Assembly (NCBI GenBank): GCA_949300615.1
Contig: CASGEW010000012.1
Location: 1-44,067, forward strand
Direction of reading: 5' to 3'
Source of the DNA: an uncultured Bacteroidales bacterium
Lineage (GTDB): Bacteria > Bacteroidota > Bacteroidia > Bacteroidales > CHK158-818
Length of the DNA: 44,067 nt
The notes beneath the pieces were generated by a model. That model worked only from the letters and a program-made list of their open reading frames with translations. It was not told where the DNA came from and did not search any database. Position numbers and translations under genes: made by a program. Of the stretch, positions 1 through 44,067 are shown one piece after another. The first letter of the stretch is position 1. Each line of letters begins with the position of its first letter.

Positions 1-88
1 AACTGCTTCGATATGTCTTGAGTCCACTCAGAATTTAGAGTGCAAGAGAGCTCCTGACTAGACAATATGATCTCATTATGTAACTTTG

Positions 89-480
89 TCACCTAGCTCT
101 TAGAGGGATCCACGGGAATACATGAAGTGGAATCATTCTTTCATTAACAAACGTTGCTCCATCTGCTTTTTCCTCCAGCCACTTATCCAACTGAGTTGAA
201 TCAGTGATTTTGGGCTCTCCAATTCGTGGAGCGTGTCTATATCCTATTTGTCATATTCCTCTAATTCAAAAACCATATTGCTGCAAACGGTCAAAAAGGG
301 TTGAACAACGAGATTCCAATCTTTCTTCTATTGTGACATAAGCATTCTTGTAGCTTACCGATGCGATGTATACAGGTCTGGAGCTCATCCTTTACCACCC
401 CAGGACTTAACTCAGATAAAAGTTGTTTTAGTTTATCTAGCTCTTCTTTTTGTTCTATAAATGAAAAAGTATGAATGGGG
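89..480 (-). pseudogene. Decayed coding remnant, family unknown
   Basis: Reading the minus strand from about 480 downwards gives a stretch rich in E, K and L (…FIEQKEELDKLKQLLSE…) that continues plausibly only if the frame shifts near 355, into …SYKNAYVTIEERLES… and a stop at 266-268. A second open stretch at 250-89 (…PRIGEPKITDSTQLDKW…) lacks a start codon and ends at a stop at 89-91. Amino-acid composition looks coding in both, but neither has an intact frame. I do not recognise a family. These may be relics of one or two genes lost by frameshift; chance open frames are the alternative. Confidence 0.3.
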
Positions 481-1220
481 ATAAACGAGAGTTGTCCATC
501 TTACAATAATGAAGTCAAAAAACACGATGTTCACAATCTCACTTTGGAACTAGTGATCAATATTTTGAAATAAGAATGTGAGTTCTGCAAGAATATAAAC
601 ACGATTTTTCATTCTACTGATAATAAGTATATTTAAAATTGAATAGAATGGCTTTGTGATAATTGGAAAGAAGCAATACAGATAGTTCTGATCAACAATA
701 AAGGATTCGTTTCAAAAAGAGGATCCACTTGAACACTCTTGTTTTTCCAATAAACACACGACTATACATTTTCTATGTTCTTTATAGAGTGTGAATAAAG
801 TACAAATATCGTTCAGTTTCTGACATTCAAACCATGAATTATATACGTTTTAAGCACTTTTTTACAAGTCCCTGTATTAAGCAATCTCCGGTTTCCCAAA
901 AGTATAGACAAGTGATCATGGAGAAATAAATACAGCAAACTAAGCATACTATAAAAGTTACACTTCCCTTCTTAGATAATATTGTTAGTAAATTGTATTG
1001 GATAATACCAAATAATAGTTTAAATAACAAAATACCCCAGCTGTAATTTCCTTGTCAAATCTTAAAAAATCTTGGTTATGTTAGATTTTCGTTGCCGTTT
1101 AACGAGTTTTGTTGTTTATATACAATTATAATAGATGTTTATAGTTAAAAGAATATCCTTTTATAAGTTAATTTGTGAGCTGTATTAACAACTAAAATGT
1201 CGTTGGGTATAAATTTTTCA

Positions 1221-1228
1221 TATATTTG
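1221..1228 (+). promoter_or_regulatory. Candidate Bacteroidetes -7 box for the efflux pair
   Basis: TATATTTG matches the TAnnTTTG -7 consensus about 100 bases ahead of the adaptor start. A TTG at 1203-1205 is slightly close for a -33 element, so the match is only partial. Confidence 0.4.
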
Positions 1229-1327
1229 CAGGTCGAATAAAGACGAAATATTTATCGACGAATAAGGGACACGCAAATAATAGGTTGAATAGGTATGAGA
1301 AGAGATAGAAGAAAATTTATTTATGAT

Positions 1328-2464
1328 ATGAGACGACTGTTTGCGGGGTTGTTCTTGTGTGGAGCAATTACTCTTGTAAGTTGTTCCGAACCATCTCAAA
1401 TAGAATTGGATAGAGCCGATATAACACAGGTAAAAGTGATTGGAAACTATACCGGGAAAGTCCGTGCATATCGGACCGTAGAGCTTCGGGCACGCGTAGA
1501 GGGATATTTAGACCGGATGTTGTTTGACGAAGGCCGGAAAGTAACCAAGGGAGACCCTCTGTTCCAAATCAATGCTGAGCGTTATAAAGCCCGTGTAGAG
1601 AAAGCCAAGGCTCAATTGAAGAAAGACGAAGCCCAGTTGGCCCGGGCTAAGCGGGATGTAGGGCGTTTGCGTCCGTTATATGAACAAAATGCCGCCAGCC
1701 AGTTGGATCTGGACCACGCGATGGCCGAGTTGGAATATGCCGAAGCCAATGTCTCAATGAGCAAAGCCGACCTGTATCAGTCGGAGTTGGAACTGGGATA
1801 TACCACCGTTTATGCACCATTGACCGGATATGTCATTGACCGGACAGCCGACATAGGAGCGTTGCTGGTAGGAGGAAACTCTTTGGCTCACATGATCGAT
1901 GTCGATACCGTCTATGTAGATGTAAAACTAACGGCACTCGACTATTTACAGAGTATGCGCCGTAAAGTGCGTTTGGGAGAGACCGATTCCGTCCGTTTAT
2001 GGCAACCCTCTGTCCAGGTAACGTTGGCCGATAACAGCGTATATCCACAAGAGGGGATCATTGATTTTGCCGCACCCCGGGTGGATGAAGAGACCGGAGG
2101 ATTCTATGTTCGGGCAAAACTCCCCAATCCCGAAAATTCATTGCTCCCCGGACAGGTGACCAAAGTGAGGATGTTGTTGCATTACTATCCCGCAGCGATG
2201 ATGATTCCGCTTTCAGCCATTTTGTATGAAAACGGCGAGACATTTATATTTATCGTTCAGAATCATAAACTGGAAAAAAGAAAAATAACGAAAGGTCCCG
2301 AATATGGGAAATACGTAGTTGTCGAGTCCGGATTGTCTCCCGACGAGACGTTCGTTGCCTCCGATGTAAAAGAGGTGCGGGAGGGGATGAATGTAAACAC
2401 TACTTTCAGGCGAGGATTCCGCAACCTTCCCGAATCCATTATCATTGAACATAAAAACGGGTAA
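1328..2464 (+). CDS. Efflux RND transporter periplasmic adaptor subunit (MFP, lipoprotein)
   Basis: AcrA/MexA-type membrane fusion protein that would bridge an inner-membrane pump and an outer-membrane channel. I start at 1328 rather than the in-frame ATG at 1295 because this places a lipoprotein signal at the N terminus (MRRLFAGLFL…LVSC, lipidated Cys19). Then follow a lipoyl-like/barrel-sandwich half (…TVELRARVEGYL…), a coiled-coil hairpin rich in K, A and E (about residues 90-155), the second lipoyl half (…YTTVYAPLTGYV…), a beta barrel, and the RND-adaptor signature GGFYVRAKLPNPENSLLPGQ. Length is 378 residues, normal for the family. The OMF gene follows after 4 bases; unusually, no RND pump gene lies between them, so the partner must be encoded elsewhere. 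The family is clear, the substrate unknown. Confidence 0.93.
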   Translation: MRRLFAGLFLCGAITLVSCSEPSQIELDRADITQVKVIGNYTGKVRAYRTVELRARVEGYLDRMLFDEGRKVTKGDPLFQINAERYKARVEKAKAQLKKDEAQLARAKRDVGRLRPLYEQNAASQLDLDHAMAELEYAEANVSMSKADLYQSELELGYTTVYAPLTGYVIDRTADIGALLVGGNSLAHMIDVDTVYVDVKLTALDYLQSMRRKVRLGETDSVRLWQPSVQVTLADNSVYPQEGIIDFAAPRVDEETGGFYVRAKLPNPENSLLPGQVTKVRMLLHYYPAAMMIPLSAILYENGETFIFIVQNHKLEKRKITKGPEYGKYVVVESGLSPDETFVASDVKEVREGMNVNTTFRRGFRNLPESIIIEHKNG

Positions 2465-2468
2465 GAAG

Positions 2469-3803
2469 ATGATTCGTTATATCGTAGTATTGACTCTTAT
2501 ACTGGGATGTTTTTCCTGTCAACTGGGGAAAAAATTTCAGCGTCCCGAAGTCGATTTGCCACTCTCGTTCAATAATCCGGACAGCATCGTCTCGTACGGT
2601 TCGGGAATGTTTAACGATACTTTGCTGACGTCGTTGATAGATCGGGCACTGACCCATAATTTTGATATGCGTATTGCCTATGCCAAGATTCGGGAGATGG
2701 CCGAGCAGAGGAAGGTTTCCCGGTCGGAACTGTTTCCGCAGGTAGATGCAAGGATAGGCGGTGAGAAGAAGACAGGCCATTCGGCGGGAACCCCGAAACT
2801 TTTTGCTCGGGGGGAGGTCTCTTGGGAACTCGATTTTTGGGGAAATATCCGTTGGCAGGACGAAGCCGCATTGGCCGCTTATATGCAAACGGTTGAGGCC
2901 GCTAACGTGGTTCGTTTGTTGCTGATATCAGATGTAGCTCAAACCTATTACGAACTGTTGGCATTACGGGAAGAGGCGGCTATCGTTTCGCAGACACTGG
3001 AAATACGCAAAGAGAGTGTCCGGTTATCCAAATTGCGTTTTGAGGGAGGTTTGACATCCGAAACCTCTTATAAACAAAGCCTTGTCGAAATGGCCCGTAC
3101 TAAAACCTATTTACCGGAACTGGAAAAGAAAATCGCATTGAAAAAATCGGAATTGGCGTTTTTGATAGGCGAATACCGTTTTGAACTTCCCGATATGGAA
3201 ATTGACAGTTTACAGCGGCCGTTCTTTATCGAGATACCGGTGGGGCTGCCCTCTACGTTGTTGGAGAGACGTCCCGATATTCGCCAGTCGGAGCAGGCCC
3301 TGCGAAAGGCGTCGGCTATGGTAAATGTCCGTTATACGGACCGTTTTCCCCGTTTCTCCTTGACAGGCCAATACGGGTTGGCAAGCGGTTCGTTAAAAGA
3401 TTTTCTGTCGATACCTACCTCTCTGATATCGGGAGGAATTCTGGCCCCTGTTTTCGATATGGGGAAGAACAAAGCGGAGCAAGCAGCGGCACAAGCCGTT
3501 TATGAACAAGCCGAACTTTCGTACAGGGAATCTGTTGTGGCAGCTTTTCAGGAGGTAGATGATGCATTGGTCAGTGTACGAAAAGCGGGAGAGATAACCG
3601 AATCTCAACAGCAGTTGGTAGAGACGGCTATCGACTATTTGCAGTTGGCCAACTTACAATACCTGAATGGCGTAGTGAAATATTTGGATGTATTGGATGC
3701 ACAACGGCAATTATTCGATGCCCGCATCGCCTTGAACCGGGCAGTATTGGATGAGCACCTGTGTTTGATACAACTTTATAAAGCCCTGGGTGGAGATTCT
3801 TAA
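2469..3803 (+). CDS. Efflux outer-membrane channel (NodT/OprM-type OMF lipoprotein)
   Basis: TolC-like outer-membrane factor of tripartite efflux systems. The start at 2469 gives a lipoprotein signal ending …GCFSC (lipidated Cys17); the in-frame ATG at 2445 would overlap the adaptor gene and bury the signal. The 444-residue protein shows the two OEP repeats typical of the family, with motifs GEVSWELDFWG and LLERRPDIRQSEQAL, and the second-half motifs PRFSLTGQYG and QEVDDALVS. It directly follows the adaptor and is probably co-transcribed. Only the inner-membrane transporter of the tripartite machine is missing from the locus. Confidence 0.93.
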   Translation: MIRYIVVLTLILGCFSCQLGKKFQRPEVDLPLSFNNPDSIVSYGSGMFNDTLLTSLIDRALTHNFDMRIAYAKIREMAEQRKVSRSELFPQVDARIGGEKKTGHSAGTPKLFARGEVSWELDFWGNIRWQDEAALAAYMQTVEAANVVRLLLISDVAQTYYELLALREEAAIVSQTLEIRKESVRLSKLRFEGGLTSETSYKQSLVEMARTKTYLPELEKKIALKKSELAFLIGEYRFELPDMEIDSLQRPFFIEIPVGLPSTLLERRPDIRQSEQALRKASAMVNVRYTDRFPRFSLTGQYGLASGSLKDFLSIPTSLISGGILAPVFDMGKNKAEQAAAQAVYEQAELSYRESVVAAFQEVDDALVSVRKAGEITESQQQLVETAIDYLQLANLQYLNGVVKYLDVLDAQRQLFDARIALNRAVLDEHLCLIQLYKALGGDS

Positions 3804-3877
3804 TTGATTATTGAATTTTCCATGATCAAAAAAATACATTTGTTATCCCTTTAAGATGGGGGGTCAGATAAAAGAAG

Positions 3878-3920
3878 GAAACCGTAAATAACATATATAT
3901 AAATAGTTATTTACGGTTTC
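3878..3920. terminator. Bidirectional hairpin terminator
   Basis: A perfect 15-base inverted repeat (GAAACCGTAAATAAC, 3878-3892, with its complement at 3906-3920) closes a 13-base loop. It lies between the convergent OMF gene and tRNA-Arg and can serve either strand; a T-rich stretch follows on the plus side. Confidence 0.75.
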
Positions 3921-3938
3921 TCTTATCTATTTATGTCT

Positions 3939-4014
3939 TGGTGACCCCAGCAGGACTCAAACCTGCGACCTTCAGAACCGGAATCTGACGTTCTATTCAC
4001 TAAACTATGGGGCC
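3939..4014 (-). tRNA. tRNA-Arg (anticodon CCG)
   Basis: The minus strand folds into a full cloverleaf. Acceptor GGCCCCA pairs with TGGGGTC (one G-T pair), the D arm is GTTT…GAAC, and the anticodon stem TCAGA/TCTGA encloses the loop TTCCGGT with anticodon CCG. The T arm is GCAGG-TTTGAGT-CCTGC. The discriminator base is A at 3942 and CCA is encoded at 3941-3939. It should read the arginine codon CGG. A consensus promoter lies just upstream (4025-4054). Confidence 0.95.
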
Positions 4015-4024
4015 AAATGCAGTG

Positions 4025-4054
4025 CAAAAGTAAGAAATATTTATAACTTTGCAA
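4025..4054 (-). promoter_or_regulatory. Promoter of tRNA-Arg
   Basis: On the minus strand TTG (4054-4052) and TACTTTTG (4032-4025) are separated by 19 bases, fitting the Bacteroidetes TTG / TAnnTTTG consensus. The -7 box ends 10 bases before the tRNA 5' end. It overlaps the divergent ung promoter. Confidence 0.7.
4044..4051 (+). promoter_or_regulatory. -7 box of ung
   Basis: TAACTTTG fits TAnnTTTG and lies 35 bases ahead of the ung start. No clear -33 element is visible. It sits inside the -33/-7 spacer of the oppositely directed tRNA promoter. Confidence 0.5.
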
Positions 4055-4086
4055 CAACATTGAGCCTTTAATTTATTACATCGCTT

Positions 4087-4749
4087 ATGAACGTCCGAAT
4101 AGACGATAGTTGGAAAGTGCAGCTGCAACCAGAATTTGAACAAGATTATTTCCGGGATTTGGTAAATTTTGTCCGTTCAGAATATGCCTCTACTACGGTA
4201 TATCCTCCTGGAAGTCAAATATTCCGGGCGTTCGATCTCTCTCCTTTTGACACGACCAAGGTGGTTATTTTAGGACAGGACCCCTATCATGAACCTGGCC
4301 AGGCACATGGTTTGTGTTTTTCTGTCGATAAAGGTGTCCCGTTTCCCCCTTCGTTGCAAAACATATACAAAGAGATACGGGATGATGTCGGGACGGTTGT
4401 CTCTTCGCAAGGCGATTTAAGCGATTGGGCTCGACAAGGTGTTTTGTTGCTCAATGCTACGCTTACGGTCAGGGCACATCAGGCGGGATCCCATCAAAAC
4501 AGGGGGTGGGAGCGTTTCACCGATGCCGTCATACATCGGTTGGCCGAGCAGCGCGAACATCTTGTATTTATCTTGTGGGGAGCCTATGCACAACGTAAAG
4601 GAGCTTTTATAGACAAGAACAAACATTTAGTCTTGCAGTCACCCCATCCATCTCCGTTGTCTGCGCATCGCGGTTTTTTCGGTAACCGGCATTTCAGTAC
4701 GGCAAACCGTTATTTACAAGAACACGGTATGGACCCGATCATATGGTAA
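4087..4749 (+). CDS. ung: Uracil-DNA glycosylase (family 1)
   Basis: Removes uracil from DNA arising by dUMP incorporation or cytosine deamination, starting base excision repair. The 220-residue length is normal. The water-activating motif GQDPYH is at residues 63-68 (catalytic Asp65), and the minor-groove/catalytic His loop HPSPLS starts at His187. The uracil-pocket segment GVLLLNATLTVRA is also present. It starts 35 bases after a TAACTTTG -7 box. The gene is followed after 21 bases by an unrelated Cys-rich protein and may be co-transcribed with it. No anomalies. Confidence 0.98.
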   Translation: MNVRIDDSWKVQLQPEFEQDYFRDLVNFVRSEYASTTVYPPGSQIFRAFDLSPFDTTKVVILGQDPYHEPGQAHGLCFSVDKGVPFPPSLQNIYKEIRDDVGTVVSSQGDLSDWARQGVLLLNATLTVRAHQAGSHQNRGWERFTDAVIHRLAEQREHLVFILWGAYAQRKGAFIDKNKHLVLQSPHPSPLSAHRGFFGNRHFSTANRYLQEHGMDPIIW

Positions 4750-4770
4750 ATTATTTTAACAACGATAATC

Positions 4771-5253
4771 ATGGAGTTTAATATAGAAGAACGTGTAGAA
4801 AAAGCCGAGCAGTTGTTTCGCTCGGGACATAACTGTTGTCAGTCTGTATTTATGGCATATTCCGATTTGTTCCGAATAGATAAAACGTTGGCCGCAACCA
4901 TCTCCGCCCCGTTGGGGGGAGGAATGGGCCGTTTGCGCGAAGTTTGCGGTACGGTAAGTGGTATGTCCTTGTTGGCCGGTTTGCAGTATCCGGCACCGGA
5001 AGCAGCGGTAACCCCCGAAACCAAAGCCGCCAAAACACGGTTATATACCGTTGTTCAGGAATTGGCAGAAAAATTCAGGAAAGAAAATGGGGCTATTGTC
5101 TGCCGCGATTTGTTGGGGTTGGCCAAACAAAAAGACGATCCAACGCCCTCGGACAGGACCGAAGCCTATTACAGACGGCGTCCTTGTGTGGAATATGTTA
5201 AGATAGCGGCCCGTATTGTCGGAGAAAAATTACAAGAAGAAAATCAACAATAA
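4771..5253 (+). CDS. C_GCAxxG_C_C family putative redox-active protein
   Basis: Small cytoplasmic protein (160 residues) of the family named for its spaced Cys/Gly pattern. Visible are NCCQSVF (Cys22-Cys23), the glycine-rich GGGMG, CGTVSG (Cys59), and two later cysteines (Cys111, Cys139). The family is thought to be redox active or to bind a metal or cluster; biochemical proof is limited. There is no signal peptide. The stop lies 13 bases before the start of the next gene, a secreted cysteine peptidase, suggesting co-transcription from ung onward, but no functional link is evident. Confidence 0.85.
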   Translation: MEFNIEERVEKAEQLFRSGHNCCQSVFMAYSDLFRIDKTLAATISAPLGGGMGRLREVCGTVSGMSLLAGLQYPAPEAAVTPETKAAKTRLYTVVQELAEKFRKENGAIVCRDLLGLAKQKDDPTPSDRTEAYYRRRPCVEYVKIAARIVGEKLQEENQQ

Positions 5254-5266
5254 ATTTACAAGAGAG

Positions 5267-6478
5267 ATGAAAAAGTTTTTTGTATGGATGGCGATAGCCT
5301 GTGTGGGTAGCGGTATAGCTGTTGCCCAGGATAATAACGAAGGGTATAAGTTTACAGACCAGAAAATCTTGAAATATACCCCGGTACAGAATCAAGCCAG
5401 CTCGGGAACCTGTTGGAGTTTTTCCGGAGCAGCGTTTTTAGAGAGTGAGATACTTCGTTTGAAAGGCGAAGAGGTTAATCTTTCGGAAATGTACATTGTT
5501 CGCTGTGCCTTGTTGGATAAGGCCGAAAAATTCGTTCGGATGCATGGCAAGTCAAATTTCTCGGCAGGGGGAGCTACCCACGATGTGATGAACATGATTA
5601 AAAAATACGGAGCATTGCCCGAAGAGGTTTATACCGGATTAAATTACGGAACCACAACACATCGCCACGCAGAGATGGAAAAAGTGCTGGAAGGGTATAT
5701 AAATGGCGTTATTGAAAATCCGAACCGAAAACTGTCAACAGCCTGGAAAGCTGGATTTGAAGGAATTCTGGATGCCTATCTGGGTAAAGTTCCCGAAACA
5801 TTTACCTACAAAGGCAAAGAATATACACCGATGACGTTTGCCGAATCGTTGGGCTTGAATATGGATGATTACATTTCATTCACCTCCTTCACGCACCATC
5901 CGTTCTATGAACAATTTGCCGTAGAAGTGCCCGACAACTGGGCAGGTGGCTTATCTTACAACGTTCCTATCGACGAATTTGCCCAACTGTTCAGCAATGC
6001 CATAGAAAAAGGCTTTACGATTTATTGGGCTTCGGATGTCAGTGAAAAGGGATTTGCCTACAACAGAGGTTTTGCTGTTGTCCCCGATGCCGATATAACG
6101 ATTATGAGCGACTCGGAAAAAGCCCGTTGGACAGCCTTGACCGAAAGCGAAAAACAAAACGAGTTGTACAAACTGGATAAACCTGGAACAGAAAAGAAAA
6201 TTACGCAAGAATTGCGTCAGGAAGCCTTCGACAATTATGAAACCACCGATGACCACGGTATGCAGATTGTAGGTACTGCCACCGACCAGATAGGGAATAA
6301 ATACTATAAGGTGAAAAACTCCTGGGGAACCGAACAGGTTTATGGCGGATTCTTCTACGCCTCTGAACCTTTTGTACTTTACAAAACCACCAATATGGTA
6401 ATCCATAAAGATGCCATCCCCAAAGATATTCTGAAAAAATTGATTGAAAAAGATAAAGAAACCAATCCGTTGAAATAA
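5267..6478 (+). CDS. Secreted C1B-family cysteine peptidase (aminopeptidase C / bleomycin hydrolase type)
   Basis: Papain-fold peptidase of family C1B. The start at 5267 is preferred over an upstream in-frame ATG at 5216, which overlaps the previous gene, because it yields a clean Sec signal peptide (MKKFFVWMAIACVGSGIAVA, cut before QDNNEG). Catalytic residues are visible: the oxyanion Gln and nucleophile in QASSGTCWSFSG (Cys49), His330 in DDHGMQIVG, and Asn351 in KNSWG. At 403 residues it is slightly shorter than cytoplasmic PepC enzymes. The signal peptide places it in the periplasm or outside, so it probably trims peptides for nutrition or envelope turnover. A strong terminator follows. 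Confidence 0.93.
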   Translation: MKKFFVWMAIACVGSGIAVAQDNNEGYKFTDQKILKYTPVQNQASSGTCWSFSGAAFLESEILRLKGEEVNLSEMYIVRCALLDKAEKFVRMHGKSNFSAGGATHDVMNMIKKYGALPEEVYTGLNYGTTTHRHAEMEKVLEGYINGVIENPNRKLSTAWKAGFEGILDAYLGKVPETFTYKGKEYTPMTFAESLGLNMDDYISFTSFTHHPFYEQFAVEVPDNWAGGLSYNVPIDEFAQLFSNAIEKGFTIYWASDVSEKGFAYNRGFAVVPDADITIMSDSEKARWTALTESEKQNELYKLDKPGTEKKITQELRQEAFDNYETTDDHGMQIVGTATDQIGNKYYKVKNSWGTEQVYGGFFYASEPFVLYKTTNMVIHKDAIPKDILKKLIEKDKETNPLK

Positions 6479-6505
6479 AAACAATAGAATCAATTAATCG
6501 TATAA

Positions 6506-6540
6506 CAGGCATTGTCCAACAGACAATGCCTGTTTTTTTT
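6506..6540 (+). terminator. Rho-independent terminator
   Basis: Perfect 11-base stem CAGGCATTGTC (6506-6516) with GACAATGCCTG (6522-6532), a 5-base loop and eight T at 6533-6540. It ends the plus-strand ung/C1B transcript and abuts the stop of the convergent aspartic protease. Confidence 0.9.
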
Positions 6541-7819
6541 AGTTGTCGAATGAAATGTTCATTTGATTAAAATCGAGTGTAATATATTTGAAACGGTAGA
6601 AAAAGTCGCTGCCGACCAGTCCGTCATTGGGCATCTGTTGGAATCCCGGAATGATTTGAGTAAAAACATCGATCGGTCCTATCTCTGTTGGTCGGTTATC
6701 GATGTCTATGTAAAAATGCGTTAAATCAAAAACGGTGTAGTATTGAGAGCCTCCCAATCCGGCCAGTTCCCGTTGGACAGGATTGGCATGGGTAATGATG
6801 TACGCTTCGTTTTCCCGGTAATATTTTTCGGTTAGCCAGGTGGCGGACGATCCGCAATCCAATACGAATGTCAGCGGTCGTTTTTCGCTGTACAGCCGTA
6901 TGTATGGACATCCGTTTACCGACAACATATTGCATGGCCGCTTTTCCTTTGAGGGATTCAATACCTCTATTGTCTGTTCGTCCCGGCATATACGGAGGTG
7001 CTTTAACGCCGATATAACGGGAAATCCTATGACCATTTCTATTGGATCTGTTTGGTCATTTTCCGGATGTTCAATCGGGTCGATAATCAGAAACGGGATA
7101 TTTTTTACGGATATATCTCCTATCGTGAGTTCCTGGGCAAGAGCAACTGGGGCCCACCCCGCATTGTTTACCGTTCCGCTAAGCTGTACCGAGTCATTTA
7201 ATATCTTCATCTTCATCTGCTTGGCCATACGTAGGGAGACTGCGTTCATGGTTGCTCCCGTATCGAAAAGGGCTGCAACCTCTTTTTTCCTGCCTTTTAC
7301 CGGAACAAAGATACTTTTTTCGACGTATTGAATCGGAATCCGGTTTTTGTTTGGTTGCCATTCTACGGCGATGGCCGGATAGTCGGGCGAATACATTTCG
7401 ACCATTTTATAGCGGTTTATTTCGTTGATCTCCTCTCGGTTCTCTCGGTAGCTTAAATCTTTCAACAAGGTGTTATACGTTTGGATGGCTTCGCTACGAC
7501 ATTTCATTCCCTTGTAGTTCTCGGCTTTTAGCATGGACATGACAAAGCGCGTGTCGAAATCAACTGTCTGATTGTTCAAGACCGAATCGATTGCTTGGTT
7601 GGATAACTCATATCGCATGGTGTAATGCAACGTGATGGCTTGTCCGATATGATAAACAAGAGGCGTAATAGAATCTTTATAGTCGGGCAAACATTCCATT
7701 AAGCTCAAATAATCTTCTGTATTGATAAGCTTTTTTATCTGTTCGTCCGGCGTTTGAGCATGAACATATCCGGTCAAGAGAAACATTGAACATAAGGAAG
7801 CAAAGATTTGTTTTACCAT
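6539..7819 (-). CDS. Secreted retropepsin/pepsin-like aspartic protease with two Asp-x-Gly motifs
   Basis: A 426-residue exported protein with a signal peptide (MVKQIFASLCSMFLLTGYVHA). The N-terminal 150 residues are helical and TPR-like. Two clan-AA half-sites follow: AALFDTGATMNAVS (Asp186) and FVLDCGSSATWL (Asp321), each preceded by beta-rich sequence and followed by a hydrophobic-Gly segment such as MVIGFPVIS or GLVGSDFF. Two half-sites in one chain would let it act as a monomer like pepsin instead of a homodimer like retropepsins. Substrate unknown; related Bacteroidetes proteins are annotated only as retropepsin-like. Monocistronic, with its own consensus promoter. Confidence 0.85.
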   Translation of the reverse strand: MVKQIFASLCSMFLLTGYVHAQTPDEQIKKLINTEDYLSLMECLPDYKDSITPLVYHIGQAITLHYTMRYELSNQAIDSVLNNQTVDFDTRFVMSMLKAENYKGMKCRSEAIQTYNTLLKDLSYRENREEINEINRYKMVEMYSPDYPAIAVEWQPNKNRIPIQYVEKSIFVPVKGRKKEVAALFDTGATMNAVSLRMAKQMKMKILNDSVQLSGTVNNAGWAPVALAQELTIGDISVKNIPFLIIDPIEHPENDQTDPIEMVIGFPVISALKHLRICRDEQTIEVLNPSKEKRPCNMLSVNGCPYIRLYSEKRPLTFVLDCGSSATWLTEKYYRENEAYIITHANPVQRELAGLGGSQYYTVFDLTHFYIDIDNRPTEIGPIDVFTQIIPGFQQMPNDGLVGSDFFYRFKYITLDFNQMNISFDN

Positions 7820-7865
7820 AAAATGTGTCTGAATAATAGTAAAATCCGTATCGTGTTTGTTTGTA

Positions 7866-7898
7866 CAAATATACGATTAGGAAGAATACAGATTCAAA
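7866..7898 (-). promoter_or_regulatory. Promoter of the aspartic protease gene
   Basis: Minus-strand TTTG (7898-7895), a 21-base spacer and TATATTTG (7873-7866) match the Bacteroidetes -33/-7 consensus closely. Transcription would start near 7859, about 40 bases ahead of the ATG. Confidence 0.8.
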
Positions 7899-8382
7899 CG
7901 AGAAATATATAAAAATTAAAAATAACGGTGTTTTAGTTTATTTATGAGTAGAAGAATGGATCGAAGATTTTTTGCTTTACTTCCCTCAAAAATCAGATAA
8001 AAGGTTGGTATTTACATACAAATGTAAACAGTGCCATTGTATTGTGCAAGAAAAAATAGATAAAAATTTTTATGAATTATATATGAGGTCGTTATAATCC
8101 AAGTTTTCCCTTATGATTGCTTCTTGTTAGTGCAGATATTAATATTAAGAAAAAAACCAACGTTTTTTCTTGATCTAAATTGAAATATATGTAACTGTAT
8201 AACAATTCTATATCTATTTTGTGAATTAACTGAATATGAATTTTATAATAATTTTATGGTTTGAATAAAAAAATCACTATATTTATATCGTTATAAATCT
8301 TCGATAAAAGGGGGATTGTCTTTTAATATTTAGTAATCAGGAACACCACAATATGGGGGGGTGAAAACAAATTGTTGTCCAA
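7874..8382. other. Long AT-rich intergenic region ahead of the pilus operon
   Basis: Some 500 bases of very AT-rich DNA with no convincing frame. It holds a 9-base A/T hairpin (AAGAAAAAA 8147-8155 with TTTTTTCTT 8163-8171). No perfect TAnnTTTG was found for the plus strand; near misses occur around 8214 and 8260. No flanking inverted repeats typical of an invertible promoter were recognised, though imperfect ones could be missed by eye. Confidence 0.5.
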
Positions 8383-9648
8383 ATGAGAATATTGTGTAAA
8401 ATATGTATCTGCGTAATCTTCTTGATGGTCAGTAAGCCTTTACCAGTTCTGTCGCAAGTTGATTCCTTGTGTATTTATTTCCAGCGCGGTTATGCCGTGG
8501 TAAACTTGTCGTTACGAGAGAATGATACGACTTTCAAAAATTTGATTGAGATTCTACAAAATCATAAAGAGGATGTTAAGTTGCAACTAACCGGAAATGC
8601 CTCTCCCGACGGCTCAGCTTCGGCCAATATGCGATTGACCCGGAAGCGGGTTGCCGCCGTATTGAGTTATCTTCGCGAGTATGTGCCAGTTTCAGATTCG
8701 TTGATAACCGTAAAGGCAAAAGGAATCGATTGGGATGGATTGTCTGCTATGGTAGAAAAAGATGCCAATTGTCCTGCACGGGAAGAGGTACTGGTTATTT
8801 TAAAAGAGCAACCGGAATGGGTTTATGATGCACAGAACAGAATCATCGACGGTCGTAAAAAACAGCTGATGGATCTTCGAGGAGGTGTTCCGTATAATTA
8901 TTTATCGGAGAAGTTCTTCCCCGAATTGCGAAATACCACAGTTGCTTTATCCTATAAAGATGATACAAAAGATTTGCAGGCAGAAAGACAGGAAGATGAA
9001 AATGATATTGTAGAAGAGCATGGTTCATCGCTTCATCCTTCGTCAAGTGAGGTTGTTGGATTAGAAAATGACGAACACGACGCCTTTTCGTCGGCAACCG
9101 TTTCTTCTTCTGATGCTGCTGCTGACGACAGGGTTCAACGTATGGCTATTAAAACCAATTTCCTTTACGATGCCATCTTGATGCCTTCTTTGGAAGTAGA
9201 ATATCGTATAGACAATCGTTGGTCGGTTGCCGTTGAAGGGAGTGTCGCTTGGTGGAAACGAGATAGTCGGCATAAATATTACCAAATTGCCACCATCGTT
9301 CCGGAGGGGCGTTATTGGTTTCGGACGCGCAAACCGTGGCATGGTCATTACGTCGGGCTTTTTGCCGGAGGAAGCTGGTACGATTTGGAGAACGGAGGCC
9401 GTGGTTACAAAGGAGAATTTTTTATGACCGGTCTCAGTTACGGTTATATGTTTCCCATTAGTCGTTTCCTTTCGTTGGAAACAGGTCTTGGTGTAGGCTT
9501 TTTACATACATCCTACGAAGAATATTTACCCTTGGACGGACACTATGTTTACCAACAGACCAGTAAAACCAACTGGGTAGGTCCGGTAAAACTCAAATTT
9601 TCTCTTGTATGGAGACTTTGGGATAAACAAGAAAGGGGGAGCAGATGA
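8383..9648 (+). CDS. Pilus-locus protein: OmpA-like periplasmic domain plus DUF3575 barrel
   Basis: First gene of the pilus operon. After a signal peptide (…VSKPLPVLSQ) comes an OmpA-like fold with the signature GNASPDGSASANMRLTRKR (about residues 66-84), then a low-complexity acidic/serine linker (residues about 190-245). The C-terminal DUF3575 region is rich in alternating aromatic strands (AIKTNFLYDAILMPSLEVEY to the C-terminal LKFSLVWRL), as expected for an outer-membrane barrel. Proteins of this type usually head Bacteroidales Mfa/Fim pilus loci and are presumed to anchor or aid export of the pilus; this is family context, not shown here. Its stop overlaps the next start (ATGA). Confidence 0.85.
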   Translation: MRILCKICICVIFLMVSKPLPVLSQVDSLCIYFQRGYAVVNLSLRENDTTFKNLIEILQNHKEDVKLQLTGNASPDGSASANMRLTRKRVAAVLSYLREYVPVSDSLITVKAKGIDWDGLSAMVEKDANCPAREEVLVILKEQPEWVYDAQNRIIDGRKKQLMDLRGGVPYNYLSEKFFPELRNTTVALSYKDDTKDLQAERQEDENDIVEEHGSSLHPSSSEVVGLENDEHDAFSSATVSSSDAAADDRVQRMAIKTNFLYDAILMPSLEVEYRIDNRWSVAVEGSVAWWKRDSRHKYYQIATIVPEGRYWFRTRKPWHGHYVGLFAGGSWYDLENGGRGYKGEFFMTGLSYGYMFPISRFLSLETGLGVGFLHTSYEEYLPLDGHYVYQQTSKTNWVGPVKLKFSLVWRLWDKQERGSR

Positions 9649-10652
9649 AGAAAATTTGTTTGATTTTTTTATTGAGCAGTATCGTATGGGCAAATGGTTG
9701 CCGAAAGGATCTTTGTTACGACCATGATTTGCATGGCCTGAGTACGCGGACACATTTGTCGTTTGATTGGGAACAGGAGTGGGAGCGCGATTATGGAATG
9801 TCGTGGCAGGAGAATTGGCCCGAAAAGCATGGAATGGATTACGATGAGCTCCGTCCGGAAGCGGCTACCGGGATAGCCACTTTTGTGTACCATGAAGACG
9901 GGTCGCGTTCGGAGCGCCATCTGACAGCCGATGGTGGAGAGATTCCGATGACCGTAGGTGAAAAGTCCATTTTGCTTCACAACAACGATACCCGTTATAT
10001 CGTTTTCAACGATTTGACCTCTTCTGTGACAGCATCTGCAACTACTCGTACCCGTACCCGTTTGACATACAGTGAGACTCATGCGGACGAGACGACCGTC
10101 AATGCTCCCGATATGCTGTATGGTGCATGGATCGATAGTTATACGGCTGTTCCGGCTTCTGAGCCAGATTCTCTTTCTGTTACTTTGCGACCGTTGGTTT
10201 ATACCTATCTGATCCGTTATGAGTTTGAAGAAGGACTGGAACATATAACCTTGGCTCGTGGAGCAATCTCGGGAATGGCCCAGTCGGTTTATCTTCAAGA
10301 CGGACATACGAGTGAAGAATCGGCAACCGTATTGTTCGACTGTGAGATAAAAAATTACGGGGCCGAGATACAGTTAACATCTTTCGGTGTGCCGAATTTC
10401 CCGGGAGATCATTACGTGCGACAGAGTATTGCTCAACGGCAGGGCTTGAATCTGGAAGTCATGCTTAAAAACGGGAAAATAAAAACCTTTGAATTTGATG
10501 TAACCGATCAATTGACTTCGCAACCACGCGGGGGTGTAATTACAGTCAGCGGGCTCACCGTTACGGACGAGGAAGCCGGAGGGGACACCGGCTTTAATGT
10601 CAATGTAGATGATTGGGGCGAATATGAAGATATCGAGTTACCGTTAAACTGA
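9645..10652 (+). CDS. Mfa2/FimB-type pilus anchor lipoprotein (DUF5119-like)
   Basis: A 335-residue lipoprotein. The signal ends …IVWANGC (lipidated Cys19) and is followed by the basic/Cys-rich RKDLCYDHDLH and a Trp-rich HLSFDWEQEW segment. Such an opening is typical of the DUF5119/Mfa2-like anchor proteins encoded next to fimbrillins. The remainder is beta-rich (two Ig-like lobes expected) and ends in an acidic tail. The start overlaps the DUF3575 stop by 4 bases, implying translational coupling. In Porphyromonas the Mfa2/FimB homologues fix the pilus to the cell surface and limit its length; I infer the same role. Family assignment moderate. Confidence 0.75.
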   Translation: MKKICLIFLLSSIVWANGCRKDLCYDHDLHGLSTRTHLSFDWEQEWERDYGMSWQENWPEKHGMDYDELRPEAATGIATFVYHEDGSRSERHLTADGGEIPMTVGEKSILLHNNDTRYIVFNDLTSSVTASATTRTRTRLTYSETHADETTVNAPDMLYGAWIDSYTAVPASEPDSLSVTLRPLVYTYLIRYEFEEGLEHITLARGAISGMAQSVYLQDGHTSEESATVLFDCEIKNYGAEIQLTSFGVPNFPGDHYVRQSIAQRQGLNLEVMLKNGKIKTFEFDVTDQLTSQPRGGVITVSGLTVTDEEAGGDTGFNVNVDDWGEYEDIELPLN

Positions 10653-10695
10653 AATATCAAAACCATAATTATAAACCACTTAAACTGTCAGTAAA

Positions 10696-11733
10696 ATGAA
10701 AAAGAATGTATTTGTATGGGTTGCAGCCGCAGCAGTTGTATGTGCCAGTTGCACCAAGACCGAAACGGTCGAACAAATGGAAGGCGGAGCCATCGGGTTT
10801 ACCTATGCCTATATCGGGAATCCTGTCGAATCGAAAGCCGTCAGTGTGATAGAACAAGCCAATATCGATGAGTTTATTGTGTATGGAGGATATAACGATA
10901 TGACCCATGTATTCGATGGCGTATCTGTAACAGGTACCGCAGGAGCGGATGATTGGTCCTATACGGGAAATCTCCGTTATTGGGTAGCCGGAGAGGCATA
11001 TAAATTTGCCGCCTATGCACCCAGCGAAGCTGCCGCAAGCGGAACTATTGCTACCGATTTTACAAACGGAGCATTGAATTTTACCAACTATAAATCAGAC
11101 CCGAGTAATCAAAACGACCTGATTTATGCTACGGCCACAGAAACAACCGGTAATCCGTTAACACAGTCCCCGGATAAAGTCCAATTTGGTTTCGAACATT
11201 TGCTTTCAATGATTAAATTTACGTTTAATAGCGGCTTTGGTAACGATATCAAAGTAACGGTCGATAATTTGAAAGTTTATGGAATGGTATCGCAGGGCGA
11301 CTATACCGGTAGTACTCAAACATGGGCTCCTGGTAGCACAACGGTAGGCGCTGGTGCGGCATTTACAGAGATGGCTTCTAACGAAGCGGTTAATGCAACA
11401 GGGGGGAATACTTCGGCATCGAGTGTCGATTTTGCCGTTATCCCTCAAACAATTGTTAATTCTGGCCCCGGTACAACGGTAACAGTCTCTTTCAACGTAA
11501 GGGTACAGGATAAAGCCAATGACTATATTATAGGAAATGCCGGTTCCGGTGTAACCGTAATGTCAACATTGCCTGCATATACCTGGACTGCCGGTAACCG
11601 TTACAATTATACGGTGACAATTAAAGGAGAAAATGTTGGCCTTTATCCCATTGAATTTGCTACTCCGAGAGTAACCCCGATTACCAATGCCGATTTCGAT
11701 GGCAGTGACGAGGTTACCCTTCCTGAACAATAA
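10696..11733 (+). CDS. Fimbrillin-family lipoprotein (probable major pilus subunit)
   Basis: A 345-residue lipoprotein with signal …VVCASC (Cys19). The fimbrillin core pattern follows: GFTYAYIGNPVESKA, then …VYGGYNDMTHVFDG, WSYTGNLRYWVAGEAYKFAA, and FGFEHLLSMIKFTF. The RYW…Y.F.AYAP and HLLS.I.F motifs are hallmarks of fimbrillin (Mfa-like) domains. Type V pilins are matured by an Arg-specific protease that frees the donor strand; here the expected position carries Lys47 (ESKAVS), not Arg. The protein is rich in Thr, Gly and Ala with few charges, like shaft subunits. It is followed by an intra-operon hairpin that could raise its expression over downstream genes. Its role as major subunit is inferred from position and composition. 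Confidence 0.85.
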   Translation: MKKNVFVWVAAAAVVCASCTKTETVEQMEGGAIGFTYAYIGNPVESKAVSVIEQANIDEFIVYGGYNDMTHVFDGVSVTGTAGADDWSYTGNLRYWVAGEAYKFAAYAPSEAAASGTIATDFTNGALNFTNYKSDPSNQNDLIYATATETTGNPLTQSPDKVQFGFEHLLSMIKFTFNSGFGNDIKVTVDNLKVYGMVSQGDYTGSTQTWAPGSTTVGAGAAFTEMASNEAVNATGGNTSASSVDFAVIPQTIVNSGPGTTVTVSFNVRVQDKANDYIIGNAGSGVTVMSTLPAYTWTAGNRYNYTVTIKGENVGLYPIEFATPRVTPITNADFDGSDEVTLPEQ

Positions 11734-11752
11734 GCAGGGAAATGATAGAAAA

Positions 11753-11797
11753 AGGAGGTTTGGCCTTTGGATTGTAAAGAGAAGAGTCAAACCTCCT
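11753..11797 (+). terminator. Intra-operon hairpin after the first fimbrillin gene (attenuator or mRNA stabiliser)
   Basis: Perfect 10-base stem AGGAGGTTTG (11753-11762) with CAAACCTCCT (11788-11797), 25-base loop, no T-run after it. It sits in the 96-base gap between the first and second fimbrillin genes. Without a U-tract it is more likely a partial terminator or 3'-end protector than a full stop. Confidence 0.55.
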
Positions 11798-11829
11798 CCT
11801 GAATTAAATCTGAATGACAAGCTCGAAAA

Positions 11830-12795
11830 ATGGAAACGGGAAAAATAATCAGAGAGATAGGCCTGAATGTAGTCATCGTATTGTTCGCTGCGGGATGTTC
11901 CCAAAGTGCTTCTGAGTTGCCGAGCCAAGGTCATGCCATTGATTTTAGTCCACGGATCACCCGTTCTGCGGTAACTTCGTTGGGCGACGGCGATTCTTTT
12001 GCTGTTTGGGCACGAGAAAGTATCGACGGAACCTCTCAGTTGATTCTGGCACAGGAAGAGGTGCATTGTTCCGGTAATATTTGGAGTTACGATAACATCC
12101 GTTATTGGAAATCGGGGGCAACGTATGATTTTTATGCTCTCTATCCCCACAATACCGCAAATGTTACATTGCAAAATAGCGTAGAGGGAGAGACTCCTCA
12201 GATTACCATAACCGGATTCGATGCCCGGAATGCCGTGGATTTGATGACCGCCGAACAGACGGGGTTCGTCTATCCAGGATCCTCCTATTCTGTTGTATTT
12301 GACTTCCGTCATTTGTTGTCTAAGGTAGAGATTGTCGGTCGCATCGATCCAGCTCTCGAAGAAGCCGGGGTATCGGCCCGGATTATATCGGCGACACTTT
12401 ACGGAATGGCTGCAACGGGAAGTAATACGATCGATGCGGGAGGATACGGAAGTTGGACTTTTAGCGAAACCTCTACATCCGGAAATCCATTCAGTACGTG
12501 TGGGACGATCGCTCTATCTTCAACCGGAGTAACGTTGTTTGGCGAGATGTTACCTTTCCCTCAAACCATTACGCAAGAGTTTGTATTGGAAATAGAATAT
12601 GAATATATCGATGCCCATTATACCCAGAACCGTTTTTCAAAAACGTTTCTTCTTGCCGATGCAGGCCTGACTCAGTGGGAACCTGCCAAGGGGTATCGTT
12701 ATACCTTTACCGTCGGTAACGATTACATTCTTTTCGAAAAGCCGGAAGTAATTCCCTGGAAATCGGCGTCAGGTGGTATTGTTACCGTAGAATAG
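11830..12795 (+). CDS. Fimbrillin-family lipoprotein (accessory pilus subunit)
   Basis: A 321-residue protein with lipoprotein signal …VIVLFAAGC (Cys23). A likely Arg processing site, SPRITRSAVTS (Arg45), opens the mature N-terminal domain. Core fimbrillin motifs are present: WSYDNIRYWKSGATYDFYALYP and VVFDFRHLLSKVEIVG. It ends with a short strand-like tail (…EVIPWKSASGGIVTVE), as in subunits that donate a C-terminal strand. It starts 97 bases after the first fimbrillin and 9 bases before the next, in one transcription unit. Probably an accessory subunit near the tip or base; the order cannot be read from sequence alone. Confidence 0.83.
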   Translation: METGKIIREIGLNVVIVLFAAGCSQSASELPSQGHAIDFSPRITRSAVTSLGDGDSFAVWARESIDGTSQLILAQEEVHCSGNIWSYDNIRYWKSGATYDFYALYPHNTANVTLQNSVEGETPQITITGFDARNAVDLMTAEQTGFVYPGSSYSVVFDFRHLLSKVEIVGRIDPALEEAGVSARIISATLYGMAATGSNTIDAGGYGSWTFSETSTSGNPFSTCGTIALSSTGVTLFGEMLPFPQTITQEFVLEIEYEYIDAHYTQNRFSKTFLLADAGLTQWEPAKGYRYTFTVGNDYILFEKPEVIPWKSASGGIVTVE

Positions 12796-12804
12796 TTTGT
12801 CTGT

Positions 12805-13917
12805 ATGAAAACAAGCGTATTGTATCTATATCTGTTATCGGTACTCCTGATGTGGCTGACTGCCTGTCAAAAGGAGGCTACCCCGGACGTCGCTCTTCTC
12901 TCCGGAGACCCGATTTGTTTTGACGTTCCCTCCATGTTGTCGGGTACGGAAAATCGGTCGGTTTCGAGAGCTTCCGTAGATATATTTCCCACCAACGGAA
13001 CTTTTGGTGTGTTGGGATATTGTTTGGCCAATTACGATGGATCTACCCAACTCAATCCGACAACCGGTCCGACCCCTTGGGCCTCAAAAGCCGTCCTCTG
13101 TACACCGCATCTGTTTTATAAAACAGAGGTAACGTATAACGGGACAGCGTGCTATTATACCGGACAACAACAACGGTGGTATGAGCCGTCGGATTATCTC
13201 TATACCTTTTTGGCTTACTATCCGTACAGCGATACATATTATACCGTAACACCTGCTACCCAGTCGGGAATCGGGACCCCTTCGTTGACGTTTACCATGC
13301 CATTTTCCGGTGGAGATATCTCTACCCCGCTTGATATCGAGAATATTCCGGACGCCATGGTTGCCGCGGCAATCGATGTTACCCGTCAGGAGGGAAATGT
13401 AAAGCTGGAATTCAACCACCTGCTTGCAGGAATCAATTTTACCGTAAACAACTATAACCAATCGAACGACCTGGTTATTCATGGCCTGCGGGTTTCCGGA
13501 GAATTTTACCGTTCGTTGAAAATTCATTTGAGCAAGGGGTTGGAATATCCATCTGAAACCTTTAAAGGAACGTTTACATTTCTCGACCAGAACGATGATT
13601 CGGATGATGTTGCCGTTGAGCATCAAAAAACCGCTATAAGAATAGGAAATAAAAGTTTGCTGTTGGTATCTAATCTCAGTCAAGAGGCCAGGCCTAATTA
13701 TATAGGCAATGACATCAATATCTATATCGACTATTCGTTTATGGGGAAGCGAATAACCAATAAAGAAATCTCCCTTCCTACGGGCTATCTGCCACAGGGC
13801 GGAACCCTTTATACCGTAGAGATGAATTTTATTGGAGATGCTTTGATCCTGAATTTCGTGGTAGATAATAATCAGGTATGGGAAAATGGAGGAGATAGTG
13901 AAATCAAATTTGAGTAG
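12805..13917 (+). CDS. Fimbrillin-family lipoprotein (accessory pilus subunit)
   Basis: A 370-residue lipoprotein with signal …LLMWLTAC (Cys21). A candidate Arg processing site is in RSVSRASVDIFP (Arg55), followed by GTFGVLGYCLANYDG, the aromatic RWYEPSDYLYTFLAYYP motif and the fimbrillin signature VKLEFNHLLAGINFTV. Beta-rich throughout, Thr/Tyr/Asn-rich, ending …QVWENGGDSEIKFE, a common fimbrillin C terminus. The gene lies 9 bases after the previous subunit and 3 bases before the large terminal protein, so the genes are very likely co-expressed. Three different fimbrillins in one operon fit a shaft subunit plus minor subunits. Confidence 0.83.
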   Translation: MKTSVLYLYLLSVLLMWLTACQKEATPDVALLSGDPICFDVPSMLSGTENRSVSRASVDIFPTNGTFGVLGYCLANYDGSTQLNPTTGPTPWASKAVLCTPHLFYKTEVTYNGTACYYTGQQQRWYEPSDYLYTFLAYYPYSDTYYTVTPATQSGIGTPSLTFTMPFSGGDISTPLDIENIPDAMVAAAIDVTRQEGNVKLEFNHLLAGINFTVNNYNQSNDLVIHGLRVSGEFYRSLKIHLSKGLEYPSETFKGTFTFLDQNDDSDDVAVEHQKTAIRIGNKSLLLVSNLSQEARPNYIGNDINIYIDYSFMGKRITNKEISLPTGYLPQGGTLYTVEMNFIGDALILNFVVDNNQVWENGGDSEIKFE

Positions 13918-13920
13918 GAA

Positions 13921-16308
13921 ATGAGACAAAAAGATATTTGTGCAGGGTTGTTGCTGACTATTGTCATTGGCTTGTCTGGATGTACGAAAGAGGAACAACT
14001 GGGGGAGTGGGATAACCAGTCTGGAAAATTTACCTTATCGGTTGTTGCCGAAAGTATGTCTCCCGAACAGGTGATAACCCGGGCGTCCGACCCTAAAACC
14101 GAGGAGGAGAGGGAGATTCGAACGTTACATGTTTTTCTGTTCGGACCCGATGGAAATTACCTTGCCTCCAAAGATGAGTATCATCTTTATCAGGCTTATC
14201 AATATTTTAATTCATCTTTATTGCATATTGATCCAGATGCTTTTGCCGATCCCGTTGCAGCTTCCCGTGCAACGATATATGTTGTGGCAAATGTCGAGCC
14301 CGGAACGTTTGGGGCAATTACGGCAGAAGGTTATCCGGAGAAAATCCGGAACAAATCGGATCTTGATAATATGTATTACCGTCCGACAAAACGTGAGGTT
14401 TTAACGGATTTGCCAGAGTCGGGAATGCCCATGTTCGGTTTTACCCAGGAAGAGGTCAATTTGACACAAAGTAACGGTTCGGTAGTCATAGAATTGAAAG
14501 CCTTGATGGCACGCATTGATTTTACGTTTCAGATAGATGCGTTGAATGGTACACACGGAGGGCTTCCTTCATTGGTTTTAACCGAGTGTGAAGTCCGAAA
14601 CTTACCAACCGCCGTTTCGTTTCTTCCGGTAGAAGATGGAAAAGAGAGCAACCTCGATATGGATAATAATGGCCAGGCCGATGCCGTTACCTCCCTGACC
14701 CATTATATGAATCCCTCTTCAAATATCCTATATAATCAGCAAAACCAGGCGACACTTTCGTTTTATATGTACGAGAACCGTCGCAAGCCGGGATATGCAG
14801 GTTACCCTGATCCGTTTCATTACCCGGCAGAGATTGGTCCCGACCAATACCAACGCTACAAGCCTCAGTTGGCTATTGATGCCAATAACGATACGATTCC
14901 GGCCACTTATGTAGTATTTAAGGGGCTTTTTACCGATGTCGATGATATCGACTACCAGGCAACCTGTACCATCTTTTTAGGAGGCGATCCGGAAGATGAT
15001 TTCGATGTTAAGCGTAACCACCAATATCGAAACAATGTAACCATTTCTGGGATTACCGCTACCACAAGTACTCCGACGGAGGTGGTGTCATTCGATGCCC
15101 GTATCGATGTAGAACATACCAGCCCCTATTATATCTCTATTTTACGTCATAAGGACTTAGATGCCCATTTCAACATCGTACCCATGGATTGTTACCTGTT
15201 TAACGATAAAACGTCCAGTGAGATAAATGTCCGGATTGATGATCCGCAAACCAACAATTGGTTTCGGATTGAGCGAGTTTCGGCAGATGTTATGAGAAGT
15301 GGGCAGGCGGCAGATTACCAGCTCAGTCATCCGGGTGAAGCTTTTGCAGCAGGAACCGGTAAACGGAAATTTTTTACCCAGAACTTGATAACCGATGCGG
15401 CACAGTTGGCCAATAATACCACTGCAACGTTAGGCGACCGTGACCGTATTTACATTTATGTGGACGAGAATATCCGTCTCGATACCCGCCAAGCCGATTT
15501 GATAATAGAATATAAGGAAAACGGCGTGGTGAAAGATACCCGTACCATAACGTTGGTCCAGCATGGATTGCTACCTGTAAGGGTTTTTAATGGTTCCAGT
15601 TATCAATATACTATTTATGTGGAGGCGTATGAGGAGTATCGAGATTATTACGATCCCCTTTCTCAGTGGGACTCTCAACAGATTTATGAAGGATTGCCCT
15701 GGGGGCCTGCCAATATGGGAGAAATCAATACAGGATTTGCAGCGGGTTATTTGCCAAGGCAAGATGCCATAGAAAATTACTATAAAGGGAAAGAAGGTAC
15801 TATCGCTATTTTGATGAATCGGGGAATCTTTAAGAAAAACTGGATAGGTTACCCTGATGGCCCGGCAAGGGCGATGATTTTGGATGAGATTCCAGAGACG
15901 GCAGCCGAATATTGTTATCGTAAAAACAAAACCGATGCAAACGGGATGATTTCAGAGGATAACACCTGCTGGTATCTGCCGGCCATTCGTGAGTTGGAAT
16001 ATACCCTCACTACCTATTATCCTGTTTACAAGGAATTTCAAGAGAACTTTTATTGGTCTGCTGCGGCCGCAGCAAGATCTGTGTTCGGTACTTTTTATGA
16101 AGCATCGGAATATGCTCGTTCAACCATGGCCTATCTCAGTGGGGATGGCTCGATTAGACATAAAGATAGTGGTCCCGATCAACTTTATGATTCTAACTTA
16201 GGAGCTGCCAGTCTTTATGGGAAAGCTCTCCGGACGGAACATTTCCGTATTCGAGCGGTATATCGTCCCGCAAATGGGGGATTGATAGAAGGCGACAGTT
16301 ATCCATAA
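13921..16308 (+). CDS. Large pilus tip-type lipoprotein (DUF4906-like, Lcl_C/DUF1566-like C terminus)
   Basis: At 795 residues this is the largest product of the pilus operon. Lipoprotein signal …IVIGLSGC (Cys21); processing-type site VITRASDP (Arg54) followed by EIRTLHVFLFGPDGNYL, the usual opening of DUF4906/minor-fimbrillin proteins. HLLS-like and 'ATIYVVANVEPG' segments mark the N-terminal fimbrillin-like domain. A central Ig-like part ends near YKENGVVKDTRTITLVQHG. The last 200 residues (TCWYLPAIRELEYTLTTYYP … FYWSAAAAA … FRIRAVYRP) resemble the DUF1566/Lcl_C fold found in lectin-like and adhesin modules. Being last in the operon and multidomain, it is the best candidate for the adhesive tip. 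Function inferred. Confidence 0.8.
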   Translation: MRQKDICAGLLLTIVIGLSGCTKEEQLGEWDNQSGKFTLSVVAESMSPEQVITRASDPKTEEEREIRTLHVFLFGPDGNYLASKDEYHLYQAYQYFNSSLLHIDPDAFADPVAASRATIYVVANVEPGTFGAITAEGYPEKIRNKSDLDNMYYRPTKREVLTDLPESGMPMFGFTQEEVNLTQSNGSVVIELKALMARIDFTFQIDALNGTHGGLPSLVLTECEVRNLPTAVSFLPVEDGKESNLDMDNNGQADAVTSLTHYMNPSSNILYNQQNQATLSFYMYENRRKPGYAGYPDPFHYPAEIGPDQYQRYKPQLAIDANNDTIPATYVVFKGLFTDVDDIDYQATCTIFLGGDPEDDFDVKRNHQYRNNVTISGITATTSTPTEVVSFDARIDVEHTSPYYISILRHKDLDAHFNIVPMDCYLFNDKTSSEINVRIDDPQTNNWFRIERVSADVMRSGQAADYQLSHPGEAFAAGTGKRKFFTQNLITDAAQLANNTTATLGDRDRIYIYVDENIRLDTRQADLIIEYKENGVVKDTRTITLVQHGLLPVRVFNGSSYQYTIYVEAYEEYRDYYDPLSQWDSQQIYEGLPWGPANMGEINTGFAAGYLPRQDAIENYYKGKEGTIAILMNRGIFKKNWIGYPDGPARAMILDEIPETAAEYCYRKNKTDANGMISEDNTCWYLPAIRELEYTLTTYYPVYKEFQENFYWSAAAAARSVFGTFYEASEYARSTMAYLSGDGSIRHKDSGPDQLYDSNLGAASLYGKALRTEHFRIRAVYRPANGGLIEGDSYP

Positions 16309-16366
16309 CGAGATGGATGAACGGGTCTGTAAGGAAAGAACCTCCCTCTCTCTTGGCGAATAAAAC

Positions 16367-16400
16367 ATAAAACCTGTGCCATATTTGACACAGGTTTTAT
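16367..16400 (+). terminator. Terminator of the pilus operon
   Basis: Perfect 12-base stem ATAAAACCTGTG (16367-16378) with CACAGGTTTTAT (16389-16400), 10-base loop. It lies 58 bases after the last pilus gene. Confidence 0.8.
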
Positions 16401-16405
16401 TATAT

Positions 16406-16443
16406 AAAAAATGACAGCCAGAAAAATCGGACTGTCATTTTTT
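16406..16443 (-). terminator. Terminator of groES-groEL
   Basis: Perfect 12-base stem AAAAAATGACAG (16406-16417) with CTGTCATTTTTT (16432-16443), 14-base loop, located 36 bases past the groEL stop on the minus strand. The A-run gives a T-run on the minus strand. Confidence 0.8.
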
Positions 16444-16479
16444 GTAATCTATAATCTCTTATAAGAAAGAGGGTTGATT

Positions 16480-18147
<1,668 letters not shown>

Positions 18148-18417
18148 TTAAATGATAGCCAAGATGTCAGATTGACGCATGATGAGGTAGGTAGTTCCTT
18201 CCAATTCGATTTCAGTACCGGCGTATTTCCCGTACAGTACGTTGTCGCCTTTTTTCACCACCATTTCTTCATCTTTTGTTCCGTTACCGGTAGCGATAAC
18301 TTCACCTTTTAAAGGTTTTTCTTTGGCTGAATCGGGAATGATAATTCCGCTTACTGTTTTTTCTTCTGCTGCGGCTGGTTTAACCAATACTCTGTCAGCT
18401 AATGGTTTAATGTTCAT
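18148..18417 (-). CDS. groES: Co-chaperonin GroES (10 kDa)
   Basis: Lid of the GroEL folding chamber, 89 residues. The family opening [20 protein letters not shown], the mobile loop [18 protein letters not shown], and the C-terminal [13 protein letters not shown] are all present. It is the first gene of the groES-groEL pair. The usual CIRCE operator (TTAGCACTC-N9-GAGTGCTAA) is not visible upstream; an imperfect inverted repeat at 18461-18485 is the only candidate control site. Confidence 0.98.
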
Positions 18418-18460
18418 TGTCGTTATTAGTTTATATAATTAATAATATAGACGTTAATTT

Positions 18461-18485
18461 GAACAACTTTTTGGTTGAATTGTTC
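18461..18485 (-). promoter_or_regulatory. Inverted repeat upstream of groES (possible operator)
   Basis: GAACAA (18461-18466) and TTGTTC (18480-18485) enclose a nested CAAC…GTTG pair. It lies 43 bases ahead of groES, where a heat-shock operator would be expected. No known consensus was matched, so the role is speculative. Confidence 0.25.
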
Positions 18486-18709
18486 ATGTATGGATATAGC
18501 GAATTTCGTGCCAATTCAAATTTTTAGTAAATTTCTGACAAAAAGACAGCCTTTACGCCATATCTTGTTCGTCAGCCTGACACTATTTCCCGTATATGGA
18601 AATTGTTGCCGAAACGCCGATAAGATGTCATCCCGTTTATGAATTCCGTTTTACCAGAACAATCTAAATCAGCTTTTGTTATTATAACGAATACTTAATA
18701 GACCAAATC

Positions 18710-19780
18710 ATGAAAATAAAACATTTATTGTTGATAGTAGCCATTATGAGTGAAGGAGCATTTCGGGCCATTGCCTGCACGGGAATTGCCTTGACCTCGA
18801 AAGATGGGAGTTATATTCAATCCCGTACGATCGAGTGGGCAGAAAGTGCATTACTGAGTGAATATGTGATTATCCCGCGGGGACAATCGTTACAGTCATT
18901 TACCCCCACCGGAACGAATGGATTGTCATTTTCATCTAAATACGGTGTTGTTGGATTATCGGTAGTACAGAAAGAATTTGTAGCAGAGGGGATTAATAGC
19001 GCGGGGCTTTCGGCCGGTCTGTTCTTTTTTCCGGGGTATGGCAGTTATCTACCGTATGATTCTTTGCAGAATAGCCGTACCGTAGCCGATTTGCAGTTAG
19101 CCATGTGGATGTTGACACAGTTCTCTACAATTGATGAGGTAAAAGCCGCGATTTCTTCCGTACGGATTGTTGGATTGGAAAAATCTTCGGTAGTACATTG
19201 GCGTATTGGCGAGCCATCAGGACGTCAGGTGGTACTTGAAATCGTGAATGGCGAACCTCATTTTTATGAAAATGAGGTCGGTGTTTTGACCAATGCTCCC
19301 GGGTTTGAATGGCAACTTACCAACTTGAATAATTATGTCAATTTGTTACCTGGAACTGCTCCTGATCAAAAACTTTCGGGGATAACTTTGCGTTCCTTTG
19401 GTGATAATTCCGGATTCCTGGGGATGCCGGGCGATGCTACCCCTCCTTCTCGGTTTGTCCGGGCGGCTTTCTATCGGGCTTCGGCTCCTCAACAAGCAAC
19501 GGCATTCGAGACTATACAACAATGTTTTCATCTGCTTAACAATTTTGATATACCGATAGGTATAGAGCATTCCATGGGAGAGTCTCCCAATATTCCCAGT
19601 GCAACGCAATGGACCTCGGCGATTGATCTGACCCATCGGATTGTTTATTACAAGACGGCTTACAACAATACGATTCGTTGCATAGATCTTTCTGAAATAG
19701 ACTTTGATAAGGTGACGTATCAATCGCATCCGTTGGATACGAAACGGGAACAACCGGTTGAGAAAATAGCTGTTAATTAG
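18710..19780 (+). CDS. Choloylglycine hydrolase family amidase (bile salt hydrolase / penicillin V acylase-like)
   Basis: Ntn-fold linear amide hydrolase of 356 residues. The signal peptide ends …FRAIA and cleavage exposes Cys23 (CTGIALTS) as the N-terminal nucleophile. Other expected residues are visible: Arg39 in SRTIEWAES (Arg18 of bile salt hydrolase numbering), Asn195 in VLTNAPGFEWQL (Asn175) and Arg251 in SRFVRAAFY (Arg228). The residue equivalent to the conserved Asp21 is Glu42. Members cleave conjugated bile salts, penicillin V or N-acyl homoserine lactones; sequence alone does not tell which. The gene stands alone in the periplasmic/secreted fraction and ends at a strong terminator. 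Family sure, substrate open. Confidence 0.9.
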   Translation: MKIKHLLLIVAIMSEGAFRAIACTGIALTSKDGSYIQSRTIEWAESALLSEYVIIPRGQSLQSFTPTGTNGLSFSSKYGVVGLSVVQKEFVAEGINSAGLSAGLFFFPGYGSYLPYDSLQNSRTVADLQLAMWMLTQFSTIDEVKAAISSVRIVGLEKSSVVHWRIGEPSGRQVVLEIVNGEPHFYENEVGVLTNAPGFEWQLTNLNNYVNLLPGTAPDQKLSGITLRSFGDNSGFLGMPGDATPPSRFVRAAFYRASAPQQATAFETIQQCFHLLNNFDIPIGIEHSMGESPNIPSATQWTSAIDLTHRIVYYKTAYNNTIRCIDLSEIDFDKVTYQSHPLDTKREQPVEKIAVN

Positions 19781-19833
19781 TTATTTAATTGTGTTTTTTT
19801 GTCTCAAAAGGTCCCGAATAAGTCTGATTATAA

Positions 19834-19875
19834 ATAAAAGAACCGTTTTAACTTTTGCTAAAACGGTTCTTTTAT
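19834..19875. terminator. Bidirectional terminator
   Basis: Perfect 17-base stem ATAAAAGAACCGTTTTA (19834-19850) with its complement (19859-19875) and an 8-base loop, between the convergent amidase and DUF1080 genes. A- and T-runs at the base suit both strands. Confidence 0.88.
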
Positions 19876-19903
19876 ATTATGAGCTAAGTTTTTAGGGATA
19901 ATG

Positions 19904-22900
19904 CTATTTCAGCTCTTTGATGCGGATGTTTCTGAATTTGACAACTGATCCGTGTCCCAAGAATCCAATATGTCCTTTCTTATTGAACAGGCCCGGATGT
20001 TCTCGGTGGTCAGGCGTTCCGTTTTTCGTAGCCTCTTTTATATCACCGTCCACAATAACAGTACCGTTCAATATGACTTTGATATGGTTGCCATCTGCAA
20101 TCACTTCCTGGTAGTTCCATTCGCCAATCGGTTTCAGGAATCCTCGTTTGGCGGGAATGATACCGTAAACAGAACCGTGGTATTGGTACGGAGCCAGGTC
20201 TTTGTATACTTCGTGTTCGTTGTCGAGGATCTGCAACTCCATTCCCACGTAAGCAGCATCGCCTTCCAAAGGAGTCCGGATACCCAATCCGTTGTTGGCA
20301 GCCGGAGTTAACTGGAATTCAAAACGGTATACAAAGTTTTCAAATTCGTCTTTTGTATAAAGATTTCCACCGCCACCATTTTGGGGATAAAGAACGATAC
20401 ATCCGTCTTCTGTGATGTAATCTTTCGTATTACCGGTCCATTGGTGCATATTGGTTCCGTCGAACAAGATGCGGAATCCCTCTCTCTCTTCTTCTGCGGA
20501 AAGTTTGAATGGTTCGGCCCGTTTCAACTCTTTAATATAAATATCGCGGTAAGAAACTTTACTTCCGTGAGCTTGTAATTCTATCTGTTCTATCGGGAAG
20601 ATGGATTGATTTCTATCCCAATAATTTTCGAGAATAACATTGTTTACTACCAATTCACCGTTCAGATATACTGTTACACGGTCACCTACCATTTTGATGT
20701 AGAAACTGTTCCATTGACCCAGTTTGTTATCGGCTACTTTGAGCGGAGTACTCGGGTTCTTCTGGTTGTTGTACAATCCGCCGGAACCTACTTGTGCCCC
20801 TACATTTACGCGGGCGGTATCCCAAATTTGTACTTGGGGCGTACCGCGTAAGTAGATACCTGCGTCAGCTTCCGGACCGGCCGGGTCTAACATCCAGTCT
20901 ACATACATTTCAAAATCGCCGTATTGTTTTTCCGTGCAGAGGTTATCTCCTTTTCCGTTAAATACCAATACACCGTTTTCTACACTCCAAGTTTCTTTGG
21001 CCAGTTTGTCTGCATTTTCTTGTGCTTTGGCCAGTTGTGCTTTTGTCATTTTGGCACGGGCAATCGGGTTCGCTACCAATCCTTTCCAGCCTGTCAAATC
21101 TTTTCCGTTGAAGATGGATACGAATCCTCCCTCTTGGGGCTGTTCTGCCAAGTGTTTCTGGATAGCTTTTTTCTGGTAGTCGCTGTCTTGTCCGCTCAGG
21201 CGTTCCAGTACTTTATTCAACAACGCTGTAACTTCTTCGCCGTAATAAGCCTTGTTGTTTAGAGCAATGTTCATGACGGCTTGGCAAGCGGCTTGTTGAA
21301 TGGGTTTTTCGTCCAAGAATTTCCCTGCATAGATCAATCCTAAGAATGTGTTCGTGCCTTGAATTTGTTGGAGTATCTCAATCTTATCTTTGTCGGATTT
21401 CGCTACTTCCATGGCGTTGCGCAAGAAGATGAGACGGTTTTCATTGGTTAAATTGGATTGTTTGATTTTGTCGATATAAGCGGCTAAGGCCTGGGAGGCG
21501 TAGGGTTCTTGCCCTGCTTTACAAATGGCATACAGTTCATCGGCTGCATCAAATCCATTCCATTTTAACAAGGCAACGAAAGCGGCATCTTTTTGTGATT
21601 TGTCGTTGCTGTTAAATCCTTCTACAATTTGATCCAATGCTTTTTTCTCTCCGGTTGCGGCTAATACTCCGTAGTACAACTCTTTCTTGCTCGATTTGGC
21701 CATTTGGGCTTCTATCGTTTGGAATTGTTTTTCTTTGGGTTGAGAAGCCAACGCAGCGATAATAGCGTTTTGTATGGAAGGAACATCCGTTCTGTCGGCT
21801 TTTTCAAGCATCGTATAGAGTTGAGGAAGTTCTTTTTCGGTAACGACATTCTGCAATGCGTCGTATGCAGCTTTTTTTACATTACCGCTGGCAGAGGTCA
21901 ATGCCATTATTTTGGCTGAATAGGCATCTGCTTTGCGATTTGACAAAAGTTCGATACCGGCAATTTTCCCTTCATCCGTATTGGCTGCATCGATGGCTTC
22001 TGCCACAGCAGAGTTGATGTTTCCATTGAATGAATTCAAGGCATTTTTCCCTATTTCGATTTTTCCTTGGTCTGCACTTGTCAGTAATTGTGTCAAGGCC
22101 GGGATGGCATTGTCTCCACCTATTTTTACGGCAGCCCATGCGGCCGCATTTGCAATTTCGTTATTGTCGTTTTGGATATACGGCAGAACGGCATCTAAGG
22201 TCGTTTGTTGACGGCGAACACCCAACCAGTTCAGAATATCTACTTTTACTTCATCATCGGCCTTGGCCAAAACTTTGATGATTTCTTCTGCTGCATCATC
22301 TCCGGCATATAGCAACGCCGCATTGCGGTATTCGCGACACGGGCTTTTCATCGCTTTAACTGCTTGGCTGGTAGCTTTTTCGGGATTAGCCGCCATGATG
22401 ATTTCAAGAGCGGCTATGGCAGATTGTTTGGCTTCTGCCTTTTGGGCTTTCTTTGACAAAGAGTTAGCCTCTTTTAATGCGGTTTTAGTATCGCCGTTGG
22501 CCGCGATGTTTTTGATCAGGGCAATGTATGCTTCATTGGCACCGGTCGGTTCCATCGTGTAATTAACGGCTTTGGCTTTTTTTGCCAACGTTGACAAGGA
22601 TGCTTTGCTCCCGCAACGACTGATGGCATAGAGCAAATCTTTTTCCGTATTTGCGTTTAATCCAGGTTTGGATAATATTTCTAACAATGCCGGTTCTGCG
22701 GCAGCTATTTTAGCCGTACCGATAGCGTTGATAATGTCGTTTTGAGTGTCTGCTGTGGCATTTTGTAATGCCGATACCAATGCATCTTGTGCTGCGGCAG
22801 TATTGATACTTGCTAATGCACGGGCAGCCGGTCCGGCAACTTCTTTATCTGTCAGATATTTTGACAAAGCGGAAACACTGGCATCCGTCCCGATCACTTG

Positions 22901-23287
22901 TAATTGTCGGATAACAAAAGCAAGCGGTTCTCGCCCTTTGCTTTGTGCCTGAGATAATACTTTGATGTAAGCCTGTTCAACTTTTTCTTTTTCAGCCTCT
23001 CTGCCCGGTACGGCCACATAATAAGTCAACCCGGTCAAGGCATAGTCTATTTGGGCATTGCTTTCTTTTCCCGGAGGATTCATCATTCCCATCAATAGAT
23101 TTACCCCCTCATCTCCGGTGGAGGCAATATCTTTCATGATGGTATTGAATTTTTCCTGATTTTGGGCCGGCAGTTGAGCCAACGCATCTATTATTTTGGT
23201 TTTTACCGTACGGTTAGGGTCGGTCTGGGCCATTAATACCGAAAAGCACAGTAAAAAAGCACTGATGGATAGTAATATTTTTTTCAT
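19904..23287 (-). CDS. HEAT-repeat protein with two C-terminal DUF1080 (3-keto-disaccharide hydrolase) domains
   Basis: A 1127-residue exported protein (signal MKKILLSISAFLLCFSVLMA, cut before QTDPNR). Residues about 25-715 are Ala/Leu-rich helical pairs typical of HEAT repeats (e.g. AAWAAVKIGGDNAIPALTQL). Two DUF1080 jelly-roll domains follow: the first about 720-912 (FVSIFNGKDLTGWKGL … GIYLRGTPQVQIWD … GQWNSFYIKM), the second about 932-1127 (FRILFDGTNMHQW … YHGSVYGIIP … EWNYQEVIADG … GHIGFLGHGS). DUF1080 enzymes hydrolyse glycosides oxidised at C3. The gene lies 19 bases after a Gfo/Idh/MocA oxidoreductase that could make such 3-keto sugars, an arrangement also known from the BT2156-BT2160 locus of B. 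thetaiotaomicron. Substrate is not predictable. Confidence 0.9.
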   Translation of the reverse strand: MKKILLSISAFLLCFSVLMAQTDPNRTVKTKIIDALAQLPAQNQEKFNTIMKDIASTGDEGVNLLMGMMNPPGKESNAQIDYALTGLTYYVAVPGREAEKEKVEQAYIKVLSQAQSKGREPLAFVIRQLQVIGTDASVSALSKYLTDKEVAGPAARALASINTAAAQDALVSALQNATADTQNDIINAIGTAKIAAAEPALLEILSKPGLNANTEKDLLYAISRCGSKASLSTLAKKAKAVNYTMEPTGANEAYIALIKNIAANGDTKTALKEANSLSKKAQKAEAKQSAIAALEIIMAANPEKATSQAVKAMKSPCREYRNAALLYAGDDAAEEIIKVLAKADDEVKVDILNWLGVRRQQTTLDAVLPYIQNDNNEIANAAAWAAVKIGGDNAIPALTQLLTSADQGKIEIGKNALNSFNGNINSAVAEAIDAANTDEGKIAGIELLSNRKADAYSAKIMALTSASGNVKKAAYDALQNVVTEKELPQLYTMLEKADRTDVPSIQNAIIAALASQPKEKQFQTIEAQMAKSSKKELYYGVLAATGEKKALDQIVEGFNSNDKSQKDAAFVALLKWNGFDAADELYAICKAGQEPYASQALAAYIDKIKQSNLTNENRLIFLRNAMEVAKSDKDKIEILQQIQGTNTFLGLIYAGKFLDEKPIQQAACQAVMNIALNNKAYYGEEVTALLNKVLERLSGQDSDYQKKAIQKHLAEQPQEGGFVSIFNGKDLTGWKGLVANPIARAKMTKAQLAKAQENADKLAKETWSVENGVLVFNGKGDNLCTEKQYGDFEMYVDWMLDPAGPEADAGIYLRGTPQVQIWDTARVNVGAQVGSGGLYNNQKNPSTPLKVADNKLGQWNSFYIKMVGDRVTVYLNGELVVNNVILENYWDRNQSIFPIEQIELQAHGSKVSYRDIYIKELKRAEPFKLSAEEEREGFRILFDGTNMHQWTGNTKDYITEDGCIVLYPQNGGGGNLYTKDEFENFVYRFEFQLTPAANNGLGIRTPLEGDAAYVGMELQILDNEHEVYKDLAPYQYHGSVYGIIPAKRGFLKPIGEWNYQEVIADGNHIKVILNGTVIVDGDIKEATKNGTPDHREHPGLFNKKGHIGFLGHGSVVKFRNIRIKELK

Positions 23288-23306
23288 TTACACGTGATTT
23301 TATAGG

Positions 23307-24566
23307 TTAGATATTCCACGGAGCTCTCATCGGTTGATCTATCAACCGGTTGGCTGCTTCGTCGTTAATGAATTGTTGTGCTACGGGATCGTAATGGAGT
23401 TCTTTCCGGTTCAATCGCAGGGCAACCAGACCCATATTTACAATCGTACAAGAACGGTGTCCGTTTTGTTCGTTCAATGCAAATTTCTGGCGATTCTTTA
23501 CACATTCTATAAAGTCGGTATTTTGGGGTTCCGGTTCGGGATAATCGGCCAATTTCTTTTCCCAATTGGGGATGTCGCAAACGAAGTTTTTGTAAACTTT
23601 TCCTTTCGGACCTTCGATGTAGGGGGTATTCGGGTCTCCGAAGTCTCCACCCCACAATACGATTTGGCAACCGTCTTCGTAAGTATAGGTAATGGATCTC
23701 CACGTACCTACGGCTTCGGGATTTTGTTGGGGAGCATCTACTTCTACTTTAATGGGGCTGGTGTTGTCTTTCCCTAAGAAATATTGTACGGGGTCGATGT
23801 AGTGTTGTCCCATGTCTCCCAATCCCCCACCGTCGTAGTCCCAATATCCGCGGAAGTTTTGGTGTACCCGGTGTTCGTTATAGGGTTTGTAGGGAGCCGG
23901 GCCTAACCACATATCGTAGTCGAGTTCTGGCGGAACGGGTTGGGGGTCCAGATGTTCTTTTCCTACCCAATAGAATTTCCAGTCGAATCCGGTATGTTTA
24001 CTGATGGTAACTTTCAAGGGCCATCCCAACATACCGCTTTGTACCAATTTTTTCAGCGGTTTTACAGGTGTTCCCAATCCGTAGAAGGTGTCGGAGAAGC
24101 GGAACCATGTATTCAAACGGAAAATTCTCCCGTATTGTTTTACCGCTTCAGCAACCCGTTTCCCTTCGCCGATAGTACGAGTCATGGGTTTTTCGCACCA
24201 GATGTCTTTCCCGGCTTTGGCTGCTTCTACCGACATGATTCCATGCCAGTGGGGAGGGGTAGCAATGTGTACGATATCCACATTCTTGTCGAGGATCAGG
24301 TCGCGGAAATCGGAATATTCTGCAATTTTTTCCGGCACCAGGGCCTGTCCCAATGCAAGGTGATTTTTGTCCACGTCGCAAACGGCAACCAGACGGGTTC
24401 CGGCATATCCTACGTGGCCGCGACCCATTCCGCCGCAACCGATAATACCTTTGGTTAATTGATCACTTGGTGCAATGTACCCAGCACCCAAGACGTGTCG
24501 GGGCACTACTGTAAAGGCAGCAATACCTCCTAACGATTTGAGAAAAGTTCGTCTATTTGTTCTCAT
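23307..24566 (-). CDS. Gfo/Idh/MocA family oxidoreductase, exported (probable glycoside 3-dehydrogenase)
   Basis: NAD(P)-dependent oxidoreductase of 419 residues. The N terminus TNRRTFLKSLGGIAAF is a twin-arginine (Tat) signal, implying export with bound cofactor. The Rossmann motif is GIIGCGGMGRGHVG; the family motif with catalytic Lys is WCEKPMT. The GFO C-terminal domain follows (…GDMGQHYIDPVQYFLG). Export, and the DUF1080 gene 19 bases downstream, suggest that it oxidises a glycoside at C3 in the periplasm for the neighbour to cleave; this is inference from characterised relatives. First gene of the two-gene operon; no clear TAnnTTTG box was found upstream. Confidence 0.92.
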   Translation of the reverse strand: MRTNRRTFLKSLGGIAAFTVVPRHVLGAGYIAPSDQLTKGIIGCGGMGRGHVGYAGTRLVAVCDVDKNHLALGQALVPEKIAEYSDFRDLILDKNVDIVHIATPPHWHGIMSVEAAKAGKDIWCEKPMTRTIGEGKRVAEAVKQYGRIFRLNTWFRFSDTFYGLGTPVKPLKKLVQSGMLGWPLKVTISKHTGFDWKFYWVGKEHLDPQPVPPELDYDMWLGPAPYKPYNEHRVHQNFRGYWDYDGGGLGDMGQHYIDPVQYFLGKDNTSPIKVEVDAPQQNPEAVGTWRSITYTYEDGCQIVLWGGDFGDPNTPYIEGPKGKVYKNFVCDIPNWEKKLADYPEPEPQNTDFIECVKNRQKFALNEQNGHRSCTIVNMGLVALRLNRKELHYDPVAQQFINDEAANRLIDQPMRAPWNI

Positions 24567-24608
24567 AGTAAATATATAAAAGTAAATGTTTATTTATCAG
24601 CACTTCTG

Positions 24609-24633
24609 GTGTGTTTTCTTTTCGTGTGTTTTC
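24609..24633. repeat. Direct repeat upstream of the oxidoreductase operon
   Basis: GTGTGTTTTC occurs twice (24609-24618 and 24624-24633) with a 15-base period, about 45 bases ahead of the start codon. It may be a regulator-binding site or chance low-complexity sequence. Confidence 0.3.
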
Positions 24634-24771
24634 ATATTCCAATAAAACTGTGCTAAGTTCGCTAAATTATAGCAATTACAGAAACTTCCCTTTCTCTTTT
24701 TTCTGTTTTTAACAACAATTTGCACAGATGTTTTCGGGTATATTGTGAGGAGAAAAAACTGTTTTAGAAGC

Positions 24772-24809
24772 AAAGAAAAGAGCGATAATTGTTTACCGCT
24801 CTTTTCTTT
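24772..24809. terminator. Terminator downstream of glmM
   Basis: Perfect 13-base stem AAAGAAAAGAGCG (24772-24784) with CGCTCTTTTCTTT (24797-24809), 12-base loop, 23 bases past the glmM stop on the minus strand. Confidence 0.8.
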
Positions 24810-24831
24810 ACTTTTTACAGGGTGTATGGTG

Positions 24832-26220
24832 TTAATGGGCCATTTCTTGGATAACTTTCATAATATCTGCCGCTGTTTTTTCAGCCGTATCAGCGTCTTT
24901 GGCTTCGGCATACACGCGGATAATGGGTTCTGTATTGGATTTACGCAGGTGTACCCATTTGTCCGGGAAATCTATTTTGACACCGTCGATGTCTGTTATG
25001 TCATATTGGGCATATTTCGTTTTTACAGCAGTCAGTAGCGCATCTACGTCGATACCGGGCGTAAGCTGAACTTTTTGCTTGGCAATGACATAAGGGGGGA
25101 ATGAAGCTTTTACCTCGCTTACTTTTTTCCCCGATTTGGCCAAATAGGTAAGGAACAAGGCTATCCCTACCAGCGCATCGCGTCCGTAATGGCTTGCCGG
25201 ATAGATGACACCGCCGTTTCCTTCTCCACCGATTACGGCGTTCGTTTCTTTCATTTTGGTTACTACGTTTACTTCGCCTACGGCTGCTGCATTGTATTGC
25301 TGTCCGTGGGCGCGGGTAACGTCGCGCAAGGCTCTCGATGAACTGAGGTTTGATACCGTATTGCCAGGCGTGTGAGATAATACGTAATCGGCAACGGCCA
25401 CCAATGTATATTCTTCTCCGAACATATTCCCGTTTTCGCAAATAATGGCCAAACGGTCCACATCCGGATCTACGACGAATCCTACGTCAGCGTTGCCTTT
25501 TTTCAACAAGTCGGCAATGTCTGTCAGGTGTTCAGGTAACGGTTCCGGATTATGGGGAAAATATCCGTTGGGTTCGCAATATAGTTTTTCTATTTTTTTA
25601 ACTCCAAGTGCCTCCAATAGGGCTGGAATAGCAATGCCTCCAACCGAGTTTACACAGTCTATGGCTACACAGAATCCGGCTTTGGCTATTGCATCCTTGT
25701 CCACCAAATCAAGCGAAAGAACGTTTTCGATGTGTTTCTGGATATAATCGGTTCGTTCGTAAATTTTTCCCAGTTGATCTACTTCGACGAAAGAGAAATC
25801 TTCGTTGGCGGCGATTTTTAAGACCTCTTCACCTTCGGCAGCGTTTAAGAATTCTCCTTTTTCGTTTAGCAGTTTAAGGGCGTTCCACTGTTTGGGGTTA
25901 TGGCTGGCCGTCAGGATGATCCCTCCACAAGCCTTTTCCATGGTTACGGCCAATTCGGTAGTAGGGGTAGTAGCCAGACCGATGTTGACGACATCGAAGC
26001 CCATTCCGATGAGAGTTCCTGTTACGGTGTGCAATACCATCTCTCCTGAGATACGGGCATCCCGTCCTACTACTATTTTATTACTTTCGACAGAAGTGGT
26101 TTTCCGGATAAATGTTGCGTAGGCGGCGGTAAATTTTACAATGTCTAACGGATTGAGTCCTTCTCCTGCTTTCCCTCCGATAGTTCCTCGTATGCCGGAT
26201 ATGGATTTTATTAATGACAT
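24832..26220 (-). CDS. glmM: Phosphoglucosamine mutase
   Basis: Converts glucosamine-6-phosphate to glucosamine-1-phosphate for UDP-GlcNAc, needed for peptidoglycan and lipid A. The 462-residue alpha-D-phosphohexomutase opens with SISGIRGTIGG, carries the phosphoserine loop TASHNP (Ser106), the Mg-binding DPDVDR motif, the sugar-binding GEGNGG, and the C-terminal phosphate-binding RKSNTEPIIRVYAEA. These fit GlmM better than phosphomannomutase. It is last in a minus-strand group with a DHH phosphoesterase and a DUF4827 lipoprotein, a common Bacteroidales neighbourhood. Confidence 0.93.
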   Translation of the reverse strand: MSLIKSISGIRGTIGGKAGEGLNPLDIVKFTAAYATFIRKTTSVESNKIVVGRDARISGEMVLHTVTGTLIGMGFDVVNIGLATTPTTELAVTMEKACGGIILTASHNPKQWNALKLLNEKGEFLNAAEGEEVLKIAANEDFSFVEVDQLGKIYERTDYIQKHIENVLSLDLVDKDAIAKAGFCVAIDCVNSVGGIAIPALLEALGVKKIEKLYCEPNGYFPHNPEPLPEHLTDIADLLKKGNADVGFVVDPDVDRLAIICENGNMFGEEYTLVAVADYVLSHTPGNTVSNLSSSRALRDVTRAHGQQYNAAAVGEVNVVTKMKETNAVIGGEGNGGVIYPASHYGRDALVGIALFLTYLAKSGKKVSEVKASFPPYVIAKQKVQLTPGIDVDALLTAVKTKYAQYDITDIDGVKIDFPDKWVHLRKSNTEPIIRVYAEAKDADTAEKTAADIMKVIQEMAH

Positions 26221-26256
26221 GGTGATTTGTATTTGAACGTTTTTTTGTATTTGGGT

Positions 26257-26805
26257 TTATTCTTCAATAGGAACCTCTTTGACAAATTTCGTATATTTGA
26301 GGTGGAGCACAACCGGGACGACGTTGCCGTAATTGGTAGTGGAGCCTACTTTTGAGGGTACCACCAGATTAACCACACTCTCTTCTCCGACATATTCCAA
26401 CGGTTGAGCCACGGCGGTGCCGATGTCCGACATGGATGACGTTTGGCCGTAAATGAAATAGACGTTGGTGATCATGCTGCTCCAATTGATATCTGTTTCT
26501 ACATTTGTCAACAAGTTGGTTTCCGTGTAGCGGATATATACATCTTCTCCGGACAGAGCTTTTAACGTAGGATTGGGATTTTCGAGCACTTGCATATAGA
26601 CACCGTCTTCCAAAGCGTAAAATACGTCGGGGTCATAGTTGTTGTCTGTCGGGATATCATCGACTACGGTTTTGTCTTTCAAATAAGAGCGGATGGCTTT
26701 TCTTTCGTCTTTAAGCATATCCGAGTAGCTTTTTTTATCGCTGCAAGATGTTCCCAATATGATGAGCGCAAATAAAAAAGTTAGGGAAAATACTTTCTGT
26801 TTCAT
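26257..26805 (-). CDS. DUF4827-type lipoprotein
   Basis: A 182-residue lipoprotein with signal …ALIILGTSC (lipidated Cys21) followed by SDKKSYSDMLKDERKAIRSYL, the characteristic opening of DUF4827 proteins. The C-terminal half is beta-rich with an FKBP-like arrangement (GEDVYIRYTETNL … YVGEESVVNLVVPSKVGSTTNYG … PVVLHLKYTKFV), although catalytic isomerase residues cannot be confirmed. It lies between the DHH phosphoesterase and glmM, separated by 28 and 36 bases. Function unknown; an envelope-folding role is only a guess. Confidence 0.8.
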   Translation of the reverse strand: MKQKVFSLTFLFALIILGTSCSDKKSYSDMLKDERKAIRSYLKDKTVVDDIPTDNNYDPDVFYALEDGVYMQVLENPNPTLKALSGEDVYIRYTETNLLTNVETDINWSSMITNVYFIYGQTSSMSDIGTAVAQPLEYVGEESVVNLVVPSKVGSTTNYGNVVPVVLHLKYTKFVKEVPIEE

Positions 26806-26833
26806 CTCTAAATGAAGGTTTTATTGTAATTGA

Positions 26834-27871
26834 TTAATTTGTTTCGGTTTTTAAGTATGCGTCGTATTGAGGCAACAATTTAACGAAGCGAGTGATAATC
26901 TCGTCCATTGTCCCGTAAAACTCACCTCCTGCGGCATTCAGGTGTCCTCCTCCGTTGAACCACTCTTCCGCTACTTTGTTTGCCGGAAAATCCCCTTTGG
27001 AGCGCAATGAAACTTTGATAAAATCATCTTCTTCGCGGAAAAAGGCGGAAAAAACAACTCCGGGAATACTTAATGGAACGTTTACCAACCCTTCGCTATC
27101 ACCTTTCTGGTAGTGGAATCTTTTTAGTTCATCTTTTGTCAGCGTGATCATGGCCGTATGGTGCGGTTCAAAAACGGTTAATTTTTCGTGGATGGCAAAA
27201 CCGTTTAACCGTAATTTGTTCAACGAATTGGTATTGCATACTTTGGTGTATAGATCATCCTTGTTGATACCTTTTTTTATCAGTTCTCCCACGATGAAGT
27301 ACATTTCCGGTTTGTTTGAATTGTAGGTGAAATTTCCGGTATCGGTCATCATCCCTACATAGATGGCATTGGCGCTTTTCAAAGGGAGATACTCGAACAT
27401 TCCCATCCGGCAGATTAGCCTGAAAACCAGTTCGCAGGTTGAGGATACCTGGGGATGTGAGATGATTACGTCACAAAACGGCTCGGGGCATAAGTGGTGG
27501 TCGATCATCACTTTTTTGGCAGAGGCTTTCCGGATAGGTTCTTCCAGATCGCCCAATCGGGAGAGAGCATTGAAGTCGAGGCAAAAGATCAGTTCTGCCT
27601 GCTCGATTAATTCTTGTGCATATTCTGGGTATCGAGTATAGGTGAGAATATCTTTTACACCTTTTAAAAAGAGAAGATTTTTCGGCAAACTGTCCGGGAC
27701 GATAACCGTTACCCTCTTGCCGATCTCTTCCAAAAAATGATAAAGGCCCAACGACGAGCCGATCGCATCTCCATCCGGCGAAACATGGCAGACGATGACG
27801 ATGTTGTCGTGTTTATCGAGCAATTTGCTTACCTGTTGAATACACTCTTCGAGGATAATTTTGGAAATCAT
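26834..27871 (-). CDS. DHH/DHHA1 phosphoesterase (NrnA-like oligoribonuclease / pAp phosphatase)
   Basis: A 345-residue cytoplasmic enzyme. The Mn-binding motifs of the DHH family are all there: SPDGDAIGSS (Asp33, Asp35), LDFNA, the name-giving DHH in MIDHHLCPEP, and a later MMTDTGNF. The DHHA1 RNA-binding domain ends in GGGHLNAAGG. This matches NrnA/PDE-type bifunctional enzymes that degrade nano-RNAs and 3'-phosphoadenosine-5'-phosphate (or pApA from c-di-AMP). It heads the minus-strand operon and has a TACCTTTG -7 box at 27919-27912. Confidence 0.92.
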   Translation of the reverse strand: MISKIILEECIQQVSKLLDKHDNIVIVCHVSPDGDAIGSSLGLYHFLEEIGKRVTVIVPDSLPKNLLFLKGVKDILTYTRYPEYAQELIEQAELIFCLDFNALSRLGDLEEPIRKASAKKVMIDHHLCPEPFCDVIISHPQVSSTCELVFRLICRMGMFEYLPLKSANAIYVGMMTDTGNFTYNSNKPEMYFIVGELIKKGINKDDLYTKVCNTNSLNKLRLNGFAIHEKLTVFEPHHTAMITLTKDELKRFHYQKGDSEGLVNVPLSIPGVVFSAFFREEDDFIKVSLRSKGDFPANKVAEEWFNGGGHLNAAGGEFYGTMDEIITRFVKLLPQYDAYLKTETN

Positions 27872-27911
27872 CGATACCTTTATTTTTCAATCAACATTTA
27901 CAATTAACACG

Positions 27912-27919
27912 CAAAGGTA
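27912..27919 (-). promoter_or_regulatory. -7 box for the DHH phosphoesterase operon
   Basis: TACCTTTG on the minus strand, 41 bases ahead of the start codon. No clear -33 TTG. Confidence 0.5.
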
Positions 27920-28013
27920 TAAAATAATGTCGAGCCTTTCTGTTATTTCCGCTCTTTTTTCTTTTTATAACAAATCCAACCAGTTATTTCCCAATAAAAA
28001 CAGCTAAAAGCAT

Positions 28014-28021
28014 TATCTTTG
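28014..28021 (+). promoter_or_regulatory. -7 box of dsbD
   Basis: TATCTTTG exactly fits TAnnTTTG, 52 bases ahead of the start codon at 28074. The -33 region is weak. Confidence 0.55.
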
Positions 28022-28073
28022 CCTTCGTTTGAGATATTTAAATTATTTGATTCCATTATTAGCGTTTTAATTT

Positions 28074-30047
28074 ATGAAGAGAGTTGTCATTTCCTTTTTT
28101 TCTTGGTTGTTGTGTTTGATTGCCGTCCATGCACAGATGGAGGATCCCATAAAGTGGAACATTCAACTGGTACCGGTAGAGGAATCCCTTTACGACATCT
28201 CTTTCCACGCAAAATTAGACCCCGGATGGCATTTGTATGATATGAATTTGCCCGAAGGGGGCCCTGTTTCCACCTCATTTAACTTTGACAAGAGCGAAGG
28301 GGTAGAGTTGGTGGGCGATGTAACAACCACATCCCAGCCCGTAAGGAAACACGACAACTCTTTCAATATGGAGTTGAGCTGGTTTGAAAACGAAGTTACC
28401 TTTGTACAGCGGATTAAGATTACCGATGAAGCTAAAATGGACGTAGCCGGATATGTTCGTTATATGGTGTGCAACGATCAGAACTGTATGCCTCCTACCG
28501 AAGAGCCATTTTCGTTTACTCGTTTGTCCGGAGCATCGGGTCCTGCTCAGGAACAAGGTGAAACGGTAGAGTCCGCAGGGACTGAAAAGAGGAATCTTCT
28601 TCCCGCTTTTGCCGAAAACCGTTGGTGGACGCCTGTGGTTTCGCAGATGAAGGCGTTGGGAGAAAGGAACGTCTCTCCCGATACTTCGATCGGATTGATT
28701 TTTATATACGGTTTTGTCGGGGGACTTTTGGCATTGTTGACCCCTTGCGTTTGGCCGATGATACCCATGACAGTAAGTTTCTTTTTGAAAAGGACTAAAA
28801 ATAGGAAAAAGTCCATTCGGGATGCTTTTTCCTACGGATTGGCCATTATTGTTATCTATCTGGCATTAGGGTTGTTGATTACCGGAATCTTTGGTGCCAA
28901 CGCGTTGAATGCTCTCTCAACTAATGCCATTTTCAATATCCTGTTTTTTGCGTTGCTGGTACTGTTTGCCGTCTCCTTTTTCGGAGCATTCGAGTTGGCC
29001 TTGCCTGCAAAATGGACTACCAAGCTTGACAGCAAAGCCGATGCCACAACCGGTTTGATCAGTATCTTCTTTATGGCCTTTACCTTGGTATTGGTCTCAT
29101 TCTCTTGTACCGGCCCCATTATCGGTACGCTGTTGGTTCAGGCTGCCTCTATGGGAGCAGTAGCAGGTCCGGCATGGGGGATGTTCGGATTTGCGTTGGC
29201 TCTCTCCATTCCGTTTAGTCTGTTTGCCATATTCCCCTCGTGGTTACAGCAGATGCCCAAATCGGGCGGATGGCTCAACTCTGTAAAAGTAGTACTCGGC
29301 TTTTTGGAACTGGCTTTGGCTTTGAAGTTTCTTTCTGTGGCCGATTTGGCCTATGGATGGCGTATCTTGGATAGAGAAGTATTCCTTGTTTTGTGGATTG
29401 TCATATTTGCGTTGTTGGGTCTCTACCTGTTGGGAAAACTGAAATTCGCACACGATACAGACCTTCCGTATGTCAGTGTCTCTCGTCTGTTTATGGCGAT
29501 CGTCTCGTTTGCCTTTGCCCTTTATATGGTCCCGGGTTTGTGGGGAGCACCCTTAAAAACCATTAGTGCTTTTGCCCCACCGTTGTACACGCAAGATTTT
29601 AACCTGTATAAAGGCGATGTTCACGCAACTTTTACCGATTATAATGCTGGTATGGAGTATGCTGCACGCGAGCAGAAACCTGTTTTGATAGATTTCTCCG
29701 GATACGGATGCGTAAATTGTCGGAAAATGGAAGCTGCCGTTTGGACAGACGCACAGGTGAAGAATATGATCGACAACGATTATGTATTGATTACCCTGAT
29801 GGTAGATGACAAGACCCCCTTGGCTCAGCCTATTGTGGTAGAAGAAAACGGAAAAGAGCGGACATTGCGTACCGTTGGCGATAAATGGAGTTTCTTGCAA
29901 CGGTACAAGTTCCAAACCAATACGCAGCCCTATTACGTTTTGTTGGACAACGACGGTATGCCGCTTGCTCCCTCGTATTCCTACGATGAAGATATAGACA
30001 AATATGTCCGTTTCCTGGAAAGCGGATTAGAAAAATATAAAAAATAG
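28074..30047 (+). CDS. dsbD: Thiol:disulfide interchange protein DsbD
   Basis: Inner-membrane reductase that passes electrons from cytoplasmic thioredoxin to periplasmic thiols. The 657-residue protein has a signal peptide (…LLCLIAVHAQ), an N-terminal periplasmic beta domain with VCNDQNCMPPTEEPFSF (the CxxxxC exchange site), eight predicted membrane segments from about residue 215 to 510 (GGLLALLTPCVWPMIP and FSCTGPIIGTLL carry the two membrane cysteines), and a C-terminal thioredoxin domain with CVNC at residues 546-549. All three modules are intact. mazG starts 2 bases after its stop. Confidence 0.95.
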   Translation: MKRVVISFFSWLLCLIAVHAQMEDPIKWNIQLVPVEESLYDISFHAKLDPGWHLYDMNLPEGGPVSTSFNFDKSEGVELVGDVTTTSQPVRKHDNSFNMELSWFENEVTFVQRIKITDEAKMDVAGYVRYMVCNDQNCMPPTEEPFSFTRLSGASGPAQEQGETVESAGTEKRNLLPAFAENRWWTPVVSQMKALGERNVSPDTSIGLIFIYGFVGGLLALLTPCVWPMIPMTVSFFLKRTKNRKKSIRDAFSYGLAIIVIYLALGLLITGIFGANALNALSTNAIFNILFFALLVLFAVSFFGAFELALPAKWTTKLDSKADATTGLISIFFMAFTLVLVSFSCTGPIIGTLLVQAASMGAVAGPAWGMFGFALALSIPFSLFAIFPSWLQQMPKSGGWLNSVKVVLGFLELALALKFLSVADLAYGWRILDREVFLVLWIVIFALLGLYLLGKLKFAHDTDLPYVSVSRLFMAIVSFAFALYMVPGLWGAPLKTISAFAPPLYTQDFNLYKGDVHATFTDYNAGMEYAAREQKPVLIDFSGYGCVNCRKMEAAVWTDAQVKNMIDNDYVLITLMVDDKTPLAQPIVVEENGKERTLRTVGDKWSFLQRYKFQTNTQPYYVLLDNDGMPLAPSYSYDEDIDKYVRFLESGLEKYKK

Positions 30048-30049
30048 GT

Positions 30050-30835
30050 ATGCACACCAGAGAAGAGAAGATAGAATCATTCGGACGTTTTCTCGATATT
30101 TTGGACGAGTTGCGGGAAAAATGTCCGTGGGACAGGAAACAAACCAACCAGTCTCTGCGCACCAATACGATAGAAGAAACCTATGAATTGTGCGATGCCA
30201 TTATCAAGGAAGACGACAATGCCATCAAAAAAGAGTTGGGCGACGTGTTGTTGCACATTGCATTTTATGCCAAGATAGGCGAGGAGAAAGGGCTTTTCGA
30301 TATGGCAGATGTTTGCAATGCCTTGTGCGAAAAGTTGATTTATCGCCATCCCCATGTCTTTGGCACCAAGCAGGCCGATACTCCGGCGCAGGTGGAACAG
30401 TCGTGGGAACAGCTGAAATTAAAAGAAAAAGGAGGTAATAAAACCGTACTCGAAGGCGTCCCTTCTGCCTTGCCTGCCATGGTAAAGGCGCATCGTATTC
30501 AAGACAAGGCCCGCAACGTAGGCTTCGACTGGGAGAAACGGGAACAGGTGTGGGACAAGGTTGCCGAAGAGCTGAGTGAGCTGAAAACCGAGATCGACCG
30601 AATGGATGCCGATAAGATGGAAGCGGAGTTTGGCGATCTGCTTTTTAGTGTCATCAATGCCGGAAGGTTGTATAAATTGAATCCCGAAAATGCTTTGGAA
30701 CGGACCAACCAGAAATTTATCCGGCGGTTTAATTATTTGGAAGCGCAAACTATCGACAAGGGCCGATCGTTGAAAGATATGACGCTGGCCCAGATGGACG
30801 AGATTTGGGAAGAGGCCAAGAAGAAAGGATTATAA
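30050..30835 (+). CDS. mazG: Nucleoside triphosphate pyrophosphohydrolase MazG
   Basis: Hydrolyses (d)NTPs to the monophosphate and pyrophosphate, cleaning the pool of aberrant nucleotides. The 261-residue protein has two MazG-like halves. The first includes REKCPWDRKQTNQSLRTNTI, EETYELCDAI and ELGDVLLHIAF (metal-binding Glu/Asp). The second includes EELSELKTEI and EAEFGDLLFSVINAGR. Length and motifs match E. coli MazG. It follows dsbD by 2 bases and precedes yccF by 10, so the three are probably one transcript, although the functions do not obviously connect. Confidence 0.95.
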   Translation: MHTREEKIESFGRFLDILDELREKCPWDRKQTNQSLRTNTIEETYELCDAIIKEDDNAIKKELGDVLLHIAFYAKIGEEKGLFDMADVCNALCEKLIYRHPHVFGTKQADTPAQVEQSWEQLKLKEKGGNKTVLEGVPSALPAMVKAHRIQDKARNVGFDWEKREQVWDKVAEELSELKTEIDRMDADKMEAEFGDLLFSVINAGRLYKLNPENALERTNQKFIRRFNYLEAQTIDKGRSLKDMTLAQMDEIWEEAKKKGL

Positions 30836-30845
30836 TCGTTTTCGT

Positions 30846-31214
30846 ATGCGTATATTGGGTAATATCATTTGGCTCGTTTTTGGAGGAATATTCGTTGCAT
30901 TGGAATATTTCGTAGGGGGGCTTCTGCTGTGTCTGACCATAATAGGTATCCCGTTCGGGATACAAGTATTTAAACTGGGCATCTTATCCCTCTGGCCGAT
31001 GGGCCATTCGGTTGTCGGCGAGAACTATGCAGGCGGATGCCTCTCCTTATGCATGAATATCTTATGGATATTGGTAGGTGGCATCTGGATTGCCGTCAGC
31101 CACCTGCTGTTAGGCATATTGTTTTGTATTACGATTGTCGGTATTCCGTTCGGTATGCAACATTTTAAGCTGGCAGGGTTGGCGTTGACCCCTTTTGGCA
31201 AGAGTATAAAATAG
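30846..31214 (+). CDS. yccF: YccF-family inner-membrane protein
   Basis: A 122-residue membrane protein made of two copies of the YccF (DUF307) unit. Each has a hydrophobic Gly-rich helix followed by a GIPFG motif: IIGIPFGIQVFKLGILSLWP and IVGIPFGMQHFKLAGLALTP. The function is not established. Its stop lies only 8 bases from the end of the convergent ppk1 gene, with no hairpin between, so transcripts must overlap at their 3' ends. Confidence 0.9.
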   Translation: MRILGNIIWLVFGGIFVALEYFVGGLLLCLTIIGIPFGIQVFKLGILSLWPMGHSVVGENYAGGCLSLCMNILWILVGGIWIAVSHLLLGILFCITIVGIPFGMQHFKLAGLALTPFGKSIK

Positions 31215-31222
31215 CGGTTCAG

Positions 31223-33274
31223 TTACCAATCCAGTTTCTTCAACATTCGGTATGTTTCTGTTTGCGCCCGTAGAGGAGAGTCTCCGTTACGTTGATAGAT
31301 GTTTTGGAGGTTTTCGTCTATCAGACACATTTTTTGGTTGTCGTTCAGTTGTAAGAGCAATGTTTGCTTAATCACATCCTTTATTTCGGGATTATAAACG
31401 GGGAAGGCCGTCTCTATGCGGCGGGTCAGATTCCGTTTCATCCAGTCGGCCGAAGAGAGGTATATCTCATCTTTCCCTCCGGCATGGAAATACCAAATCC
31501 GGGCGTGTTCCAGAAATTGATCTACCAACCGGAAAAGTCGGATGTTTCGGCTGTATGGTTGGTTGGGAACCAGACAACAGATTCCCCGTACGATAATCTC
31601 TATCTGTACTCCCGCTTCACTGGCATCGTACAAAGCATTGATCATCTCCTTGTCTTGCAATCCGTTCACTTTTAGGATAACATGAGCTTTCCGCCCGGCA
31701 CGGGCCTCTTCGGCTTCACGAAGCAGTTTCGATTTTAAGGTTTCTACCATGTTGAAAGGAGAGACCAGCAGTGTTTTAAAATCGGCGTTTCTATTTTCGC
31801 CTTCCAACAGAGAAAAAAAGAGTTTCAGCTCGTTTATGATGCCGGGACGTCCTGTAAACAAACCCATATCGGAATAGGAACGGGCTGTTTTTTCGTTAAA
31901 GTTCCCGGTGCTGAGGTATGCTGTATCTGCGTCAGAATCAGGAAGGTCTCGGATAACAAGTGCAATTTTGGCATGAACCTTCAATCCCGGCTGGCTATAA
32001 ACGATACGGATGCCTGCCCGTTGCATCTTTTCGGAAGTTTCTATGTTGTTCTCTTCGTCGAAACGAGCTTTCAGTTCTACGTAAACGGTAACCCGTTTCC
32101 CATTTTTGGCAGCGGTGATCAGCGAATGGATTACTGCCGAGTTTTCAGCTACCCGGTATTGGGTAATTTTGATCTCTTTTACACTCGGATCGTAAGCCGA
32201 TTCAGCCAAAAAACGTATTAAATAATCAAAAGAGTGGTAAGGATAATGTAATAGAACATCTTGTTGTTTGACTACCTCGTAGATGGAATTGGCCCGGTCG
32301 AATGTCGAGACGCGTAACGGTTCGGAGATCTCCTCGGTCAAGGAGCGTTTGGTGGGGTTGGGCAATTTTATCAGGTCTTCGAGTGTACGGTACGGGCCGG
32401 CCGGAATGCATCTGTCCGGGGCTATCTGGTATGTTTCGCACAAAAGCGAGAGAAATTCCCGAGGCATACGGGAGTCGTAAACCAACCGGTTGGGAGTACC
32501 CAATTTCCGTTTATTTACATTCCTGCGTATTTCGTCCACCAAGTTGTCTCCGGTCCCCTCTATGGTAAAATCGGCATCGCGCGATATGCGGATGCAGTAA
32601 TGCGAGTCGATCACAAATCCCGGGAATATGGTAGGGAGATTGTTGGCAATCAGCTCTTCCACGAACATCAAATAGTGTTGTTGTCCGTCGTTGGGTAATT
32701 CGATAAACCGGGGGACCTTGGCATACGGTATTTTTATCAGTGCGTAATAAGGTTTTTGTCTATCGCTTTCCTGTGTTGTCTTCTTGTAAAGGCGTATAAT
32801 GAGGTAGAGCCTTTTGTCGCGCAGGAAAGAGCGAATGTCGTCTTTTAAAATCAACACCGGTTGCAGGTAAGGGAAAATCTCTTCGTCAAAATAGGTTCGG
32901 ATAAAGTCTTCGTGTACGGGTAATATCTCTCCGCCTTGGTAGAGCGTGATACCGTTCCGGGCCAACGAAGGCAGTATCTGCTCGGTAAAGATACGGTCGT
33001 AGATAAGTTGTTGCTTTTCTACTACGGCATTGATTTCATTGAGGGTCTCTTCTGCTTTTTGCTTTTCTTGTTCATCCGTCTCTTTTTGTTGGATGATATG
33101 GCGATATTCGGATACCCGGATTCGGAAAAACTCTTCCAGGTTGGAAGAGTATATTGATAAGAATCTGATTCGGTCAAAGAGGGGCAAAGATTCGTCCTGC
33201 GCTTCCAGTAATACGCGAAAATTGAAAGACAGCCAACTGATGTCCCGTTTAAAAAATTTCCTCTCTTTTTCCAT
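31223..33274 (-). CDS. ppk1: Polyphosphate kinase 1
   Basis: Makes inorganic polyphosphate from ATP through a phospho-histidine intermediate. The 683-residue length fits PPK1. The N-terminal domain opens FFKRDISWLSFNFRVLLEA with RIRFLSIYSSNLEEFFRIRV. The phospholipase-D-like catalytic domains carry the nucleophile His in GLKVHAKIALV, the motif LSTGNFNEKTARSYSDMGLFT, and the second site (DQFLEHARIWYFHAGG … SSADWMKRNLTRRIE). The phosphodiesterase gene is divergent. All parts look intact. Confidence 0.97.
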   Translation of the reverse strand: MEKERKFFKRDISWLSFNFRVLLEAQDESLPLFDRIRFLSIYSSNLEEFFRIRVSEYRHIIQQKETDEQEKQKAEETLNEINAVVEKQQLIYDRIFTEQILPSLARNGITLYQGGEILPVHEDFIRTYFDEEIFPYLQPVLILKDDIRSFLRDKRLYLIIRLYKKTTQESDRQKPYYALIKIPYAKVPRFIELPNDGQQHYLMFVEELIANNLPTIFPGFVIDSHYCIRISRDADFTIEGTGDNLVDEIRRNVNKRKLGTPNRLVYDSRMPREFLSLLCETYQIAPDRCIPAGPYRTLEDLIKLPNPTKRSLTEEISEPLRVSTFDRANSIYEVVKQQDVLLHYPYHSFDYLIRFLAESAYDPSVKEIKITQYRVAENSAVIHSLITAAKNGKRVTVYVELKARFDEENNIETSEKMQRAGIRIVYSQPGLKVHAKIALVIRDLPDSDADTAYLSTGNFNEKTARSYSDMGLFTGRPGIINELKLFFSLLEGENRNADFKTLLVSPFNMVETLKSKLLREAEEARAGRKAHVILKVNGLQDKEMINALYDASEAGVQIEIIVRGICCLVPNQPYSRNIRLFRLVDQFLEHARIWYFHAGGKDEIYLSSADWMKRNLTRRIETAFPVYNPEIKDVIKQTLLLQLNDNQKMCLIDENLQNIYQRNGDSPLRAQTETYRMLKKLDW

Positions 33275-33317
33275 CTCTGTTTACAATCCAGAATCGAGAT
33301 GTAAATATATACAAACA

Positions 33318-33348
33318 TTTGCATATAAAAGAAGATTTGCTATTTTTG
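33318..33348 (+). promoter_or_regulatory. Promoter of the YfcE-type phosphodiesterase
   Basis: TTTG (33318-33321), a 19-base spacer and TATTTTTG (33341-33348) match the Bacteroidetes consensus on both elements. Transcription would begin near 33355, supporting the ATG at 33379. Confidence 0.8.
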
Positions 33349-33378
33349 TTTGCCGTAAAGAACGCATCCGTTATTGTC

Positions 33379-33876
33379 ATGAAAAAAATAGGGCTTCTGT
33401 CAGATACCCATGCTTGCTGGGACGACCGTTACGAAAAATATTTTCAACCGTGCGATGAGATTTGGCACGCCGGCGATATCGGTTCGGCCGAATTGTTGGA
33501 CAGGCTCGAAACCCTGAAACCGGTAAGAGCCGTATATGGAAACATCGACGGGCAGGATCTCCGCATACGAGTTCCCAAACATCAACGGTTTCAAATAGAG
33601 GAGGTCGATGTCTGGATGACCCATATCGGAGGTTATCCCGGACGTTACGATCGGACGATTATTCCGCAAATCTACCTACATCCGCCTAAGCTGTTTGTGT
33701 GCGGACACTCACACATCTTGAAGGTGTTGTATGACAAGACCTTGAAACTGCTGTACGTCAATCCGGGAGCAGCCGGGAAGTACGGCTTTCACAAAAAGCG
33801 TACCTTGGTTCGTTTTGTGATAGAGGGTGTGGAAATAAAAGACTTGGAGGTGATCGAGTTGGGAGAGAACGGTTGA
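33379..33876 (+). CDS. YfcE/MJ0936-type metallophosphoesterase
   Basis: Small cytoplasmic metal-dependent phosphodiesterase (165 residues). Family motifs run in order: GLLSDTHACWD (metal-binding Asp and His), IWHAGDIGS, VYGNIDGQ, VWMTHIGGYPG, and FVCGHSHILKV. The start at 33379 is used because the promoter -7 box (33341-33348) lies downstream of the alternative upstream start. Related enzymes cleave 2',3'-cyclic or artificial phosphodiesters; the natural substrate is unclear. Confidence 0.9.
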   Translation: MKKIGLLSDTHACWDDRYEKYFQPCDEIWHAGDIGSAELLDRLETLKPVRAVYGNIDGQDLRIRVPKHQRFQIEEVDVWMTHIGGYPGRYDRTIIPQIYLHPPKLFVCGHSHILKVLYDKTLKLLYVNPGAAGKYGFHKKRTLVRFVIEGVEIKDLEVIELGENG

Positions 33877-33956
33877 GAATGAAAAAACATAGGCTACATT
33901 ACATATCTGTTGGGGACAGCCTCTTCATTTTTAGCCAATCGTCATTTTATTTAATC
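33877..33956. terminator. Weak imperfect hairpin between convergent genes
   Basis: AATGAAAAA…AGGCT and AGCCT…TTCATTTTT can pair imperfectly across the 80-base gap between the phosphodiesterase and the unknown minus-strand gene. It may end transcription in both directions. Confidence 0.3.
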
Positions 33957-35198
33957 TTACAGGAAAGCCGATAAAGAGGAGATGAAAGCCCATTTGATAA
34001 TATCGTAGATCGCATCGTGTTTTAAGGAAGAGAGATTTTTGCCGATGAATTTTTTTAAACCTAACCGGTCCTTTTTTTTCACCATCTGGACAACCTGTTG
34101 GGTTTGCGGCGAAGATAAATCTATGTGGGGATTGCTTTGAATCTTCTCTAACAACTCGTCGAAGTTGATTTGGGCAATCAGGCAATTGAAATCCTCGATG
34201 ATATATTTGTTGTTAATGTCCTTGATAATTTCGTAAAGGTTTCGGTACTCATCTTGCGCAAACGAATCGTCTATTTTAAATGCCAGATGGACGATGGGAC
34301 ATTGCTCTATGTCAAACCGTTCGCCTTTTAACAGTTTATTCAGCGATTTTTTTAAGAACGATACGACCTTCTCTTTTTCTACGTCGGGGTTGTCGGCATT
34401 TTGGGATAAGAATTTCAGCGCATGGATCAATGCCTGCTTTTCGGCGTGGATGCGTAAAAGGGCTGTCCGTAGATTCAGACAGAATCTGAACGCCTCCGTT
34501 CCGGCGGTCTCCCGGTTAATTACCCAGCAGGGAATCCCTTGATACTGGGTATAGTAGAGTTTGATAAATGGGTCCCACTCTCCGCTTACCATTTCCAGGG
34601 CGTCGAAGCAGTCATACAAGCCGTTAGCCATAACCTCGTTATCGAATAGTTCGATCATGCAGATGGGAGTTCCTTTTTCCACCCAATAGGCGTTGACCTG
34701 GTTGAGGGCATTGTGCTTGCTGGATGCGTTTAGGTATAGTTGCGCCAGCTGTTTTCCCGCTTTTAAAAGGCGCGTAGATTGTACCCCTCCGCAAGTATCG
34801 TTTATCCCGGTTGTCAGATTTAAATGGTATTGCAGGACATCGGATAGAAAATTCCGGCTATTGGCAGTTGCTTCACAAATGACGTAACTGGATTTGTTCT
34901 CAAATTTACACAATAGATAGCCGTCAGAGTAGAAACGGTTTTCGTCGTTTTTAAATCGCAGAAAAGAGGGCTGTTGCGTTGGCCCTTTCCGTATGATTTT
35001 TAGCGCATGGTTTGCCGCACAATAGTTGTTCTCTCCACAACAGTAGAAGTCGCGGTAGATGTGGCGTTTTTTCATGGCTCCGAAATAACGGATAAATTCG
35101 TTCGGATCAGGAGAGGAGAAATAAGGTTTACTGATTTTGTGCGACTGGTTTAAAAACATCCTGTAATCGCAAATGGGAAGTTGTGTCGTAATTAACAT
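33957..35198 (-). CDS. Hypothetical protein, family not recognised
   Basis: I do not recognise this 414-residue protein. I start it at MLITTQLPICDYRMF (35198); in-frame ATGs at 35210 and 35246 exist, but a 9-base hairpin covers 35220-35244. No signal peptide or clear internal membrane segment is visible, so it looks cytoplasmic. A Cys-rich patch lies near the N terminus (DFYCCGENNYCAANHALK), further cysteines follow (TCGGVQST, MIELFDNE after PIC), and the middle is helical (FCLNLRTALLRIHAEKQALI). The C terminus has a basic helical stretch (VKKKDRLGLKKFIGK) and a hydrophobic end (IIKWAFISSLSAFL). It is transcribed alone from a distant promoter, without partners. Base composition is similar to its neighbours. 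Confidence 0.7.
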   Translation of the reverse strand: MLITTQLPICDYRMFLNQSHKISKPYFSSPDPNEFIRYFGAMKKRHIYRDFYCCGENNYCAANHALKIIRKGPTQQPSFLRFKNDENRFYSDGYLLCKFENKSSYVICEATANSRNFLSDVLQYHLNLTTGINDTCGGVQSTRLLKAGKQLAQLYLNASSKHNALNQVNAYWVEKGTPICMIELFDNEVMANGLYDCFDALEMVSGEWDPFIKLYYTQYQGIPCWVINRETAGTEAFRFCLNLRTALLRIHAEKQALIHALKFLSQNADNPDVEKEKVVSFLKKSLNKLLKGERFDIEQCPIVHLAFKIDDSFAQDEYRNLYEIIKDINNKYIIEDFNCLIAQINFDELLEKIQSNPHIDLSSPQTQQVVQMVKKKDRLGLKKFIGKNLSSLKHDAIYDIIKWAFISSLSAFL

Positions 35199-35219
35199 AG
35201 TAGCAGACATTAAAATAAT

Positions 35220-35244
35220 GGAGAGAGAATTAAAATCTCTCTCC
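35220..35244 (-). promoter_or_regulatory. Leader hairpin ahead of the unknown gene
   Basis: Stem GGAGAGAGA (35220-35228) with TCTCTCTCC (35236-35244), 7-base loop, 22 bases before the chosen start at 35198. On the minus strand it is followed by an AT-rich ATTATTTTAATG. It could modulate translation or act as a weak attenuator. Confidence 0.45.
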
Positions 35245-35421
35245 ATTTAGGGCATAAACCTTATAGTTTTTGTATAATCTAAACTCATGCATTCGTTATG
35301 AATGCTAAAAAAATTCGTCGTTTGAAACAGTATTGATATTTGTCGCCCTTTTGATTGAATTATGCTTTCATAATCCCTATATACAAATCAAAAACTGAGT
35401 CAGTCCGATCAGAATCTGTTA

Positions 35422-35452
35422 CAAAGATAGGAAAAGTTTTCGGTTTTTACAA
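35422..35452 (-). promoter_or_regulatory. Promoter of the unknown gene
   Basis: Minus-strand TTG (35452-35450), 20-base spacer, TATCTTTG (35429-35422): a full Bacteroidetes consensus. The start site would be near 35415, giving a leader of about 215 bases before the ATG at 35198. Confidence 0.7.
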
Positions 35453-35491
35453 CAACCTTTCAACAATTCAACCTCTATTTATCAGCGTTCT

Positions 35492-35535
35492 TTTTATCCC
35501 CGTTTATCTTTTTGTTTGCCGGGTTGGGGATAAAA
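35492..35535 (-). terminator. Candidate terminator of the ttcA-DMT unit
   Basis: TTTTATCCCC (35492-35501) pairs with GGGGATAAAA (35526-35535) around a 24-base loop, 12 bases past the DMT stop on the minus strand. The long loop and lack of a T-run beyond the stem lower confidence. Confidence 0.4.
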
Positions 35536-35547
35536 CAATGGTGTTTA

Positions 35548-35916
35548 TTACTTCATAAAGACAAAATAGACAGCTAAAATCAAACAAGCAAAAGCTGTAA
35601 CGTGGTTCCAGTGGAGCACTTCTCCCTTAAATAAAAGCGTAGAAAAAAGCGTGAATACGACAAGCGTGATAACTTCCTGGATAACTTTTAGCTGCATTAA
35701 ACTGAAAGGGCCTCCGTTTCCGTTGAATCCGATCCGGTTGGCCGGTACTTGACAAGAATATTCGGCCAAGGCAATACCCCATGAAAATAGAATTACGGCA
35801 AAGAGAGGCCAGTTTGAGATAACTTTCATCTCTTGTAGTTTCAAATGGCCGTACCATGCCAGTGTCATAAAGATGTTTGACACGATCAAAAGAAAAATCG
35901 TATAAAAGCCTAACAT
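35548..35916 (-). CDS. DMT/DUF486 family small membrane protein
   Basis: A 122-residue inner-membrane protein with four predicted helices (GFYTIFLLIVSNIFMTLAWY, PLFAVILFSWGIALAEY, VITLVVFTLFSTLLF, AFACLILAVYFVFM). The sequence AWYGHLKL … SWGIALAEYSCQVPANRIG … FSLMQLKVIQEVITL matches DUF486 proteins, which belong to the drug/metabolite transporter superfamily. Substrate unknown. Its start overlaps the end of the TtcA-like gene by 7 bases, so translation is probably coupled. Confidence 0.9.
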   Translation of the reverse strand: MLGFYTIFLLIVSNIFMTLAWYGHLKLQEMKVISNWPLFAVILFSWGIALAEYSCQVPANRIGFNGNGGPFSLMQLKVIQEVITLVVFTLFSTLLFKGEVLHWNHVTAFACLILAVYFVFMK

Positions 35917-36683
35917 ATTAGTTTCTGTTTTATGTTTGTTTTTTCATTAAAAGGAAGGTATTCCGGTTGAATGTGGGTCATGCTGCGCCACAAGCTGTAA
36001 CGTGCCTGGGGATTCATCTGTTCCAGCTGTTGCAGGATGGATTTTATCCCCGGACGATTCGACGAGTGTTCGTGCGGGCATCGTTTCTTTTGAGGGCGAA
36101 ACGCCTTTATCCGGGCCAACTCCTGAATCTGTTCTTCGCTGATCAGACACATCGGTCGAATGATTGTCATATCGAATTTCGACATTTTCAGCTTGGGTGG
36201 CATGGTAGAAAAAGAGCCTTGAAAGGTCAGGTTCATTAACAACGTTTGTAAAATATCGTCCTGATGATGTCCCAAGGCAATTTTGTTACATCCATACTCT
36301 TTGGCCGTATCGAAAAGGACTTTACGGCGATACCAGGAACAGAGGAAACAGGGCGATTTCCGTTTGTCTGTCGATGCGTCGAACGCCGTTTCCTTGCTTA
36401 CGAACGGTATGCCTAACGCCTCTGCTTGCTGTTTTAAGTAAGAAAAGTCCGACTCGTATGCTATATTGTTCAGGGTAATGTGTGCGGCAACCAACGAAAA
36501 CCGAGGTTTGTAGATACGCATCCTGTTACCTAACAAATCCAGCAAAGCCAACGAATCTTTTCCTCCGGAGAGGCCGATTAAAATTTTGTCATCCTCTTCG
36601 ATCAGCCGGTACTCTTCGATGGCTTTCAGCAGAAGCCTTTCTAACTTCTTTATTAGCCGTAGATTTTCGATATTTTGTTCCAT
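35910..36683 (-). CDS. ttcA: TtcA-like tRNA 2-thiocytidine synthase / ATP-binding protein
   Basis: PP-loop ATPase (257 residues) of the TtcA/TtuA group, which thiolates tRNA. The pyrophosphatase loop ILIGLSGGKDSLALLDLL is near residue 40; a CxxC pair lies in SPCFLCSWYRRKVLF, and LGHHQDDILQTLLMN follows. These match TtcA, which thiolates C32 with an Fe-S cluster. I use the ATG at 36683; the frame extends to a TTG at 36701, but a TATTTTTG -7 box overlaps that codon (36706-36699), arguing for the shorter form. It shares a transcript with the DMT gene. Whether it modifies tRNA position 32 in this organism is inferred. Confidence 0.85.
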   Translation of the reverse strand: MEQNIENLRLIKKLERLLLKAIEEYRLIEEDDKILIGLSGGKDSLALLDLLGNRMRIYKPRFSLVAAHITLNNIAYESDFSYLKQQAEALGIPFVSKETAFDASTDKRKSPCFLCSWYRRKVLFDTAKEYGCNKIALGHHQDDILQTLLMNLTFQGSFSTMPPKLKMSKFDMTIIRPMCLISEEQIQELARIKAFRPQKKRCPHEHSSNRPGIKSILQQLEQMNPQARYSLWRSMTHIQPEYLPFNEKTNIKQKLIC

Positions 36684-36698
36684 AACCAAAATTGGCTG

Positions 36699-36706
36699 CA
36701 AAAATA
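36699..36706 (-). promoter_or_regulatory. -7 box of the ttcA-like gene
   Basis: TATTTTTG on the minus strand, 15 bases ahead of the ATG at 36683, implying a very short leader. No clear -33 element. Confidence 0.5.
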
Positions 36707-36845
36707 CGACGATAATCGTTTGGGTAACATTAATTTTCTAAAAATATTGTGTACCAATATACCATATTCTTTCATAGAGGGTTGTTGGCAAGATGTCTGC
36801 GGTAAAATTTTTGAAAATTATAAATGGAGATTTCTGAAAAAAACA

Positions 36846-36853
36846 TATCTTTG
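36846..36853 (+). promoter_or_regulatory. -7 box of the TPR/PD40-nfeD-floA operon
   Basis: TATCTTTG fits the consensus; transcription near 36860 would exclude the far-upstream in-frame start at 36824 and supports the ATG at 36908. Confidence 0.6.
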
Positions 36854-36907
36854 TTTCTCGAGATAATAGCGGTCTCCGGACCGTTAGAATGTAAAATAAA
36901 CAAGAAC

Positions 36908-38353
36908 ATGATAAAAATGAATCTGTCAAAATCCATTTGTTTGTCTTTTATGGCATGGATAGTGGGTTGGTCTGTGGCGGCACAATCATTGGAAGAGGGA
37001 AAAAAATTATATAAAGAAGGGAAATTCGATCAAGCGGTAACCATATTTGAAAAGCAGATAAAAAAAACACCCAAGCAAGCAGCCCTGAATCAATGGTACG
37101 GGGCCTCTTTGTTTGAAATAGGAAAGTACGAGGAGGCTGAGCCCTATTTACGTTTTGCCGCATCAAAACGCATTCCCGAAGCCTATAAATATTTAGCCCG
37201 TTTATGTTTTGTACTGTATCAGTTTGACGAAGGCCTCGAAAACTATGATCTTTATATAAAAACGCTGAAAAAAAATCAGGAAGCAATCGATGCCCTGCAA
37301 CCGGAAATAGAGAAAATGAAAATGGGTAAACGTTTCCTTTCCAGAGTAGAAGAGGTCCAAATCATAGATAGTTTGATCGTCGATAAGAAAAATTTTTTCA
37401 CCCATTTCAGAATGTCTCCCGAGTCGGGGAAAATTTTTGATTACGGAACTTTCTTCGATACATCCGATACGCCGGAGGGCGCTACCGTGTACCAAACCCA
37501 GCGAGGCGATAAGATCGTATATGCCGATGAGCGAGAAGGAAGTGGTTTTGATATATTCAGCCGGACCCGTTTGTCCGACGACAGTTGGAGTGAACCCAGC
37601 GTAATGCGGGGGCAGTTGAATACCTCGGCCAATGAAAAATACCCGTTCTTGTTGTCCGATGGTGTAACGCTTTATTTTGCTTCCGATGGCGAAGAGTCAT
37701 TAGGAGGGTATGATATATTCGTTACCCGGTACGATTTGAACAACGATGCATATCTGGCCCCTGAAAACGTAGGGATGCCATTCAATTCTGTTTTCAACGA
37801 TTACATGATGGCCATCGACGAGATGAATAACGTCGGGTGGTTTGTTTCAGACCGTTATCAACCCGAGGGCCAACTGATCATTTACCTGTTTATCCCCAAT
37901 GCCGAGAAAGTTGTGTATCGGGGCGAAGACCAAGATTGGGCGCGTTCGTTGGCTCAGATAAGATCCATCAAGCAAACCTGGAAGCCGGATACCTCGTACG
38001 CTGAACTGATTGATCGCATCATGAATATGCCCCAAGAAGAAAAAGCCGTTCCAAAAGGCGATTTCATGTTTATTGTCAATGACAACACCATATATATACG
38101 TTTGGATGATTTTAAAAACCAGGAAGCTCGCAGCCTTTATGAAAAAGCGCAGGCTACCCGAAAAAGTCAGGAAGGGGTAGAACAGACGGTGGCCGAGTTG
38201 CGTCGTCGTTATGAAACCGAAAAAGATAAACGGGAAAGTCTCTCCAAAGATATCCTTTCCTTAGAAGAGCAGTTAAAAACGTTGTATGGGCAGACCGAAA
38301 AGTATGAGATTCAAGCTCGCAATGCTGAAATACAAACCTTGAACGGGAAATAG
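36908..38353 (+). CDS. Exported TPR / PD40 beta-propeller protein with C-terminal coiled coil
   Basis: A 481-residue exported protein. Start at 36908 (a second ATG at 36917 is possible) gives a signal peptide …WIVGWSVAAQ. Residues about 25-130 form TPR-like helices (GKKLYKEGKFDQAVTIFEKQ). The middle contains PD40/WD40-like propeller blades: GDKIVYADEREGSGFDIFSR, LYFASDGEESLGGYDIFV and VGWFVSDRYQPEGQLIIYLF. The C-terminal 60 residues are charged and coiled-coil-like. Proteins with this mix sit at the Bacteroidetes envelope, some tied to peptidoglycan or secretion, but no OmpA peptidoglycan domain is present here. It is followed by nfeD after 4 bases and floA, suggesting a role at the membrane microdomain; this is inference. 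Confidence 0.8.
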   Translation: MIKMNLSKSICLSFMAWIVGWSVAAQSLEEGKKLYKEGKFDQAVTIFEKQIKKTPKQAALNQWYGASLFEIGKYEEAEPYLRFAASKRIPEAYKYLARLCFVLYQFDEGLENYDLYIKTLKKNQEAIDALQPEIEKMKMGKRFLSRVEEVQIIDSLIVDKKNFFTHFRMSPESGKIFDYGTFFDTSDTPEGATVYQTQRGDKIVYADEREGSGFDIFSRTRLSDDSWSEPSVMRGQLNTSANEKYPFLLSDGVTLYFASDGEESLGGYDIFVTRYDLNNDAYLAPENVGMPFNSVFNDYMMAIDEMNNVGWFVSDRYQPEGQLIIYLFIPNAEKVVYRGEDQDWARSLAQIRSIKQTWKPDTSYAELIDRIMNMPQEEKAVPKGDFMFIVNDNTIYIRLDDFKNQEARSLYEKAQATRKSQEGVEQTVAELRRRYETEKDKRESLSKDILSLEEQLKTLYGQTEKYEIQARNAEIQTLNGK

Positions 38354-38357
38354 AGAG

Positions 38358-38828
38358 ATGGATATACTGATTATAGGCACACTGTTGGTTATCGGGATAT
38401 TCCTGATAATTCTCGAAATATTTTTCCTTCCCGGCATTACCATTGCCGGAATAGCCTCCGTTTTATTCTTGGCAGGAGCTGTTTACTATGCTTTTGCCGA
38501 ATTGGGAGTTGCCGAGTGCCTGATGGTCTTGGCCGTTGCCATAATCGCTTCCATTGTTGTGATAGTCTGGTTTATGCGATCCAAGACATTGAACCGGATG
38601 TCATTACATACCGAAATAGATTCTGTTGCGCCCACGTTGGTGGATGCTCGTGTAAAAGAGGGTGATACAGGCGTAACCTTGTCGCGGTTGAATCCTATGG
38701 GACAAGTGTTGATCGGAGACGAAAAGATCGAAGCCAAATCGTTGGACGGTTTTATTGACGAAGGTCAACCGATACACGTTGTTAAGGTAGAAAATACCAG
38801 CGTTATTGTAAGGATAAAACAAAATTAA
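38358..38828 (+). CDS. NfeD-like short membrane protein
   Basis: A 156-residue membrane protein of the short NfeD type. It has an N-terminal membrane region with three hydrophobic segments ([20 protein letters not shown] and two more up to residue 72) and then a soluble OB-fold domain ([27 protein letters not shown] … [13 protein letters not shown]). Such proteins are nearly always encoded beside a flotillin, and FloA follows here after 11 bases. They are thought to work with the flotillin in membrane organisation. Truncated relative to long NfeD with its ClpP-like protease domain, as expected for this subtype. Confidence 0.92.
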
Positions 38829-38839
38829 CTATAAATCAA

Positions 38840-39835
38840 ATGACTATGCCAATTGAATTTAGCTTTATTCTGTTAGCAGCCATCGTTGTTCTGGTGGTTA
38901 TCTTTTTCTATTTTGTGCCATTCCTGTTGTGGATTTCTGCTCGGGTATCAGGCGTAAGTATCTCCCTGCTGCAACTGTTCCTGATGCGTATCCGGAAAGT
39001 TCCGCCACAAGTTATTGTGCGTGCCATGATCGAGGCCCACAAAGCCGGGTTAAAAGAGATTACCCGAGACGAGTTGGAAGCACACTATTTGGCAGGAGGA
39101 CACGTTGAACGTGTTGTCCATGCGTTGGTTTCCGCATCGAAAGCCAATATAATCTTAGGCTTTCAAATGGCTACGGCCATCGACCTTGCCGGGCGCGATG
39201 TATTTGAAGCGGTACAGATGTCGGTAAATCCGAAGGTGATCGATACCCCTCCGGTGGCAGCCGTTGCCAAAGATGGGATTCAGCTGATAGCCAAGGCTCG
39301 TGTAACGGTTCGGGCCAATATCCGCCAGTTGGTGGGAGGGGCCGGCGAAGATACCGTTTTGGCGCGTGTAGGCGAAGGGATTGTCTCTTCCATCGGTTCG
39401 TCCGAAACCCATAAGAGCGTACTTGAAAATCCCGATTCCATTTCCAAGTTAGTACTGAAAAAAGGGTTGGATTCGGGTACTGCTTTTGAAATTCTCTCTA
39501 TCGACATAGCCGACATTGATATCGGAAAGAATATAGGTGCCGAGTTGCAGATAGACCAGGCGCAGGCTGATAAGAACATTGCACAGGCCAAAGCCGAAGA
39601 GCGTCGGGCCATGGCCATTGCGTTGGAACAAGAGATGAAGGCAAAGGCCCAGGAAGCCCGTGCAAAAGTTATCGAAGCCGAAGCCGAAGTGCCCAAAGCC
39701 ATGGCAGAAGCATTCCGGGTAGGGAACTTGGGTATTATGGATTACTACAAGATGAAAAACATCGAAGCAGACACCTCCATGCGTGAGGCCATAGCCAAAC
39801 CCGCTGACGGAAACGGAAAACCTTCCAAGAACTAA
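38840..39835 (+). CDS. floA: Flotillin-like protein FloA
   Basis: Flotillin/SPFH scaffold of membrane microdomains, 331 residues. An N-terminal hydrophobic hairpin ([20 protein letters not shown]) anchors it. The SPFH-like domain shows [19 protein letters not shown] and [21 protein letters not shown]. The C-terminal Ala/Glu coiled coil ([20 protein letters not shown]) and the ending [15 protein letters not shown] match YqfA/FloA. The start at 38840 is used; ATG at 38846 is possible. Last gene of the three-gene operon with a strong terminator. Confidence 0.96.
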
Positions 39836-39851
39836 TAGCCCGTTATCATAC

Positions 39852-39896
39852 AAAGACTGTTTACGAAACCCGGAAGTTTCATAAACAGTCTTTTTT
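39852..39896 (+). terminator. Terminator of the floA operon
   Basis: AAGACTGTTTA-C-GAAAC pairs with GTTTC-A-TAAACAGTCTT (one internal mismatch), followed by TTTTTT near 39891-39896. Confidence 0.85.
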
Positions 39897-39909
39897 ATAT
39901 ATTCGTTCC

Positions 39910-42183
39910 ATGAAAAAATTGCGTCATATTATTGCTTGTATTCTTTTCCCGGTTGTGTCTTTTCCGTTGCAATCGGCCGATTGTCCGACCCATTTGACCG
40001 TCGATCTGATCGAGCACGCCGATCGGGTCTGGAAAGACGGCTATATAACCGGATTGACTTTAAAAGAGATCGTATCCGCGCCTTCCAGCTATCAAACAGT
40101 GCAGGTAGCATCGGTTACACCGGCGTTCGGTTGGGTGGTAAACGATTGTCGGAATGACGTCCTGCAAACCGCTTTTCGCCTTTTGGTAGCCACCGATACC
40201 CGATTGTTGGAAAAAGATTCCGCCGATATGTGGGATAGTGGAGTCGTGTCGAGCCAAGAATCCGTATATGTCCCGTATCGGGGCAAACCGTTACAACCCT
40301 CTACGGTCTATTATTGGAAAGTAAAAAGCTTTAACAACGGCCAGGAGAGCGATTGGTCCGAAGTCGCCTCGTTCCTGACAGCAGCCCGGCTGCAAACGTA
40401 TGGGACCGCAGCCTATCCGATACAAAAAACGATACAATACCCTCGCATCATACAAAAACGGGATGGAGCGGTTCATTTCCTCGATTTTGGGAAAGACGCT
40501 TTCGGGCAATTATCCTTGACATTGAGCTCCGATACCGTATCGAACATCTCGATACACGTTGGCGAGTGTGTAAAAAATGGAGCAATAGACCGTACCCCCG
40601 GAGGAAGCAGAAGATATGCCTGTTATGAACTGAGGCTGATGCCCGGCACGCATACCTATCGTATTGTATTCCGTTCAGACGCGCGTAATACAGGAGCGCA
40701 AGCCGTAAAGATGCCGGCATATATTGGCGAGGTGTATCCTTTTCGGTACTGTGAAATAGAGAATTACAAAGGAATGCTGACCCCGCAATCCGTCCAGCGG
40801 GAGATGGTACATTATCCCTTTAATGACGAAGAGTCCGATTTCATATCGTCTGACGATACGCTGAACCAAATATGGGAACTGTGTAAATACTCCATCAAGG
40901 CCACCAGTTTTGCCGGATTGTACGTCGATGGCGATCGCGAACGGATACCCTATGAAGCCGATGCGTTGATCAATCAACTGTGCCATTATAGCGTTGACCG
41001 GGAGTTCAGTATGGCCCGTAACAGTTACGAATATTTGTTGTTCCATCCTACCTGGCCTACCGAATGGACCCTGCAATCCGTATTATTGGCCTGGTACGAC
41101 TATCTATATACGGGTAATCCGGCATCGTTACGACAATATTACGATTTGTTGAAACATAAAACCCTTTCGGCATTGGCAGGGAAGCACGGATTTATCTCGA
41201 CCGTAGAGCCCGAGCCCAGTAAAGAGGTATTGGCCTCGGTGCATTTGCACGATACCCAGATGCGCGATATCGTGGATTGGCCTCATACCGGGATTCTCGG
41301 TTTAGGCAAGAATGAAGCCGGAGAGACGGATGGATACGAATTTAAACCAGTAAATACCGTGGTAAATGCATTTCATTACCGTACGTTGGTTTTGATGGCA
41401 CACATTGCCGCAGCATTGGGGAAAACAGAAGAGGCTGCACGTTACATCGAATCTTCCGAACAGTTCAAGAAAAATTTCAACCGGTATCTGTTTGACAAGA
41501 AAAAAGGTGGATATGTCGATGGTATCGGCTCAGACCATCTTTCTCAACACGGCAATATGTTTCCATTGGCTTTTGGTTTGGTTGATAAAAAAGAGCAACG
41601 ACGCGTGGTCGATTTTATTGTATCTCGAGGGATGGCTTGTAGTGTGTATGGATCACAATTCTTGATGGAGGCGTTGTATGAAGCAGGAGCCTCCGCCGAA
41701 GCCTTGAATTTGTTGACCTCTACCGGAGAGCGGAGTTGGTATAACATGATTCGAGTTGGTTCTACCCTTTCGTTAGAAGCGTGGGATAACAAATACAAGC
41801 CGAACCAAGATTGGAATCATGCCTGGGGAGCAGCTCCGGCCAATATCATCGTCCGGAAATTGATGGGGATAGAACCGATGTTGCCGGGGTATGCCAAGGT
41901 ACGTATTTCCCCACAGCCGGATACGTTGGAGTGGGCCACTGTAACGGTTCCGACTATTCGGGGAAAGATCGAAAGCCGATTCAACCAACAAGAGGGGTAT
42001 TTTGAGCTCAATGTAAAAATCCCGGCAAACATGGTAGCAGACATCTGGTTACCATGTCCGGATCAGGGGAAGTACCGATTGCAGCATAATGGGGAATCTA
42101 TAAAATTCGTGCAAAAAGAGAATCGTATAGAGATTCCGGATGTCGGGTCAGGAACCCATTTCTTTGTGTTGAAAAGAAAATAG
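39910..42183 (+). CDS. GH78-family alpha-L-rhamnosidase-like glycoside hydrolase
   Basis: Exported enzyme of 757 residues (signal …ILFPVVSFPLQSA) likely to remove alpha-L-rhamnose from plant or bacterial glycans. The N-terminal Ig-like domain has the family pattern QTAFRLLVATDTRLL … MWDSGVVSSQESVYVPY … VYYWKVKSFNNGQESDW. The (alpha/alpha)6 catalytic domain carries GLYVDGDRERIPYEADAL, with acidic residues Asp340, Asp342 and Glu344 in the usual general-acid region, and PTEWTLQSVLLAWYDYLYTG. The C-terminal part QDWNHAWGAAPANIIVRKLMGI is also standard. It is shorter than many GH78 enzymes. No SusC/SusD, sulfatase or regulator genes accompany it, so it does not belong to a visible polysaccharide utilisation locus. 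Confidence 0.88.
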   Translation: MKKLRHIIACILFPVVSFPLQSADCPTHLTVDLIEHADRVWKDGYITGLTLKEIVSAPSSYQTVQVASVTPAFGWVVNDCRNDVLQTAFRLLVATDTRLLEKDSADMWDSGVVSSQESVYVPYRGKPLQPSTVYYWKVKSFNNGQESDWSEVASFLTAARLQTYGTAAYPIQKTIQYPRIIQKRDGAVHFLDFGKDAFGQLSLTLSSDTVSNISIHVGECVKNGAIDRTPGGSRRYACYELRLMPGTHTYRIVFRSDARNTGAQAVKMPAYIGEVYPFRYCEIENYKGMLTPQSVQREMVHYPFNDEESDFISSDDTLNQIWELCKYSIKATSFAGLYVDGDRERIPYEADALINQLCHYSVDREFSMARNSYEYLLFHPTWPTEWTLQSVLLAWYDYLYTGNPASLRQYYDLLKHKTLSALAGKHGFISTVEPEPSKEVLASVHLHDTQMRDIVDWPHTGILGLGKNEAGETDGYEFKPVNTVVNAFHYRTLVLMAHIAAALGKTEEAARYIESSEQFKKNFNRYLFDKKKGGYVDGIGSDHLSQHGNMFPLAFGLVDKKEQRRVVDFIVSRGMACSVYGSQFLMEALYEAGASAEALNLLTSTGERSWYNMIRVGSTLSLEAWDNKYKPNQDWNHAWGAAPANIIVRKLMGIEPMLPGYAKVRISPQPDTLEWATVTVPTIRGKIESRFNQQEGYFELNVKIPANMVADIWLPCPDQGKYRLQHNGESIKFVQKENRIEIPDVGSGTHFFVLKRK

Positions 42184-42208
42184 GAAGATATTTCCGTAAA
42201 GACAAAAT

Positions 42209-42239
42209 AAAAAAGGCCGTTTTATAAACGGCCTTTTTT
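42209..42239. terminator. Bidirectional terminator
   Basis: A-run plus GGCCGTTT (42209-42222) pairs with AAACGGCC plus T-run (42226-42239) around a 3-base loop; it serves the GH78 gene and the convergent OmpA-family gene. Confidence 0.88.
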
Positions 42240-42257
42240 TCGATATAGCGAGAATTT

Positions 42258-43451
42258 CTATTTCCCGGAGAAAATTACCACACGGTTCCAGTTATTGTGC
42301 GGATAGGGCTGGGTTGCACTACCACCGGCTACGGTTTCGATTCTGGAAGGATCGATTTTGTAGGTGTCGATAAGAATCTTCTTTACGGCATCTGCCCGTT
42401 TCTGGCTCAGTTTCATATTGTATTCAGCCGTACCGGTATCTTTGTCTGCATAACCGGCTATCGTGATAGAGCAGTCTGGGTTTGCGTTCATCCATTGAGC
42501 TACGTTGTAAACGTTAACAGCTTCTTCGTCGCTGATCGTTGCGCTGTTGATGGAGAAGCGTACGGCAGAGGTCAGATCTTGGTTGCAGGGTTCGGCAACA
42601 ACTGCTTCTTCTTGTATGACTACCGCTTCGGGGCACGGCGGGCACTCTTGTTCCTGGCATTGTTGAAGAGCCGCGCGCAGTTGATTTACTTTGTCATTCA
42701 GTCCGTTGATAATCATTTGTTCAGCATAAGGATCGTATGCTTTGAAACGGTTCTTTCCGAATTTGTATGTCAAACCTCCGACAGCCGATACAATCGATTC
42801 GACTTGGCTTCCACCCAATACACCGCTGAAATGGTCACCCAATACGTTTGCCCTACCTTCAATGAAGAAGTCAACATAGTGGGACAATCTGAAATTCAGG
42901 GTTAAACCGCCCGATACGGGGAAGGCGTATGTCTTATCATCCGTTCCCGTATTCTTGAAAGCATAGTTGTATCCGATACCGGCGAAAGGAATAATCGAAA
43001 AGAAGCGATCGGGATTATATCCACCAATTAGATTCGACAAGTTAAAAGTCATATCGCCGTAAATACCGAAATAACGCATATGGGTCATTACATCAGCTTG
43101 CATTGGCCAATCGTAGTGTAAAGCCCCGCCCATGGCGCTGATACGGCCCCCGATGTAGGGAGTAAACCATTTACCTACGGCAAAGTCCATTGCCAGCGTA
43201 AATTTGGAATTGCCGGCGTTATCTCCCGTATTCCAGTGGTCGGTAAAGAATGTTTGAGCACCGGCACCTAGAGAGATGTACATATTATCGCCGAAACGTT
43301 CCGAATAGAAGTGTACATTTCCCGGAAGTTCCTCCACGCTGACGGTTTCGATAACAGTTACACCATTACTCTGCGCTGCGCTTTCCTGGCTAAAAACAAA
43401 CAGGGATGCAGCAGCAAGCATTGTTGTACAAAGAAAAGGTTTTGTTTTCAT
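42258..43451 (-). CDS. OmpA-family outer-membrane protein
   Basis: A 397-residue porin-like protein linking the outer membrane to peptidoglycan. The signal peptide ends …ESAAQS; the N-terminal half is a beta barrel with alternating aromatic strands (GDNMYISLGAGAQTFF … MRYFGIYGDMTFNLSNLIGGYN … LTYKFGKNRFK). A short coiled segment and a Cys/Pro linker (QCQEQECPPCPEA) follow. The C-terminal OmpA domain (about residues 290-397) shows AVRFSINSATIS, TIAGYADKDTGTAEYNMKLS and QKRADAVKKILI with the peptidoglycan-binding Asp/Arg pattern. The family is among the most abundant Bacteroidales proteins. It lies alone, divergent from the M23-like gene. Confidence 0.95.
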   Translation of the reverse strand: MKTKPFLCTTMLAAASLFVFSQESAAQSNGVTVIETVSVEELPGNVHFYSERFGDNMYISLGAGAQTFFTDHWNTGDNAGNSKFTLAMDFAVGKWFTPYIGGRISAMGGALHYDWPMQADVMTHMRYFGIYGDMTFNLSNLIGGYNPDRFFSIIPFAGIGYNYAFKNTGTDDKTYAFPVSGGLTLNFRLSHYVDFFIEGRANVLGDHFSGVLGGSQVESIVSAVGGLTYKFGKNRFKAYDPYAEQMIINGLNDKVNQLRAALQQCQEQECPPCPEAVVIQEEAVVAEPCNQDLTSAVRFSINSATISDEEAVNVYNVAQWMNANPDCSITIAGYADKDTGTAEYNMKLSQKRADAVKKILIDTYKIDPSRIETVAGGSATQPYPHNNWNRVVIFSGK

Positions 43452-43825
43452 TTTTTTCTCTTTTTAGTTCTACAAATAATAATCTTTATTTTTTAGTTAA
43501 ACTGTCTTTTGCTTGCCATCTGTTTGTTCTCTGGCTTATTGTACAAGCTAAAAGATTGCTAAGTTTTGTATGTAGAACAATTCGGTAAATCATTCTGTTC
43601 AATGTGCGGGAAAAAAAATGTTGATTTTGTTTGGATTTCTGCAACAAAAAAAGCAAAATTTATATAGAGCGCCTCAATGATAGCCTGTTGCAAAGTTTCT
43701 AAATAATATAAAAAAGAGAAATCGCATAAAGGTATTCGCATAAATTATTAAATTTGCCGGAGATGCCTTATCCGCGGGTTGGATAAGTTTTTGCAAGTAT
43801 TTGTAAATAAAAGATATAGAACAGT
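43452..43825. other. AT-rich divergent intergenic region
   Basis: 374 bases between the OmpA-family gene and the gene at the window end. A TAAATTTG -7 box (43749-43756) faces the plus strand. On the minus strand only a spaced variant (TA-N3-TTTG, 43473-43481) is seen. No further feature recognised; short open frames are low complexity. Confidence 0.5.
43749..43756 (+). promoter_or_regulatory. -7 box of the M23-like gene
   Basis: TAAATTTG matches TAnnTTTG and lies 69 bases ahead of the ATG at 43826; no convincing -33 element. Confidence 0.45.
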
Positions 43826-44067
43826 ATGCCTAAATTACATAAACAACGAATGTTCTGGAAGAAAGTACGTTCAAAATATAAACTCTCTTTTTTCAACGAA
43901 AGCAGTCTCGAAGAGGTATGGACGTTTCGCCTCTCCCGTTTAGGAGCATTTATTGGCCTCTCCTTGTTGTTGTTTATGGTTTTTGCGGCTGTGGTAGTCC
44001 TGTTTGCCGCCACACCGTTAAAAACTTTGTTACCAGGATATTTAAAAACCGAAGACCGTGCTCAAAT
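43826..44067 (+). CDS. Membrane-anchored protein, probable M23 family metallopeptidase (partial, 3' end beyond window)
   Basis: An open frame runs from ATG 43826 to the window edge (80 codons). The visible part is a basic cytoplasmic start (MPKLHKQRMFWKKVRSKYKL), the motif FFNESSLEEVWTFRLSR, then one transmembrane helix (GAFIGLSLLLFMVFAAVVVLF) and LKTLLPGYLKTEDRAQ. From memory, this opening is typical of Bacteroidales M23 peptidases (LytM-type endopeptidases that cut peptidoglycan cross-links). The catalytic HxxxD/HxH part lies outside the window, so the family is inferred from the N terminus only. Confidence 0.65.
   Translation, partial: MPKLHKQRMFWKKVRSKYKLSFFNESSLEEVWTFRLSRLGAFIGLSLLLFMVFAAVVVLFAATPLKTLLPGYLKTEDRAQ

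Follow-up and report, generated by a model that had tools for sequence, protein, structure and literature searches.

We asked what a solitary gene behind a long leader does in an uncultured Bacteroidales bacterium with a genome of 2.41 Mb. The gene lies in a window (the whole 44,067-nucleotide stretch of DNA that was analysed), and the original prediction described its product as an orphan of no known family whose structured leader suggested regulated expression. Is the gene real, where does it start, does it have relatives, and what might these relatives say about its function?

The gene and its start

The coding features of the locus are as follows.

33957..35198, minus strand: gene for a 413-residue protein (open reading frame; dN 0.035 and dS 0.62 against G001)
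34239..35198, minus strand: conserved N-terminal core, about residues 1-320 (14-member alignment; boundary set by eye)
33960..34187, minus strand: helical module of the C terminus, residues 338-413 (specific to the lineage; a poor model scores best at 340-389)
33960..34016, minus strand: hydrophobic C-terminal 19 residues (no other 19-mer of the protein is as hydrophobic; KD 1.11)

In its maximal reading the frame runs from 33957 to 35246 on the minus strand, 429 codons at most. The gene likely starts at 35198, giving 413 amino acids and a stop codon, because in the congener G002 the frame from the upstream ATG at 35246 is closed by a TAA after 13 codons, and because, of the 11 distant homologues introduced below, 6 (those of Rhizobium, Nitrosomonas, G435, G970, G723 and G957) have their annotated start, or the first one possible, at the residue of 35198. 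In the remaining homologues (G646, G299, G664, G450 and Streptomyces) the frame extends further upstream of that residue, and in the first four of these the start was placed there by hand. Given the stop in G002, a start at 35246 is unlikely.

Orthologues are present in both congeners, with 92% identity to the window protein in G001 and 74% in G002. The comparison with G001 yields a dN/dS of about 0.06, while dS against G002 is saturated. The distant homologues and the low dN beside the higher dS rule out a spurious frame and, taken together, indicate a real gene under purifying selection.

A rare family with a conserved core

As predicted, the window protein falls in no known family: no match was found in Pfam, NCBIfam, PADLOC (none at E values up to 1) or the PDB, and no clear profile match arose for it. 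Pfam recognised no EAD in it, the PDC-M14B model did not match it, and the best PHROGs scores were only E 0.056 and 0.25. No phage or viral homologue was found in viral scans, which reach only what short patterns reach. We read a match in Rhizobium indigoferae (E 0.8) as chance; the overlying ORF looks unrelated. The structure models (mean pLDDT 45 and 40) are uninformative and provide no evidence of a new fold: Foldseek returned no match at E <0.001, and the VIA rows, up to Z 7.5, were confined to the helical stretch at residues 235-333.

The protein is nevertheless not the orphan it was taken for, since 11 distant homologues were found. The first came from a Rhizobium plasmid (tblastn E 1e-4; pairwise E 9e-16) and the next from Nitrosomonas and Streptomyces plasmids, and profile searches then added five more from Bacteroidota and a further three, with profile E values down to 8.8e-71. 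These homologues are spread over Bacteroidota, Pseudomonadota and Actinomycetota and have a core of about 320 residues in common. In the alignment of 14 members (the 11 distant homologues and three from the window gene's own genus) D11, R13, G40 and D92 are invariant, and the window protein accordingly has the core pattern of D11-x-R13, G40 and D92; R45, E56, R244, R249 and E253 are other conserved polar residues of the core. The Cys-rich N-terminal patch highlighted in the original prediction did not prove to be a feature of the family, as C53, C54 and C60 are not kept outside the genus. The Pfam, NCBIfam and PADLOC copies that were searched lack the core family, which is a statement about those copies and not about what is in print.

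Members are few in every sample, the samples overlapping so that their counts are not additive. With its own genome counted each time, a member was present in 6 of 395 Bacteroidota genomes, 4 of 395 Bacteroidia genomes and 5 of 393 Bacteroidales genomes, the last made up of three from its own genus and two weak partial matches (G085 and G036, E 3e-4 and 6e-4). Of two other genera, one gave 2 of 65 genomes and the other one full member among 99. On these alignments and counts the family is real, rare and scattered across distant bacteria, and because it is so patchy we infer that its members have been transferred horizontally. The family tree mixes phyla with weak support, so that a single origin would also fit.

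We note that the Rhizobium member starts 49 bases past a tRNA-Val gene (L006:6904-7025) and has an integrase gene 1.4 kb downstream; it may thus belong to an element that has integrated there. The contig of the G646 member (L017:1-8300) appears by eye to join unlike pieces, its first ORF opening as an ABC ATPase would and changing into another protein, so the assembly may have cut that member.

Exchangeable C-terminal ends

The window protein's C terminus is basic and then hydrophobic, and hydropathy confirmed what had been predicted on this point. In 10 of the 14 members (three of them from its own genus) the most hydrophobic 19-mer of the protein lies within the last 60 residues. A KD of 1.6 is a usual cut for a transmembrane segment, and among these ten tails only that of Nitrosomonas (KD 2.03) exceeds it, the window tail standing at 1.11. 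The other four members are those of G957, which ends in EAD11, of G646, which ends early, and of G450 and G435.

Beyond the core the members differ. For instance, G299 and G664 are 59% identical in their cores and 32% in their ends, whereas G299 and G970 are 26% identical in their cores and 34% in their ends, and an end of the G970 type is found on an N-terminus that looks unlike the core in a 284-aa ORF of G1168 (L049:1489-2343, E 1.4e-9). EAD11 forms the end of one of the 14 members, that of G957 (6e-10), in whose genome there are 11 EAD11 matches, that of the member included, 10 of them above the cut-off. PDC-M14B matches the ends of two members, from Rhizobium (3.3e-4) and Nitrosomonas (8.9e-8), and 3 of 11 members match PDLC04449, a PDC-M14B model of PADLOC; other PADLOC matches, to 'chat' (1e-4) and Cas11f (0.025), concern one member each. 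In G450 and G435 the gene of the member overlaps one downstream that encodes a membrane protein (with KD peaks of 2.42 and 1.93), and the G450 partner repeats the end motif of the core protein, with 15 of 28 residues identical and none of 2000 shuffles as good. These comparisons show a core joined to exchangeable C-terminal modules.

For the window's own module, no second copy was found in the three genomes of the genus (G000, G001 and G002) at E values up to 1, and no plasmid match was found. Two matches on other proteins among 218 genomes (E 0.003 and 0.008) were set aside, as their ORFs suggest chance. In Nitrosomonas the final 141 bases of the gene are repeated without change 142 bases past its stop (L009:8586-8726), in what resembles a spare C-terminal cassette.

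Defence genes around the distant homologues

Genes matched by PADLOC lie within about 4 kb of 7 of the 11 distant loci, a raw count that carries no random control. They are HamB-like and PDC-M58A genes in Rhizobium, PDC-S19 and a type III methylase in Nitrosomonas, HamC2 in Streptomyces, DrmA and DrmB at the G664 locus, a type IIG fragment at G435, Tmn at G970 and a type II methylase at G723. At the G299, G450, G957 and G646 loci no such gene was seen by eye, and a PADLOC scan of one neighbour (L020:8774-9862) gave no match.

Promoter and leader

The following features precede the gene.

35422..35429, minus strand: promoter -7 element TATCTTTG (TAnnTTTG in all three congeners, with a TTG some 20 bases further upstream)
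35357..35376, minus strand: hairpin P1 (present in 3 of 3; a U-A stem pair becomes U-G in G002)
35335..35349, minus strand: long-range helix P2, 5' side, AGGGCGAC... (leader fold)
35289..35305, minus strand: hairpin P3 (6-bp stem identical in all three; loop lengths 5, 9 and 14 nt)
35249..35265, minus strand: long-range helix P2, 3' side, ...GCCCT (two pairs changed on both sides)
35217..35248, minus strand: hairpin P4, 12 pairs (ends 18 nt ahead of the start codon; present in 3 of 3)
35247..35288, minus strand: 13-codon frame (present in the window, not conserved)

A promoter had been predicted ahead of the gene, and its conservation in all three genomes agrees with this; we take TATCTTTG to be a promoter element of the Bacteroidota type. 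The leader holds the two predicted hairpins, P1 and P4, in all three genomes, but that description was incomplete, as the P2 helix is also present and encloses the small P3. Against dinucleotide shuffles the three leaders fold with z values of -3.25, -2.65 and -2.56; of 200 shuffles each, 0, 4 and 4 did equally well. In G000 and G001 the 12 bp of P4 pair perfectly, a hairpin that none of 1000 shuffles produced, and G002 retains it by means of a G-U pair. P3 alone is at chance level, with a similar 6-bp hairpin in 559, 432 and 746 of 1000 shuffles. The covariation in P2 is only suggestive, resting on two double-changed pairs in three sequences, with 49 of 500 column shuffles as high.

Between the window and G002, identity reaches 43/47 in the block of P1 and the 5' side of P2 and 44/49 in the block of the 3' side of P2 and P4, as compared to 869/1233 in the coding sequence, 57/123 in the upstream intergenic region and 35/66 in the middle of the leader. 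Among coding stretches of equal length, 5 of 1193 and 7 of 1191 match these blocks, so that they stand at the top of the coding range and not beyond it. The leader is thus real, with a promoter and two conserved blocks that keep about 90% identity in the farthest congener. Its conservation argues against a transcription start near 35198, which would have removed it, and together with its better-than-shuffled folding suggests controlled expression, in keeping with the original prediction.

The 13-codon frame does exist in the window, although it shrinks to MRL-stop in G001 and MRDRIL-stop in G002, and a leader peptide of this kind was therefore dropped. A 3-codon frame inside P1 (35357-35376), ATG AAA GCA followed by a stop (MKA), is kept in 3 of 3, its stops being TAA, TAA and, in G002, TAG. 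An exact-pattern search for the leader motif in viral contigs found none.

What the protein may do

We favour, with a little more belief than doubt, a role in conflict or defence with a C-terminal end acting on the membrane, and regard this as the best-supported reading, because of the core homology, the exchange of ends, the split forms, the PADLOC neighbours at 7 of 11 loci, the patchiness of the family and the conserved leader. The window gene would then belong to a rare and scattered family whose proteins serve in conflict, probably against phages, and in which the core would sense or relay a signal of infection, the C-terminal module would assemble by like-with-like contact, and the hydrophobic end or a membrane partner would act on the membrane and stop the cell. 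The folded leader, above all P4 ahead of the start codon, would hold expression low until needed, and may in this way serve as a switch. A defence activity, its trigger and an action on the membrane are presumed here for a family in which most tails are only moderately hydrophobic. Counting against this role, no EAD, PDC or other model matches the window protein, its genome holds neither a second copy of its module nor an EAD11 (none was found in G000, G001 or G002), its neighbours look ordinary by eye, and the gene keeps its place in all three congeners, which is untypical of a mobile defence gene. The tails, of which that of Nitrosomonas alone exceeds a KD of 1.6, the uncontrolled count of neighbours and the uninformative structure models weigh on the same side.

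A bolder form of the proposal is that these proteins constitute a new class of immune protein, an undescribed sensor core that swaps membrane-acting ends (a helix of its own, EAD11, or a membrane protein encoded by a separate, overlapping gene), of which one gut lineage has fixed a solo copy under an RNA switch. We put this forward tentatively, and would sooner expect it to fail than to hold.

Alternatively, the core itself might be a toxic or signalling enzyme, the C-terminus serving only for localisation or assembly. The residues D11, R13, R45, E56, D92, R244, R249 and E253 could make an active site, and, as PMC7159879 describes them, EADs mostly come fused to domains with an effector or signalling role; however, the core matches no enzyme family, and the membrane partners in G450 and G435 suggest an effector outside it. 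We consider this possible but on balance improbable, and since it overlaps both the conflict reading and the one that follows, the likelihoods expressed here do not sum to one.

The main rival is domestication, in which a conflict gene acquired long ago now has a regulatory or housekeeping task in the genus. The gene occupies one place in all three genomes, behind the same two upstream genes in each, among ordinary-looking genes with no defence neighbours by eye, and these surroundings make domestication a serious rival. It is a solo gene, inherited along with its surroundings; its GC content (0.435) is like that of the window (0.44), and its low dN/dS and conserved leader point the same way. 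Purifying selection would equally fit a defence gene, however, the genus sample amounts to only three genomes, and its relatives occur patchily and for the most part close to defence genes, so that we hold domestication to be rather unlikely. On the downstream side, the G002 orthologue has a 784-aa ORF (L005:3973-6327) in a position taken by other genes in the window and in G001.

That the leader, conserved and better folded than shuffles, is beyond a cis switch a separate antitoxin-like or guide RNA partnering the protein seems very improbable, as Rfam gave no match above the gathering score nearby (chance-like hits only), the motif is single-copy in the genome (no other with 3 or fewer mismatches) and the structure stops 18 nt ahead of the start codon of the same gene.

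Comparison with known systems

Returning to the conflict role, three kinds of system invite comparison. Membrane-acting abortive-infection effectors are an established class, which the family would resemble in having a sensor-like part and a hydrophobic tail or membrane partner; this likeness is so far one of layout rather than of sequence, and most of the family's tails are moderately hydrophobic. A second comparison is with PDC-M14, a phage defence candidate of PADLOC, whose PDC-M14B model covers the C-terminal parts of two members, from Rhizobium and Nitrosomonas; the matches leave the N-terminal cores uncovered, and the window protein has none. Our literature searches found no paper under the name PDC-M14, nor one on an uncharacterized two-gene membrane effector.

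The third comparison is with the EAD-coupled NTP-dependent conflict systems (PMC7159879). No VMAP, GAP1 or other core component was identified in the family, its N-terminal core has no library model, and the window protein has no recognised EAD. In the systems described by Kaur et al. (2020; PMC7159879) copies of an EAD on two components bridge them by homotypic contact, and within the scope of that description the family is alike in its exchangeable C-terminal modules, one of which is EAD11, and in the short motif that the G450 member and its neighbour both carry. A core with no model in the Pfam, NCBIfam and PADLOC copies searched is yet found in three phyla, often near defence genes. The conserved leader would be an instance in Bacteroidales of a possible immune gene controlled by RNA, and, if the family is immune, it would offer modular conflict systems a new core whose natural fused and split forms make the mechanism testable.
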